Positions 1 through 64,000 of a stretch of 64,000 bases of DNA are shown here, in pieces. The stretch lies in the NCBI GenBank assembly GCA_016936755.1, contig JAFGXF010000045.1, positions 1-64,000 on the forward strand, given 5' to 3'. The DNA comes from Anaerolineaceae bacterium (GTDB taxonomy: Bacteria > Chloroflexota > Anaerolineae > Anaerolineales > Anaerolineaceae). The number at the start of each line of letters is the position of its first letter. Positions within the stretch are counted from its first letter, which is position 1. A model generated the notes under the pieces. It saw nothing but the letters and a program-made list of their open reading frames with translations, did not search any database and was not told where the DNA came from. The position numbers were made by a program, and so were the translations under genes.

Positions 1-7
1 TGATAAA

Positions 8-994
8 GTGGTCCTGGTGACTGGTGGAACCGGGTCATTTGGCAGAAAATTTGTGGAAGTGATGTTGAAGGAAGTTCACCCGGCGAAAATCATTGTTTAC
101 AGCCGTGATGAGTTAAAACAACATGAGATGCAAGGCGAGGGTTTCACCGACGACACGCTTCGTTATTTTATTGGCGACATACGTGATCTGCAACGTTTAC
201 GAAGAGCTTTCAATGGGGTAGATATTGTCATCCATGCAGCTGCCCTCAAGCAGGTGCCAGCCTGTGAATATAACCCGATGGAAGCCATTAAAACCAATAT
301 TCTGGGTAGCTCCAATGTGATCGAGGCGGCCATGGATGCCGGAGTTGAGAAAGTTATGGCCCTCAGCACGGATAAGGCAGTCAGCCCGGTCAATCTCTAT
401 GGCGCAACCAAATTGGCTGCAGAAAAACTACTGGTTCAAAGCAATGCCTATGCGGCTGGAACAGCAACACGTTTTAGTTGTGTTCGTTATGGTAATGTGG
501 TGGGTAGCCGTGGCAGTGTAGTCCCGGTTTTTTTCCGCCAACGTCAATCAGGGGAGATCACAATCACAGATGAGCGAATGACCCGGTTCTGGATTTCGTT
601 AGAGCAGGGAGTCCGTTTTGTGATGCGATGCACCGAGCAAATGTGCGGGGGAGAGGTTTTTGTACCGAAAATACCTTCCATGCGGGTCGTGGATCTGGCA
701 AAAGCAGTTGCTCCGGAAGCCAAAGTAAATGTTATCGGTATCCGACCAGGAGAAAAATTACATGAAGTGCTGATCTCGGAGGATGAAGCACGGACAACGG
801 TTGAAATGAACGACATGTATGTAGTACAACCTGCTGAAGCGCTCTGGTTTGGACAGGAGTGGCGCAATCGTGGCAAACCCATTGCGGATGATTTTCGATA
901 TGCTTCAAATACGAATGACGATTGGTTGAGTATCGATCAGATTAAAGAGATGATATCACCACATGGCGAAATCCTCGCACAGGGTATTGTGTAA
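8..994 (+). CDS. pseB: UDP-N-acetylglucosamine 4,6-dehydratase (PseB/CapE/FlaA1-type SDR), 5' end cut by window edge
   Basis: VLVTGGTGSFGRKF Rossmann motif, YGATK catalytic motif, C-terminal DDFRYASNTNDDWLS typical of PseB/CapE. The frame stays open to base 2 (D K V V L V), so the true start is probably outside the window. Confidence 0.85.
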   Translation: MVLVTGGTGSFGRKFVEVMLKEVHPAKIIVYSRDELKQHEMQGEGFTDDTLRYFIGDIRDLQRLRRAFNGVDIVIHAAALKQVPACEYNPMEAIKTNILGSSNVIEAAMDAGVEKVMALSTDKAVSPVNLYGATKLAAEKLLVQSNAYAAGTATRFSCVRYGNVVGSRGSVVPVFFRQRQSGEITITDERMTRFWISLEQGVRFVMRCTEQMCGGEVFVPKIPSMRVVDLAKAVAPEAKVNVIGIRPGEKLHEVLISEDEARTTVEMNDMYVVQPAEALWFGQEWRNRGKPIADDFRYASNTNDDWLSIDQIKEMISPHGEILAQGIV

Positions 995-1917
995 TGAAAA
1001 AAATCCTGATCACCGGCGCGAGTGGGTTGCTTGGGATCAATTTCGCTTTAACTGCGCAATCACTCGGGTATGAGATAGCGGGCGTTACATTAGAAAGCGA
1101 TATTGGCAGGACCCCATTTGAGTTGTCCTGTATGGATCTAACCCTACCGGGATCCATACAGAAACAGATCGAAGACCAGAAGCCGCAGGTGATCATTAAT
1201 TGTGTGGCGTTGACCAATGTGGATCAATGCGAGAAAAGCCCTGAAGCGGCTGAGCGAGTCAATGCGGCCCTGCCTGGTGAACTTGCATACGAAACCGCAC
1301 GTCGAAATATCAAATTGGTACAGATATCCACAGACGCCGTTTTTAATGGGAAGTGTGGCGGTTATGTAGAAGAGGACCCCGTTTCTCCAACGAATGTGTA
1401 TGCTGCCACAAAACTGGCTGGGGAAAAAGCGGTTATGGCTGAGGATTCAGAAGCACTTGTATGTCGGGTAGTCTTCTATGGATGGAGTATTTCCGGGACT
1501 AGAAGTCTGGCAGAATGGTTTTTTAATAAGCTGTCGACTGGAGAAGCAACCCGAGGTTTTTCTGACGTTATTTTTAGTCCACTGCTGGCAACCGATTTGG
1601 CTGCGATTATATTAAAACTGGTTGAACATGATGAGTCAGGGTTATTCCATGTGGTTAATCCACAAAGTATCAGTAAATATGATTTTGGACAGATCCTGGC
1701 ACGCCAGTTTGGATTTGATCATTCATTGATTTCACCCGCCAGTATTATGGACGCAGGTTTGATTGCAACACGATCGCCCAATTTGAATCTAAAACCCGAC
1801 AAATTACTATCCACCCTCGGGGAAGATTTGCCGGATCAGAAAACTGAAATGAGCCGTTTCCATCAGCAATACGTGGATGGATACCCATCATTATTAAAAA
1901 GCTTCAATATGAAGTGA
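994..1917 (+). CDS. NAD(P)-dependent sugar-nucleotide reductase, RmlD-like SDR
   Basis: ILITGASGLLGINFA N-terminus, STDAVFNG and YAATK motifs; start overlaps the stop of the preceding gene. Confidence 0.8.
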   Translation: MKKILITGASGLLGINFALTAQSLGYEIAGVTLESDIGRTPFELSCMDLTLPGSIQKQIEDQKPQVIINCVALTNVDQCEKSPEAAERVNAALPGELAYETARRNIKLVQISTDAVFNGKCGGYVEEDPVSPTNVYAATKLAGEKAVMAEDSEALVCRVVFYGWSISGTRSLAEWFFNKLSTGEATRGFSDVIFSPLLATDLAAIILKLVEHDESGLFHVVNPQSISKYDFGQILARQFGFDHSLISPASIMDAGLIATRSPNLNLKPDKLLSTLGEDLPDQKTEMSRFHQQYVDGYPSLLKSFNMK

Positions 1918-1959
1918 TATATCGACAATCTGGATATTTGAAGATAATGGAGGTGGCAA

Positions 1960-3210
1960 ATGGAAACAAAAGTGACTGAAGCAATAAACAGGTCGCAAAA
2001 TAGGAAAATGCGTTGGGTAACAGTCTTGCTTATTCTGGTATTGAGTGTAATTTCTTGTACCCTGCCCACGGGATTGATCCCAACCACTGCACCACCGATG
2101 GGTGTCGTAGAAACCATAGATGAAATACAAACAGTGGAATCGACGAGTACGGTCACTTTGGAACCGCAACCGTCTTCCACGCCATCTTCAACATATACTC
2201 CACAACCTACAGCTACCATCGCAAATCCAACTCCGATGGAGATTATGCCAGTTATCCCGAATCTGGCCCCCTCCCAACAGGCTTCTTTGTCACCTGTCAT
2301 TTCACCAGACACATTGATCTCCCTGACAGTGATCACAACACTGCAAGCACATGATAATCGGACAGCCAGCGTGGCATTTTCGACCAATGATCTTATACTC
2401 GCAACCGGCGCGTATGATAAAGATGCCAAGGCTTGGTCCACAACCAACTGGACACGTGCTTTTCGTTTCAGAGGGCATCAGTATACTGTATTTCAGGTGG
2501 CGATTTCGCCCGACAGCACACGATTGGCCAGTGCTTCAAACGATGGTTCAGTTAAAATCTGGAGTCTGACCAATGGTAAATTACTCAAAACGATCACTGG
2601 ATTTGATGCGCCGGTCCATAGTGTGGCATTCAACCCCGTAGGGAGTTTACTGGCTGCAGGGGCCGGGGATGGGCTCATTCACATATTTGACACAGCCTCA
2701 TGGGTTCGCGTTCGACAATTATCTGACCATTACCAGACAGTTACAGGCCTTTCATTCTCAAACGATGGCATTCTATTAGCCTCGGTAGCTAATGATGGTA
2801 TGTTGGTCATTTGGCAAATGCCAGATGGGGCCTTGTTGCGGCGGATTGAGGTGGATAACACCGCCGCTCATGCGGTTGATTTCTCACCAGATGCAAAAAC
2901 AGTCGTCGTTGCGTATGGCGACACTCAGGTGCGCATATGGGATGTGGTCAGCGGGCAGTTGCTTCATCAATTAAGTGGACATGAAAAAACTGTCCCGGCT
3001 GTGGTGTATTCACCTGATGGCTCGTTGATCGTGAGTGGATCGATGGATAAAACGATTCGATTTTATCGGGCGGCGGATGGAGTGTATCTGGGAACATATG
3101 ATGATATTCAATATGGTGTGCTATCCCTGGCATTTTCATATACACAGGACAAACTGGCTATCGGCTATTTTAATGGCTCTGTTGTAGTACTTGGATTGTC
3201 TGGTTATTGA
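1960..3210 (+). CDS. WD40-repeat beta-propeller lipoprotein
   Basis: Lipobox-like LVLSVISC, Thr/Pro-rich linker, then about seven WD40-like blades (VAFSTNDLILATGAYDKDAKAWS, VAISPDSTRLASASNDGSVKIWS, ...). RBS ggaggtgg upstream. Confidence 0.85.
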   Translation: METKVTEAINRSQNRKMRWVTVLLILVLSVISCTLPTGLIPTTAPPMGVVETIDEIQTVESTSTVTLEPQPSSTPSSTYTPQPTATIANPTPMEIMPVIPNLAPSQQASLSPVISPDTLISLTVITTLQAHDNRTASVAFSTNDLILATGAYDKDAKAWSTTNWTRAFRFRGHQYTVFQVAISPDSTRLASASNDGSVKIWSLTNGKLLKTITGFDAPVHSVAFNPVGSLLAAGAGDGLIHIFDTASWVRVRQLSDHYQTVTGLSFSNDGILLASVANDGMLVIWQMPDGALLRRIEVDNTAAHAVDFSPDAKTVVVAYGDTQVRIWDVVSGQLLHQLSGHEKTVPAVVYSPDGSLIVSGSMDKTIRFYRAADGVYLGTYDDIQYGVLSLAFSYTQDKLAIGYFNGSVVVLGLSGY

Positions 3211-3218
3211 GGTGACAA

Positions 3219-4286
3219 ATGGAGATTAAAATCGGTTCCAATCTGATTGGGAATGAGCACCCCACTTACTTCATCGCGGATATTTCTGCCAACCATGATG
3301 GGGATATGGAGCGGGCTAAAATACTCATTCACCAGGCAAAAGAGGCCGGCGCTGATGCAGCCAAATTCCAAAACTTTCGTGCGCCAAAGATTGTTTCGGA
3401 TTATGGATTTAAGTCATTGGGCGACCAGGTCTCACACCAGGCAACCTGGAAAAAATCAGTTTTTGAGGTCTACCAGGATGCATCGCTTCCTTTCGATTGG
3501 ACCCCAACATTGGTAGAAGAATGCGCCGATGCAGGCATCGATTATTTCTCGTCACCGTATGATTTTGAGGCCGTCGATATGCTTGATCCATATGTTCCGG
3601 CTCATAAGATAGGGTCAGGAGATATTACTTGGAGTGAGATGTTGGAGCATATTGCGCGTAAAGACAAACCGATCATACTGTCTACAGGCGCTTCTGATAT
3701 CGGCGATGTTCAACGTGCAGTCCATGCCATTTTACCGATTAATAAGCAGTTGGTGCTTTTACAATGCAACACCAATTACACTGCCAGCCTCGAAAATTAT
3801 GATCATATTCATCTGAATGTGCTGAAGACCTATCGACTAATGTTTCCAGATGTGGTGATTGGCCTGTCAGACCATACCAGTGGCCATGCCACAGTTTTGG
3901 GCGCCGTGACACTAGGGGCTCGCGTCATCGAGAAGCATTTTACGGATGACACGAATAGAATAGGGCCCGACCATCCTTTCTCCATGACACCCAAAACCTG
4001 GCGGGATATGGTGGATCGGACGCGGGAATTGGAAAGATCCATGGGTTCAGCTGAAAAGATTATTGCCGGTAATGAAGTTCAGACGGCAGTGGTTCAACGT
4101 CGCTGCTTAAGAGCTGCGCGGGATATTAAAGCGGGGGAGAGAATCACACGTGAAATGATCGATGTCTTGCGACCAGCCACGCCGGGAGCGATTCTACCGT
4201 TCGAGGTTCCATTGGTCATTGGCAAACGCGTGTTGGTCGACCTGCAATATGGGCAAGAGTTGCGTTGGATTCAAATTGGAGAGTAG
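3219..4286 (+). CDS. NeuB-family nonulosonic acid synthase with C-terminal SAF-like domain
   Basis: YFIADISANHDGD, AKFQNFRAPKIV, KIGSGDITW, LSTGASD, GLSDHTSGHA, EKHFTDD motifs; C-term RAARDIKAGERITREMIDVLRP is SAF-like. Confidence 0.9.
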   Translation: MEIKIGSNLIGNEHPTYFIADISANHDGDMERAKILIHQAKEAGADAAKFQNFRAPKIVSDYGFKSLGDQVSHQATWKKSVFEVYQDASLPFDWTPTLVEECADAGIDYFSSPYDFEAVDMLDPYVPAHKIGSGDITWSEMLEHIARKDKPIILSTGASDIGDVQRAVHAILPINKQLVLLQCNTNYTASLENYDHIHLNVLKTYRLMFPDVVIGLSDHTSGHATVLGAVTLGARVIEKHFTDDTNRIGPDHPFSMTPKTWRDMVDRTRELERSMGSAEKIIAGNEVQTAVVQRRCLRAARDIKAGERITREMIDVLRPATPGAILPFEVPLVIGKRVLVDLQYGQELRWIQIGE

Positions 4287-5404
4287 TGCGGGTACTTTAT
4301 TTTCAAAGGGATGATACAGTACACGATCGCCGATTTCTGGATGTATTGAGCAGAATGCCGGTGGAAATATTCGCGTTGCGTCTTGAGAATGACACAACGC
4401 GGACAAATGATTGGCATCCACCCCATAATATTAAATATGTTTCCTTTACGAAGAATGATAAATTCCGATGGAGAAACGAAGCAACGGTGGTTAGTGACCT
4501 GCAAAGAATTTTCCGTGAGATCAAACCCGATGTCGTCCATGCTGGACCGGTGGATCTTTGTGGTTTCTTGGCCGCGCGGGCAGGTATGCAGCCTTTAATA
4601 TCCATGTCTTGGGGATATGACTTGCTTGTCAACGCCGTCAGGAGTATGAAGGCCCGCTGGCGAGTTCAATACGCACTCAAACAGACAAGAGTGTTATTGA
4701 CAGATTGTCAAACGGTCAGTGATAAGGCTGTCACATTAGGATATGCCACTGATCCTATCGTGACCTTTCCCTGGGGGGTTGATTTACAGGTTTTTCACCC
4801 ATCGACTGACAGAAAAATTCACCAGACATCTTATGATCCTGACCATATTGTTCTACTATCCACCCGCAGTATGGAGCAACAATATGGGTGTGATGTTATT
4901 ACAGAATCATTCATCCATTTGGCCAGAAATGATAAACGATTGCAACTGATCATGCTGGGTGACGGTTCACAGCGACAAAAAATAATTCAAAAAATCTCTT
5001 TGGCTGGCATGGCAAAGAGAGTGAGATTTGTTGGTACGGTGCCTGAATTTGAGATGCCGTCATATTTCCATGCCTGCGATTTATATATCAGCGCATCGCA
5101 TAGCGATGGAAGTTCGGTATCGCTCTTACAGGCGATGGCTTGTGGACTACCACCCCTGGTTTCCGACATTCCGGGAAACCGTGAGTGGGTCAGCGCAGGT
5201 GAAAACGGCTGGTTGTTTGTTGATGGGGATTCTGACAGTCTCGCAAATAAAATATTAGAAGCAGCTAATTCGCCGAAGCTTCGGAAGTTGTATGGTGCAG
5301 CTTCACGAAAGATAGTTGAGACCAGGGCAGACTGGGGCCATAATAGTGCCAGGCTGATGGACGCTTATCGTATGGCAATCGATCGCAGAGTGGTGAACGG
5401 ATAA
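4265..5404 (+). CDS. Glycosyltransferase family 4 / group 1
   Basis: GT-B C-terminal motif SHSDGSSVSLLQAMACGLPPLVSDIPGNREWV; overlaps the neuB stop. A later start near 4289 is possible. Confidence 0.85.
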   Translation: MDSNWRVVRVLYFQRDDTVHDRRFLDVLSRMPVEIFALRLENDTTRTNDWHPPHNIKYVSFTKNDKFRWRNEATVVSDLQRIFREIKPDVVHAGPVDLCGFLAARAGMQPLISMSWGYDLLVNAVRSMKARWRVQYALKQTRVLLTDCQTVSDKAVTLGYATDPIVTFPWGVDLQVFHPSTDRKIHQTSYDPDHIVLLSTRSMEQQYGCDVITESFIHLARNDKRLQLIMLGDGSQRQKIIQKISLAGMAKRVRFVGTVPEFEMPSYFHACDLYISASHSDGSSVSLLQAMACGLPPLVSDIPGNREWVSAGENGWLFVDGDSDSLANKILEAANSPKLRKLYGAASRKIVETRADWGHNSARLMDAYRMAIDRRVVNG

Positions 5405-5408
5405 AGAT

Positions 5409-6194
5409 ATGCAGAACGATAACAGTGGAACAATTGCTATTGTTCAGGGGCGTATGTCTTCCAGCCGTTTACCGGGCAAGATACTGATGGATATCGGCGG
5501 CCAACCCATGTTGATGCGTGTGGTTAACCGCGTCAGGCGTGCACAAACCGTAAACCAGGTCGTTGTGGCGACGACCGAGGATTCGAGTGACAATCCAGTG
5601 GAAACCCTTTGTCATAACAGGGGTGTCCCAATCTTCAGAGGCAGTCTGTATGACGTCCTAGATCGGTTTTATCAGGCAGCTATATTATTTCAGGCAACCA
5701 GTGTTGTTCGTGTAACCGCAGATTGCCCATTGATTGATCCTGTGGAAATCGATCATGTGGTGCATGCCTTTCATGAGCAGGATGTGGATATTGCTGCCAA
5801 TCGATTGCCGCCACCCTGGAGGCGAACATACCCGATTGGGTTGGATGTCGAAGTATGTAAAATTGAAGCACTTGAACGTGCCTGGTGTGAAGCTAAAAGT
5901 CCCCATGAACGGGAGCATGTAATGCCTTACCTTTATGAGGAAACCGGCAGATTTAAGGTCCTGGTAATCGATCACCCAATAGATTATGGTAACTTACGAT
6001 GGACGGTTGATACCCCCCAGGATTTGGATGTGATTAAGCTGATCTATCAACATTTTTCATATTGTGATGATTTTTCATGGTTGGAGGTAATAGACTTATA
6101 TCGGCGTCAACCGGAGTTGGCCAGTATGAACCAACAGATTCAACACAATCCATATAATTCCATTGATCCACGCATGAAAGGCGGGGATGCATGA
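5409..6194 (+). CDS. SpsF-type cytidylyltransferase (CMP-nonulosonate synthetase-like)
   Basis: IAIVQGRMSSSRLPGKILMDIGGQPML, DCPLIDP, WTVDTPQDL motifs of the SpsF family. Confidence 0.85.
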   Translation: MQNDNSGTIAIVQGRMSSSRLPGKILMDIGGQPMLMRVVNRVRRAQTVNQVVVATTEDSSDNPVETLCHNRGVPIFRGSLYDVLDRFYQAAILFQATSVVRVTADCPLIDPVEIDHVVHAFHEQDVDIAANRLPPPWRRTYPIGLDVEVCKIEALERAWCEAKSPHEREHVMPYLYEETGRFKVLVIDHPIDYGNLRWTVDTPQDLDVIKLIYQHFSYCDDFSWLEVIDLYRRQPELASMNQQIQHNPYNSIDPRMKGGDA

Positions 6195-7123
6195 CTCCTT
6201 TGGTAACAATTTTTTCAACCCCCAAACCTTTCATTAATGCACAAATAACCAGGATTCAAAACAATGCATTCAACTCCTGGATCCGCCTTGGGCCGGAGGC
6301 TGATGTCTTGTTAGTTGGCCAGGAAGAAGGTGTTGAGGAGGCTGCGAGGAAAGCGGGAATCCGTTTGATCAAGAAGGTTGAGCGTAACGCACAAGGAACA
6401 CCGTTGATCATGTCCATCTTTCAAGCAGCTCGCGACAATTCATCCAGTCCTTTACTGGCTTATGTAAATGCAGATATTATTTTGGAACCAAAATTTCTCG
6501 AGGTGGCACGGCAGGTCAAGAGTCAGGCAGCGACATTTTTAGTCGTTGGCCGACGTTGGGATCTGGACATTCAACATGAACTGGATTTCTCAGAGGGCTG
6601 GGTTGATCGCTTGAAATGCATGGTTGACAAGAATGCACGGCTTCACCCGACCGGTGGAAGTGATTATTTTATCTTTCCACGCTCATGTTTCCAGCGAATT
6701 CCAGCGCTTGTTATTGGCAGAGCCGGCTGGGATAACTGGATGATCTATAATGCGAGAATCTGCAACTGGCCGGTTGTGGATGCGACGCTGACATATCAGG
6801 TGGTTCATCAACAACATGATTATGCACATCTCCCGGAAGGTAAACCGCACTACCGCCTGCCTGAATCGGATGAAAACATTCGACAGGCGGGTGGAAGACA
6901 TGCAATTTATACCCTGGTGGATGCCAATTGGTTGTTGAAAGAGGGGCGATTATTCAAAGCCCCGTTGACATTGAAAAGGCTTTGGAGAGAGATTGAAATA
7001 TTCCCCGCTACCACCTTGAAAAGGCCTTGGCTGGCGGAGCTTGCGTACTATACCTTGCACCCGCTGCGGGCGTATTGGGAACTAAGAGTTAGGTTGAGTA
7101 AAATAAGAAAGGGAAGAAGTTAG
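6191..7123 (+). CDS. Putative GT-A-fold glycosyltransferase
   Basis: LAYVNADIIL (DxD-like), GRAGWDNWMIYNA, VVHQQHDYAHLPEGKPHY; coupled to the preceding gene by overlapping stop/start. Confidence 0.6.
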   Translation: MTPLVTIFSTPKPFINAQITRIQNNAFNSWIRLGPEADVLLVGQEEGVEEAARKAGIRLIKKVERNAQGTPLIMSIFQAARDNSSSPLLAYVNADIILEPKFLEVARQVKSQAATFLVVGRRWDLDIQHELDFSEGWVDRLKCMVDKNARLHPTGGSDYFIFPRSCFQRIPALVIGRAGWDNWMIYNARICNWPVVDATLTYQVVHQQHDYAHLPEGKPHYRLPESDENIRQAGGRHAIYTLVDANWLLKEGRLFKAPLTLKRLWREIEIFPATTLKRPWLAELAYYTLHPLRAYWELRVRLSKIRKGRS

Positions 7124-7179
7124 AGGTGGAGTGCTTGTGGTAAACTAAACCGCTTAATTTCTGGAACCTTGGTAATAAG

Positions 7180-8142
7180 ATGAGAGTTGGACAAAACCCG
7201 GCAAAATTTGTAAAGGATGTAAAAAAGGCTGAGCGTATTACAGTTGCAGTCCTTACATATGTTCCATTTCTGAGTGGATATTATAATGAGATGCTGGAGG
7301 TTATCAAGCTCTGCCTCAGTAGCCTTATTGCCAACTCCGATCTACCACATGATTTAATGGTATTTGATAATGGCTCCTGTCGTGAGGTTCAGGATTACCT
7401 GCGCGAGGTGCATAACAAAGGGCATATCCAGTACTTGCTCTTGTCGGATAAAAATCTTGGAAAAGGGGGAGCCTGGAATATACTGATGTCAGGTGCACCT
7501 GGTGAAATCATTGCATATACTGACAGTGATGCCTACTTCTATCCTGGTTGGCTTTCAAGAAGTGTGCAATTGCTTGAGACCTACCCGCGTGTTGGTATGG
7601 TGACTGCCCGGCCTTTCAGGCAGAATGAGACCTGGAACACGAAGACTGTAGCATGGGCTGAAAAAACCCGCGGGGTAAAAATTGAAAAAGGTGAGTTTAT
7701 CAACTGGGAGACATTTTGGAGTTTTGTGCGCAGCCTGGGAAACACGAAGAAGCAGGCCCGAGAGTGGTTCCTCTCGAGTCAGGATATTCGCTTGACGTAC
7801 AAAAATGTGCCGGCTATTGTTGGCGCCAGCCATTGGCAATTTACTGCACATAAAAAAACCCTGCAGGAGTTCCTGCCATTTGATATGACAAGACCGATGG
7901 GGCAAGTCCGGCAATTGGATGAGCGGATGAATACAGCTGGATACCTGAAGCTTATGCCAACCGAAGCCCTGGCACAGAATATGAGTAACCGTGTCCCCGA
8001 GGAATTCAGGGAATTTAATAAGACGAGTATTATATTGAAAAGCAAACCTGGCACAGGTTTGAAAATGTTAAAGGAAACACCGTTTATTAAAAAGACACTC
8101 CTGGCGATTTATGATCGTATCTTTAGGATGTATTATGAATAG
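7180..8142 (+). CDS. Glycosyltransferase family 2 (tandem paralog 1)
   Basis: VAVLTYVPFLSGYYNEML, LMVFDNGSC, LGKGGAWN, AYTDSDAYF (DxD). Confidence 0.8.
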   Translation: MRVGQNPAKFVKDVKKAERITVAVLTYVPFLSGYYNEMLEVIKLCLSSLIANSDLPHDLMVFDNGSCREVQDYLREVHNKGHIQYLLLSDKNLGKGGAWNILMSGAPGEIIAYTDSDAYFYPGWLSRSVQLLETYPRVGMVTARPFRQNETWNTKTVAWAEKTRGVKIEKGEFINWETFWSFVRSLGNTKKQAREWFLSSQDIRLTYKNVPAIVGASHWQFTAHKKTLQEFLPFDMTRPMGQVRQLDERMNTAGYLKLMPTEALAQNMSNRVPEEFREFNKTSIILKSKPGTGLKMLKETPFIKKTLLAIYDRIFRMYYE

Positions 8143-8148
8143 GATCAC

Positions 8149-9180
8149 GTGTGCCAAATGACACGCATAGGTCAAAATCCAGCCAAACTTGGCATTCAAG
8201 CCTATAAACCGCAGAAACTGGGAATCGCCACAATCACATATATTCCATCTCTGGAAGGTTATTTTAAAGACTCTTTTAGTATCCTCAAGTTAACTATCAA
8301 GAGTCTTGAAATAAATACGCCTGAACGTTATGACCTGCTTGTATTTGATAATGGTAGTTGTTATAAGGTACAAAAAGAACTGGTCAAGCTTCAGAATCAG
8401 GGCAAGATTCGCTGGCTGATACTTTCTGAACAAAACTTGGGAAAGATAGGTGCTCAGAATTGGGTCTTTGCTGCCATGCCAAATGAATGGATCTGTTATA
8501 CAGATTCCGACGTTTTATTCAGAAAGGGATGGTTGGAAGCATCGCGGGCGATCATTTCACATTTTCCAGAAGCCGGGATGGTGGGCGCGCAACCATGTTT
8601 CTTTGATGTGTTAAAGGGTAAGGGGCAGGCACATCTATCATTACATGCTAACCCAAAATTTCAGGTAAATCTTTACACCCCTGATAAAAATGTGGTGGAT
8701 GAATACTGCCGTGGAATCAATGCCAGCGTGGAACTATCGGCCAAATATCTAGCAACTCAATTGGAAATGGTCCAGGTAGTAAACGATGGCTTTCAGGCAG
8801 GGTTGGGTGCATCGCATATGCAATTCTTAATATCATCTGAACTAGCCCGGAGTGTTGTGCCGCTACCATATAAGTCTGGTTTAAATCAGGATGAAGACAG
8901 GCAGCTTGACCAACGTATTGACGAACTCGGCCGTTTGCATATCTCCACGCTGCAACCTTATGTGGTGCACATGGGTAATGTATTGGATGAGTGGGTAAGA
9001 GAACTGGCAGTCAGCGCGGGCATAGACCGCAAGCAATCAGCAAGATTAATCCATCGGGGCAGAGAACATTTGAGTCAACGCACCTATGGATTAAGCTGGC
9101 TGGCAAACCATAAATGGACGCGCAATTGGCTGGTGCGCTTCTATAACAAACTATTTCATGTGTTATCAACTCGTCAATGA
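8149..9180 (+). CDS. Glycosyltransferase family 2 (tandem paralog 2)
   Basis: RIGQNPAK, IATITYIPSLEGYF, LLVFDNGSC, NLGKIGAQN, CYTDSDVLF; collinear with the previous ORF. Confidence 0.8.
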   Translation: MCQMTRIGQNPAKLGIQAYKPQKLGIATITYIPSLEGYFKDSFSILKLTIKSLEINTPERYDLLVFDNGSCYKVQKELVKLQNQGKIRWLILSEQNLGKIGAQNWVFAAMPNEWICYTDSDVLFRKGWLEASRAIISHFPEAGMVGAQPCFFDVLKGKGQAHLSLHANPKFQVNLYTPDKNVVDEYCRGINASVELSAKYLATQLEMVQVVNDGFQAGLGASHMQFLISSELARSVVPLPYKSGLNQDEDRQLDQRIDELGRLHISTLQPYVVHMGNVLDEWVRELAVSAGIDRKQSARLIHRGREHLSQRTYGLSWLANHKWTRNWLVRFYNKLFHVLSTRQ

Positions 9181-10061
9181 GCGCGATTCATAAACCAGAA
9201 CTAATCGAGAGATTAATATGCCCACACTGTGGGGAGAAGTTCCGTACGCAAAAATCGGGCAAATTAATCTGCAGTGGTTGCAGGTGGAAGCCATCTATGC
9301 TGAATGGAAAACCGGCTTTTACACCAGTTCCAGAAGGCATGCAGGCAGCACCCAGGTTTGTGCGTGGTCCCGAGCAGGGATCCCCGTGGCGATGCGCCAA
9401 CTGGATTTTCCTGGAAAGAGCAGTTGATGCACTACCTCAAGACACAGTCATTTTGGATTTTGGCGCAGGGCATGGTGATTTCAACGCAATACTCAACCGA
9501 CGTACAACCATCGCTTTGGATGTATTCCCCTATGATGAAATTGATGTTATATGCAATCTGGAACAAATAAACCCATTTAAGAAAAATTCTTTTGACGCGA
9601 TTGTATTGATGAATGTTTTGGAACATGTCCGCCAACCGGATAAACTGCTACAGACTCTGCGGGTATTGTTAAAGCCCACTGGAATGCTGATCATAACCAT
9701 CCCTTTTTTGTTGAAACTGCATCAGCTACCATATGATTTCAATCGTTTCAGCCATCACCAACTTAAAGAAATGGGTCTAAAGGCTGGTCTTGATATTCTA
9801 TGCATTGAGGGATATTACGATCCCATCCTGCTTTATCAGGAAAGCACGAATAATGTGAAGAGGCATGTATTGCCAGGCTTGCCATCCCTCAAACGTAAAA
9901 CTGGCCGCTTAATCCTCATGTGTGTCACTGCGATACTTTCATTATTTAAATACGTGATTGGTGATGGGCATGTGCGTGATCCGTTTTGTGAAAAAAGCCC
10001 TTATCCGATTGGTTATCATGTGATTTTTCAGCCCATGGAAAAAGGAAGCACTCGTGGATAA
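9177..10061 (+). CDS. Class I SAM-dependent methyltransferase with N-terminal zinc ribbon (Trm112-like)
   Basis: CPHCGEKF...CSGC zinc ribbon; ILDFGAGHGDF SAM motif I; DAIVLMNVLEHVRQPDKLL. Confidence 0.8.
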   Translation: MSAIHKPELIERLICPHCGEKFRTQKSGKLICSGCRWKPSMLNGKPAFTPVPEGMQAAPRFVRGPEQGSPWRCANWIFLERAVDALPQDTVILDFGAGHGDFNAILNRRTTIALDVFPYDEIDVICNLEQINPFKKNSFDAIVLMNVLEHVRQPDKLLQTLRVLLKPTGMLIITIPFLLKLHQLPYDFNRFSHHQLKEMGLKAGLDILCIEGYYDPILLYQESTNNVKRHVLPGLPSLKRKTGRLILMCVTAILSLFKYVIGDGHVRDPFCEKSPYPIGYHVIFQPMEKGSTRG

Positions 10062-11508
10062 AAAAAGAATCTGGATCAGTGCAGACCATGGCATGGCGGT
10101 GATATATTTTCTGCAAAGCGGATTGATTTCCACGTTACTCGAGGCTGGTGTGGAAGTAGTAATACTGACTGACGATAGCCTGATCGACAAAATAAAAATC
10201 AACTTTGCCCAACATAAGGTTCGGGTTGAAGGCTTGTTGTTTAAACAAGCGCGCGAGTATGAATTGTTCCATCAAGAGCAACAATGGTGGTTGAACTTCC
10301 TCCGTCGTGTAGGCAGCTCTGCCAAAATAAATATTGCCGCTCAAAGCAGTTATATTCGCCAGGTAGCAGTTGAGGAGTCTAACAGACGGCGGATGTGGAT
10401 GCCGTTGGCCTGGTTGATCATAGCCGGCATGCGGATCTCAAGGCCGATACGCAATCTTGTGCGTAAACTGCAGGCAAGATTCATACCCACTTATTATGAT
10501 TCACTTTTTTCGCGTTTACCACCTGACCTGGTAATTACCGCCACTCCTGGTTGGCGTTATGACCGGTACTTGTTACGAGTATCCAATCAGAAAGGAATAC
10601 CCACTGCTTCAGCAATTGTTGGTTGGGACCCACCCTCCAGTTATGGTCTCCCGGGAGCTGAGGTCGATTTCATTACCTGCTGGTCCAATAATCAGAAACA
10701 GGAGTTGGTAGATGGTTCAGATTGGAAACCGGATCGGGTGAATGTGGGTGGTGTGCCCGCATACGATGGTTATTTCGCGAAACGCTGGATCATGCCGCGA
10801 GAAGATTATTTTCGTATGCATGGGTTGGATCCAAAGCGAAAATTAATCAGTTACGCTGCCAGTTTTGTATCCTTTTCACCCAACTTTCAGAACATCCAAA
10901 CACTGGCAGATTTAATAAATCAAGATGCCCTGATCAAACCCGCTCAATTATTGGTTCGTCTTCACCCAAATCATTTTTGGAATTATCCACTTTACCAACA
11001 GGAAGCTGATGCCATTCGGGAACTGGGAAAACAGTATCCTCATATTCATGTAGTGGAACCGGTACCGCTTGGTGGCGAATTGGGCTATTACTCTGGGGAG
11101 GATATGCCAGAAAAGTCTTCCATGATGGCTTATTCGGATGTATTCACGACGGTTTATTCCACCATGGTTGTTGAAGCAGCAATTCATGGCTGCCCGATTG
11201 TCAGCATATGCATCGATCAACCTGGTGGATGGAATACGCCACGTAAATATTCGCTGGCGTTATCGAAAATCGGCAATTGGCCCACGCATCAGCGCTTTCG
11301 GGCTTCTGGTGCGGGCAAGGTGGTTGTTAATAAAGAAGGCCTTTGCACTGTTATCAATCATTATCTGCAGGATGAACAAGCTGAAGCGGATCGACGCCGG
11401 CAATTTGTTATTCAAGAATGCACCTATGTGGATGGTTCAGCGGGCAAAAAGACAGCGGAATTCTTTCTAAGTATCATCGGTCAGATACCAGAGCATAGGA
11501 GTGGTTGA
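10054..11508 (+). CDS. GT-B-like surface polysaccharide biosynthesis protein
   Basis: LLVRLHPNHFW and VFTTVYSTMVVEAAIHGCPIVS resemble CDP-glycerol/capsule GT-B proteins. Confidence 0.55.
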   Translation: MDKKRIWISADHGMAVIYFLQSGLISTLLEAGVEVVILTDDSLIDKIKINFAQHKVRVEGLLFKQAREYELFHQEQQWWLNFLRRVGSSAKINIAAQSSYIRQVAVEESNRRRMWMPLAWLIIAGMRISRPIRNLVRKLQARFIPTYYDSLFSRLPPDLVITATPGWRYDRYLLRVSNQKGIPTASAIVGWDPPSSYGLPGAEVDFITCWSNNQKQELVDGSDWKPDRVNVGGVPAYDGYFAKRWIMPREDYFRMHGLDPKRKLISYAASFVSFSPNFQNIQTLADLINQDALIKPAQLLVRLHPNHFWNYPLYQQEADAIRELGKQYPHIHVVEPVPLGGELGYYSGEDMPEKSSMMAYSDVFTTVYSTMVVEAAIHGCPIVSICIDQPGGWNTPRKYSLALSKIGNWPTHQRFRASGAGKVVVNKEGLCTVINHYLQDEQAEADRRRQFVIQECTYVDGSAGKKTAEFFLSIIGQIPEHRSG

Positions 11509-13288
11509 CAGCATCATTATGACAAACGAGTCGATAAAAAGCAGAAGGGGCAAACTACTTACCCTTATTGATCGTCCATGGGTCAGTAACTTGCTTGTTG
11601 TCATATATTTCACGATGATAACCATCTTGATGACGTGGCCGTTGGCATTAAAGATGGGAGACCACCTGTTAGGGTATGTGGGTGATAATATCTATTTTGT
11701 CTGGTTGATCGATTGGTTCAAGCGCGCGTTGTTCGAGTTGCATGTTTCACCCTTTTTTGCTCCTTTTCTAAATTACCCCGAAGGATGGAGCCTGGCGTAC
11801 ACTGAAATCGCACCCATCATGGTGGTGATGGCTATTCCCTTTGCTCTGGTTGGGGGAGCGGCGTTTGGATACAATGCTGTCTTAATGCTCACATTTATCC
11901 TGGCAGGGATGGGAATGTACTTATGGATAAAAAGAGTGACAAACAGTAAAGCAGCTGGTTTGGTCGCCGGCACCATTTATGCTTTCGTGCCATACCATAT
12001 GGCACATGCCTTGATCGGCCATTTCCACATCATGGGTGTTCAGTGGTTCCCATTCTATTTTATGGGATTATATGAAATTCTTAAAGGCCGGGAAAACAAT
12101 TGGAAGGATGCTGCCCTTGCTGGTGTTTTCCTGGGCTTAATTGCCCTGACATCCATATATTACACATACATGGCATTGCTGACGACCACTTTTCTCATTA
12201 TGGTTTATTTGGCTTTTTTTGATCGGCGCCAGATCGTTAACCGTAAGTTCTGGTCGAATATGGCAATTTTTATTGTCTCCGGCCTTCCATTACTTTTACT
12301 CGGTGTATTACCATTCATTAACTTATCCAGTCAGGGGTTGATGCGTGAATTTGCGATGGAATACTCGAAACAGTATTCGGCCAGTGTGACCGACTTCTTT
12401 CTTCCATCAACAGACCATTTCTTGTGGGGTGGTTGGATAGGATCTCACTTCGATCGAAGCCAATGGATCGAAGCCACGCTGTATATGGGCGTTGTCTCAT
12501 CGTTTTTGGCATTGCTGGCATTCGTTGTACGTAAACAGCTGAATGATCACAAGGTATTGTGGTTGTCTATTATCGGTGGGTTATTCACTTTCATGCTGGC
12601 ATTGGGGTTGAATCTGTATTGGCTAAATCAACCCGTAACCATTACGCTACCCGAATTCCTGCAATCCTTTCTGGAACGAGAAACCATACCGGCCAGGCTT
12701 CCTGGATATTACCTTTACCTGTACTTGCCATTTTATGCAAAAATGCGGGTCTGGATGCGTTTTGGGATCTATGTATTACTGTTTTTAAGCAGTATAGCAG
12801 GGCTGGGAGCGGCCTGGCTTATAAGGAATGTGGCCCGGAAATGGCGATTGGCATTAACTATTTTATTAACCACATTGGTCATTTTTGAATTCTACCCGGG
12901 ACCATATGAAGCCTTTTTTTCAGTTACCGGGCGGCCGGTGGATTACTGGCTAGCAAAACAACCTGGTGCTGGAGCGGTAGCGCAGTTCCCATTTGAGCTT
13001 GAATCTGTCCAGGAATATATCTATTTCCAGGGCGTGCACCAGAAACCATATCTGGGCGGATTCTTCAATGCTTTCCCCCCCCCTCAATTTCTGGCAATCA
13101 AACCCATCATGGATACTTTTCCAGAAAGGGGCAGCATAGAACTTCTTAAGGATCTCGGGGTGGAATATGTTTTAATCGAAGGTGGATACTATGAGGATAT
13201 TGGAAAGATCCTGTCTATAGCTGAAACAAACGGGCTGAAGGTCATTCAACAATTCAATGATGATTACATTCTGGTGTTTGATGAGTAA
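11501..13288 (+). CDS. Polytopic membrane glycosyltransferase-like protein (GT-C type)
   Basis: Multiple hydrophobic TM segments with C-terminal soluble part; overlaps preceding gene; contains a C9 tract at 13075-13083. Confidence 0.6.
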   Translation: MVDSIIMTNESIKSRRGKLLTLIDRPWVSNLLVVIYFTMITILMTWPLALKMGDHLLGYVGDNIYFVWLIDWFKRALFELHVSPFFAPFLNYPEGWSLAYTEIAPIMVVMAIPFALVGGAAFGYNAVLMLTFILAGMGMYLWIKRVTNSKAAGLVAGTIYAFVPYHMAHALIGHFHIMGVQWFPFYFMGLYEILKGRENNWKDAALAGVFLGLIALTSIYYTYMALLTTTFLIMVYLAFFDRRQIVNRKFWSNMAIFIVSGLPLLLLGVLPFINLSSQGLMREFAMEYSKQYSASVTDFFLPSTDHFLWGGWIGSHFDRSQWIEATLYMGVVSSFLALLAFVVRKQLNDHKVLWLSIIGGLFTFMLALGLNLYWLNQPVTITLPEFLQSFLERETIPARLPGYYLYLYLPFYAKMRVWMRFGIYVLLFLSSIAGLGAAWLIRNVARKWRLALTILLTTLVIFEFYPGPYEAFFSVTGRPVDYWLAKQPGAGAVAQFPFELESVQEYIYFQGVHQKPYLGGFFNAFPPPQFLAIKPIMDTFPERGSIELLKDLGVEYVLIEGGYYEDIGKILSIAETNGLKVIQQFNDDYILVFDE

Positions 13289-13362
13289 AGAATTGTATTT
13301 ATTCCAACCATCCCTCAACCCAACGATTATGTACATGGGAATGGGCGACAAGGAATATTAGG

Positions 13363-14595
13363 ATGAAAAAGCAGAAAAGTGAAGTATTGGCAATCATCCC
13401 AGCTCGCGGTGGTTCAAAAGGCATCCCTCGGAAAAATGTCCGCGACTTGGCTGGATTTCCACTGATCGGTTTTTCAATTGCGAGTGCACGTGCATCCACA
13501 TTCGTGACACGAGTTATCGTAACAACGGATGATGAAGAGATTGCTGCGATAGCCCGACAACTTGACGCGGAAGTCCCTTTCATGCGGCCGCTTGATTTGG
13601 CAATGGATGATACTCGTGATTTACCGGTTTTTCAGCATGCCCTGAACTGGCTCACGGAGAACGAGAATTATCAACCGGATATCGTAGTTCACTTGAGACC
13701 CACCACCCCAACCAGGAAGCGCGGCTCCATCGATCAAGCTGTAAAGATATTTTTGGATAACCCTCACATCGACTCAGTTCGATCGGTCATTATTCCAAAT
13801 GAAAATCCGTTTAAAATGTGGAAGATACTATCGGATGGTCGAATGGAACCGCTGATTTCGCATAAAGTTGTTAGCGAGGCGTATAATGCACCACGCCAGA
13901 CCTTGCCAATTGCTTATTGGCACAATGGCCAGATCGATGTGGTCAGCCCAACGACCATACTCGAAAAAAAATCGATGTCAGGAGATATGATATTACCGAT
14001 TGTGCTGGACCCCGCTTATTCACTCGATATTGATACTAATGAGAATTGGCAATACGCCGAATGGGTTATCCGTTCACGAAAACTGGATATGGATTACCCG
14101 GGCAAACTGCTGAGACCCTGGCCGAAAAAAGTATCCCTGGTCGTATTCGATTTTGATGGTGTTATGACAGACAACCGGGTATGGGTGGATGAGGGTGGGC
14201 ATGAAATGGTCGCGGCCAACCGTTCAGACAGTTACAGTATCTCCCGGTTAAGAGCACAAAGCATCCCACTACTGGTAATTTCCACTGAAACAAATCCAGT
14301 AGTGGAAGCCCGCTGTCGCAAGATGAAAATTGATTGCATCCAAGGTGTAAAAGATAAGGCAATGGTTTTAAAGGATGTGCTGGAAAGCAAAAGAATTGCT
14401 GCACATGAGACGATATTTGTAGGTAATGATATAAATGATCTGGGTTGTTTTGAATTGGTTGGATTTGCCGTAGCGGTCGCAGATGCATTGCCAGAGGTGG
14501 TTAGTCAGGCGGATATGGTTCTGACTCATAAGGGTGGCCATGGTGCTGTGCGTGAAATTTGTGAGTTGGTTTTGGATATGCTTGCCAAGAATTAA
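13363..14595 (+). CDS. Bifunctional CMP-acylneuraminate synthetase / KdsC-like HAD phosphatase
   Basis: N-term AIIPARGGSKGIPRKNVRDLAGFPL (canonical NeuA P-loop); C-term LVVFDFDGVMTD and FVGNDINDLGCFELVG (KdsC/HAD motifs). Confidence 0.9.
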   Translation: MKKQKSEVLAIIPARGGSKGIPRKNVRDLAGFPLIGFSIASARASTFVTRVIVTTDDEEIAAIARQLDAEVPFMRPLDLAMDDTRDLPVFQHALNWLTENENYQPDIVVHLRPTTPTRKRGSIDQAVKIFLDNPHIDSVRSVIIPNENPFKMWKILSDGRMEPLISHKVVSEAYNAPRQTLPIAYWHNGQIDVVSPTTILEKKSMSGDMILPIVLDPAYSLDIDTNENWQYAEWVIRSRKLDMDYPGKLLRPWPKKVSLVVFDFDGVMTDNRVWVDEGGHEMVAANRSDSYSISRLRAQSIPLLVISTETNPVVEARCRKMKIDCIQGVKDKAMVLKDVLESKRIAAHETIFVGNDINDLGCFELVGFAVAVADALPEVVSQADMVLTHKGGHGAVREICELVLDMLAKN

Positions 14596-14633
14596 TCAAG
14601 AACAGGGTAAAATTTACTTAGGAGAGAAGGTTA

Positions 14634-15503
14634 ATGAAAGAAGTTCAAATCGGCAAATTCACAGTCGGGGAGGGGCACCCCACCTTTATTGTGGCAGAAA
14701 TTGGTATCAACCATAATGGAGATATCAACATCACCAAAGATCTCATTCGTGTTGCCAAGCATGCCGGGGTTGACGCTGTCAAGTTTCAAAAACGAACACC
14801 TGAACTGTGCGTTCCAGTTGAACAACGTGATCAAATGCGGGAAACCCCCTGGGGTTATATCTCCTATATGGAATACAGGCAAAAAGTGGAATTTGGCGGA
14901 ACCGAATATCAAGAGATTGATCGGTTTTGCAGAGAAACGGGAATTACATGGTTTGCTTCTGTTTGGGATGAAGAAGCGGTAAATTTCCTGGAACCATTTT
15001 CCCCGGTTTGTTATAAAATCCCATCTGCCTCATTAACGGATCATTCTTTATTGAAGCACATTCAAAAAACAGGGAGGCCAGCGATTCTTTCCACCGGCAT
15101 GTCCACCGATGAGCAAATTAGTGATGCGGTCAAAGTAATCGGAATGGACAACTTAATCATTGCCCATTCCACCAGCACCTATCCATGTGATCCTGATGAA
15201 TTGAACCTGAAAATGATCCAAACATTGCGCTCACAATACCCCTGTCCGGTGGGTTATTCAGGACATGAGGTGGGTTTGATAACAACCGTGGTGGCTGTAA
15301 GTTTGGGCGCATGCATGGTGGAACGCCACATCACACTTGACCGTGCCATGTGGGGCAGTGATCAAGCAGCTTCAATTGAACCCGGAGGCCTTGAACGACT
15401 TGTTAAGTATGTGCGTGTAACCGAACAAGCACTCGGCGATGGTATTAAAAAGGTATATGATAGTGAGTTACCGCATTTAAGGAAATTGCGACGAATCCAT
15501 TAA
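14634..15503 (+). CDS. NeuB-family synthase lacking a SAF domain
   Basis: FIVAEIGINHNGD, AVKFQKRTPELC, YKIPSASLTD, ILSTGMSTDEQI, GYSGHEVG, ERHITLDRAMWGSDQAASIEP; ends at 289 aa. Confidence 0.9.
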   Translation: MKEVQIGKFTVGEGHPTFIVAEIGINHNGDINITKDLIRVAKHAGVDAVKFQKRTPELCVPVEQRDQMRETPWGYISYMEYRQKVEFGGTEYQEIDRFCRETGITWFASVWDEEAVNFLEPFSPVCYKIPSASLTDHSLLKHIQKTGRPAILSTGMSTDEQISDAVKVIGMDNLIIAHSTSTYPCDPDELNLKMIQTLRSQYPCPVGYSGHEVGLITTVVAVSLGACMVERHITLDRAMWGSDQAASIEPGGLERLVKYVRVTEQALGDGIKKVYDSELPHLRKLRRIH

Positions 15504-15525
15504 GTGAAGTGAAAAGGAGAATAGC

Positions 15526-15747
15526 ATGATAGATTTATCAATAATTGTTAAAAGTGTTTACCCAGATATTTCAGCTGATGGCATGTTGTATCTTGATCCG
15601 GGATCTGGTAGTTTTCTTCTCCAGATTTTGATTGCGACAATAGCAGGCGCTGGCATTTTCATTGCCGCTTCTTGGCGCAAGGTGAAGGCCTTCTTCATCC
15701 GCATATTTAAAAAAGGACAGACTCCCACAAAAACAAAAAAGACTTAA
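15526..15747 (+). CDS. Small membrane protein (73 aa) with YLDPGSGS motif
   Basis: MLYLDPGSGSFLLQILIATIAGAGIFIAASWRKVKAFFIRIFKK: one TM helix plus basic tail; tightly spaced between genes on the same strand. Confidence 0.7.
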   Translation: MIDLSIIVKSVYPDISADGMLYLDPGSGSFLLQILIATIAGAGIFIAASWRKVKAFFIRIFKKGQTPTKTKKT

Positions 15748-15748
15748 G

Positions 15749-17131
15749 ATGAGTAAAATGGAAAACGTCTCAGGATCATTTCGTGACCCCAATGGGTTTC
15801 TTTTTACCCGTGGAAAAACGCTATATCGACAGGTCAATAAAGCTTATCAGAAGCACTACAAACTTCTGATGACTTCAGGCTTGTATTCCAGGTTGGTTGA
15901 TGATGGTCTGTTAGTCAAGCACGAGGAAACCAGTCAATCGCCGCTGAACCAGACATTGGCATACAAAGTAATTAAACCCGAGACAATTGGATTCATTAGT
16001 TATCCGTATGAGTGGTGTTTCAGTCAGTATAAAGATGCCGCACTATGTACTTTATCCATTATGAAGCACGCGCTTGAGTTTAATATGGTCTTAAAGGATG
16101 CCAGTGCATATAACATCCAATTTCTTAATGGCATGCCCCTGTTGATTGACACGCTTTCATTTGAAAAATATCAAGAGGGTTATCCATGGGTTGCCTACCG
16201 TCAATTCTGCCAGCATTTTCTTGCTCCTTTGGCATTAATGGCAAACACCGATATTCGGATGAGTCAGTTGATGCGAGTGTACATTGATGGTGTTCCACTC
16301 GATCTGGCAAGCTCTCTGCTTCCAGCGAAAACCAAGTTCAACCTGGGATTGCAAGCACATATTCATTTGCATGCATCTGCTCAGAAACGTTATGCGGGCA
16401 AGGATATTAAAAAAGTAGTGCAGCAACGAAAAGTTTCCAGGATGGCTTTTTCGGGTTTGGTAAACAGTTTGGAATCCACCGTGAAAAGTCTTGACTGGAA
16501 ACCGGAAGGAACTGAATGGGCTGAATATTATTCAGGAACAAATTACACAGATACAGCTTTTGAGTCCAAGAAAACATTACTAGAGGACTTGATCTCGATA
16601 GCTAAACCAAAGTCCATCTGGGATCTGGGAGCGAATACCGGTATTTTTAGCCGTGTGGCTACTAGTCAGGGAATAACAACCATCTCTTTTGATGTTGATC
16701 CGGCTGCAGTGGAAATTAATTATCTCGAATCAAAAAAGGCCAAGGAAAAGCATATACTCCCACTTTTGCTGGATCTAACGAATCCAAGCCCCGCCATTGG
16801 CTGGGCAAATGAAGAACGTCTGTCCTTTAAGCAACGCGCTCCAACTAATTTGACCATGGCGCTGGCACTTATCCACCATATGGCTATTTCTAACAATGTT
16901 CCTCTTCCTTCACTGGCAGAATTCTTCAGCCGATTGTCTCGATATCTCATCATTGAGTTCGTCCCTAAAGAAGACAGCCAGGTCCAACGGCTCCTGGTCA
17001 GCCGCGAAGATATATTTCCCAATTATCACCAGGAAGGCTTTGAGGATGCATTTAAGGCATATTATCGTGTGATTAAAGCGCTGCCAATCCCAGAGACAAA
17101 ACGCAGGTTGTACTTAATGGAGCGTCATTGA
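15749..17131 (+). CDS. SAM-dependent methyltransferase, NoeA-like
   Basis: SIWDLGANTGIFSRVATSQGITTISFDVDP SAM motif; N-term SGSFRDPNGFLFTRGKTLYRQVN resembles NoeA-like methyltransferases. Confidence 0.75.
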   Translation: MSKMENVSGSFRDPNGFLFTRGKTLYRQVNKAYQKHYKLLMTSGLYSRLVDDGLLVKHEETSQSPLNQTLAYKVIKPETIGFISYPYEWCFSQYKDAALCTLSIMKHALEFNMVLKDASAYNIQFLNGMPLLIDTLSFEKYQEGYPWVAYRQFCQHFLAPLALMANTDIRMSQLMRVYIDGVPLDLASSLLPAKTKFNLGLQAHIHLHASAQKRYAGKDIKKVVQQRKVSRMAFSGLVNSLESTVKSLDWKPEGTEWAEYYSGTNYTDTAFESKKTLLEDLISIAKPKSIWDLGANTGIFSRVATSQGITTISFDVDPAAVEINYLESKKAKEKHILPLLLDLTNPSPAIGWANEERLSFKQRAPTNLTMALALIHHMAISNNVPLPSLAEFFSRLSRYLIIEFVPKEDSQVQRLLVSREDIFPNYHQEGFEDAFKAYYRVIKALPIPETKRRLYLMERH

Positions 17132-18765
17132 GGGCGACCAGAGAAAAGTCCGGTTTTTTTTTCAGGGGTAGTGTTTTTATTCGACAAATGACTGTTTCAG
17201 CGAGGCAGTCATTTAATGACCGCCGAATCCTCAAATTGGATTCAGAAATTGCCCGTATCACTTCACAAACTAATAATACCGCACCCATTGTAATCTTCAA
17301 TGCTTCTACAAGAATAACCGGACTGAGCCAAAATGCTGCGTTTGCTCTTTTAACTGCATGGGCGTTGAGGTTATCAGGCCAGAGAGTGATTCAATTTATT
17401 TGTTCTCAGGGCATGAAACAATGCATATTGGGCACCAGCCGTGAGAATGTATGGCGGAATCCCCCATGCAAAAGTTGCATGGCGCAATCTCAACGCTTCT
17501 TCAGGAATAGCGAACAGGTAACATTTACCTACCATGAGGTCCTGCCTTTGAAGTCTGCAATCGAGAGTTTGAACATCCAACAACTGGCAACCTTCTCGTA
17601 TGAGGGGGTGGGTCTGGGTGAAATGGTATTACCTTCAATCCGCTGGGTGCTCAGACGACATCATCTTTTTGACGACCACAATACAAAACACCTCTACCGG
17701 CAGTTCATTCTTTCTGCCTGGAGCGTGATCAAAAACTTTGAAGAATTAATAACTAGGAATAAACCCAAAGCAGTTTTGGTTTTCAATGGTATGTTCTTCC
17801 CTGAGGCAGCTGTACGTCATGTGGCATTAAAGAACAACATTCGGGTGATCACCCATGAGGCCGGCATTCAATCTTTTTCCGGATTCTTTACCGAGGGCGA
17901 AGCGACCGCGTACCCATTATCAATCCCCCATAACTATAAGTTATCAGCGGCTCAAAATAAACAGCTGGATTCTTATCTTGAAAAACGCTTTGAAGGTAAA
18001 TTTTCCATGGCAGATGTTCAATTTTGGCCGCAAATGAATGATCTTGGTAGTGACCTGTTGAATGATATTCAGCGATATCAACAACTCGTAAGTATTTTTA
18101 CCAATGTTATTTTTGACACCAGCCAGCCACATTCGAATACCCTTTATTCGGATATGTTCGAATGGTTAGATAGCCTGCTGCCTGTTATTAATCAGTATCC
18201 TAAAACTCTTTTTGTGATACGAGCCCACCCAGACGAAACACGTCCAGGCAAGACAAGTCAGGAAACAGTGGCCGATTGGACTAAACATCGGGAGTTACAA
18301 ATCTATGAAAATGTACGGTTTATTAACCCCGAACAATACCTCAATTCTTATGAATTGATCAAAAAAGCGAAATTCGTGTTGGTTTATAATTCCACGGTTG
18401 GACTTGAAGCAGCCATTCTGGGGGTTCCCGTATTGTCGGCCGGCAGGGCGCGTTTTACACAATATCCTACCGTTACATTTCCGAAAACACGCGTTGCTTA
18501 TCTAAAAAAGCTTGATGAATTCATGAAAGCGAAAAGTATAAAAAGAGTGCCATCCCAACAAACCCAGGCAAGAAGGTTTCTGTATTTCCAGCTTTTTAAG
18601 ACATCACTGCCTTTCAATAAATACTTACAAGCCGATGGAATCTGGCGTGGCTTTGTTAGATTGACCAATTTCGGACCGGATCAATTAAGAGCAGAAAATT
18701 CAGAAACCATGCGGGTGCTAATTGAGGGGATAATTTCCGGCAAGCCATTCCTGGCGAGTGAATGA
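17128..18765 (+). CDS. GT-B-like capsular polysaccharide biosynthesis protein
   Basis: LFVIRAHPDETRPGK and FVLVYNSTVGLEAAILGVPVLSAG motifs. The start is uncertain: TTG at 17128 or ATG around 17188. Confidence 0.6.
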   Translation: MRATREKSGFFFRGSVFIRQMTVSARQSFNDRRILKLDSEIARITSQTNNTAPIVIFNASTRITGLSQNAAFALLTAWALRLSGQRVIQFICSQGMKQCILGTSRENVWRNPPCKSCMAQSQRFFRNSEQVTFTYHEVLPLKSAIESLNIQQLATFSYEGVGLGEMVLPSIRWVLRRHHLFDDHNTKHLYRQFILSAWSVIKNFEELITRNKPKAVLVFNGMFFPEAAVRHVALKNNIRVITHEAGIQSFSGFFTEGEATAYPLSIPHNYKLSAAQNKQLDSYLEKRFEGKFSMADVQFWPQMNDLGSDLLNDIQRYQQLVSIFTNVIFDTSQPHSNTLYSDMFEWLDSLLPVINQYPKTLFVIRAHPDETRPGKTSQETVADWTKHRELQIYENVRFINPEQYLNSYELIKKAKFVLVYNSTVGLEAAILGVPVLSAGRARFTQYPTVTFPKTRVAYLKKLDEFMKAKSIKRVPSQQTQARRFLYFQLFKTSLPFNKYLQADGIWRGFVRLTNFGPDQLRAENSETMRVLIEGIISGKPFLASE

Positions 18766-19337
18766 TACAGGAACACAAATTACCCGAGTTATTAACAATA
18801 GATAGCATGCCGCCGGTTGATGGATTGGCAGTACCGGATTTCTTCTTCCTTGTGATCAAAAAACCGGCACCATTGGCTGGTATGTGTCAGCCTACATCTA
18901 CCACACCATGGAACTGGCTCTTTAAAATCGGTTTGCAGCAGGTGATCTGTCTGACAGAAAGACCTCCAGCATATATTCCAGACCCACTCCAGATTGCTGG
19001 TCATTTTCCTCTCCAGGATCTTTATCATGGAAAATCACCCATCGATCATGAAGCAGAGAAGGAAAAGGTGTATCAGGCAAGTTACCTGGTAAAAGATCTG
19101 ATCATCCAACAAATCGGAGTCCTGGTTCACTGCATAGGCGGAATCGGACGCACAGGCACAGTGATTGGTTGTACATTGAGAGGGCTGGGATATAATTCAC
19201 CTCAGGTACTTTCCTATCTGGATCGCCTTAATCGGCTGCGTGGAACAAGGAATGGTTGGCCAGAATCGGAGTGGCAGACTGAAGTAATTCTCCAATTCCC
19301 CGTGAACCGTAGTGACCCATCCAGTGTATCAAGGTAA
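18762..19337 (+). CDS. Protein tyrosine / dual-specificity phosphatase-like protein
   Basis: Cx5R loop VLVHCIGGIGRTGTVIG; upstream DLYHGKSPID could supply a general acid Asp. Confidence 0.75.
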   Translation: MIQEHKLPELLTIDSMPPVDGLAVPDFFFLVIKKPAPLAGMCQPTSTTPWNWLFKIGLQQVICLTERPPAYIPDPLQIAGHFPLQDLYHGKSPIDHEAEKEKVYQASYLVKDLIIQQIGVLVHCIGGIGRTGTVIGCTLRGLGYNSPQVLSYLDRLNRLRGTRNGWPESEWQTEVILQFPVNRSDPSSVSR

Positions 19338-19344
19338 ATCATCT

Positions 19345-20022
19345 ATGACTGATATCGTTGCGCTTGTTCCAATGCGCCATCAATCCATGCGCGTTCCAGA
19401 GAAGAATTATCGCCTGATAGCTGGCAGGCCTTTATATACTTACATACTCGATACACTTGCTGCCTGTTCTGAAATCAGCCAGATCGTTGTGGATACGGAT
19501 AGTTCGGTAATCAAGGATGGGCTGAGAACTCAATATCCACGAGTGAGGGTCATAGACAGGCCTGCGCATTTATGTGCAGATACCATACCGATGAACGAGG
19601 TTCTGTTATATGACTGTGAATTGGTTAAGGCAGACTTGTATTTACAAACCCATGCTACCAACCCATTGTTATCAACAGCCAGCCTTTCAGAAGCCATTCG
19701 ATCACTATTAACGAGTCGGCAGGAGTACGATTCGTTGTTCTCGGTTACAAAACTACTTACTCGGTTATGGGATGCGTCAGGAAAGGCATTGAATCACGAT
19801 CCTCAATATCTGATTCGTACCCAGGATTTGCCACCCGTTTTTGAAGAGAATTCTTGTATTTATATTTTCAATGGAAAGATCCTGGCCGAGCGAAAAAACC
19901 GCCTTGGGTACCATCCGATGATGTTTGAAATCAATGCAAATGAAGCCTGGGATATTGACACAGAATCGGATTTTGAGGTTGTGGAAAGTCTTATTCAGAA
20001 TCGACGAGCCAGGACAAGTTGA
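19345..20022 (+). CDS. Acylneuraminate cytidylyltransferase-like protein, divergent clade
   Basis: MTDIVALVPMRHQSMRVPEKNYRLIAGRPLY, LYLQTHATNPLL, FEINANEAWDIDTESDF. Start refined from ORF start 19312 to the ATG at 19345. Confidence 0.8.
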   Translation: MTDIVALVPMRHQSMRVPEKNYRLIAGRPLYTYILDTLAACSEISQIVVDTDSSVIKDGLRTQYPRVRVIDRPAHLCADTIPMNEVLLYDCELVKADLYLQTHATNPLLSTASLSEAIRSLLTSRQEYDSLFSVTKLLTRLWDASGKALNHDPQYLIRTQDLPPVFEENSCIYIFNGKILAERKNRLGYHPMMFEINANEAWDIDTESDFEVVESLIQNRRARTS

Positions 20023-20055
20023 TATAATCGTATACCTCTATCAAAGATACCAAAC

Positions 20056-21051
20056 ATGAAAAAAGTATTATTAAGCGCCCCTTATATGATCCCAATCGCC
20101 GAAGAATTACAACCAGTATTCAATCATTATGGCATTGAAATGGTTATTGCGAATGTGAAAGAGCGACTGGATGAGGCAGCCTTGTTAGAATATGCCGGAA
20201 CCATTGATGGGGCAATCTGCGGAGATGACCAATACAGTGAGAAGGTTCTGAAGGCGTTTTTACCACGCTTAAAAGTCATTTCGAAATGGGGAACCGGAAT
20301 TGACTCGATTGATCAAAATTCTGCCAAGCGACTTGGCATTCAGGTGCGAAATACGCCCAATGCTTTTACAGCGCCTGTGGCAGATACAGTCATGGGTTTT
20401 ATACTGTCTTTTGCACGCAACATTCCCTGGATGGACGCGGTTATCAAAGAGGGGCAGTGGGTAAAATTAATGGGAAAATCATTATCTGAGTTGACCCTGG
20501 GTGTAATCGGTGTGGGTAATATCGGCAAGGCTGTCATGCATCGCGCGCGCAGTTTTGGGATGACATTGCTCGGTAATGATATTGTCCAAATCGATCAAGC
20601 CTTTATCGATAAGAACCAGGTGTCCATGGTTTCTTTGGATGACCTGTTGATTCAGGCGGATTATGTGAGTCTGAATTGTGATCTTAATCTGACCAGCCGG
20701 AAGTTAATGAACGCAAACAGATTTGCAGTTATGAAATCGGACGCAGTATTGATTAACACTTCCCGGGGAAGCGTGGTGGATGAGCTTGCATTAATCGATG
20801 CGTTACAGACGAAAAAAATCCGGGGTGCCGCTTTGGACGTGTACGAGGATGAGCCTTTGAAAGCGGATAACCCCTTGTTAAAAATGGGGAATGTTTTACT
20901 TGGCGCTCATAATTCCAACAGCAGCCCGATGGCTTGGGATAATGTGCATTGGAATACGATACGAAATCTTTTGCAAGGCCTGGAGATTTCGTGCGATGAT
21001 CTTAACCAGGTTCGACAGTCGAATGTGATATCAATTGGAGGTGTACCATGA
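20056..21051 (+). CDS. D-isomer-specific 2-hydroxyacid dehydrogenase (phosphoglycerate dehydrogenase-like)
   Basis: KWGTGIDSID, LGVIGVGNIGKAV Rossmann motif, INTSRGSVVDE, YEDEPL, LLGAHNSNSS. Confidence 0.85.
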   Translation: MKKVLLSAPYMIPIAEELQPVFNHYGIEMVIANVKERLDEAALLEYAGTIDGAICGDDQYSEKVLKAFLPRLKVISKWGTGIDSIDQNSAKRLGIQVRNTPNAFTAPVADTVMGFILSFARNIPWMDAVIKEGQWVKLMGKSLSELTLGVIGVGNIGKAVMHRARSFGMTLLGNDIVQIDQAFIDKNQVSMVSLDDLLIQADYVSLNCDLNLTSRKLMNANRFAVMKSDAVLINTSRGSVVDELALIDALQTKKIRGAALDVYEDEPLKADNPLLKMGNVLLGAHNSNSSPMAWDNVHWNTIRNLLQGLEISCDDLNQVRQSNVISIGGVP

Positions 21052-21815
21052 TGACCAATAAGCATCCGGTGGTCTTGATCACCGGTGCGGCTGGCGGGAT
21101 TGGGAAAGCCACGGTGAATGAATTCCATGATCACGCCTGGTCTGTGGTTGGGGTGGATCGATCAGATTATGGTGAGCCTTTTCCCACGCCCGGCCTGTTC
21201 ATTCGAGCAGACATATCCAATCCTTCTGATATATCTGTTATTTATAAAAAAGCCCAGGCATTCAGTGACCATCTAAATGCCGTTGTAAATAATGCGGCAG
21301 TTCAGGTATCCAAACCACTTATCGATACAACTCCTGAAGAGTGGGATATGGTCATGGCTTCAAACCTGCGTTCAGTTTTCCTGGGTGCGAAGCTTGCCCA
21401 CCCATTATTAAAAGCAGCCGGTGGTGGGGCGATCGTCAATGTGTCTTCTGTACATGCTATTGCAACCTCGAAAGACATTGCGGCTTATGCGGCTTCGAAG
21501 GGTGGATTGCTTGCACTCACCCGTTCCATGGCGATTGAATTTGCTGCGGATGATATTCGTGTAAATGCCATTCTACCCGGGGCAGTGGATACGCCAATGC
21601 TACGGGCAGGTATGCAGCGAGGCCACGTGGGCGGGAAAACCGTTCTCGACCGCCTTGAGAATCTGGCAAGGAAGACGGTAAACGGTCGGGTGGGTCAGCC
21701 GACAGAAATCGCCAGTTGTATCTATTTCCTTGCAGACGAGACTCAATCATCCTTTATGACCGGACAAGCCATGATCGTGGATGGTGGTGCGACTGCTCGC
21801 TTGAGTACGGAATAA
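21048..21815 (+). CDS. SDR-family oxidoreductase
   Basis: VLITGAAGGIGKAT, NNAAVQ, VNVSSVHA, YAASKGG, GAVDTPM motifs of classical SDRs. Confidence 0.9.
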   Translation: MMTNKHPVVLITGAAGGIGKATVNEFHDHAWSVVGVDRSDYGEPFPTPGLFIRADISNPSDISVIYKKAQAFSDHLNAVVNNAAVQVSKPLIDTTPEEWDMVMASNLRSVFLGAKLAHPLLKAAGGGAIVNVSSVHAIATSKDIAAYAASKGGLLALTRSMAIEFAADDIRVNAILPGAVDTPMLRAGMQRGHVGGKTVLDRLENLARKTVNGRVGQPTEIASCIYFLADETQSSFMTGQAMIVDGGATARLSTE

Positions 21816-21818
21816 TTA

Positions 21819-22658
21819 ATGCAAAAAGAAAAAATTAAAAGAATTTTACCGACATCCATCTGGAGGGCAGGTTCCCAGGCCTACTGGTGGTGGCACAATC
21901 GTGGACGACATGTTTCTTCCAGATTGACTTCCCCGGTTTGGCGTTGTAACCGCAAGCAAATGTTGGTATACGAAAATATCCATGCTGGAAAAAGGGCATT
22001 CATAATCGGGAATGGGCCCAGTTTGAAGCACATGGATCTTGGTCTATTAAAAAACGAGATCACTTTTGGTTTAAATCGTATCTATCTTGCATTCCCTGAG
22101 ATTGGATTTTCCACCACCTATTTGGTTTCTGTGAATGATCTGGTACTTGAACAGTGTGCCAAGGAGATGGCGAAACTGAATGTCCCCAAATGGATTACGT
22201 GGCGTGCACATAAGCATTTCAAACCGGATGGCAAGACTCATTTCATTGATAGTGATTATACGGGAGCAGAAGACTTCAATCATACGTGCTTATCCGGTCG
22301 TTTTTTTGAAGGTTTCACGGTAACCTACGTGGCTTTACAAATTGCCTATCTCATGGGAATACGTGAAGCCATCCTGATCGGTGTTGATCATAACTTCTCC
22401 ACCAAAGGGCCTGCAAATACAGTTGTGGTTTCCACAGGAGATGACCCGAATCATTTTTCTGGAAAATATTTTGGCCGGGGTTTCAAGTGGCAATTACCCG
22501 ATTTAGAGGGTTCAGAGCGGGCATACCACCTGGCCTACAATACTTATAAAGCCAATGGCCGCAGCATTCTGGATGCAACGGTGAACGGGAAATTAACGAT
22601 ATTTGACAAAGTGAATTTCACAACTTTATTTTCCCAGAACGGTAAGGGCAAGGCATGA
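21819..22658 (+). CDS. DUF115 / MptE-like protein; candidate MAF/CstII-like glycosyltransferase
   Basis: AFIIGNGPSLKHMDLGLLKNEITFGLNRIYLAF and AILIGVDHNFSTKG. Confidence 0.65.
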   Translation: MQKEKIKRILPTSIWRAGSQAYWWWHNRGRHVSSRLTSPVWRCNRKQMLVYENIHAGKRAFIIGNGPSLKHMDLGLLKNEITFGLNRIYLAFPEIGFSTTYLVSVNDLVLEQCAKEMAKLNVPKWITWRAHKHFKPDGKTHFIDSDYTGAEDFNHTCLSGRFFEGFTVTYVALQIAYLMGIREAILIGVDHNFSTKGPANTVVVSTGDDPNHFSGKYFGRGFKWQLPDLEGSERAYHLAYNTYKANGRSILDATVNGKLTIFDKVNFTTLFSQNGKGKA

Positions 22659-24394
22659 GCACCTTGAAAAAGAGGTTGTCACAAGAAGGTCATTGGTTGA
22701 CATCTCTGCCAGTTGTTGTATATCTGGTAAATGTTGCGCTTTTATATACCAATTTTTTACCCAATCTGAGCGATCTGAATTTATGGGATGAAGCCGTCTA
22801 TATCAATTCGGGGCGATTGCTGATTGAAGGGCAGATCCAGCAGTTTGCCAGCAGTCCGCTGGTATCGTTGCTGTATGGTGTTTTTTACCTGATTGTCCAA
22901 AAAAGCCCATTCTGGATGTTGTTATCAGATGCCATTGGACGATTTGTGATTTTTACACTCTTTTATTGTGGCGCCTATCTGGTAGCCCGTGAGCTTGGAA
23001 AGTTTGCCAGCCCGCTGATCATGTTGGGATTACTTACGGTTATGCCCCTGGTTGTGGAAATGTACAATTTCCCGAGTGATCCACTGTTTGCTGCATTGTC
23101 TGCATTCACTTTCTGGCAGGTACTGCGATTTTTCAACACACATCAGATCAAGCATATATGGCTTGCGTCCTTGATCCTGGGGCTGGCTGCTGCAACCCGT
23201 AATGACGGTCTGGTATTATTACCTGTTCTGGTTGTAGCGGGGTTGATACTCTACCTGCCTGAAAGACGATGGTGGCGGGTTGTTGTGGCCAGCGTCACCC
23301 CATTTTTAATTATTGTCGGTGGATACATCCTATGTGTGGGTCTGGTTTCTGGTGATTTCAACCCGGGTATCATGGAGCGCACCTACTCAAATTTTGAGGC
23401 TGGGCATGAAGCAATTAGCAGCAACCCAGGCAATACCAATGCTACGATTCAAGCCTATGTTGAAGCGCGGCGGGTATTTGGAACTCCCGAAGAAAATGGT
23501 TACTCTGTGATTGCTGCCATCAAGCGCAATCCAGATGTGTATGTGTCACGTTTGATGGCGATTATCAGGACATTCCCAACGATTTTAAATAATGCATATG
23601 GTATCAAGTACACGGTTGTTCTGCTGCTTCTTGCTGCCAGGGGAATGATTGTATTAATCAAAAAGAAGGAAATAAAACTCCTGTTGGTGATGGGATTATG
23701 GGTAATCCCTTTGGCGATGGGATTCATTAATACAATTATCCGCCCGGGTTATTTACGCTTTCCGTTTTTCATTTTATATGCTCTTGCTGGTATTGGCCTA
23801 TATGCGTTGGTAACGCATATCGATAAGTTACATGAAAAAATATGCTGGGTTTCAGTCTCCATTCTGATTTGTGTTGGCTCGCTAATCACATGGAAAACCG
23901 CCATTTTTTATGGTGTCTTCATATTTTTTCTGGGATTATTGGTTTCAATTTTCATCAATTGGCGATACCAGATGGAAAAATATCTCACTCCCATACTTTT
24001 GCTGGTATTCCTTTGTGCGGGATTAATCCTGCATGGAAATTATCCCGGACCGAAGAAATGGCAGTTTGGAGTCAACGGTGATGAGGCCGCTTCACTATTC
24101 ATGTCAGAGTATCTACCCCGGGATGCCGTTGTGTTGGCTGGCACCCCGGCAGCAGTCTGGATGTCGCATCACGATTATGCAGGATTGAATTCTGCAGACC
24201 TGCCCACATTCGCTGACGATGTCGATTTTGCTCATTGGGCCTGTTTGAATTTTGATGCTATTTACATCGATCACAGCATATCACCCTATTTTTTAGAAAT
24301 GATTCAAAATCGTATTGGAAAGGAATTTCAGCGTGTCTTTACTGCAGAAGAGGGGGATTACCAGGTTTTATTGACATCACTACAGGAACCGTAA
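22655..24394 (+). CDS. GT-C family membrane glycosyltransferase (PMT/ArnT-like)
   Basis: LNLWDEAVY (acidic motif in first loop), many TM helices, AAATRNDGLVLLP; paralogous to the ORF at 27363-29096. Confidence 0.75.
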   Translation: MSTLKKRLSQEGHWLTSLPVVVYLVNVALLYTNFLPNLSDLNLWDEAVYINSGRLLIEGQIQQFASSPLVSLLYGVFYLIVQKSPFWMLLSDAIGRFVIFTLFYCGAYLVARELGKFASPLIMLGLLTVMPLVVEMYNFPSDPLFAALSAFTFWQVLRFFNTHQIKHIWLASLILGLAAATRNDGLVLLPVLVVAGLILYLPERRWWRVVVASVTPFLIIVGGYILCVGLVSGDFNPGIMERTYSNFEAGHEAISSNPGNTNATIQAYVEARRVFGTPEENGYSVIAAIKRNPDVYVSRLMAIIRTFPTILNNAYGIKYTVVLLLLAARGMIVLIKKKEIKLLLVMGLWVIPLAMGFINTIIRPGYLRFPFFILYALAGIGLYALVTHIDKLHEKICWVSVSILICVGSLITWKTAIFYGVFIFFLGLLVSIFINWRYQMEKYLTPILLLVFLCAGLILHGNYPGPKKWQFGVNGDEAASLFMSEYLPRDAVVLAGTPAAVWMSHHDYAGLNSADLPTFADDVDFAHWACLNFDAIYIDHSISPYFLEMIQNRIGKEFQRVFTAEEGDYQVLLTSLQEP

Positions 24395-24422
24395 ACCGGA
24401 AGCCGATGCTTTCTGATTAGAT

Positions 24423-26378
24423 ATGTTAATCCTCTTGCCTGTGGTCGTTTCAACTCTCTTGTACCTGATTTGTTTTGGTTTGTTAACCAAAAGAGAATCT
24501 GCAGGAGATGCTTTACGCTCATCAGTTATCTACACCATGATGGCAGTTTGTCTATTTACCTGCCTGATGATGGAAGGATTGAGTTTATTTTCTTTCATTA
24601 CCCGGCCGGTGATTATTGCCATATGGAGTGTCATTCTCGTGGCAATGGTTACCCTGACATGGCGAAAGGGATATCAACAGGCTGTATTTGTTGAATTGCG
24701 AAATTGGTGGAACAGTATCAAACTGGCACGCTATGAAAAGCCACTCAGTATATTCACCGCGTTTTACCTTGTTGTTTTATTTCTGATCGCACTTTTAGCT
24801 CCACCCAATAACAATGACTCATTACAATACCACATGGCGCGTGTCATCCACTGGATACTGAATCGCGACCTCAATTACTTTCCGGTCGCATATCTACCAC
24901 AATTGTTTAATCCACCCGGTTCGGAAACATTGTTGCTGAATATGTTCCTGCTGACTGGAAATGACCGGTTGGTTAATCTATTGCAGTGGTCAATGATGGT
25001 CTGTTCAATAGCAGTTGTCTCCCTGGTTGTTAAAAAACTGGGAGCTGGTCGCCTGGGTCAATGGTTGTCGGTATTATTCCTGCTGTGTTTACCGGTTGGT
25101 ATTCTTGAATCCACATCGACACAGAATGATTACGTCAGTGCTTTTTGGATCTTGTGCCTGGTTTATATGGTGGTGAAAGACCGCCAGCAGGTTTACTCCA
25201 AAATCGATGTGCTTGCCTTGGGTGTTTTGGCAGGATTGGCGATGCTGGTGAAGGTTGCTGCTTATCCATATGTGGCAGTTATTTTGATATGGGCGATATT
25301 CTCAAAATACAGACTAATAGGTATCAAACAGTCGATCATCCATTCATCTATCATTATCTCGATAATGTTGTTGCTCAACCTGCCTGGGTGGCTAAGAAGT
25401 CAACAGGCATTTGATAATCCGTTGGGCAATGCAGCTTTTATCGGCCGGCGAACGCCGAGTGTCTTAGTTCCGGCTGATTTGTTGATCAGCCCCATTCAAC
25501 ATCTGGCTTTGAATATTGGTACACCCTTCGATGTTGTTAACGAGAAGGTGGGGAGTGCCATTATCTCGATGTGTGAAAAGCTGGGTGGATCGAACTGCTC
25601 CACACCCGAGACCAGCGAGTGGGGTTTTCGGATCATTGGATTATCGAACCATGAAGATTCAGTTGGAAATTTATTGCACCTCTTTTTGGTATCAATGGTT
25701 GTTGTCGCATTAATATTTACTAAGAAGAAACCCCCTGAGCTGAAATATCTTGTCATCTATACATTGACAATCTTTGCGGGTTTTCTCCTTTTCAGTTGGC
25801 TGGTAACATGGGGGGCATACTGGGGACGACTTCAACTTCCGTTATTCGTTTTAACAGCGCCCATTTTTGGTGTGGTTGTCGAGAAATGGAGAAAGCCGCT
25901 TGTCTGGAATCTGACAGCTCTGCTTTTGGTATGTGGTTTACCGTGGTTATTGATGAACCGAACACGTCCTATTATCTCCCATACCCCGGATATAACGCTT
26001 GTTAAGAGCATCTTTGTTGAATCAAGGTATTCTCTTTTATTTGCCAACTACCCTGAGCTCCAAGACCAAATTGCGCATGTCACCAGTGAGGCAATTGCCA
26101 GCAATTGTTCAAAGATATCATTAAAAATTGATTCGCGAGACCCCGAGTATTACTTTATGGCATATCTGGAACCCTGGAAAAATGATATTGAGATTGAATC
26201 AGTCCCCGGCGACCCGGAATTGAATCGATATAAAGATCCAGATTTTCATGCATGTGCTCAGATCTGTTCCATCTGTGGAAATGAACCAGGTTCCAACGGA
26301 TTGATCCTGGTTTATAAAGACAAGGCAATGACCTTATATCTATCACCCGAGTACTACGAGGAATATCAAGGCCGATGA
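24423..26378 (+). CDS. GT-C-like polytopic membrane protein
   Basis: Multiple TM segments; [22 protein letters not shown] loop; start closely follows the preceding gene. Confidence 0.65.
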
Positions 26379-27376
26379 CTGATAAGTCAGCAGTTGTCTC
26401 AATCATAACGCCCTCATATAACCAGGCCAAATATCTGGAACAGACGATTCAATCTGTTTTATTTCAAAATTATCCAGAAATAGAGTATCTGATCGTGGAT
26501 GGTGCATCTACAGATGGCAGTGTGGACATCATTCGAAAATACGAAGAAAGGATCTCTTATTGGGTAAGCGAAAAAGATCAGGGGCAGGCTGAGGCTATCA
26601 ACAAGGGGTTAAAGCGCGCATCTGGCAAGTACGTTGCCTGGTTGAACTCTGATGATCTCTATTACCATCCAAGTGTGGTCACAGAAGCAGTATCCATTCT
26701 GGAAGCTGACATGCGGCTCGGGATGGTATATGCCGATGGGGTGATGGTGGATGCACATGGACGGCTGTTGGATTGGCATCGTTATCCTCAGTATGGTTTA
26801 CTCGACCTCCTGTCATTCAATGTGATCCTGCAGCCCACGGTTTTTATGCGTCGATCTGTTTTGGAAAAAGTTGGATTCCTCGACCCACATTATGAGTTGG
26901 TACTGGATCATGAGTTATGGATACGGCTGGCCACATATCATCCCATACGGCATGTGAATTCCTTTTGGGCTGTCGAGCGCACACACGAACAGGCTAAAAC
27001 AATTGCGAGTGCGGCCAGATTTGTAGAAGAGGCGTTTGCCTGTATCGAGTCCAAGCAAGCAAGTGGACCATTGGTCAGGACAATAAAAGATAACCAGGCA
27101 AAGATATTTTCTGGGGTGCACGTCTTTTCGGGAAAGCGTTTGATAGATGCTGGATCTTTTAACACTGCCCTGAAGCATTTCCAGTCCGCCTGGAAATATG
27201 ATCCAGTGGCTGTAATAAAGATGTGGTATAAGGTGGTCCAGGCGGCAGGCGGTGCTCTTGGTTTGCGTGGATTGTTCTTTAGATACCGCGCGGCACGTCG
27301 CAGAATCCAACACAACGATAGAAGACTGTATATCGACAAGTCTGGAATTCATTGGTCTTCGGATGAAAAAAGCTAG
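26375..27376 (+). CDS. Glycosyltransferase family 2
   Basis: [46 protein letters not shown]. Confidence 0.9.
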
Positions 27377-29096
27377 CATACCCCGAAATACGGCTTTGAC
27401 GCTGGCAGCACTGGCTTTATTCTGTATAAGTTTGCTGCTCAACTGGTCATCATTCTTTCCCACCCTGTCGGAGATCAACCCCTGGGATGAGGCAGGCTAT
27501 GTTAAATCAGGCCAAGAAATGCTGAGAGGGGATATGCCAAACTTTGCCGGCAGCCCACTCACAGCTGTCTTTTATGCTGTACTTAACGTAATTTTTGGTA
27601 ACTCCCCTTACTGGCTGATTTATAGTGTCGCTTCCGGCAGGCTGATTGCATACACTTTGATCTGGTTAAGCGCTTTTTATATTAGTAAGCGTCTGCATCT
27701 GTATGCCTACCCCCTGATCATGCTTTGTATGCTTCTGGCGGCTCCGTTCTTTATAAAAATGCTGCGATTTCCCAGCGACCCAATTTTCCTGGCGTTTGCT
27801 GGTTTGGCATTAGCTGAGATGATCGATTACATACAGTCGTATCAATTCAGACGACTCGTGATGGCAGGACTTTTAATCACTCTGGCTGCCGCTGCCCGGA
27901 ATGATGGATTGATCATCTTTTTAGTGGCATTGGTATGGCTGTTCGTATTTGTGGTAGTCAAAAAAATCAACGGGCGCGCAATTCTGGGGTTCATTATTCC
28001 ATTTATCGTATTGATTGGGGGATATGTATTGATTTATGGATTCCGCACCGGTGATTTTTCACTGGGTACAACCGAGCGTACCTATGATAATTTTGAGGCC
28101 GGACAGATCGCAGTATATAGCGGAGAAGAGGGTTTAAATGCTGCGATTGATGCCAAGCGAGAAGCCCGGCGACTGTTCGGCACCGCGGAAGAGAACGATT
28201 ATTCTGTGGTGAAAGCAATTCTTCGAAACCCTCAGGCTTATCAGCAACGTTTAGACCGGGTGATCCAGGAATTGCCAACCCAGATCATTAAAGCGTATAG
28301 CGGTAAATGGGTGGTGCTGTTAACCGTTTGGGCGGCTTGGGGCTTCATCAGCCTTTACCAGAAGCGTAAGTGGGCGTTGATTAGCCTGCTCACCTTATGG
28401 TGTATGCCATTCCTTTCCGGGTTTATTATAACGATCTTCCGCACAGGACACCTGCTTTTTCCCAGCCTGGTTGTGCTTTCATTTGGATCTGTTGGTTTAT
28501 ATGATTTTGCTTCACGGTTTGATAAAACACACATCCGCTGGATTGGTATGGGGGTCATGGTTGTATTACTTGGAATAGGAGCCATCACGTCGGAATTGGT
28601 TGTTATCTATGCCGCTGGATTGTCTATGCTTGCCATGCTGGTGGCCTGGCTTGGATTCCGGTTCCTGCCAAAACGTTTCCAACAACCAGCGCTTCCGCTG
28701 TTGATGTTCTTGGTGGTTGGATTTATTTTGCATGGTCCTTTTACTGGTATTGCCAAGGCGTCTGTTGATCTACCACCGGAAGAACAAGCCTTGCTGACCA
28801 TGGTTAAGGAGTTGCCCGTCGGAGCGCGTGTTTTAGCAGGTTCTCCAGGAGTTGTTTATGCTGCCAACATGACTTACATGGGACTATCCTCGACTGATGT
28901 TCCCATATTCTCCACGGTACAGGATTTCCAAAAGTGGTTAAACTCGCAAAACATTGAGGCGGTATATATCGATCAATCACTTACCATAGATAACTCTGCG
29001 TATTGGGTCCTGCTTCAAGAATTAGCATACTTATATAGGGTGGTCTATACTGACCCTTCGGGTATTATACAGGTATGGATATTGAGTGATCTATGA
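27363..29096 (+). CDS. GT-C family membrane glycosyltransferase
   Basis: [47 protein letters not shown]. Start refined to ATG 27363 (MKKASIPRN). Confidence 0.75.
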
Positions 29097-29899
29097 GAAA
29101 GGTTGGCAATATGCAACCGTTGGTATCGATTGTGACGCCATCACGTAACCAGGCACGTTTCCTGGAAGATACCATGAAATCAGTCATATCACAGGATTAT
29201 CCTCGCATCGAATACTTGGTAATTGACGGAAATTCAAGTGATGGAAGCAGGAAGATTATCCAAAAGTATCAGAAGGAGCTGACGTACTGGGTATCGGAAC
29301 CTGATCAGGGACAGACGGATGCTATAAATAAGGGATTTTCCCATGCCAGCGGAGATATACTTGCCTGGTTAAACTCGGATGACGCATACCTGCCAGGTAC
29401 TGTCACCCGGGCTGTAGATTATCTCAACACTCATCCCGAGGTTGGGATGGTTTATGGAGATGCCTTGTACATAGATGAATGTGGGCGGGTGATTGGGAAG
29501 TTCCCGGCGCGCCAGACCAATTACAATCGACTACGACAGGGATTTGTTCATATTCCACAACAATCGGCTTTCTTCCGGACCGCTTTATGGAAACAGGTTG
29601 GCCCACTTGATCCGGGATTTTATTTTGCCATGGATTATGACTTGTGGGTGCGCATCTCCCGCATTTCTACGATTGCATACCATCCTGAAACCTGGTCATT
29701 ATTTCGCCTTCACCCAGATGCCAAGACAATTGAAGCGGATAATCGCTGTTGGCCAGAAATGATTAGAGTGCATCGAAGGGATGGCGGGAGTTGGGTGTCA
29801 CTAATAATGGCAAAGTACATGCTCAGGCGTTTTCTGGCGCCCGTGATTAATTATCGTCGCAGGCGCATGATCTCAAAAGCGGCCCGCGATAGCAAATGA
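29093..29899 (+). CDS. Glycosyltransferase family 2
   Basis: VSIVTPSRNQARFLEDTMKSV, YLVIDGNSSDGS, LAWLNSDDAYL. Confidence 0.9.
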   Translation: MRKVGNMQPLVSIVTPSRNQARFLEDTMKSVISQDYPRIEYLVIDGNSSDGSRKIIQKYQKELTYWVSEPDQGQTDAINKGFSHASGDILAWLNSDDAYLPGTVTRAVDYLNTHPEVGMVYGDALYIDECGRVIGKFPARQTNYNRLRQGFVHIPQQSAFFRTALWKQVGPLDPGFYFAMDYDLWVRISRISTIAYHPETWSLFRLHPDAKTIEADNRCWPEMIRVHRRDGGSWVSLIMAKYMLRRFLAPVINYRRRRMISKAARDSK

Positions 29900-29906
29900 T
29901 GCACCT

Positions 29907-29935
29907 TTGACGTGCATGTTTTCATCGGCTATACT
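29907..29935 (+). promoter_or_regulatory. Sigma70-type promoter for the aldehyde dehydrogenase/CoA-transferase/hutU operon
   Basis: TTGACG (29907-29912), 17-nt spacer, TATACT (29930-29935). Confidence 0.7.
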
Positions 29936-29981
29936 ATATCCGGTGAGATAATCCAAAACTCAAGATTCAGGAGGTCAATTC

Positions 29982-31568
29982 ATGTCAGCTGGTTCATCTT
30001 TTAAGCTTACTTACGCCACCATGTTCAATCCACCGGAGGAATTGCATACTCGTTTTTCTAACGCATTGGATAAGATCAAAGCAAACTTGGGAAAAGAACA
30101 TGCCATGATCATTGATGGCAAGGATGTGCTTGCAAAGGAAAAATTCGAGGATCGATCTCCAGCCAATACCGATATCGTATTAGGAGTATTTCAAAAAGGC
30201 ACAGCCGACGACGCCAATAAGGCGCTGGTCGCTGCACGCAAAGCGTTTCCCACGTGGAGTCATATGAAATGGCAGGAGCGTGTTGCGTTGGTACGACGGG
30301 CGGCTGAGATCATGGACCGGCGTATCTATGAAATCAGCGCCGTGGTCTCCATGGAAGTGGGCAAGAATCGCATGGAGGCATTGGGCGATGTGGCAGAGAC
30401 GGCTGACCTTATACGCTATTCCTGTGATCGGATGGAAGCCAACGATGGCTTTATTGCCAAGATGAGCAAAGACCCGTTGGTTGGTTTTAATGCGACCAAC
30501 ACCTCGGTCCTGCGACCCTATGGCGTCTGGTTGGTTATCAGCCCATTTAATTTCCCATGCGCATTAACCGGTGGCCCTGCTGGCGCTGCACTTGTGACTG
30601 GCAACACGCTGGTTATGAAACCCGCCACTGATACTCCCTGGACGACCCGGTTGATCGCTGAATGTTTCCGCGAGGCAGGTCTGCCGGACGGAGTTTACAA
30701 TTTCATCAGTGGGCCAGGTTCAACTCTCGGACAGGCGGCCATTGATAATCCGGAAGTGGATGGCATCACCTTTACCGGTTCATATGATGTGGGTATGAAG
30801 ATCTATCGTGATTTTGGTGGAGGTAAATGGGTTCGCCCTACGATTCTGGAGCTGGGTGGCAAGAACCCTGTAATCGTCTCGAAAAAAGCCAATCTCGAAG
30901 ATGCGGCAGTCGGAATCACCCGTTCAGCATTTGGTTTACAGGGACAGAAATGTTCTGCTGCCTCTCGGGTTTATATTCAGGAAGATGTCTACGATGAATT
31001 GGTGGCCAAGATCATCGACATGACCAGCAAGTTGGTCATCGGTGAACCAACTGACCGCAAGACCTACATGGGACCTGTGATTAATAAAAGTTCCTACGCG
31101 GATTATCAAAAGTTTGTTGCCGAACTGTCCAAATCGGGTCGTATCCTGACGGGTGGAAAGATCTTGACGGACGGGGAATTCGCAAAGGGCTATTTCTGTT
31201 CCCCAACAATTGTTGTCGATCTGGATATCAATCATCCCCTATGGAAAACTGAAATGTTCCTGCCGATTGTCACAATTGCGAAGGTAAAGGATATGGAAAC
31301 TGCCATGGTATATGCGAATGATGTGAGTTATGGCCTGACAGCGGGCTTCTATGGCAGCCAGAAAGAGGCTGACTGGTTCTTCGATAATATTGAAGCTGGT
31401 GTGACATATGCCAATCGACCACAAGGCGCCACAACCGGTGCCTGGCCGGGTTTCCAGCCATTTGGAGGTTGGAAGGGATCAGGCTCAAGCGGCAAGAATG
31501 GCGGCGGATTGTACTACTTGCCGTTATATATGCGTGAACAAATCCACACACTGATAAAACGCGCTTAA
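29982..31568 (+). CDS. Aldehyde dehydrogenase, 1-pyrroline-5-carboxylate dehydrogenase-like
   Basis: ISPFNFPCALTGGPAGAALVTGNTLVMKPA, FTGSYDVG, LELGGKNPVIV, GQKCSAASRVY (catalytic Cys); RBS aggagg. Confidence 0.9.
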   Translation: MSAGSSFKLTYATMFNPPEELHTRFSNALDKIKANLGKEHAMIIDGKDVLAKEKFEDRSPANTDIVLGVFQKGTADDANKALVAARKAFPTWSHMKWQERVALVRRAAEIMDRRIYEISAVVSMEVGKNRMEALGDVAETADLIRYSCDRMEANDGFIAKMSKDPLVGFNATNTSVLRPYGVWLVISPFNFPCALTGGPAGAALVTGNTLVMKPATDTPWTTRLIAECFREAGLPDGVYNFISGPGSTLGQAAIDNPEVDGITFTGSYDVGMKIYRDFGGGKWVRPTILELGGKNPVIVSKKANLEDAAVGITRSAFGLQGQKCSAASRVYIQEDVYDELVAKIIDMTSKLVIGEPTDRKTYMGPVINKSSYADYQKFVAELSKSGRILTGGKILTDGEFAKGYFCSPTIVVDLDINHPLWKTEMFLPIVTIAKVKDMETAMVYANDVSYGLTAGFYGSQKEADWFFDNIEAGVTYANRPQGATTGAWPGFQPFGGWKGSGSSGKNGGGLYYLPLYMREQIHTLIKRA

Positions 31569-31588
31569 ATTTGATGCGGTCAATTTGA

Positions 31589-32491
31589 ATGACCAAACTT
31601 ACAACTTTATCCAAAGCGATTGAGGTTCATGTCCACGATGGCGATACGATTTATGCGGCTGGATTCACCCACCTTATTCCCTATGCAGCAGGGCATGAAA
31701 TAATTCGCCAGAAACGCAAGGATTTGATACTGGCCAGAGCCACTCCGGATTTGATCTATGATCAAATGGTTGCTGCTGGGTGTGCCCAGAAACTCATCTT
31801 TTCATATATTGGAAATCCGGGAGTTGGCTCACTGCGCATTATTCGCTCAGAGATCGAATCTGGCCATATTGAGATTGAAGAATATTCGCATTTTTCGATG
31901 ATCAGTCGATTGCAGGCTGGCGCCTCTGGTCTGCCATTCATCCCAATGAATCAGACAGCAGCTGAGGATCTGGAACATGCCAACCCTCAATACAAGCGAA
32001 TCAAAGATCCCTATACAGGACAAGAAGTAGTGGTTGTGCCAGCATTGAATCCGGATGTGGCCATTGTCCATGTTCAGAGAGCTGACCAGAATGGAAATTC
32101 ACAGATATGGGGTATTCTGGGTGAACAAAAAGAAGCTGCTTTTGCGGCCGACCGGGTCATCATAACCGCGGAAGAAATAGTGGATGAGGATATTATTCGC
32201 TCCGATCCTAACCGGACCCTGATACCCGGATTCATTGTCGATGCCGTATGTCAGGTTCCTTATGCGGCGCATCCATCCTACACACAAGGGTATTATGACC
32301 GGGACAATGCTTTTTACCTGGAGTGGGATAAAATCAGTGAGACCAAAGAGGGAATAAATAACTACCTGGACGAGTGGGTGTATGGTTTACCGGACCGGCA
32401 AGCATATTGGCAAAAGCTGGGTACCGAGATGCACAAGAGACTAAAAGTGAAGGATCGTTTCAGTGCACCAGTTAACTATGGAGCTTATTGA
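31589..32491 (+). CDS. CoA-transferase subunit A (glutaconate CoA-transferase/IpdA-like)
   Basis: VHDGDTIYAAGFTHLIPYAAGHEIIRQ, SYIGNPGVGSL, PALNPDVAIVHVQRADQNGNSQIWG. Confidence 0.85.
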   Translation: MTKLTTLSKAIEVHVHDGDTIYAAGFTHLIPYAAGHEIIRQKRKDLILARATPDLIYDQMVAAGCAQKLIFSYIGNPGVGSLRIIRSEIESGHIEIEEYSHFSMISRLQAGASGLPFIPMNQTAAEDLEHANPQYKRIKDPYTGQEVVVVPALNPDVAIVHVQRADQNGNSQIWGILGEQKEAAFAADRVIITAEEIVDEDIIRSDPNRTLIPGFIVDAVCQVPYAAHPSYTQGYYDRDNAFYLEWDKISETKEGINNYLDEWVYGLPDRQAYWQKLGTEMHKRLKVKDRFSAPVNYGAY

Positions 32492-32494
32492 TCC

Positions 32495-33262
32495 ATGGAA
32501 TATTCCTCTTCGGAGTTAATGACAGTCAACGCGGCACGTCTGTTGCGCGATGGCGACACGGTCTTTGTCGGTGTCGGTCTTCCCAACCTGGCATGCAATC
32601 TGGCCAGGCATACACATGCACCCAACTTGTTGATGATATACGAGGCTGGGGTGATTGGTGCCCGCCCGGAACGACTACCGCTTTCGATTGGTGATCCAAC
32701 ACTGGTCAGTGGCGCTACAGCTGTCTGCAGCATGTATGATATTTTTACACTTTACCTTCAGAGGGGAAATGTGGATGTCGGTTTTTTGGGGGGCGCGCAG
32801 ATCGATCAGTTCGGAAATATCAATGCAACAGTGATTGGTGATTACCAGCATCCCAAGGTAAGACTACCCGGTTCGGGTGGCTCAATGGAAATGGCTGCAT
32901 GGGCGAACCGGTGTTATATCATCACGCCCCATCAAACGCGCCGTTTCCCAAAGAAGGTCGACTTTCGCACATCGGCAGGTTTTCTCGCTTCAAGGGCAGA
33001 ACGCGTGAGCAAGGGAGTACGGGGAGGTGGTCCCCAGGCTGTGGTAACGGATCTGGGGTTGATGGAACCTGATGAAAATGGCGAGTTAATATTGACTTCC
33101 CTGCACCCCGGGATAAGCGTGGATCAAGCGCGAAAAAACACCGGCTGGGAATTAAAAGTATCACCGCGGTGTAACGTAACGGAACCCCCCACTGCAAGTG
33201 AATTGCAAATATTGCGGGATGAGTTGGACCCAACAGGCATTTACATAAAGGACGGTAAGTAA
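32495..33262 (+). CDS. CoA-transferase subunit B (GctB/IpdB-like)
   Basis: [30 protein letters not shown] (candidate catalytic Glu ~50), [18 protein letters not shown]. Confidence 0.85.
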
Positions 33263-33285
33263 CCGCTCTCTTTATAAGAGGTGAC

Positions 33286-34938
33286 ATGGTGAACTCAAGA
33301 ATGATGAAAGCCCCCCGCGGAAAGCATCTAACTTGTAAAACCTGGCAAACCGAAGCAGCATACCGGATGCTGCAGAATAACCTTGATCCAGAGGTGGCGG
33401 AAAAACCTGAGGACTTGGTGGTATACGGGGGGCAGGGGAAAGCCGCTCGAAACTGGGAAGCTTTGGATGCTATCTTGGAGACACTGCGGGAATTGGAAAG
33501 TGATGAAACCCTGCTGGTGCAATCAGGGAAACCAGTGGCGGTCTTTCAGACACACGAGAACGCACCGCGGGTATTAATCGCCAATTCAAACCTTGTTCCT
33601 CATTGGGCAACCCAGACTCACTTTGATGATCTGTCTGCCCGGGGGTTGATGATGTACGGGCAAATGACAGCAGGCTCCTGGATCTATATCGGTACACAGG
33701 GAATACTGCAGGGCACATTCGAAACACTGGCCGCATTGGCTGCAAAAAAAGGATGGGATTCACTTAAAGGTAAATTCGTGCTGACGGCTGGGCTTGGCGG
33801 AATGGGTGGTGCGCAACCCCTGGCAATCACGATGAATGAGGGTGTCGGTTTGATCGTGGAGGTCGATCCAGAACATGCATTACGCCGGCGCGACATCGGC
33901 TATGTGGATGTAGTGGTGGATACCCTGGACGAGGCTATGGGGCTGGTGGAAGTAGCAAAGAGAGAGGCTGAACCCAGATCAATCGGTTTGGTCGGAAATG
34001 CAGCAGATATTTACCCTGAACTGGTCATGCGTGGTGTGATACCGGATGTGGTAACCGATCAGACACCGGCACATGACGTGTTAATGTATGTGCCTGCAGG
34101 TTTAAGCGTTAAACAAGCGAATGAGTTACGCAAAGGGGATCCTGAAACATATCAGAGAAGATCATTGGATTCAATTTCACATCATGTACAAGCCATGCTT
34201 GAGTTTCAAAAGCGTGGCTCCGAAGTATTTGATTATGGAAATAATCTCAGGCAACGGGCTTATGATAATGGGATTGGTGCGGCATTCGATTTTCCCGGTT
34301 TCGTACCTGCTTACATTCGACCATTGTTCTGCCAGGGGAAGGGACCCTTCCGATGGGTGGCGTTATCTGGAGACCCGGAGGATATCTACCGCACGGATGA
34401 GGCGATCCTGAGGCTTTTCCCGGAAGATGAACATTTATCACGTTGGTTGAAAATGGCACATGAAAAAGTCCCATTTCAGGGATTACCCGCCCGCATTTGC
34501 TGGTTGGGTTACGGCGAGCGTGCCAGGGCTGGATTGGAGTTTAACCGTCTTGTCGCAGATGGAATTGTTCAAGCCCCAATTGTTATCGGGCGCGATCACT
34601 TGGACGCGGGATCGGTAGCATCTCCCAATCGGGAAACGGAAGGTATGCTGGATGGAAGTGATGCCATCAGCGATTGGCCGATCCTGAATGCAATGATCAA
34701 TGCAGTAAATGGTGCTACTTGGGTTTCATTTCACCATGGTGGTGGTGTGGGAATAGGATATAGCCAGCATGCCGGACAGGTGATTGTTGCAGACGGCACA
34801 GCAGAGGCAGCAAAAAGGCTTGAGCGTGTACTAACATGCGACCCCGGGCTGGGGGTTGCCCGGCATGTTGACGCCGGATATCCAGAGGCACTGGAATGGG
34901 CCAGGCGGTATGATATAAAAATTCCCATGATGAAATAA
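33286..34938 (+). CDS. hutU: Urocanate hydratase
   Basis: [71 protein letters not shown]; 550 aa. Confidence 0.95.
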
Positions 34939-34957
34939 TGAAGAAGCTGTAAAAATG

Positions 34958-34985
34958 AAAAGCCACCCATTCTTGGGTGGCTTTT
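34958..34985. terminator. Bidirectional intrinsic terminator between hutU and the convergent lipoprotein gene
   Basis: Perfect 12-bp stem AAAAGCCACCCA-ttct-TGGGTGGCTTTT. Confidence 0.85.
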
Positions 34986-35001
34986 GTGGTTCATTAATTT
35001 C

Positions 35002-35871
35002 TTAAGGGCAATGTTCCAATGTAACATCGTAATACACTGGACTGCGAACAAGTGTACCGTCAGGTTGTTGTACCACGATTTGATATCCCAACCAGGCTTT
35101 TTCATAACTGGCATAATAAGGGATATCAGCCATGGAGTCGATGGTCACATGATAATATCCGGTTCCTGTGTTGGTCATGTGTTTGCCGTCATCCCAATCT
35201 GTAAACTTTCCAGAGTCTTTATCATCCAGACGCACAAATATATATACATAACGGATCCCAGCCGGATTGTTGATGCCAACGGAAAAGTTAATCGTGTGGG
35301 AACCGCAACTTTCACTGCCATAATAGAATTTCTGGGTGGATTTAATTAAACTGGTGATTATTCCTTCTCCTCCAACGTTCATCGTTGGTAATGACTCGGT
35401 TGGCATGGGGATGTCAATGGTGGGGATGGAGGGATCCACGGTGCTCTCAACAGTTGGATTGATTGTCACAGTCGAAGTTGAAGGCTCAACAATGACCGTT
35501 ACATATGAATACGGTCCCCATTCACCCTTCTGATTTTGCGCCCGTGTTTGAAGCAGATAGTTTCCGGGTGCAGGGGGTGTCCAGACATACCGCATCAGAA
35601 CAAACCCAGTTCCTGGAGCAGGATTCGGTAAAATCGTCACCGGCACACTGTTCACTGCCAATTCCAATTGGGTCACTTCAGTCAAGTCTGATCCGTGATA
35701 AACAATTTCATATGGCGCCTGTTGTATCACATCACCATCTTTGGGCAGGTCAATGGCTGCCAAGGCCGGCGACTCCGGGATTGCCACCGTCGATGTCTGA
35801 GGTGTCAGGGTGCAGCTTAACATCGCCACCGAAAGGATTAGCAATCCGGTAAGAAGTCGTCCTTTGATCAT
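35002..35871 (-). CDS. Lipoprotein with Ig-like domain (hypothetical)
   Basis: MIKGRLLTGLLILSVAMLSCTLTP lipobox; AAIDLPKDGDVIQQAPYEIVYHGSDLTEVTQLELAVN Ig-like segment. Start refined from 35934 because the promoter overlaps the upstream codons. Confidence 0.75.
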   Translation of the reverse strand: MIKGRLLTGLLILSVAMLSCTLTPQTSTVAIPESPALAAIDLPKDGDVIQQAPYEIVYHGSDLTEVTQLELAVNSVPVTILPNPAPGTGFVLMRYVWTPPAPGNYLLQTRAQNQKGEWGPYSYVTVIVEPSTSTVTINPTVESTVDPSIPTIDIPMPTESLPTMNVGGEGIITSLIKSTQKFYYGSESCGSHTINFSVGINNPAGIRYVYIFVRLDDKDSGKFTDWDDGKHMTNTGTGYYHVTIDSMADIPYYASYEKAWLGYQIVVQQPDGTLVRSPVYYDVTLEHCP

Positions 35872-35905
35872 AGCCCTCTCCTTGGTTAAAAGTACTAACA
35901 GTGTA

Positions 35906-35934
35906 ATTGTAAAACGAACTGCTATGAGAATCAA
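35906..35934 (-). promoter_or_regulatory. Promoter of the lipoprotein gene
   Basis: Minus strand TTGATT, 17-nt spacer, TACAAT. Confidence 0.6.
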
Positions 35935-36238
35935 GACTAAATTAGTTCCAACAAATGTGCCAGTCAGATTAGGTCAGTCATAATACTTAAATACCGGCAG
36001 TAATATTGGTTCTGGTTGCTCCGGATATGGGTAAGCTTGCAGACGGAATAAATATCGACTGATCGACTCGCGTGCATATTGTATGAAGATTTGATATCTG
36101 GCTGATAACAACCTGGTGATTGGGGTGGTTCTAATAATGACGACTAATATAATGAGTAAACGGGTATGTGTTTAGACACATCGTGATATTGTTCAAGTAT
36201 GCGAATGACTGGTGAATGGTAATAAATAATGGGTGGGA

Positions 36239-36244
36239 TATAAT
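36239..36244 (+). promoter_or_regulatory. -10 element of murJ
   Basis: TATAAT followed by 6 nt (CAACCC) and GTG at 36251; weak -35. Confidence 0.45.
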
Positions 36245-36250
36245 CAACCC

Positions 36251-37843
36251 GTGATCATAGGAACACCAAGCACAGATAATAAGCAGATTGCCCGCGCAGC
36301 TGGAATAGTCATGCTGGCATTCGTCATATCCAACCTGATAGGACTTATCCGTGGAATTGTCATTACCAGGGCGTTTGGAACAAATGCCGATTTGGATGCA
36401 TTTAATGCAGCCAGTCGTGTAACAGAACTTTTATTCAATTTGGTTGCAGGGGGTGCAATGGCTTCGGCTTTTGTCCCAACATTTACTGGATTATTGTCGC
36501 ATGATGACAGGCATGGGGCATGGCAGCTTGCATCCTCGATCATCAATCTGGTTCTCCTGGTCCTGATTGCTTTGAGCGTTTTCGCATATATTTTTGCCCC
36601 ACAGATTGTTGAAAAAGGATTATATTTTCTGGCCCCCGGAACGGTAGTCACGCAACAACAACTGACGGTCGACTTATTAAGGCTGATGCTGCCTTCTGTG
36701 ATTATTTTTGGTATCAGCGGCTTATTGATGGGGATTCTTAATGCACACCAGATTTTTCTGATCCCTGCGATTGCTCCGTCCATGTATTCACTTGGAATGA
36801 TCGCCGGCACAATATTCTTGTCACCGATGATGGGGATTAGCGGGCTGGCTTGGGGGGTAGTGATCGGCGCAGCCGGTCATTTTTTGCTTCAAATACCCAG
36901 CATACTTCGCCTGAACGGAAAGAAGTATCACTTTAAATTGGGATTAGACAACCCGGTTGTCATTGAGGTGCTGCGTCTGATGACCCCCCGACTCTTGGGA
37001 GTCGCGGTGGTTCAGTTGAATTTCATTGTAAATACTGTCATCGCGCTGGGTTTACCCGAGGGCAGTGTCACAGCGCTTGTGTTGGGTTTTGGGTTGATGA
37101 TGATGCCCCAAATGGCGATTGCACAGTCAACAGGTATTGCTGCACTACCAACTTTTTCCACACAAGCAGCACAGGGACGGCATACTCAACTGAGTAATTC
37201 GATAAGCGTTACGTTGCGTTGGATAATCCTCCTTTCTATGCCAGCCTCCTTGGGTTTAATCCTGCTGCGCCAGCCCATAGTGGCTTTTCTATACCAGCGG
37301 GGTGAGTTTAGTGAATATTCAACCAGTCTGGTTGCCTGGGCACTAGCCTGGTATGCTGCCGGTTTGGTTGGACATTCAATTTTGGAAGTGATCAGTCGGG
37401 CCTTTTATGCATTGCATGACACCCGCACACCGGTTGTTGTTGGGGTGATCGCAATGAGTTTGAATATTGGATTGTCCTTTGCATTATCCAGTTTCTTTCG
37501 TTCAGTTGGATGGATGCCGCACGGAGGATTAGCCCTCGCCAATTCTCTGGCAACCGCGGTGGAAGTGGTTGTCTTGCTGGTTATTCTTTATAAGCGGCTG
37601 GGTTACATCGGCGGACGATCTGTGTTCTCAGCAGTCTGCCAATCCATTATTGGCGGTTTGGGCATGGTCGTGGTTCTGGTTGTGTGGAATTATTTTATGA
37701 GTGCGGATAGCCTGACCCTGCATGCTTTGGGTGGGATTATATTGGGAGGGTTTGTGTATTCGTTGATCTTGTGGGTTCTGCGTGTTCCGGAAATGGGACA
37801 AATGGCAGGGATAATAAAGCGTAAGTTACTAAAAAGCCTTTAG
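36251..37843 (+). CDS. murJ: MurJ/MviN-family lipid II flippase
   Basis: MOP/MVF family pattern IARAAGIVMLAFVISNLIGLIRGIVITRAFGTNADLDAFNAA, ASAFVPTF, TRTPVVVGVIAMSLNI; many TM helices. ORF opens at 36233; GTG 36251 preferred. Confidence 0.9.
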   Translation: MIIGTPSTDNKQIARAAGIVMLAFVISNLIGLIRGIVITRAFGTNADLDAFNAASRVTELLFNLVAGGAMASAFVPTFTGLLSHDDRHGAWQLASSIINLVLLVLIALSVFAYIFAPQIVEKGLYFLAPGTVVTQQQLTVDLLRLMLPSVIIFGISGLLMGILNAHQIFLIPAIAPSMYSLGMIAGTIFLSPMMGISGLAWGVVIGAAGHFLLQIPSILRLNGKKYHFKLGLDNPVVIEVLRLMTPRLLGVAVVQLNFIVNTVIALGLPEGSVTALVLGFGLMMMPQMAIAQSTGIAALPTFSTQAAQGRHTQLSNSISVTLRWIILLSMPASLGLILLRQPIVAFLYQRGEFSEYSTSLVAWALAWYAAGLVGHSILEVISRAFYALHDTRTPVVVGVIAMSLNIGLSFALSSFFRSVGWMPHGGLALANSLATAVEVVVLLVILYKRLGYIGGRSVFSAVCQSIIGGLGMVVVLVVWNYFMSADSLTLHALGGIILGGFVYSLILWVLRVPEMGQMAGIIKRKLLKSL

Positions 37844-38307
37844 CGCAGAACCACCCAAACAACAACAGCCACGATCGATCCCAGTACCACTCCCATCAGC
37901 GCTTCCAAGGGTGTATGACCCAAGACTTCTTTTAATGCGGTATCTGAGACTGGGTGCCCTTGGAAAAGCGCATCGATCATTAGATTGATTTTTTGTGCAT
38001 GCTTGCCAGCTTGATGACGAATTCCAGCAGCATCATAAACCACAATCATTCCGATTGCCAGAGCCAGGGCGAATAACGGGGATCCGAAACCGTGGAATAA
38101 TCCAATGGCTAGCGTTGTGGCACTGATCAAAGCGGAATGGGAACTTGGCATCCCCCCTGCACTGAAGATGAGAGACCATTGCCATTGATGGGCTCTGATA
38201 TAACCGGCAGGCAGTTTCAATATCTGTGCCAGTGTCCAGGCGACCAAGGCGGTGATGAGAACAGAATTGCCAAGTATGTTGTTGTTTATCGGGATTTCAG
38301 GCATCAA
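37840..38307 (-). CDS. Divergent PAP2-family protein (YuiD/DUF212-like)
   Basis: AGGMPSSHSALISATTLAIGL, VVYDAAGIRHQAGKHAQKIN. Confidence 0.85.
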   Translation of the reverse strand: MMPEIPINNNILGNSVLITALVAWTLAQILKLPAGYIRAHQWQWSLIFSAGGMPSSHSALISATTLAIGLFHGFGSPLFALALAIGMIVVYDAAGIRHQAGKHAQKINLMIDALFQGHPVSDTALKEVLGHTPLEALMGVVLGSIVAVVVWVVLR

Positions 38308-38524
38308 TACTAACCTCTTTTGAATCTCCGGTTGTCTCGCGGATCTTTAATTGCGCTTGAGTAAGAAGGTTTTCACAATGTTTTGCCAGAGCCTGGCCGC
38401 GCTCGAAAAGTTTCAGGTTCTTATCAAGAGGTTGGCCACCCTCGTCAAGCAGACTGACTATGGATTGCAATTCCTCATAAGCTTGCTCGTAGTTTAATTT
38501 TTCAACTTCCTTCAATTGTGACAT
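38297..38524 (-). CDS. xseB: Exodeoxyribonuclease VII small subunit
   Basis: YEQAYEELQSIVSLLDEGGQPLDKNLKLFERGQALAKHCENLL; adjacent to xseA. Start refined to MSQLKEVEKL. Confidence 0.9.
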   Translation of the reverse strand: MSQLKEVEKLNYEQAYEELQSIVSLLDEGGQPLDKNLKLFERGQALAKHCENLLTQAQLKIRETTGDSKEVSIDA

Positions 38525-38528
38525 GTGT

Positions 38529-39743
38529 TTACTCCTGGATGACAGTTGCTTGGAAAGACCCATTGCTTACGCGAATATTGATTGGTAATTTGTTGGTGGC
38601 ATCCTGTGTTTTGGTGATAAGCCGCGACTGCTTTTGATCCGTGACCAGAGCAAAACCACGGTTTAATGTAGCCTGTGGTGATAATGCGGTCAGACGACCA
38701 TATGTTTGCTTGAGGTTTAATGACTTAATACTTAAAGCATATTGGCAAGCTTTAACCAATGCATCTGAGAGGGTGTTCAATCGATCTGCTTGATTTTGTA
38801 AATATATTGCTGGTGAATTACGTAACAATAGGTTGTGCAGATCTGATAACTGCCAGATATATTCATCCAATAAATGGCGCGATACACGGAAGAGTTTTAT
38901 CCTCGATTCCTGTAATTCAGATAACAGATCATCTCTATGCGGTACCGCCATTTCAGCTGCTGCTGTAGGGGTTGGTGCTCTTATATCAGCCGTAAAATCA
39001 GCAATGGTGAAATCAGTTTCATGACCGATGCCTGTGATAACCGGGATGGGCGAGCTGGCAATTGCCCGAGCAACGTCCTCATCATTAAAAGCAGATAGGT
39101 CTTCAAGCGATCCACCCCCACGGGCAATCAAGATAATATCAGGGTTCTCGAGGATAACCTGTTTGAGTGCCGATATGATCATGGCGGGAGCTTCTCTTCC
39201 TTGAACGGGGGTGGGGGATAGAATAACCTCCGCCAATGGATACCGCCTTTGCAAAACGGTAAGAATGTCTTGAAGTGCTGCCCCGGTTGGAGATGTGACA
39301 ATCCCAATGGAGTGGGGAAAGGGTGGCAGAGGCCGTTTACGACTGATATCGAAAAGACCCTCTGCTTCCAGTTTGGACTTGAGGAGCAAAAACGCCTGGT
39401 ATAGGAAACCATCGCCTGTAGTTTGGATCCCGTCAATATAAAATTGTATCTGTCCCCCAACTTCATATATATCCACATAACCATGTGCTTCCACTAATAA
39501 TCCGTCTGACAAGGGGGTTCCCAGGCGGGAAGCATTTGAACGCCAAACAGCACAGCGTATGGAAGCATTTTGATCCTTAAGAGTGAAATACAGATGTCCT
39601 GAAGATGAGTGGGAATAGTTGGATACTTCGCCTCGCACCCAGATGTCTTTTAGAACCTCGTCGTTTTCCAGAACAAAATGCAGATATCCGGTTAGATCCT
39701 TGACTGTTATAACAGATGGGATTGGGAAGGTTGATTGACCCAT
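38529..39743 (-). CDS. xseA: Exodeoxyribonuclease VII large subunit
   Basis: OB-fold N-term WVRGEVSNYSHSSSGHLYFTLKD; IGIVTSPTGAALQDI; IARGGGSLEDLSAFNDE; GHETDFTIADF. Confidence 0.95.
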   Translation of the reverse strand: MGQSTFPIPSVITVKDLTGYLHFVLENDEVLKDIWVRGEVSNYSHSSSGHLYFTLKDQNASIRCAVWRSNASRLGTPLSDGLLVEAHGYVDIYEVGGQIQFYIDGIQTTGDGFLYQAFLLLKSKLEAEGLFDISRKRPLPPFPHSIGIVTSPTGAALQDILTVLQRRYPLAEVILSPTPVQGREAPAMIISALKQVILENPDIILIARGGGSLEDLSAFNDEDVARAIASSPIPVITGIGHETDFTIADFTADIRAPTPTAAAEMAVPHRDDLLSELQESRIKLFRVSRHLLDEYIWQLSDLHNLLLRNSPAIYLQNQADRLNTLSDALVKACQYALSIKSLNLKQTYGRLTALSPQATLNRGFALVTDQKQSRLITKTQDATNKLPINIRVSNGSFQATVIQE

Positions 39744-39751
39744 AATTTTGA

Positions 39752-39780
39752 AGCATACTCTGCTTGGTATGCTATGTCAA
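39752..39780 (-). promoter_or_regulatory. xseA promoter
   Basis: Minus strand TTGACA, 17-nt spacer, TATGCT, then 8 nt to ATG. Confidence 0.65.
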
Positions 39781-39828
39781 ATGTAAGAAGGCCAGGTATC
39801 AAGTAAAATTAAAGCGAGTTGACCGATA

Positions 39829-41190
39829 ATGGAATATGGTCAGCAATTCATTCGTATCTATCATGAGGTTTACAGATTGAAAACAAAACGGATTGCGATC
39901 ATCGGTGCCGGGTTTGGAGGTTTATCAGCTGCATACGACCTGAGCCGTAAAGGCCATCAAGTCGTCGTCTACGATAGCGATGATGGGCCTGGGGGTTTGG
40001 CAAGAGGGTTTAAGGAGCCTGCATGGAAATGGTCGGTAGAAAAGTATTATCATCACTGGTTTGCCAGTGATCAGCATGTTCTTGGACTTATTAATGAACT
40101 CGGGTGGCGCAACAAGGTGATTTTCCCTCGACCATATACAGTCATGTATTATAAGGATGAATTCTACCCTTTCGATTCAATCATGACTGCCTTGACAAAT
40201 CCGATAATTGGCTGGGGACTCAGTAAATTGAGATTTGGGATGATCGGCCTTTACCTGAGATTGACAACGAACTGGAAAGCACTCGAGAAGGTCTCTGCCG
40301 AATCCTGGATGAAAAAATGGGCAGGCCAAAGTGTTTATGAAAAAATGTGGGCGCCCTTATTGCAGGGCAAATTTGGCGATCGTTACATGCATGATGTGAA
40401 TATGGCGTGGATGTGGGCACGACTGCATGCGCGGACAACACGCTTAGGCACCTTTGAAGGTGGTTTTCAAGCATTTGCCAATGCGTTTCAACAGAGACTA
40501 TCTGAAATGAGTGTACAGTTCCAATTTGGCACAATCATCAAAGAAATAAAGCACATTAATGAAAGTCATTTGAAGCTAATCCCGGCAGGTAAAAAACCTG
40601 AAATATTTGATGCATGCCTGGTGACCTCCTCTCCCAGGCAATTGGCTGGTATGGCTGACGGACTATCACAGACCTACTTAAAAGGATTGTTGTCGCTGAA
40701 GCATATGGGGGCGGTTGTACTTGTGATAAGCCTGCGACAGCAACTTTCTAGAGAAGGTTACTACTGGTTCAATCTGCCAAAATCTGCTGGATTTCCCTTC
40801 CTGGCTCTTGTTGAACATACCAACTATCTTTCTCCTGATTATTTCGGCGGCGACCATATCATCTACATTGGAGATTATCTGGAGCCGGATCACGAACATT
40901 TCAACCTCAGCAAAGATGAATTACTCAAACGGTTTATCCCAAGTTTAGCGCGTATTAACCCCGAATTTCGGCCGGATTGGGTTAAGAAGAGCTGGTTACA
41001 TCGTACGAGATATGCTCAACCCGTACCACTTATTCACCACTCTGAAAATCTACCAGAGATACGCACGCCAATCAAGGGATTGTACTATGCCAGCATGAGT
41101 CAGGTATATCCATGGGATCGAGGCACGAATTTTGCGGTGGAGATCGGCAGAAAGGCAGCCCGGTTGATGATTGAGGATTTTGTTTGTTGA
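39829..41190 (+). CDS. FAD-dependent oxidoreductase (amine oxidase / protoporphyrinogen oxidase-like)
   Basis: RIAIIGAGFGGLSAAYDLSRKGHQVVVYDSDDGPGGLARGF; C-term GLYYASMSQVYPWDRGTNFAVEIGRKAARLM. A TTG start at 39877 is also plausible. Confidence 0.8.
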   Translation: MEYGQQFIRIYHEVYRLKTKRIAIIGAGFGGLSAAYDLSRKGHQVVVYDSDDGPGGLARGFKEPAWKWSVEKYYHHWFASDQHVLGLINELGWRNKVIFPRPYTVMYYKDEFYPFDSIMTALTNPIIGWGLSKLRFGMIGLYLRLTTNWKALEKVSAESWMKKWAGQSVYEKMWAPLLQGKFGDRYMHDVNMAWMWARLHARTTRLGTFEGGFQAFANAFQQRLSEMSVQFQFGTIIKEIKHINESHLKLIPAGKKPEIFDACLVTSSPRQLAGMADGLSQTYLKGLLSLKHMGAVVLVISLRQQLSREGYYWFNLPKSAGFPFLALVEHTNYLSPDYFGGDHIIYIGDYLEPDHEHFNLSKDELLKRFIPSLARINPEFRPDWVKKSWLHRTRYAQPVPLIHHSENLPEIRTPIKGLYYASMSQVYPWDRGTNFAVEIGRKAARLMIEDFVC

Positions 41191-41421
41191 GAGTAGTAAA
41201 TAGTCACGAGATTCTATTTTTATCATTACAAAATGCAGATAATGCTTGAACTGGTGACAAGGAATAAGCCGAACATAAAGTTCAATAATCGCACTTCAAA
41301 GTGAAGTAGTCTATCAGCCACCAGCCATGGGTGGATACAAGTCGATAGCACCTAGGGGTGGCATATACTGGTAAGGGAATTGGCCTGTGGGATTGATAAA
41401 TGAAATGGGATTATTTAAGAT

Positions 41422-41449
41422 AAACAATTCTTAAAGAATTGTTTTTTTT
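41422..41449 (+). terminator. Intrinsic terminator upstream of dnaA
   Basis: AAACAATTCT-taa-AGAATTGTTT stem running into a T8 tract. Confidence 0.75.
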
Positions 41450-41472
41450 AAATTTGGCGTAGGGTTAAATGC

Positions 41473-41501
41473 TTGAACAGTGAGGGGTTATTTGATAGAA
41501 T
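41473..41501 (+). promoter_or_regulatory. dnaA promoter
   Basis: TTGAAC, 17-nt spacer, TAGAAT. Confidence 0.6.
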
Positions 41502-41648
41502 GCTAACAACAAACCTTACAGGGCTTTGTTCCACCCCTTGTAGTGAAGAAAAAATTTATATTGAAAATACGCCCACGTTACCAGCGGGAGAGTCATTGCA
41601 CATCTGGTAACCATCCGGATAAATATATCAAGGCATCGAAAGGAAATA

Positions 41649-42992
41649 ATGAACGCAGAGCAAGCTTGGCAGGCAACTCTAGGACAACTCCAGATGGAGA
41701 TGTCAAAACCCGCTTATGATACATGGGTCCGTGATGCCTGCCTGTTGTCCTGCGAAGGAGAAAATATTATTGTTGGTGTTAAGAATGCCTATATCTGTGA
41801 TTGGTTGGAAACCAGATTGATCGATACAATTACCAGAAAGGTAACAGCTCTGATGGAGCGGCCTATGCTGGTCCATTTTATCGTTAACACCAAGGACCAA
41901 TCATCAGAGCAGGAAAACCCCGATACTGTTTTAACACAGCGTGTTCAAATTAACCCATGTAACCACAATACTCTTAATGGGCGTTACACATTCAGTGAAT
42001 TTGTCGTAGCAGGTAATAACCGGTTGGCTCACGCTGCGGCTTTATCAGTAGTGGAAAACCCCTCACACTCCTATAATCCCCTTTTTATTTATGGCGATGT
42101 GGGACTGGGAAAAACGCATTTGTTGCAAGCCATCGGACATGCGATTCAGGAGGCTGGACGCCGTGTGTTATTTGTCACCTCAGAGGAATTCACCAACGAT
42201 TTGATATGCGCTATTATGGGACATTCCACAACTGAATTTCGCGAAAAATTCCGGACAATCGATGTATTGTTGGTGGACGACATTCAATTTATTGCAGGCA
42301 AGGATTCCACCCAGGAAGAATTTTTCCATACATTTAATGCGTTGCACGATCAGGGCAAACAGATCGTTATTACATCTGATCGTCCCCCCAGGGCGATCGG
42401 CACACTCGAATTGCGTTTGCGATCGCGTTTTGAATGGGGACTGATAGCAGATCTTCAGCCCCCTGATTACGAAACCAGGATAGCCATCTTAAACAGAAAA
42501 ACAGAACGGATGGGTCGTTTGATTCCCGATGAAGTGATCGATTTAATCGCCCGCTGCATTCAAAACAACATTCGGGAATTGGAAGGAGCGCTCAATCGCT
42601 TGTGTGCCTATGCAGATCTAATTGGAGCGGTGATCGATCAAGCTCTCGCTAAAACTGCTTTGAGTGATTATATTACCCAACAACAATCCGTTAATCCTGA
42701 GCATATTATGGGAGTTGTGGCAAATGCATTTGGAGTGGAAATGGATCGGCTGGTTGGCCGGGAGCGCACCCAGGATATCGCTTTACCGCGACAGGTGGCG
42801 ATGTATTTGTTGCGCGAAGAAACACATCAGTCACTTCCACAAATCGGGCAAACATTGGGCGGTCGTGATCATACCACTGTGATGTATGCATGTGATAAGG
42901 TCGCTGGGTTGATCGAAAACGACGATCGCGTTCGCTCGCGAATCATAGCAATTCGGGAACAGCTGTATGCAAGAGCGTCTTTACCGGTATAG
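41649..42992 (+). CDS. dnaA: Chromosomal replication initiator DnaA
   Basis: YNPLFIYGDVGLGKTHLLQAIGH Walker A, DVLLVDDIQFIAGK Walker B, LGGRDHTTVMYACDKV DnaA-box-binding signature. Confidence 0.95.
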   Translation: MNAEQAWQATLGQLQMEMSKPAYDTWVRDACLLSCEGENIIVGVKNAYICDWLETRLIDTITRKVTALMERPMLVHFIVNTKDQSSEQENPDTVLTQRVQINPCNHNTLNGRYTFSEFVVAGNNRLAHAAALSVVENPSHSYNPLFIYGDVGLGKTHLLQAIGHAIQEAGRRVLFVTSEEFTNDLICAIMGHSTTEFREKFRTIDVLLVDDIQFIAGKDSTQEEFFHTFNALHDQGKQIVITSDRPPRAIGTLELRLRSRFEWGLIADLQPPDYETRIAILNRKTERMGRLIPDEVIDLIARCIQNNIRELEGALNRLCAYADLIGAVIDQALAKTALSDYITQQQSVNPEHIMGVVANAFGVEMDRLVGRERTQDIALPRQVAMYLLREETHQSLPQIGQTLGGRDHTTVMYACDKVAGLIENDDRVRSRIIAIREQLYARASLPV

Positions 42993-43001
42993 GATTTGGA
43001 A

Positions 43002-45335
43002 TTATCCTGAAAGATTATTCTTCAATTGAGTTAGCAAACTTTGATAGTCCGGACTATTAGCCGGATTCATTGATAAAATTTGTTCAATGACTGCGATGGC
43101 ACCTGCCGTATCCCCCTTTTTCATCAGATCTTCGCCAAGCATATCCAATTCCTCAATAGTCTTACTTTGAGTCGCAGGAATTTGGAATTCGCCTTCCAAC
43201 AGTGCCTGTAAATCCGGTTTGTCTGGGTACTCACGATTGAGCATCTCGAGGAATCCGGTTGCCCGGGTGGATTGACCGGCATTTACCAGAAGACTCATGA
43301 AATCCTTGATTTCGGTGAGTGCATCATCCACCTGCCCCAAATGGTAGTAAATATCCACTAATGCTTTTCGGGTTTTCTCATCATCTGGTTGGATACTCTT
43401 TACCCGTCCATAGTTATGCAAAGCCTGTCTCCAGTCAAGTCGCTGGGTGTCGATATCCGCGAGACGACGTAAAATCTCGGCCTCCAGTCGCTGGGGGCCT
43501 TTGCTTTTTTGATAGAGACGCATTGAATCCTGGCATATCTGCGCAGCTCGCTCAAGCTCAGCTAATTGAAGATAGATGTCCGCAATGAGCAGGTTTTCAC
43601 GGATTGCATCTTCAGCCTGACCCATCGCGATCAGGTTTTCTATTAATAGCATGCGCATGTTCATATCCATTGGCATCAGAGTAACCGCGTGACGCAGCAC
43701 CTGGACGGCCCGTGTGTTTTCCCCGCGGCTGGCGTATGTTTTCGCGATAATCTTGTACTTCTGGATAGCGGCCTGTTTATCATGCAGTTTGTAGAGCAAA
43801 TCAGCGATCATCTGGTGCAGGGGCAAAAAATTCGGTGATTCATCAAGCGCGAAGAAAGCTGTTTCAAGCGCCTCGTGGTATTTTTCCTTCTCTGTATAAC
43901 TGCGGATTGATGCCATGGCTTCTATCAAACTGGAGCTCTTGGTTTGCAGTAGCACTGATATGATGGGCGTGACACTACTCTCAGACGTGCCCATGACTTC
44001 CTCGCGGATGCTACGCAAATGTTGCTGCCAATCGGTGCGAATCAGTTGCGTTTCTACATTATCACACACCGACTCACGATTCGCATCATCGGCATCGCGC
44101 TCAAAGGAGTCAATGATCGGCTCATATAGACTCATCAAATATTCATTTTGATCGGCAGGCACAGTTGAGGCGTCGGCTATTGACATCGCTTCCATATAGA
44201 CATGAGCTGCACCACTCAGCTTGTTATTCTTTCTATGAATTCGACCAATAAGTAGCTTGGAACCCAACATATAATCAGGACTGGATTGTGACTTTTGAAG
44301 TGACTTCATGGCCTTATCATATTCACCATTCTGGAAGTGAAGAAATCCAAGGTTGAAATGTGCAGCCGGGTGATCCAACCCCTTACTTGTGGCAGCAGAC
44401 AACTCGTAAATGGCTTGAGGAATCTGATCGTGGGTTTGGGCATCTATTGCCTGACTCAGGTGAAGCGCAATTTTTGCATTGTGACTGGATTCGTTATTCT
44501 TTGAAGTAATACCTCTGATCGGAGTGGTTGCCTGTGCATTTGATTGCTGGCTGAATAGAAAACCCGCCAGTGCAACCATGGCGTTTTGCTTTGTTTCAGT
44601 GATTGGATCTGCTGATCTCCCGGCTCGACTTGGGGTTGCATTTTGTTCAAATTTCTTCACCTGTGACATCATGATCGGGCCGGTTCCCCCCTGACGGCGC
44701 ACGGGTTTTACCAGCAACTGTCCGGATTGAATGGCGGACAAGGCATCTTGTGCAGGTTTGCTTCGAGGAGTAAGCTGGATTGCACGCTCGATCATTTTCC
44801 TGGCGCCTTCTGTGTCATCAGCATGTTGCATCAGCGCCGCTATTTCGAGATATTCACTGGCGGCCTCGTCTTTGCGGTCGATCCTTTCTAAGAGATCAGC
44901 TATTCGCATGCGAGCAGTAACATCTTCGGGATTGAAACTGATAACCTGTGACCAATTATCAATAGCCTTGGTAACATCGTTACGTCTGGCGTACTGATCG
45001 CCAGCCTCTATGCTGACTTTTGTTGCGTTTGATAGGTCTCCAATACGTTCGTAGAGTCGCGCAATCCGCTCAAGAACCACAGGATCGCCATCACTGGATT
45101 TCGCTGCTCGATTATAAAAATCGATGGCTTCATTGTATTTTTGTAATTCCGTGTAAGCCAGACCAATTGCTGTTAATGCCTTGGGATCATCTGGGATTTC
45201 CTGAAGAGCCAGGGTATATTGCTCAATGGCGTTGAGCCAATCCAAGTCCCAGGCAGCGTTGTGCCCAAGCGACATATACTGTTTATAGGAATCCTGATTG
45301 CCTGTCATGTTTATCCTGTTAGAGTTGTTTTTCAT
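43002..45335 (-). CDS. TPR-repeat protein
   Basis: Repeated TPR-like blocks (ALTAIGLAYTELQKYNEAIDFYNRAAKS, AHFNLGFLHFQNGEYDKAMKSLQKS, ...). Start may be 45308. Confidence 0.85.
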   Translation of the reverse strand: MKNNSNRINMTGNQDSYKQYMSLGHNAAWDLDWLNAIEQYTLALQEIPDDPKALTAIGLAYTELQKYNEAIDFYNRAAKSSDGDPVVLERIARLYERIGDLSNATKVSIEAGDQYARRNDVTKAIDNWSQVISFNPEDVTARMRIADLLERIDRKDEAASEYLEIAALMQHADDTEGARKMIERAIQLTPRSKPAQDALSAIQSGQLLVKPVRRQGGTGPIMMSQVKKFEQNATPSRAGRSADPITETKQNAMVALAGFLFSQQSNAQATTPIRGITSKNNESSHNAKIALHLSQAIDAQTHDQIPQAIYELSAATSKGLDHPAAHFNLGFLHFQNGEYDKAMKSLQKSQSSPDYMLGSKLLIGRIHRKNNKLSGAAHVYMEAMSIADASTVPADQNEYLMSLYEPIIDSFERDADDANRESVCDNVETQLIRTDWQQHLRSIREEVMGTSESSVTPIISVLLQTKSSSLIEAMASIRSYTEKEKYHEALETAFFALDESPNFLPLHQMIADLLYKLHDKQAAIQKYKIIAKTYASRGENTRAVQVLRHAVTLMPMDMNMRMLLIENLIAMGQAEDAIRENLLIADIYLQLAELERAAQICQDSMRLYQKSKGPQRLEAEILRRLADIDTQRLDWRQALHNYGRVKSIQPDDEKTRKALVDIYYHLGQVDDALTEIKDFMSLLVNAGQSTRATGFLEMLNREYPDKPDLQALLEGEFQIPATQSKTIEELDMLGEDLMKKGDTAGAIAVIEQILSMNPANSPDYQSLLTQLKNNLSG

Positions 45336-48126
45336 CTAGGGGGATTAATTCACCCCAATTTAAACCCCAACTCGCATCGGTGGTGATTGGGATATTGAGC
45401 TTGTAGACATTTTCCATGACTTGACGAATGATACGGGCTGTATCAAGAAGTTCATGGCGAGGGCATTCCAGTACCAGCTCGTCATGAACTTGTAGTAATA
45501 TAGAGGCAGCCAGACTAGATTGCTTCAATGTCTGTGGTATTTTGATCATCGCCAATTTTAGTATATCAGCTGCTGTACCCTGAATGGGGGCATTAATCGC
45601 CTCACGTTCCTCGCGATTTCGCAAGTTGGGATTGGTTTGGGTTTTTAACCCCGGGAAATATCGTTTCCTGCCCAGTAATGTTTCCACGTACCCCTGCTCT
45701 GTTGCAGATTTCCGCAACCCATCCAAAAAAGACTTAACCCCAGGGAATTGTTTGAAGTAAGACTTAACAAATTCCTCGGATTCTGCCAGGGTTAAGTCGG
45801 TTGAGCGACTTAATCCAAAGGCGCTCATTCCATAGATCAAACCAAAATTAATCGCTTTGGCATGTCGTCTTTGATCCTTGGATACCTGTCCCAATGGGAT
45901 ATTGTATATAGCGGATGCCGTTGTTGCGTGAATGTCTTGATTCGCCCGGAATGCAGCGCACATGTTTTCATCTTCAGACATGGCTGCCACGATCCTCAGC
46001 TCAATTTGCGAATAATCGACTGAGAGTAATACATTACCTGGTGATGCAATGAATCCTTGGCGGACTTTATGGCCCAGCTCTGTCCGTGTAGGGATATTTT
46101 GCAGGTTGGGTTCAGAAGAAGCCAGTCGACCGGTTACAGTGCCGGTTTGATTGAATGAGGTGTGGATACGATGCGTCTGTGGATTCATCTGGGAGGGAAG
46201 CGCATCCACGTAGGTTGATTTTAATTTTGCCAACTCGCGATATTCCAGCACCAAATCAATGATCGGGTGATCTCCGCGCAGGTATTCAAGCACATTGGCA
46301 GAGGTTGAGTAATGACCACTGCTGGTTTTTCTTCCCCGATCTGGTGGAATCAGTTGCATTTTCTCAAAAAGGATGTTGGAGAGTTGTTGGGTGGAGTTGA
46401 TATTAAAACGAACCCCGGCCATTTCATATATATTCCCCTCAATTGTCTGCAACCGCTGTGTAAGTTCTTCTGACATGCGTGTAAAGAATGTAACATCAAT
46501 GGCGATCCCATTTCTTTCCATCTCAGCCAGAACAGGAACAAGCGGCATTTCCATGGTTTCGAATAATTGAGTCGCCTGGAGGCGCTTTAATTCCTGGCTG
46601 AGGATTGGAACCAATCTTAAAGTGACCTCTGCGTCTGCTGCCGCATAAGCAGCAGCAGATTCCACTGATACGTGTGCCATATCGATCTGATTTTTTCCGG
46701 ATCCGATGAGGGTTTCGATTTGTGTCATTTCAATGTCGAGTAGATCACGAGCCATGCTTTTTAATCCCAGGTTTCGCGAGGCCGGGTTTATCAGGAATCC
46801 GGCAATCATTGTGTCGAAGGACAATGGAGAAACAACCAGTCCGTGACGCCAGAGTACCAGATAATCATATTTAATATTATGCCCAACCTTTATAATTTTC
46901 GGATTGGTCATGACTTTTTCTAAATATTTCAGTACATCAGTGACAATGATGTTTCTGTTTGAGTCAACTTGATGACCAATTGGGATGTAATACCCTTCTC
47001 CTTCACGAATACTGAGTGAAATTCCTACCAATTCAGCCCGCATTGGGTCGGTTGAAGTCGTTTCTGTATCGAAAGAAATCAGAGGTGCCTGTTCGATTTC
47101 ATTACAGAAAGTTGATAACAACGGAATTGAATCCAGAATTGTCACTTTGATGGAACTGGACGGTGCTGAGGTGCTTTGTCCACCGGCAGTTGTTGCGAAA
47201 AGTGGCAACTGACGATTATCATCAATGGGATGACCATACGTTCTGGCCACCTCATAAAAACGAGAGAGAAGTGAGCGGAATTCGAGTTGGTTCAATATGG
47301 TTTCTACTTTAATCGGATCGAAAACATGCATGCGTGCATCTTCAAAATTTAAAGATATGGGTGCGTTGATAACAATGCGCGCCAATTTCTGGCTGATATA
47401 GGCAGAATCACGTCCATCCACAAGTTTGGCTTTTACACGCTCTGGAAGTTCATCCAAGTGTTGGTAGATTTCATCGAGTGAAGGGAATTGCTTTAAAAGG
47501 GACAGGGCAGTCTTTTCACCAATGCCCGGTACACCTTTAATGTTATCAGAGCTATCACCAACCAATGCCTTGTAATCAACCACTTGATCAGGATTTATTC
47601 CCCATAATGCGCGTACGTCTTCTTTTAGATAGTCTTTTGCATCGGCAAGTTTGCTGCCTGGCAAATTCACAACAATACGATCATTAACTAATTGTAAAAG
47701 ATCGCGGTCACCGGTAATTATCTTTACACCAAAACCGGCATCGACTGCCTGGTGGGCAATCGTCCCAAGTATGTCATCCGCTTCAAATCCCTTCACCTCA
47801 AGGCGCGGGATATTAAATGCATCCACTAAATCGCGAATACGCTCAATTTGTGGTCTGAGGTCGTCAGGCATTTTTTCGCGGGTAGCTTTATACTCGGGAT
47901 AGATATCATCACGGAAGGTTTTTCCAGTATCAAAGGCTACTGCCAGATATTCTGGTTGATACTGCTCGAGGATCTTCATAAATATGCTGGCAAAACCATA
48001 AGTGCCCGCAGTAGGCTCTCCGCTTTTTGTCTGCCAGCGTTCACGGGATATACCACCAGCAGTCAATGCAAAATATGCCCGGTAGGCAACCGCATGACCG
48101 TCGATTAAATAGAGTGTTGGGGGCAT
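45319..48126 (-). CDS. polA: DNA polymerase I
   Basis: 5'-3' exo (LIDGHAVAYRAYFAL, GDSSDNIKGVPGIGEKTA), 3'-5' exo (FDTETTSTDP, YAAADAEVT), polymerase (DYSQIELRIVAAMSED, KAINFGLIYGMSAFGLS, QVHDELVLE). Confidence 0.97.
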   Translation of the reverse strand: MPPTLYLIDGHAVAYRAYFALTAGGISRERWQTKSGEPTAGTYGFASIFMKILEQYQPEYLAVAFDTGKTFRDDIYPEYKATREKMPDDLRPQIERIRDLVDAFNIPRLEVKGFEADDILGTIAHQAVDAGFGVKIITGDRDLLQLVNDRIVVNLPGSKLADAKDYLKEDVRALWGINPDQVVDYKALVGDSSDNIKGVPGIGEKTALSLLKQFPSLDEIYQHLDELPERVKAKLVDGRDSAYISQKLARIVINAPISLNFEDARMHVFDPIKVETILNQLEFRSLLSRFYEVARTYGHPIDDNRQLPLFATTAGGQSTSAPSSSIKVTILDSIPLLSTFCNEIEQAPLISFDTETTSTDPMRAELVGISLSIREGEGYYIPIGHQVDSNRNIIVTDVLKYLEKVMTNPKIIKVGHNIKYDYLVLWRHGLVVSPLSFDTMIAGFLINPASRNLGLKSMARDLLDIEMTQIETLIGSGKNQIDMAHVSVESAAAYAAADAEVTLRLVPILSQELKRLQATQLFETMEMPLVPVLAEMERNGIAIDVTFFTRMSEELTQRLQTIEGNIYEMAGVRFNINSTQQLSNILFEKMQLIPPDRGRKTSSGHYSTSANVLEYLRGDHPIIDLVLEYRELAKLKSTYVDALPSQMNPQTHRIHTSFNQTGTVTGRLASSEPNLQNIPTRTELGHKVRQGFIASPGNVLLSVDYSQIELRIVAAMSEDENMCAAFRANQDIHATTASAIYNIPLGQVSKDQRRHAKAINFGLIYGMSAFGLSRSTDLTLAESEEFVKSYFKQFPGVKSFLDGLRKSATEQGYVETLLGRKRYFPGLKTQTNPNLRNREEREAINAPIQGTAADILKLAMIKIPQTLKQSSLAASILLQVHDELVLECPRHELLDTARIIRQVMENVYKLNIPITTDASWGLNWGELIPLDEKQL

Positions 48127-48264
48127 GCCTGCTTCTCCACAATCATCCTGGATGAATTATAGATGAAAAATGAAGTTGTGGGAAAAGTATATTGGAGGTG
48201 CTGATTGGGTTATTGTTTTGTGAGTATAATCCCGTTAATCCATGTTGTTAAATGTGAGGAGTTC

Positions 48265-49662
48265 ATGAATAAATACGATGTAATGGTTATTGGCGCTGGT
48301 CCAGGTGGTTATGTTGCTGCCATACGGGCAGCGCAATCTGGAAAGAAAACAGCCATCGTCGACCGGGAATGGCTGGGAGGCACTTGCTTGAATGTGGGTT
48401 GCATTCCCTCCAAGGCGTTATTAAAGAACGCAGAAGTGGCGAGGCTTCTTCGTGAAAGAGGGCGTGATTTTGGATTTGGATTTGAAAACCTTTCGCTGGA
48501 CTATGGATCAGCCCTGAAGAGAAGTCGGCAAGTATCGGACCGACTGACAAAGGGGATAAGCTACTTAATGAAGAAGAACAATATAGAATTTATTCATGGA
48601 CACGCCGAATTCCTTGAGAAGGATTCAATCCGTGTACAAGCCAAAGATGGCACAAGTCATGATTATAAAGCCTCCGATATCATTATTGCCACTGGTTCCA
48701 CCGCGATAAACCTGCCTGGCATGGAACCAGATGGAGATACGATTCTGACTTTTAGGGATGCCATCCTGCAAGATAAATTACCTGGCCGCGTGGTGATAAT
48801 CGGTGGCGGCGCAATCGGTGTGGAATTCGCGACCATTTGGGGATCTTATGGTGTGGATGTAACAATTGTGGAAATGCTACCCCGGATCCTCCCGTTGGAG
48901 GATGAAGAGGTTTCAAAAGAGTTGACCCGCGCGTTGACCAGAGAAGGAATCCATGTCCTCACTGATGCACGTGTAGAAAAAGTCGTGAAAAAGGCAGTTG
49001 GATTGGATATACAGGTTAGGATAGGTGATGATGACCAGACATTAACGTCCGATCAAATTCTGGTTGCAGTTGGATTTCAGCCGAACTCCAATGGATTAAA
49101 TCTGGAGGTTATCGAAGTGGAGACCTCCCCTAAAGGGCATGTGTTGGTGGATGATCGTATGTCAACCAATGTCACAGGTGTTTGGGCAATTGGGGATGTT
49201 ACAGGAAAATTATTACTCGCCCATGTTGCCTCTGCGCAGGCAATGCTCTGTGTGGATGCGATCAACGGTAAGGAAATTGACAGATTGGATTACAGGATGA
49301 TGCCCAGGGCAACTTATAGCCATCCACAGGTTGCTTCATTTGGATTTACTGAAAGACAGTCGATTGAAGCTGGTATGGATGTGAAAATCGGGAAATTCCC
49401 CTTCCAGGCGAATGGTAAATCCCTTGGTATGGGGGAATCAAATGGATTTGTCAAGATTTTGACAGAAAGGAATTCCGGCAGAATCATCGGGGTGCATATG
49501 ATCGGCCCGGATGTTTCGGAATTGTTGCCTGAATTAACGCTTGCACAGCGGAACTCGTTGACGGTTACTGCAGTTATGAAGAACATACATGCACACCCCA
49601 CCCTAGGTGAAGCCATTCAGGAAACCGCCCACTTAATCGAGGGATTGCCTGTTCATCTGTAA
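48265..49662 (+). CDS. lpdA: Dihydrolipoyl dehydrogenase
   Basis: VMVIGAGPGGYVAAIRAAQSG, GGTCLNVGCIPSKALL, GGGAIGVEFA, HAHPTLGEAIQE. Start refined to ATG 48265. Confidence 0.93.
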   Translation: MNKYDVMVIGAGPGGYVAAIRAAQSGKKTAIVDREWLGGTCLNVGCIPSKALLKNAEVARLLRERGRDFGFGFENLSLDYGSALKRSRQVSDRLTKGISYLMKKNNIEFIHGHAEFLEKDSIRVQAKDGTSHDYKASDIIIATGSTAINLPGMEPDGDTILTFRDAILQDKLPGRVVIIGGGAIGVEFATIWGSYGVDVTIVEMLPRILPLEDEEVSKELTRALTREGIHVLTDARVEKVVKKAVGLDIQVRIGDDDQTLTSDQILVAVGFQPNSNGLNLEVIEVETSPKGHVLVDDRMSTNVTGVWAIGDVTGKLLLAHVASAQAMLCVDAINGKEIDRLDYRMMPRATYSHPQVASFGFTERQSIEAGMDVKIGKFPFQANGKSLGMGESNGFVKILTERNSGRIIGVHMIGPDVSELLPELTLAQRNSLTVTAVMKNIHAHPTLGEAIQETAHLIEGLPVHL

Positions 49663-50900
49663 TGTGAGATTTGATCACCCAGAGAAGTGTAATGCCCGGC
49701 AACAAGCTGATAAAAATCTGAGACCTTCTTGCGAACAGTGATCTGATTGGCGCGCTCATGTATCAGTTTCAAATTACACCTGGCTGCTTCAAAGCGGCGA
49801 TCAGGATTATCCAAAATAAGTAAAAGGGATTCTGCCAGGGCATTCGTGTCTGAAGGCGGGTACAACAATCCGTTTATACCCGGCGTGATCCATTCCCGTA
49901 TGCTTTCAATATCACCGGCCACCGGGTAGCAACCACAGGCTAGTGCTTCAAGAAGGGAATTGGGAATCCCATCGTGCACTCCCGGCGAGACGACAGCCTC
50001 AGCGCGAGTATATAGCCACCACAAATCCATTTGATCCAATATCGGCAATAAAATGACATTGTGTTCAAGCTTGTTGCTTTTAACCATTTGTATTGCATTT
50101 GGTTGCCCGGCCATGGCAGGACATACAAAACACACATCCGGATGCCTGGCTGCTACGATACCCGCCGCACCGAAAAACACATCGGTTCGAAGGCTGCCAG
50201 GGCGTAATCCCCGGGGATTGACAATAAGCCGCCGATTTGGTGGTATCAGTTCAAGCAAATATTTCGGGCTCAGTGTTCTGGACACTTCGATCTTTTCAAG
50301 GTCAATTCCACCACAGCCCGGAACTACCAGATTGGGACGGTTATGATCAAATCCCCAATTTTTAGCCAGACGGATATCTCGACCAGCATCTGCCATCAGG
50401 CCATCGGTGCGTTTTAAAGTCTGCTGGGTAATTAGCCCCATACGATATGAACCATTGGCATGCAGGGTGAGGTCATTACCCCAGATGGAGACTACCAGTG
50501 GATACCTCCCTTCTGCATATCGTGCCAGCATTCCTTCAAATGGAATACGTAATGCATGGATCACTTCAGGGCCGATCCGGTTTACGATTTTGAGATATTT
50601 TTTCCTAAAGAATGGCAGGGTCAACGGCCCAAGTCCATGCCGCACACCAAGCAGATTGGATCTAAGCGACCCGATTATCCGTCTGGCTGGCTTGTTGTCT
50701 TCATTTCCCGGATTCACACCAGTTGGTCTGGCGGCCAACCCTGAAAATGCCACTGGCAGGATATGCAATTCAGTCAAGCCCGGGAGTTCTGTGCAGGGGT
50801 AAGTCGAAATCAATGCAACCTTATGCCCATCCTTTTGCATATTGGCAATCCAACTTTGGGCAGTTGGGCTGCGACCATCCGCAATGAATAAAAGGTTCAT
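49653..50900 (-). CDS. Glycosyltransferase family 4
   Basis: VVSPGVHDGIPNSLLEALACGCYPVAGDIESIREWI GT-B signature. Confidence 0.85.
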   Translation of the reverse strand: MNLLFIADGRSPTAQSWIANMQKDGHKVALISTYPCTELPGLTELHILPVAFSGLAARPTGVNPGNEDNKPARRIIGSLRSNLLGVRHGLGPLTLPFFRKKYLKIVNRIGPEVIHALRIPFEGMLARYAEGRYPLVVSIWGNDLTLHANGSYRMGLITQQTLKRTDGLMADAGRDIRLAKNWGFDHNRPNLVVPGCGGIDLEKIEVSRTLSPKYLLELIPPNRRLIVNPRGLRPGSLRTDVFFGAAGIVAARHPDVCFVCPAMAGQPNAIQMVKSNKLEHNVILLPILDQMDLWWLYTRAEAVVSPGVHDGIPNSLLEALACGCYPVAGDIESIREWITPGINGLLYPPSDTNALAESLLLILDNPDRRFEAARCNLKLIHERANQITVRKKVSDFYQLVAGHYTSLGDQISHYR

Positions 50901-50902
50901 GA

Positions 50903-51883
50903 TTAATATATGATCTGGCTTATCTTGCCAAGTTTTTCCAGTTGGTGAGTGGAGATGATTTGTCGGACTGTGCCTGTCAGGCCACGCATGACCAGGCTAT
51001 CTGTCCGAACGCTATCCGCAAAATATGATACACCATCCAACAGGTCACCCCGTGTGATACCTGTGGCAGCAAGAAAAACATTTTCCGATGATACCAACTC
51101 ATCGATATGAAGCACCTTATGAAAATCATAACCAAGATCGCGGCCGCGCTTGTATTCCGCTTCATCGCGCGCATATAGTATGCCTTGGATGTTTCCTCCC
51201 ATTGCCCGCAAACCACAGGCTGCAAGGACACCCTCAGGTGTGCCCCCAATACCCAGCAATACATCGATCTCAGATTGGGGCCAGGCTGTCATCAATGCAC
51301 CTGCCACATCTCCATCCGGTATCAATTTGATGCGGGAGCCACTTTTTCGTACTTCAGCGATCAGGTCCTTGTGCCGAGGTCTGTCTAAGATCACAGCCGT
51401 GAGATGTTCAACATCTTCACCTTTCGCCTTGGCAATTTTCTTTAAGTTTTCTGCTACGGGAGCTTCAATATCGATCACATCTCTGGCTACTGGTCCGACG
51501 GCAATCTTATGCATGTATACAATTGGACCAGGATTGAACATCGTCCCACGAGGAGCAACTGCCACGGTGGCAATGGCATTGGATAAACCCAATGCCAGAG
51601 GGCGGGTCCCATCGATCGGGTCCACAGCCAGATCAACTTCCGGTGGCCCCCCTGCTCCCAGGTGCTCACCTTGGAATAGCATGGGCGCTTTATCTTTTTC
51701 TCCTTCACCAAGAACCACAACAGCACTCATTTCTATGGTGTTCAGAATAATGCGCATTGCATCAACAGCTGCTTTATCTGCAGCAATTTTGTCACCCCGT
51801 CCCATGAAACGACCGGCAGTCATTGCAGCAGCTTCTGTAACGCGAACAAGTTCAAGTGCCAGATTGCGACTGGGTAATGTCAT
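50903..51883 (-). CDS. glpX: Class II fructose-1,6-bisphosphatase (GlpX)
   Basis: GRGDKIAADKAAVDAMR, GEGEKDKAPMLFQGE, LAVDPIDGTRPLALG, GIGGTPEGVLAACGLRAMGG. Confidence 0.95.
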   Translation of the reverse strand: MTLPSRNLALELVRVTEAAAMTAGRFMGRGDKIAADKAAVDAMRIILNTIEMSAVVVLGEGEKDKAPMLFQGEHLGAGGPPEVDLAVDPIDGTRPLALGLSNAIATVAVAPRGTMFNPGPIVYMHKIAVGPVARDVIDIEAPVAENLKKIAKAKGEDVEHLTAVILDRPRHKDLIAEVRKSGSRIKLIPDGDVAGALMTAWPQSEIDVLLGIGGTPEGVLAACGLRAMGGNIQGILYARDEAEYKRGRDLGYDFHKVLHIDELVSSENVFLAATGITRGDLLDGVSYFADSVRTDSLVMRGLTGTVRQIISTHQLEKLGKISQIIY

Positions 51884-51901
51884 TCAATCTCTCCTTTAAT
51901 A

Positions 51902-52714
51902 CTAATTGATCCACAGGCAGAGCACCAAGTAGTATCCAATTGAAGCCGCCCAGATCCACGAGTCCATGCGGTCCAGAAGCCCCCCATGTCCGGGAAGAAG
52001 ATTTCCGGAATCCTTGACACCAAACTGCCGTTTTAACATGCTCTCGCCAAGGTCTCCAAGTGCGGGGAGTGTGGATAGAACGATTCCGACCAGGATCCCC
52101 CTTTGGATATTCATGGAGGGGGTTACCAACCCCCACAACAGGGAGAATACAATACCGGCAAGCGTACCGACCAGGATACCACCCAGATAACCCTCCCAGG
52201 ATTTATTTGGGCTGAGGCGTGGAGCCATCTTGCTTTTACCAAGACGCGAACCAATGAAATAAGCACCACTGTCTGCCAGCCACGCCACCGGCATAACGAG
52301 CATGAACCACCATAATCCTTCTGGTAATGTACGTAAAGATATAAGATGAGCTCCAAGAACGCCTAAATAGGCTACACCACCAAGGGTGATGGTGAAATCG
52401 ATCGCAGCAGTATTTACACCTTTTTCATAAGCAATTAAATGATAACTCATGGCAGCCAGCACCATGATCGTCAGAATCAAATCCTGATATGCAAAACCTG
52501 ATATGAACCGGGTGATCACCAGCGCTAAGACACCGGTAATAACAAGTATTGCTGCCGGTCGGTATCCGGCATTAATAAATAGCACACAGTATTCCCAAGC
52601 CGCCAGTCCAAGCAGTAGTGCGATGAACAACGTCAACGGCCAACCACCCAAATTAATTAATGCAACACCGATGGGTATTAATATTATGGCGACGATCAGA
52701 CGCTTTACCAACAC
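51902..52714 (-). CDS. cdsA: Phosphatidate cytidylyltransferase
   Basis: DSGAYFIGSRLGKSKMAPRLSPNKSWEGYLGG and LGDLGESMLKRQFGVKDSGNLLPGHGGLLDRMDS. Confidence 0.95.
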   Translation of the reverse strand: MLVKRLIVAIILIPIGVALINLGGWPLTLFIALLLGLAAWEYCVLFINAGYRPAAILVITGVLALVITRFISGFAYQDLILTIMVLAAMSYHLIAYEKGVNTAAIDFTITLGGVAYLGVLGAHLISLRTLPEGLWWFMLVMPVAWLADSGAYFIGSRLGKSKMAPRLSPNKSWEGYLGGILVGTLAGIVFSLLWGLVTPSMNIQRGILVGIVLSTLPALGDLGESMLKRQFGVKDSGNLLPGHGGLLDRMDSWIWAASIGYYLVLCLWIN

Positions 52715-52733
52715 CTGGTGATATGCCCTCTGG

Positions 52734-53471
52734 TCAGCTTTCTACCTGATTTGAAGATATCTTTCCATAACGACGGTCACGAAGCCCAAATTCTATGATT
52801 GCTTTTCGGAGTTCTTCCTTGTCAAAATCAGGCCAATAGGTGGGGCTAATATACCATTCAGCATAAGCTGATTGCCAGATTAGAAAATTGCTGATGCGCA
52901 TTTCACCAGATGTTCGAACGATCAAATCGGGGTCAGGTACACCTGATGTGAAAAGATACTCTCCAATTAAATCCTCAGACACCGTATCTGGATCGAGCTG
53001 CTCGTTTAGCATGCGTTTGATGGCACAGGCAATTTCATCCCGACCGCCGTAATTAAACGCAATACAAAGCACCAGCCTTTTATTATCTTTAGTGAGTTCA
53101 ATGGCAGCTTTTATTTTTTCAATTAATTGAGGTCTTAACCCCTCAAGTCTGCCTATATGTCTCAATTGCACACCTTCCCTGTGAAGTTCAGCGAGTTCCC
53201 GTTCGATCACATCTTCAACAATGAGCATCAAACCTTTAACTTCTTCTTTTGGGCGTCTCCAATTCTCAGTGGAAAAGGCATAGATAGTAAGATATTTAAC
53301 ACCAAATTCAACAGCCGCCCGCAGTACCTGGCGAAGATTCTCGGTGCCAGCCTTGTGGCCAGCCAGCCGCGGTAACCCGTGGGCGGCTGCCCATCTTCCA
53401 TTACCATCCATGATGATGGCAATGTGTTGTGGTATCTTAGTGAATTTCTTCTGGGGCTTACTCTTGTTCAT
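52734..53471 (-). CDS. uppS: Isoprenyl transferase (undecaprenyl diphosphate synthase)
   Basis: HIAIIMDGNGRWAAAHGLPRLAGHKAG, YLTIYAFSTENWRRP, LIVRTSGEMRISNFLIWQSAYAE. Confidence 0.96.
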   Translation of the reverse strand: MNKSKPQKKFTKIPQHIAIIMDGNGRWAAAHGLPRLAGHKAGTENLRQVLRAAVEFGVKYLTIYAFSTENWRRPKEEVKGLMLIVEDVIERELAELHREGVQLRHIGRLEGLRPQLIEKIKAAIELTKDNKRLVLCIAFNYGGRDEIACAIKRMLNEQLDPDTVSEDLIGEYLFTSGVPDPDLIVRTSGEMRISNFLIWQSAYAEWYISPTYWPDFDKEELRKAIIEFGLRDRRYGKISSNQVES

Positions 53472-53484
53472 AGTTGATCAGGAA

Positions 53485-54042
53485 TTAAACTTCCATGATC
53501 TCTTTTTCTTTATTTATCCCTGTTTCATCCACCTGCTCAATCATTCGATCCGTGAGCTTTTGCATTTCTGTTTCAGCAGCCTCCAGGTCATCCTCAGAGA
53601 TCAACTTCTCATGTTCGAATTCCTTGAGGTCTTTTAAAGTATCCCTGCGCACATTACGAATTGCCACTCGGGTTTCTTCCAGACGCCCATGTACGATTTT
53701 TACAAGCTCAAGGCGACGCTCCTCGGTCAGCAGCGGGATATTAAGGCGGATAACCTTGCCATCATTGTTGGGAGTTAATCCAAGCTCAGATACCAGGATA
53801 GCTCGTTCAATGGCTTTCAGGGTGGATGGATCAAATGGACGAATGAGCAATACCCGTGGCTCTGGGGCACTGATATTGGCGAGTTGCATTAATGGCGTGG
53901 GCATTCCATAGTATTCAACAGGTAACTTTTCCACTAACACAGGTGAAGCTCGACCTGTGCGGATAGCAGCGAGATCATCCATCAGTACCTGGATGGCACT
54001 CTTCATGTGTGATTCAGCTTCTTTTATTGCATCTTTGATCAT
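53485..54042 (-). CDS. frr: Ribosome recycling factor
   Basis: AIRTGRASPVLVEKLPVEYYGMPTPLMQLANISAPEPRVLLIRPFD; 185 aa. Confidence 0.97.
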   Translation of the reverse strand: MIKDAIKEAESHMKSAIQVLMDDLAAIRTGRASPVLVEKLPVEYYGMPTPLMQLANISAPEPRVLLIRPFDPSTLKAIERAILVSELGLTPNNDGKVIRLNIPLLTEERRLELVKIVHGRLEETRVAIRNVRRDTLKDLKEFEHEKLISEDDLEAAETEMQKLTDRMIEQVDETGINKEKEIMEV

Positions 54043-54254
54043 GTCTGCCTCCCATTATCAGATAGTTACTTAAGCATACCAAAGAATGATAAAACTTACC
54101 AATCTAATAGCTGGTAAACAGAAAAATGATTGTAAACCTGGATCTTGAATGTCTGTAAGACGCTTTATCAGATAACACCTGTCATGATACAGGCAACGGG
54201 TAAGAAAATAATCAGGCGATTACGACTGTTATTCGATACCAGAGGAAAATCATT

Positions 54255-55433
54255 TTAACGCCGGGAACCGAGCACCACATCGATATCCATTTCCTCGCCA
54301 TTGCGAAGAACTGTCAATGTGATTGTATCACCAGGCGATTTGTTGTTCACCAAATAGCTGAGCAAGTCGCTGAAAACATTTACTGGTCTTCCATCAGCAG
54401 CAATAATGAGGTCACCCCCGCCTACCAGACCCGTGATGGAAGTTGCCCTTGTGCCACCGCGGATACCTGCCCGACTTGCCGGGCCACCAGCACTCACATT
54501 TACTACATAAGCACCGCCCATATGAGTGATACCCAAGGCCTCCATTGCAGTCAGGTTAAGTACTTCGCGACTGGTGATACCCAAATACGGATAATCATAA
54601 CTGCCAAATTTGATTAGGGAAGGCACTACTCGTTTGACTATGTTGCTGGCAATCGCGAATCCGATACCGGTATTAACAGCTGCGCCGGTCATAGTCGAAC
54701 CAGCAGTTTGGATGGCCCGATTAACACCAACAACTTCACCATTGAGGTTTAGCAGAGGACCACCTGAATTGCCGGGATTGATTGATGCATCCGTTTGGAT
54801 TAGATCTGCAGCTGTATAATATGCGCCTGACTCAGTCTGTCTTTGTGAATCCAGTGTTCTTCCCAGTGCTGAAACGATTCCAACAGTCATTGTGCCGGTC
54901 AAACCATAGGGATTCCCAATGGCTATAACGGTTTGACCAACCTTTAATTGGCTGGAGTCACCCAAGGTGAGTGGATGAAGCTCCTCGTCTGCAACATCCA
55001 CTTTAATCACAGCCAGGTCCGAATCGAGATCGGTACCAATCACTTCACCATAGGTTTTATAACCAGAAGGAAAATCCACTTCGATCGAGTGTTCACCCTC
55101 CACAACATGGTAATTGGTAACAATGTGACCCTGATAATCGATCACAAAACCAGACCCCAACCCTTCTCCTTCGGCTGTGATAACTTGAATGGCAACAATA
55201 CCGGGATCAACGGTGGTATATAGCGTTGTAAGGATCTCCTCAACATTGGCAAGATCCGGTACAGGGATGGTATTAAAAGTTGGAGTATCGCTGAATGACT
55301 CATAAGTAGGGATTTCATCAGTGGTTTTTTCAGTACTGTCTGGCAGTACCTCAGTAGTGATTGTTTGACAGGATAAAATCACGATTAAACTCAAAATCGC
55401 AATTAATACTCTTATGATTCTATTCATGTTCAT
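54255..55433 (-). CDS. HtrA/DegP-like trypsin-family serine protease with PDZ domain, lipoprotein
   Basis: Lipobox IVILSC; His TNYHVVEG, Asp DSDLAVIKV, Ser NPGNSGGPL; C-terminal PDZ. Confidence 0.9.
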   Translation of the reverse strand: MNMNRIIRVLIAILSLIVILSCQTITTEVLPDSTEKTTDEIPTYESFSDTPTFNTIPVPDLANVEEILTTLYTTVDPGIVAIQVITAEGEGLGSGFVIDYQGHIVTNYHVVEGEHSIEVDFPSGYKTYGEVIGTDLDSDLAVIKVDVADEELHPLTLGDSSQLKVGQTVIAIGNPYGLTGTMTVGIVSALGRTLDSQRQTESGAYYTAADLIQTDASINPGNSGGPLLNLNGEVVGVNRAIQTAGSTMTGAAVNTGIGFAIASNIVKRVVPSLIKFGSYDYPYLGITSREVLNLTAMEALGITHMGGAYVVNVSAGGPASRAGIRGGTRATSITGLVGGGDLIIAADGRPVNVFSDLLSYLVNNKSPGDTITLTVLRNGEEMDIDVVLGSRR

Positions 55434-55450
55434 CCACCTTTCAATTTGAC

Positions 55451-56365
55451 TTATTCCGATCGAAGTTTTTCAAATAAATCGCGTTGTTTATCTGTTAGCT
55501 GTTTGGGAATAACGACCTTGATCTTAACAAACAGGTTGCCGTGTGCAGTTTTATTCTTTAATTGGGGCATGCCTCTGCCAGCCAAACGAAATGTCTGACC
55601 TGGCTGGGTTCCGGCTGGAATTGTTAGAGATACTGATCCACTCAACGTTTTGATGGTAACCTGTCCGCCCAGAACCGCGGTGGATAAATCTATCTTTGAC
55701 TCTGTATATAAGTCAGACCCCTTGCGTACGAAATTGGTTTCTGGCGTGACATTGATTACCAGGTATAGATCACCTTTAGCACCTGTTTGATTCGCCGGGC
55801 CGGCACCGGCAATCCTTACTTTAGTTCCTGATTGAGATCCGGCCGGGATTTTCACCTCATACCGGTGGTTATTGATTTGTAACGACCGTTTTGTTCCGTG
55901 ATAAGCCTCTGCAAGGCTTATTGAAACCGACTGTTCATAATTCGCAGGAACAGAACGTTGGCGTTGGCGAGGGGTGGTTGATGCCATTCCCCCGAAAATT
56001 GAGTTGAAGAAATCAGAGAAACTACCGCCGAACAAGTCCTCAAAATCGCGGACATCCACGCGCCTGCCGCCAGTTGGTTGACCTTGAGAAAACCATTCCT
56101 GCCAGTTGTAGCTATCAGATGATCCACCCGTTTGTTGCCAACGACTGTATGAATCTCCCAACTGATCATACCTTTGACGCTTGGCGGGATCGCTCAATAC
56201 TTGGTAAGCCTCGTTGATATCTTTAAACCGATCCTCCGCTGCTTTATCATTGGGATTACGGTCCGGATGGTATTTCATCGCCAGCTTGCGATAGGCTTTT
56301 TTAATCTCGTCCTTGCTGGAATTTCGACTCACACCCAGAGTCTGGTAATAATCCTTATATTCCAT
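55451..56365 (-). CDS. DnaJ/CbpA-like co-chaperone
   Basis: J domain with HPD ([30 protein letters not shown]), C-terminal DnaJ domain, no CxxCxGxG zinc finger. Confidence 0.9.
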
Positions 56366-56371
56366 TATCCT

Positions 56372-56400
56372 ATTTTATGGATGCAGCAGTTAGTAGTCAA
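56372..56400 (-). promoter_or_regulatory. Promoter of the dnaJ-like gene
   Basis: Minus strand TTGACT, 17-nt spacer, TAAAAT, 6 nt, ATG. Confidence 0.65.
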
Positions 56401-56454
56401 GGTACTATGGAAAACTCTTATATACTTCTTACATCAACCTTAAAGTGATAAAAA

Positions 56455-56952
56455 TCAGATGGTTTGATTACTGGATAATTCTTTTAAGAATATCAGCAAG
56501 CCTTCACGTAACTCTTGCGGATTGGCATATGCCAATTGATGAAATCCTGGCATTGTATTGCCAGTCAACATCTTTGAGACACGTACGCCTTTTTGATAAC
56601 AACACATAACGGGTTTTTTTAATGATAAGGCCAGAGCAATTTCGTAGCCAACTCCATGTGATGGTGTAGTTACTTCCGCAACCAAGGCATCACAATGGTG
56701 TACCCAATTGCTGTCACGCAAAAAAACATCCTGAGGTTGTACCAGTTTATCTACATCTATAACATTGGGTTTAGCAAGATGCGCAGTGGGAACCACATGA
56801 CCAGCATCCAGTAAAATGTTGGTGATTATTTGGTATATTTCCTGATCCTGTCTACCACCGGTTATGGAACAAGAGAAATATATATTCAATATGGTGTTGC
56901 TCCGGAAGAATATCTTCCTGATTTTACCACCCACCTGGCATGTCTTTTGCAA
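56455..56952 (-). CDS. DNPH1/RCL-like 2'-deoxynucleoside 5'-phosphate N-hydrolase (nucleoside deoxyribosyltransferase fold)
   Basis: NIYFSCSITGGRQDQEIYQIITNIL, DALVAEVTTPSHGVGYEIALALSLKKPVMCCY. True start may be TTG 56889 (preceded by GGAG). Confidence 0.75.
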   Translation of the reverse strand: MQKTCQVGGKIRKIFFRSNTILNIYFSCSITGGRQDQEIYQIITNILLDAGHVVPTAHLAKPNVIDVDKLVQPQDVFLRDSNWVHHCDALVAEVTTPSHGVGYEIALALSLKKPVMCCYQKGVRVSKMLTGNTMPGFHQLAYANPQELREGLLIFLKELSSNQTI

Positions 56953-57049
56953 CTAAGCGCATGAACAATGCGATCAGGGTCATTATACAAGTCTTAATAA
57001 TCTCACACCCTGGAAATGCTTTGTTTATATGGAATAAGGAGAATACTCC

Positions 57050-57658
57050 ATGAAAAAAACCGCTGTTCTGATCACTCTGGCTGTAATTGTTCTGGTATCC
57101 ACGACTGGCTGTTTACGTTCGGCATCAACAGCACCAGCGGAAACATCCACTTTGGCTTTTTTACAGCCCACACAGAATGTGGTGAGCATTGCTCAAACGG
57201 CTACAGCTCTTGCCATGGTAAGGCTGACAGGAACTCCTGAGGCGCCCGGTACACAAGCCACCAACCCATTCGTGACACCAAATGTCTCGTCAACCAAATC
57301 CATCGCAACGAACACTCCAGCCGGGCCTACACCTACATCTTCTCGCAAGGATTATTCCTATGATCCGGCACCTAATTCCACTTACCCGCGTATTTCCATA
57401 GCATGGGTTGATGCGGATTCTAAAGTGGGAATTAAAACCTATGGCTTTCTAAAAGCAGGAACCTATACTGTATCCATGGGTGTTGGGCCCCGAGGAGGCA
57501 CAATAATCACTACTGGAACTGGTGGAGAAAGCACAAGCTTTAATGTGGTCTATAATATTCCAGCAGAACTGAAGGGAGTCAGTCCCCTCTACATACGTGT
57601 TGATTTTTCAGATGGTACATATACGTACAACTGGTTCTACAACATCACAACCCAGTAA
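57050..57658 (+). CDS. Hypothetical lipoprotein
   Basis: MKKTAVLITLAVIVLVSTTGC lipobox, Thr/Pro-rich linker; RBS aaggag. Confidence 0.75.
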   Translation: MKKTAVLITLAVIVLVSTTGCLRSASTAPAETSTLAFLQPTQNVVSIAQTATALAMVRLTGTPEAPGTQATNPFVTPNVSSTKSIATNTPAGPTPTSSRKDYSYDPAPNSTYPRISIAWVDADSKVGIKTYGFLKAGTYTVSMGVGPRGGTIITTGTGGESTSFNVVYNIPAELKGVSPLYIRVDFSDGTYTYNWFYNITTQ

Positions 57659-57669
57659 TTAGTTGTCGT

Positions 57670-58203
57670 ATGCCATACCAGTTACTCAGTCAGAAAGCGG
57701 TTTATTGCGGAAAAGCATTTACTGTAGATTCTGTCCTCCTTGAATTCCCGGATGGGCATCAAACTTGTTATGATCTTGTCAGGCACAATTCTTCTGTGAC
57801 CATTGTTCCATTGGATGCAGAAGGATATGTTTTCTTTGTAAGACAGTATCGACTCGGTGCAGGAAGAGAGTTGTTGGAATTGCCAGCCGGGGTTATGGAA
57901 ACCGGTGAATCTGCAGAGAACTGTGCCCTTAGAGAGATTCGGGAAGAAATAGGATTAGCAGCCGGTAGATTAACTTCAATCGGGCAAGCCTACCTCGTTC
58001 CAGGCTATGGAGATGAATTGATGTATTTCTTCATGGCTGAAGAATTGACAGAAAATCCCTTACACCCGGACCAGGACGAGGTTTTAAAGATTGAGCGCTA
58101 TTCCATACAAGAAGCATACGAAATGGCAGAACAAGGCAAGCTCCAGGACTCAAAGTCGCTGGCGGCGTTAATGTTGGCAAGACCTGCTTTAATGGCAAAA
58201 TAA
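57670..58203 (+). CDS. NUDIX hydrolase (ADP-ribose pyrophosphatase-like)
   Basis: NUDIX box GVMETGESAENCALREIREEIGL. Confidence 0.9.
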   Translation: MPYQLLSQKAVYCGKAFTVDSVLLEFPDGHQTCYDLVRHNSSVTIVPLDAEGYVFFVRQYRLGAGRELLELPAGVMETGESAENCALREIREEIGLAAGRLTSIGQAYLVPGYGDELMYFFMAEELTENPLHPDQDEVLKIERYSIQEAYEMAEQGKLQDSKSLAALMLARPALMAK

Positions 58204-58267
58204 TGCTGGATTTTGTTGGCCGTGCTATAATTTCCCTGCTTTAGAGACATCAAACAACCCGATTTCA

Positions 58268-59221
58268 ATGAAAAGAGATATTAAGGCTGGTTCACCCAGA
58301 CAATCATTGCTTTTGACGATTCTTTTTTTAATCCTATCTTGTTTGTTGTGGGGGTTATTGCTGGGAATAATTTTCAAGAATCCAATACTATCCTGGGCAC
58401 ATCAGGAGATAGGGCAATTCAGCAATCAGCCCACTCAAACATCTGTCCCGCTATTAACCTCAACGCCCACCCTGTCAGAATTCCTGACTGAAGCGACCCG
58501 CGTGGAGATTACACCCACTCGTGCATTGAGCGCTCAGGAAACACTGGATCAAATAGCTGCTGATACCATCGCGTATTATGCTTATGAATTATTTTATTAT
58601 CCTGTATCGCAAGATACAAGATTACCAGATACATATCCGACAGATAGTGCGCAATTGCCATTGGTCAGAATGGGGGATGTAATGGTGGCAGAAATAATTG
58701 CGCAACCACTTAATGACTTGATGACTGATGCGAAGGCCGCCGGCTTCAGTCCATATCTGCGCAGTGGTTTTAGATCGATTAACGATCAATACACAGCGTA
58801 TAGCCGATACGTAACTGAGGCAGTTGCATTGGGAATGGACCTCCCCAATGCACAGGAGCATGCACGTGAATTTTCAGCAGTCCCAGGTTACTCTGAGCAT
58901 CACTTGGGTTTGGCAGTTGATCTTTTGGATTATTTTTATGTCGATTGGATTGTTGCACGAAACAATTATGATAAAGGATTGTACCAATGGCTCAGGCAAC
59001 ATGCTTATGAGTATGGTTTCGTCATTTCCTATCCGCCAGGTGAAAACCCACAGAAAGCTAAAGCGGGCAGCGGGTATTCCATATCAGAACCATGGCATCT
59101 CAGATTTGTTGGTTATGACCTTGCAGAATGGTTGTTCAATGCCGGATACATTGATCCACACTCTTCAGTAACGGTAAATGGGATTCTGGAGAATATTTAC
59201 AAAACAGCTCCTGAGCAATAA
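58268..59221 (+). CDS. D-alanyl-D-alanine carboxypeptidase, VanY-like
   Basis: N-terminal TM; LRSGFRSINDQ, PGYSEHHLGLAVDLLD, EPWHLRFVGYDLAEWL. Confidence 0.9.
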   Translation: MKRDIKAGSPRQSLLLTILFLILSCLLWGLLLGIIFKNPILSWAHQEIGQFSNQPTQTSVPLLTSTPTLSEFLTEATRVEITPTRALSAQETLDQIAADTIAYYAYELFYYPVSQDTRLPDTYPTDSAQLPLVRMGDVMVAEIIAQPLNDLMTDAKAAGFSPYLRSGFRSINDQYTAYSRYVTEAVALGMDLPNAQEHAREFSAVPGYSEHHLGLAVDLLDYFYVDWIVARNNYDKGLYQWLRQHAYEYGFVISYPPGENPQKAKAGSGYSISEPWHLRFVGYDLAEWLFNAGYIDPHSSVTVNGILENIYKTAPEQ

Positions 59222-59255
59222 TTCCATTAAATATTTGGAAATCCAACATCCGCGT

Positions 59256-59261
59256 TATAAT
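59256..59261 (+). promoter_or_regulatory. -10 element upstream of nifJ-type gene
   Basis: TATAAT; TTTGGA-like -35 16 nt upstream (weaker). Confidence 0.45.
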
Positions 59262-59392
59262 ATATGACAGGTCACTGATTTTTATGTGACCATTATTACT
59301 GTCTGAGCCATCCGCGAAGATTTATCATAGCGGCTTAAATGTCTAAACAAGTACCAGCCGTATAACCGGAAAGAAACTTGGAGGAATTTTCA

Positions 59393-62300
59393 ATGCCACG
59401 TAAATTAATTACCATCGATGCAAATGAGGCAGTAGCATATGTAGCCTATCGGTTGAATGAAGTTATCGCAATATATCCAATAACACCTTCCTCGGCCATG
59501 GGAGAACATGCAGATGCCTGGTCGGCTGTTGGTGTTAAGAACCTGTGGGATACCGTCCCTCTGGTGATGGAAATGCAATCGGAAGGAGGAGCCGCCGGAG
59601 CAGTTCATGGTGCCCTGCAAACCGGTTCGCTGACCACAACATTCACGGCATCACAGGGTTTGCTGTTAATGATCCCAAACATGTATAAAATAGCAGGCGA
59701 ATTGACGCCAGCGGTATTCCATGTGTCAGCCAGAACCATTGCAACTCATGCCCTTTCAATCTACGGAGATCATTCGGATGTCATGGCTGCCCGAGCAACC
59801 GGATGGGCTCTCCTGGCGTCTAGATCTGTCCAAGAAGCACATGATATGGCTTTAATCAGCCAGGCAGCCAGCTTAAGATCCAGAATTCCATTCCTGCATT
59901 TCTTCGATGGTTTTCGAACCTCACATGAAATAAATAAGATTCAGATGCTTTCTGAAGACGATCTCCGGGCGATGATGGATATCGCACTGATCACCGAACA
60001 TCGTAAACGGGCACTTTCACCCGACCACCCGGTCATACGTGGCACTGCCATGAACCCGGATGTATTTTTCCAGGCGAGAGAAGCCATAAATCCATTCTAT
60101 ACTGCGGCACCGGATCTTGTGCAAGCCGAAATGGATAAATTCAGCAAGTTGGTCGGAAGACAGTATCATCTTTTTGATTACTTCGGTGCGCCGGATGCTG
60201 AACGAGTTGTAATCGTGATGGGATCTGGCGCGGAAACAGCGGAAGAGGTCGTACGAGTATTAATGGAGGCCGGTGAAAAAGTGGGTGTCATCACAGTTCA
60301 TCTGTATCGCCCATTCTCAGTAACCCATTTTATTCAAGCCCTGCCCACTTCAGTGAAAACCTTGGCGGTCCTTGACCGCACAAAGGAACCTGGAACATCT
60401 GGGGAACCGCTATTTATGGATGTGGTTAATGCCCTTGAAGAGAGCTATACAGCTGGCATTGAACATTTTAAAGTAAAACCAAGGGTGATCGGTGGCCGTT
60501 ATGGGTTGTCGTCCAAGGAGTTCACCCCTGGCATGGCCAAGGCTGTATTCGACGAAATGTCAAAGGGAAGTCCTAAAAAACACTTTACCGTGGGTATTCT
60601 GGATGATGTTTCATCCCTGAGTTTGGATTACGATGATAGTTATTCAATTGAGGATCCTGCAACAGTTCGATGTCTGTTTTTAGGTCTTGGCTCCGATGGA
60701 ACTGTGGGTGCCAACAAGAATTCGATTAAGATCATTGGCGAAGAGACGGCAAACTATGCGCAGGGATACTTCGCCATCGACTCCAAGAAATCAGGGTCCT
60801 TTACATATTCCCACCTGCGGTTCGGTCCCAAGCCGATTCGTGCACCTTATCTGATTAACACTGGAACCGCTAATTTTGTGGCATGTCACCAATTCTCGTT
60901 CCTGGAGCGGTTGGATATTCTAAAATACGCTGCCAATGGTGCTGTTTTTCTATTAAATAGCAATTATTCAGCAGACAATGTATGGGACAAACTTCCAGCA
61001 GAAGTGCAAAAAAACCTGATCGATAAAAGAATAAAATTCTATGTCATTGACGCCTATGAGGTGGCTGAAAAAACAGGCATGGGTGGGCGTATCAATACGA
61101 TCATGCAAACCTGCTTCTTTGCGATCAGCGGTGTTCTTCCCAGAGACGAAGCCATTAAAGAAATAAAAAAGAGTATTAAGAAAACCTATGGCAAACGTGG
61201 AGAAGCAGTGATTCAACAGAATTACGATGCGGTTGATCAGGCACTTGCTCATCTGGTCGTGGTTAATGTTCCAGATAAGGTGACCAGTAAGATTACCCGG
61301 CGGGCGCCAGTTTCTGAAGAAGCACCCGAATTTGTTCGTAATGTATTAGGGCCCATCATTGAAAATGAAGGCGATCGTTTGCCAGTCAGCGCGATGCCGG
61401 TTGATGGAACATTCCCAAGTGCATCTGCGCGATGGGAGAAACGTAACATTACATTGGAAATACCGGTATGGGAACCGGATCTGTGCATCCAATGTGGAAA
61501 ATGTGCTTTTGTTTGTCCGCACGCTGTAATCAGGCAGAAGGTTTATGACCCAAAGTTGTTGGAAAATGCACCAATCACCTTCAAGTCAACCGATGCCAAA
61601 TTTAAAGAATTCCCAGGCACAAAATTCACCATTCAGGTTTCGCCAGAAGACTGCACTGGCTGCGCTCTTTGTGTTGAGGCATGTCCGGCCAAAGATAAAC
61701 AGAATCCTGAACGTAAGGCCATCAATATGGCTGCTCAACCTCCTTTGCGTGAGGCTGAAAGTGAAAACTGGGAATTCTTCCTAGGCTTACCCGAAGCCGA
61801 TCGCACCGCCATGCTCCCTGGCACAATAAAGAATTCTCAACTGCTACAACCGCTATTTGAGTTCTCAGGTGCATGCGCCGGTTGTGGAGAAACCCCATAC
61901 CTGAAGCTCGTAACACAGCTTTTTGGGGATCGCGCGCTGGTAGCGAACGCCACTGGCTGCTCCTCTATCTATGGAGCGAATCTGCCAACCACTCCCTGGG
62001 CAATCAATAATGATGGACGCGGCCCATCATGGTCCAATTCACTCTTTGAAGATAATGCCGAGTTTGGTCTGGGAATGCGATTGACAATCGATAAGCAAAA
62101 TGAAATGGCCATTGAATTGTTGAAGAAACTATCCAATAAGATTGGGGATGGTCTTGTTAATGATTTGCTTACAGCTGATCAATCAAGTGAAGAAGGTATC
62201 CAAACACAGCGCAAGAGAGTCGCCACCCTCAAAGAAAAATTGACATCCATAAAAGATGATTCGGCAGTGCTTCTGATTGATGTCGCAGATGCACTTGTGA

Positions 62301-62983
62301 AAAAATCCGTATGGATCATCGGCGGAGATGGATGGGCATACGACATTGGATATGGCGGCCTCGATCATGTCATGGCCTCGGGTCGCAATGTCAATATCCT
62401 GGTTCTGGACACTGAAGTATATTCGAACACTGGTGGACAAGCATCCAAGGCCACACCTCTTGCTGCTGTGGCCAAGTTTGCGGCCAATGGCAAGGGATTA
62501 CCCAAAAAAGACCTGGGTCTGATTGCCATGTCCTATGGGTACATATACGTAGCCCGGGTCGCTTTTGGTGCCAATGATCAACATACACTCAAGTCATTTC
62601 TTGAGGCCGAGGCATATGACGGCCCATCGTTGATCATTGCCTATAGCCCATGTATTGCCCACGGTATTGATATGCGCAGAGGATTGGACCAGCAGAAATT
62701 AATTGTGCAATCCGGTAGTTGGCCGTTATTCCGATACAACCCGGATTTGATTGACGCGGGTCAGAACCCACTGATACTTGATTCAAAAGATCCATCTGTC
62801 TCTTTGGAAGATTATGCATACAATGAAACACGCTTCCGGTCGTTATTGCAGGTTGATGAAAACCGGGCTGAGATGCTTATGACGGATGCAAAAAATGTTC
62901 TTCACAGGCGTTGGAAATACTACCGCCATTTGGCGGACATGAATTATTCAAAATCCGATGAGTCTGGTGAGGATGGGAAATAA
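59393..62983 (+). CDS. nifJ: Pyruvate:ferredoxin (flavodoxin) oxidoreductase
   Basis: AVAYVAYRLNEVIAIYPITPSSAMGE, CIQCGKCAFVCPHAVI and CTGCALCVEACP ferredoxin motifs, GACAGCGETPYLKL and GDGWAYDIGYGGLDHV TPP motifs. ~1196 aa from ATG 59393. Confidence 0.97.
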   Translation: MPRKLITIDANEAVAYVAYRLNEVIAIYPITPSSAMGEHADAWSAVGVKNLWDTVPLVMEMQSEGGAAGAVHGALQTGSLTTTFTASQGLLLMIPNMYKIAGELTPAVFHVSARTIATHALSIYGDHSDVMAARATGWALLASRSVQEAHDMALISQAASLRSRIPFLHFFDGFRTSHEINKIQMLSEDDLRAMMDIALITEHRKRALSPDHPVIRGTAMNPDVFFQAREAINPFYTAAPDLVQAEMDKFSKLVGRQYHLFDYFGAPDAERVVIVMGSGAETAEEVVRVLMEAGEKVGVITVHLYRPFSVTHFIQALPTSVKTLAVLDRTKEPGTSGEPLFMDVVNALEESYTAGIEHFKVKPRVIGGRYGLSSKEFTPGMAKAVFDEMSKGSPKKHFTVGILDDVSSLSLDYDDSYSIEDPATVRCLFLGLGSDGTVGANKNSIKIIGEETANYAQGYFAIDSKKSGSFTYSHLRFGPKPIRAPYLINTGTANFVACHQFSFLERLDILKYAANGAVFLLNSNYSADNVWDKLPAEVQKNLIDKRIKFYVIDAYEVAEKTGMGGRINTIMQTCFFAISGVLPRDEAIKEIKKSIKKTYGKRGEAVIQQNYDAVDQALAHLVVVNVPDKVTSKITRRAPVSEEAPEFVRNVLGPIIENEGDRLPVSAMPVDGTFPSASARWEKRNITLEIPVWEPDLCIQCGKCAFVCPHAVIRQKVYDPKLLENAPITFKSTDAKFKEFPGTKFTIQVSPEDCTGCALCVEACPAKDKQNPERKAINMAAQPPLREAESENWEFFLGLPEADRTAMLPGTIKNSQLLQPLFEFSGACAGCGETPYLKLVTQLFGDRALVANATGCSSIYGANLPTTPWAINNDGRGPSWSNSLFEDNAEFGLGMRLTIDKQNEMAIELLKKLSNKIGDGLVNDLLTADQSSEEGIQTQRKRVATLKEKLTSIKDDSAVLLIDVADALVKKSVWIIGGDGWAYDIGYGGLDHVMASGRNVNILVLDTEVYSNTGGQASKATPLAAVAKFAANGKGLPKKDLGLIAMSYGYIYVARVAFGANDQHTLKSFLEAEAYDGPSLIIAYSPCIAHGIDMRRGLDQQKLIVQSGSWPLFRYNPDLIDAGQNPLILDSKDPSVSLEDYAYNETRFRSLLQVDENRAEMLMTDAKNVLHRRWKYYRHLADMNYSKSDESGEDGK

Positions 62984-63020
62984 AGTCTTTCGAATCGTTA
63001 TCTAAGATCGAGTCATATAT

Positions 63021-63050
63021 AAACACCCCCGCTATTATGTGGGGGTGTTT
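63021..63050. terminator. Bidirectional terminator between nifJ and infA
   Basis: Perfect 10-bp stem AAACACCCCC-gctattatgt-GGGGGTGTTT with flanking A/T. Confidence 0.85.
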
Positions 63051-63081
63051 AATAATCGGGATAATGACGAGGCGTGGTTTT

Positions 63082-63336
63082 TTACTTCGGCGCTTCGGGA
63101 CTGGCTTCTGGAGTAACGCGGTGGCGATAGACGATTCTACCCCGTGATAGATCATATGGGGATATTTCCACTCTTACTCGGTCACCAAGTAGGATGCGTA
63201 TATAATATCGACGCATGCGTCCTGACAGATAGGCTAAAACCTCATGATCGTTATCGAGGCGAACCTTGAACTGCGTTGCTGGCAGTGCTTCGATGATCGT
63301 GCCATCGACCTGTATTTTTCCTTCTTCCTTTGCCAT
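63082..63336 (-). CDS. infA: Translation initiation factor IF-1
   Basis: [73 protein letters not shown]. Start refined to 63336 with upstream RBS aaggagg. Confidence 0.96.
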
Positions 63337-63373
63337 GCACACCTCCTTGCCAACATCTATCCAATTTGATGGA

Positions 63374-63583
63374 TTAGATTGATGGTTCATACACCTTGCC
63401 ATTCTGGCGACGTTTAAAGCGACGAATAGCTTTTTTCTTTTCAATACGGCGCAATTCACTTTTTGAAACAAACCAGCGCTTGCGGCGGACAGTACTCAAA
63501 ACACCACTTTTCACAACCTTTTTGCGAAAGCGTTTTAGTAATTGATCCTGCGATTCATTTTGACGTAATGTAACACTTGTCAT
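63374..63583 (-). CDS. rpsU: 30S ribosomal protein S21
   Basis: Short basic protein [48 protein letters not shown] ggaggtg. Confidence 0.9.
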
Positions 63584-63626
63584 CTTATCACCTCCCCTCT
63601 GCTTGATCTAGACAAACCGAAGGGAC

Positions 63627-63658
63627 AAAAAAAACCGGCTGTGCATCAAACGCAGCCG
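63627..63658 (-). terminator. Intrinsic terminator/attenuator in the rpsU leader
   Basis: Minus strand CGGCTGCG-tttgatg-CACAGCCG (one wobble) followed by U8, located upstream of the rpsU start. Confidence 0.75.
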
Positions 63659-63772
63659 AGATATCCATTCAATGAGTGTAAGAAGGGAAAATTTTACTCG
63701 GTAGCGAAATTGGCCTCCAATTATTAAACTTACAACTTAGCCGATTACTCAAGAGTTCTCTTAAGCAATGCA

Positions 63773-63802
63773 ATTATACTCTCATTTTGTTTTAATTGTC
63801 AA
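63773..63802 (-). promoter_or_regulatory. rpsU-infA promoter
   Basis: Minus strand perfect TTGACA, 18-nt spacer, perfect TATAAT. Confidence 0.8.
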
Positions 63803-63912
63803 TTTATTCCGATATATCCACTTAATCACAATAAGACCCGAAAAGAGCTTTTGACTGACTCTTCCATAGAAATGCAGAAAGCAATGCCACTTGTTACGAT
63901 GGATGGGTTATG

Positions 63913-63941
63913 TTGACGTTTCAGGTATTCTTTGGTATTAT
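63913..63941 (+). promoter_or_regulatory. Promoter for a + strand gene beginning beyond the window
   Basis: TTGACG, 17-nt spacer, TATTAT; RBS GAGGAG at 63991-63996 just before the window end. Confidence 0.75.
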
Positions 63942-64000
63942 GATGCGCATTGAATGCCAGAATCCTCTGGCTTTTCTTGATTATATTAATGAGGAGAAAA

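Follow-up and report, generated by a model that had tools for sequence, protein, structure and literature searches.

A cytidylyltransferase clade linked to a 2-hydroxyacid dehydrogenase in an Anaerolineales glycan locus, and its possible role in the synthesis of CMP-activated sugar acids

The window (the whole stretch of DNA analysed, 64,000 nucleotides) covers the opening 64 kb of an 86.7-kb contig from an Anaerolineaceae bacterium, the genome of which is 2.29 Mb in size and 87% complete. Within an Anaerolineales glycan locus, four intact open reading frames (ORFs) on the + strand make up a compact operon: a CMP-acid synthetase of the CTP_transf_3 family and of a dehydrogenase-linked clade (19345..20022; Pfam, clade motifs, AF2 fold, and tree), a PGDH-like D-2-hydroxyacid dehydrogenase, hereafter HADH (20056..21051; Pfam, alignment, PDB match, and adjacency), a classical SDR (21048..21815; Pfam, alignment, PDB match, and linkage), and an MptE-like/DUF115 protein, the proposed CMP-acid transferase (21819..22658; Pfam, profile, AF2 fold, and linkage). 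The preliminary description had called these genes near-contiguous, and this was confirmed on the + strand with Pfam support for each ORF; the last 4 bp of the HADH gene are shared with the SDR gene. The cytidylyltransferase starts at GTG 19312 or, likelier, at ATG 19345. A DSP/PTP-type phosphatase gene (PF22784, 18762-19337) precedes its ORF and overlaps the GTG start; this gene was not among the conserved neighbours in the related loci.

The locus contains three CTP_transf_3 genes (5409, 13363, and 19345), two NeuB genes (3219 and 14634), and many glycosyltransferases, and looks like a polysaccharide synthesis locus. Two further CMP-acid gene sets are found in it. The set at 3219-6194 consists of a NeuB with a SAF domain and an SpsF-like cytidylyltransferase, and the set at 13363-15503 of a NeuA-KdsC fusion (13363..14595, +; NCBIfam PseF and KdsC matches, placed with CMP-Neu5Ac synthetases in the tree) and its partner NeuB2, a short NeuB without SAF (14634..15503, +; PF03102, 1.5e-76). 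The fusion reads as ordinary NulO activation neighbouring the module. Other context genes on the + strand are a Capsule_synth/Epimerase_2-like gene (17128..18765; Pfam; 45/70 related loci) and a conserved downstream GT2 glycosyltransferase (26375..27376; 46/54 loci). The 17128-18765 protein carries a PPCKSC motif, is co-conserved in Anaerolineales with NeuB2 and the module, and may be a KpsC/KpsS-related transferase of Kdo or NulO.

The 19345 enzyme was matched by the CTP_transf_3 profile with an E value of 1.8e-26 (93.8 bits, cut-off 22.6; Pfam), and in the alignment it had the invariant S, R, and KN of the CTP loop as well as the DID metal motif of CTP_transf_3 CMP-acid synthetases. Its best NCBIfam match was PseF, below threshold (74 bits, cut-off 205.7). 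The P-loop was as given earlier, PMRHQSMRVPEKN. The methionine that follows its serine, where lysine is canonical, had been taken as a mark of novelty; this was rejected because the position varies within the clade (Q in 20, V and E in 8 each, A in 3, and M, T, and K in one each of 43 orthologues, one being undetermined) and, in the solved CMP-Kdn synthetase 9t4z, is occupied by Val. Better marks of the clade are THxTNP and RTQDLxPxxxENS, which stand in place of the sugar-pocket motifs, the CTP and metal motifs being kept. Thus, QxTSP is changed to HxTNP, the loop bearing K142 (N. meningitidis numbering) is shortened, and the RQ motif is changed to TQD. The Q of QxTSP, K142, and R165, which we take to be the sugar-binding residues of canonical NulO synthetases, are accordingly replaced by H, a shortened loop, and T. 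CMP-Pse synthetase likewise departs at two of these three positions, and the threonine in place of the RQ arginine does not settle the matter, because Ser is found at this point in the solved structure of that enzyme. The neighbouring NeuA-KdsC retains the PRQ motif.

The AF2 model of the 19345 enzyme had a pLDDT of 87, with low confidence at residues 157-167 in the sugar-pocket region. Its closest folds were 9t4z and then the CMP-Neu5Ac synthetases 6ifd and 1eyr, and KdsB structures matched worse than NeuA structures. The nearest relatives were Anaerolineales proteins. In the maximum-likelihood (ML) tree, the enzymes of both locus types described below (A and B) formed one cross-phylum clade (support 95/95), apart from the solved CMP-Neu5Ac, CMP-Kdn, and CMP-Pse synthetases; the NeuA-KdsC and NeuB-adjacent enzymes also fell outside it. 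No characterised ordinary NulO synthetase was found in the clade among those included in the tree, which bears out the earlier proposal that the cytidylyltransferase is distinct from the standard type. By tree placement, pocket residues, and NeuB partner, it does not group with canonical CMP-NulO synthetases. Two clade members had no demonstrated HADH link: L171, at a contig end, and L174 (G836:C1:50553), which is followed by an aminotransferase-like gene and lies near NeuB and NeuA-like genes.

The HADH had both Pfam domains and the NAD motif of D-2-hydroxyacid dehydrogenases (2-Hacid_dh_C, 1.3e-54), with conserved R237, E266, and H285, read as the catalytic set from the alignment. Its best PDB match was the phosphoglycerate dehydrogenase 1wwk, and none of the NCBIfam equivalog cut-offs was reached. 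The SDR (adh_short_C2, 3.1e-51; best PDB match 3vtz, glucose 1-dehydrogenase) was assigned to the classical SDRs by alignment, on the N106, S134, Y147, and K151 tetrad and the glycine-rich TG motif. Some loci have no SDR, e.g., beside the G176 gene, and it is therefore perhaps not essential.

The MptE-like profile (PF01973) matched the DUF115 protein with an E value of 1.5e-11 (44.8 bits, cut-off 34.6), and the DUF115 profile found the sialyltransferase Cst-II weakly (E 0.0011). The AF2 model (pLDDT 91) had the Maf glycosyltransferase 5mu5 as its best fold match (E 3e-6, TM-score on the query 0.48), followed by MptE-type HPPK and then the human sialyltransferases ST6GALNAC2 and ST8SiaIII. Profile and fold together place the protein in the Maf/DUF115 glycosyltransferase superfamily. 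The earlier suggestion that it transfers a CMP-acid is upheld by the modelled fold, which is that of CMP-acid transferases; the activity itself is proposed on these grounds. On a Thalassovita plasmid, a 4740-bp gene (L136:12464-17203) adjoining CTP-HADH-GalE encodes an exceptionally long MptE-like protein; KdsA and a KdsB-like gene are on this plasmid too, as are an SDR and an SMP-30 lactonase. The lactonase, found in two genomes only (Thalassovita and Sulfitobacter), was weighed as support for an aldonate route.

GTDB representatives were scanned for relatives of the cytidylyltransferase; 569 encoded them (candidate stretches), and 80 loci, mostly from Anaerolineales, were kept. The loci were selected by the cytidylyltransferase alone, and the denominators are loci with enough flank. 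HADH lay directly after the cytidylyltransferase in 66/74 loci (median gap 49 bp), SDR was present in 57/68, and DUF115 in 55/63, and the gene association previously noted in one genome thus recurs in others. NeuB2 was found upstream in 37/59 loci and NeuA-KdsC in 36/55, and HADH was just behind NeuA-KdsC in 0/40. No other gene was as tightly adjacent as HADH, and the conservation of gene order in the module was far above chance. When neighbours were clustered in 105 loci (a few genomes being represented twice), HADH was obtained in 95, SDR in 84, DUF115 in 72, and an upstream GT2, absent from the window, in 63. The commonest Anaerolineales order was NeuA-KdsC, NeuB2, Capsule_synth-like, cytidylyltransferase, HADH, SDR, DUF115, GT2, GT2. 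A protein of ~675 aa that is often encoded between the cytidylyltransferase and HADH was rejected as a pathway enzyme; it reads as membrane GT-C-like and had no Pfam match. One Chloroflexota-like cytidylyltransferase (L082) was on a contig labelled beta proteobacterium, either by horizontal transfer or by misbinning.

Outside Anaerolineales, two locus types were distinguished. The type A layout (optional members in brackets) is (GT2), (KynB-like cyclase), cytidylyltransferase, HADH, SDR, (DUF115), and was found in a distant member of Chloroflexota (L039, with overlapping module genes), in Pseudomonadota (L149), and in L130 and L165, which belong to the phylum of G201, Myxococcota according to the ML tree. 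The core stood without a nearby NeuB2 in L039, L130, and L165 and, in Pseudomonadota, in L149, L136, L137, and L139. Related CTP-HADH pairs are carried on Rhodobacterales and Rhizobiales plasmids. In type B, an HpcH/HpaI aldolase replaces HADH-SDR behind the cytidylyltransferase, sometimes with cyclase and DUF115, and most loci add a second HADH subfamily, an HAD phosphatase, and an NAD epimerase. Nine type B loci were found (L052, L110, L138, L167, L168, L169, L170, L172, and L173), and the components were confirmed by Pfam in L167. The aldolase was closest to the YfaU and GarL-type 2-keto-3-deoxy-sugar-acid aldolases and to HpaI. The L110 cytidylyltransferase is ~58% identical to that of the window, yet has a type B cassette behind it. 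This Chloroflexota cassette (L110:8303-13866) consists of cyclase, cytidylyltransferase, HpcH aldolase, HADH, HAD, and NAD epimerase genes, partly overlapping. Two further candidates were discarded: the HpcH aldolase as an unlinked type A component, as no match was found in G168, G176, G200, G203, G021, G201, G563, or G699, and the cyclase (PF04199) as essential in Anaerolineales, as none was found in the single-contig genome G176.

The cytidylyltransferase clade is separable from NeuB. Four genomes had clade members and no full NeuB: G699, G673, G082, and G898. The type A genome G699, an almost complete chromosome, carries the GT2X-cyclase-CTP-HADH-SDR cluster within a contig of 3.06 Mb. Its NeuB matches were weak and partial only; the stronger of them, at 2475400, was dismissed, as its ORF reads as a DAHP synthase. 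No NeuB matches were found in the type B genomes G673 and G082 (98% complete), and one weak partial match in G898, the type B genome of L110 (completeness not given). In G021, G201, G465, G563, G841, and G842, every full NeuB match had another CTP_transf_3 gene within ~5 kb, and the window NeuB2 likewise pairs with its own NeuA-KdsC. NeuB was present in the type A genomes checked other than G699, and supply in trans is therefore possible there. The statement that the cytidylyltransferase has no NeuB partner was thus right in substance, but incomplete, given the two NeuB and two other CTP_transf_3 genes of the locus.

On balance, the module probably serves to make a CMP-activated 2-keto sugar acid by a route other than NeuB, and to attach it. 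Starting from a sugar or a hydroxyacid, HADH would, with SDR, make the acid or complete it; in one chemically simple route, SDR would oxidise an aldose to the aldonate, and HADH would then oxidise C2 to give the 2-keto acid. The 19345 enzyme, assigned by family, would join this acid to CTP, yielding a CMP-sugar acid, and the DUF115 protein would move it to an acceptor at the surface, either a glycan or a protein. A second, ordinary NulO would be provided for the same locus by NeuA-KdsC and NeuB2 upstream. In type B, the acid may come instead from the HpcH/HpaI aldolase with dehydrogenase, epimerase, and phosphatase. More tentatively, there may be a route to CMP-sugar acids that needs no PEP-condensing synthase (NeuB/KdsA), with HADH and SDR in type A, an HpcH/HpaI aldolase in type B, one cytidylyltransferase clade, and often DUF115 as the transferase. 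The idea of a module for a non-standard CMP-activated acid came from the preliminary description; recurrence, the separate clade, the separability from NeuB, and the DUF115 fold speak for it, the methionine cue has fallen away, and the identity of the acid and the chemistry of HADH and SDR, including its direction, are suggested by family and position. No publications on this gene set were found in the open-licence literature.

The main rival explanation, which appears unlikely but deserves weight, is that the module tailors a NeuB-made NulO: HADH and SDR would oxidise, reduce, or epimerise the NeuB2 product, and the 19345 enzyme would be specific for the tailored NulO. NeuB2 and NeuA-KdsC are indeed upstream in ~63-65% of Anaerolineales loci, PseF is the best (if below cut-off) NCBIfam match of the enzyme, and NulO transfer is a known activity of Maf-type proteins. 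However, G699 has the module but no NeuB, and the type B genomes G673, G082, and G898 have no full NeuB; elsewhere, NeuB has its own synthetase. Among the loci clustered, moreover, no NeuB2 cluster member was beside the module outside Anaerolineales; beyond that set, the exception is L174, which has NeuB and NeuA nearby but no HADH.

The tight HADH adjacency, which persists in distant phyla despite a differing locus, and the different HADH subfamily in the same place in type B make a second rival improbable, namely that SDR and HADH act outside the acid pathway, produce a different sugar for the same glycan, and are neighbours through conservation of the whole locus. This rival is suggested by the lack of SDR in some loci and by the numerous glycosyltransferase and membrane-protein genes that are interspersed with these genes and flank them. 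Activation of Kdo or a Kdo derivative by the 19345 enzyme, as a second KdsB, is very improbable. The SxRVPGKN loop is similar to that of the KdsB/SpsF type, and in Thalassovita KdsA and a KdsB-like gene are near the cytidylyltransferase, but KdsB structures fit the model worse than NeuA structures, none of the CTP_transf_3 genes matched in the window's genome, which is 87% complete, was KdsB-like, and a further strong CTP_transf_3 match at another site in G699 is presumably KdsB. To our knowledge, Anaerolineales do not carry Kdo-containing LPS.

If the clade does work with a dehydrogenase or an aldolase, as we favour, it would point to undescribed sugar acids in bacterial glycans and would aid the annotation of hundreds of genomes, cultured organisms such as Longilinea arvoryzae KOME-1 (L111) included. 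It would also suggest a likely donor type for the MptE-like/DUF115 proteins encoded in polysaccharide loci, which are poorly characterised. The CMP-activated acids known to us (sialic acid, Kdo, Pse, and Leg among them) are derived from PEP-condensing synthases. With NeuA, PseF, and CMP-Kdn synthetases, the window clade shares the CTP_transf_3 fold, the S/R/KN of the CTP loop, and the DID metal motif, but it differs in THxTNP, RTQDLxPxxxENS, a shorter pocket loop, its separate position in the tree, and HADH instead of NeuB as the partner. Two pathways were set beside the module by description. Campylobacter PtmA-PtmB, an SDR and a CMP-legionaminic acid synthetase, resembles it in the adjacency of SDR and CMP-acid synthetase and in the Maf-type transferases of the locus; PtmB works with the NeuB-type LegI, and there is no HADH. 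The Shewanella Kdo8N pathway resembles it in having a variant sugar acid built by a dehydrogenase and a dedicated CMP synthetase, and it starts from KdsA-made Kdo with a dehydrogenase of a different family. The HpcH/HpaI aldolases (YfaU/RhmA and GarL), the family of the type B aldolase, are absent from the window module; the known 2-keto-3-deoxy-sugar-acid aldolases of this family are described as catabolic, and the type B aldolase differs from them in that its gene adjoins a CMP synthetase. The DUF115 protein shares the DUF115/MptE-like fold and the GNGPSL-type motif with the Maf flagellin glycosyltransferase (5mu5) and MptE/HPPK, but is short and single-domain and is encoded in a polysaccharide locus.
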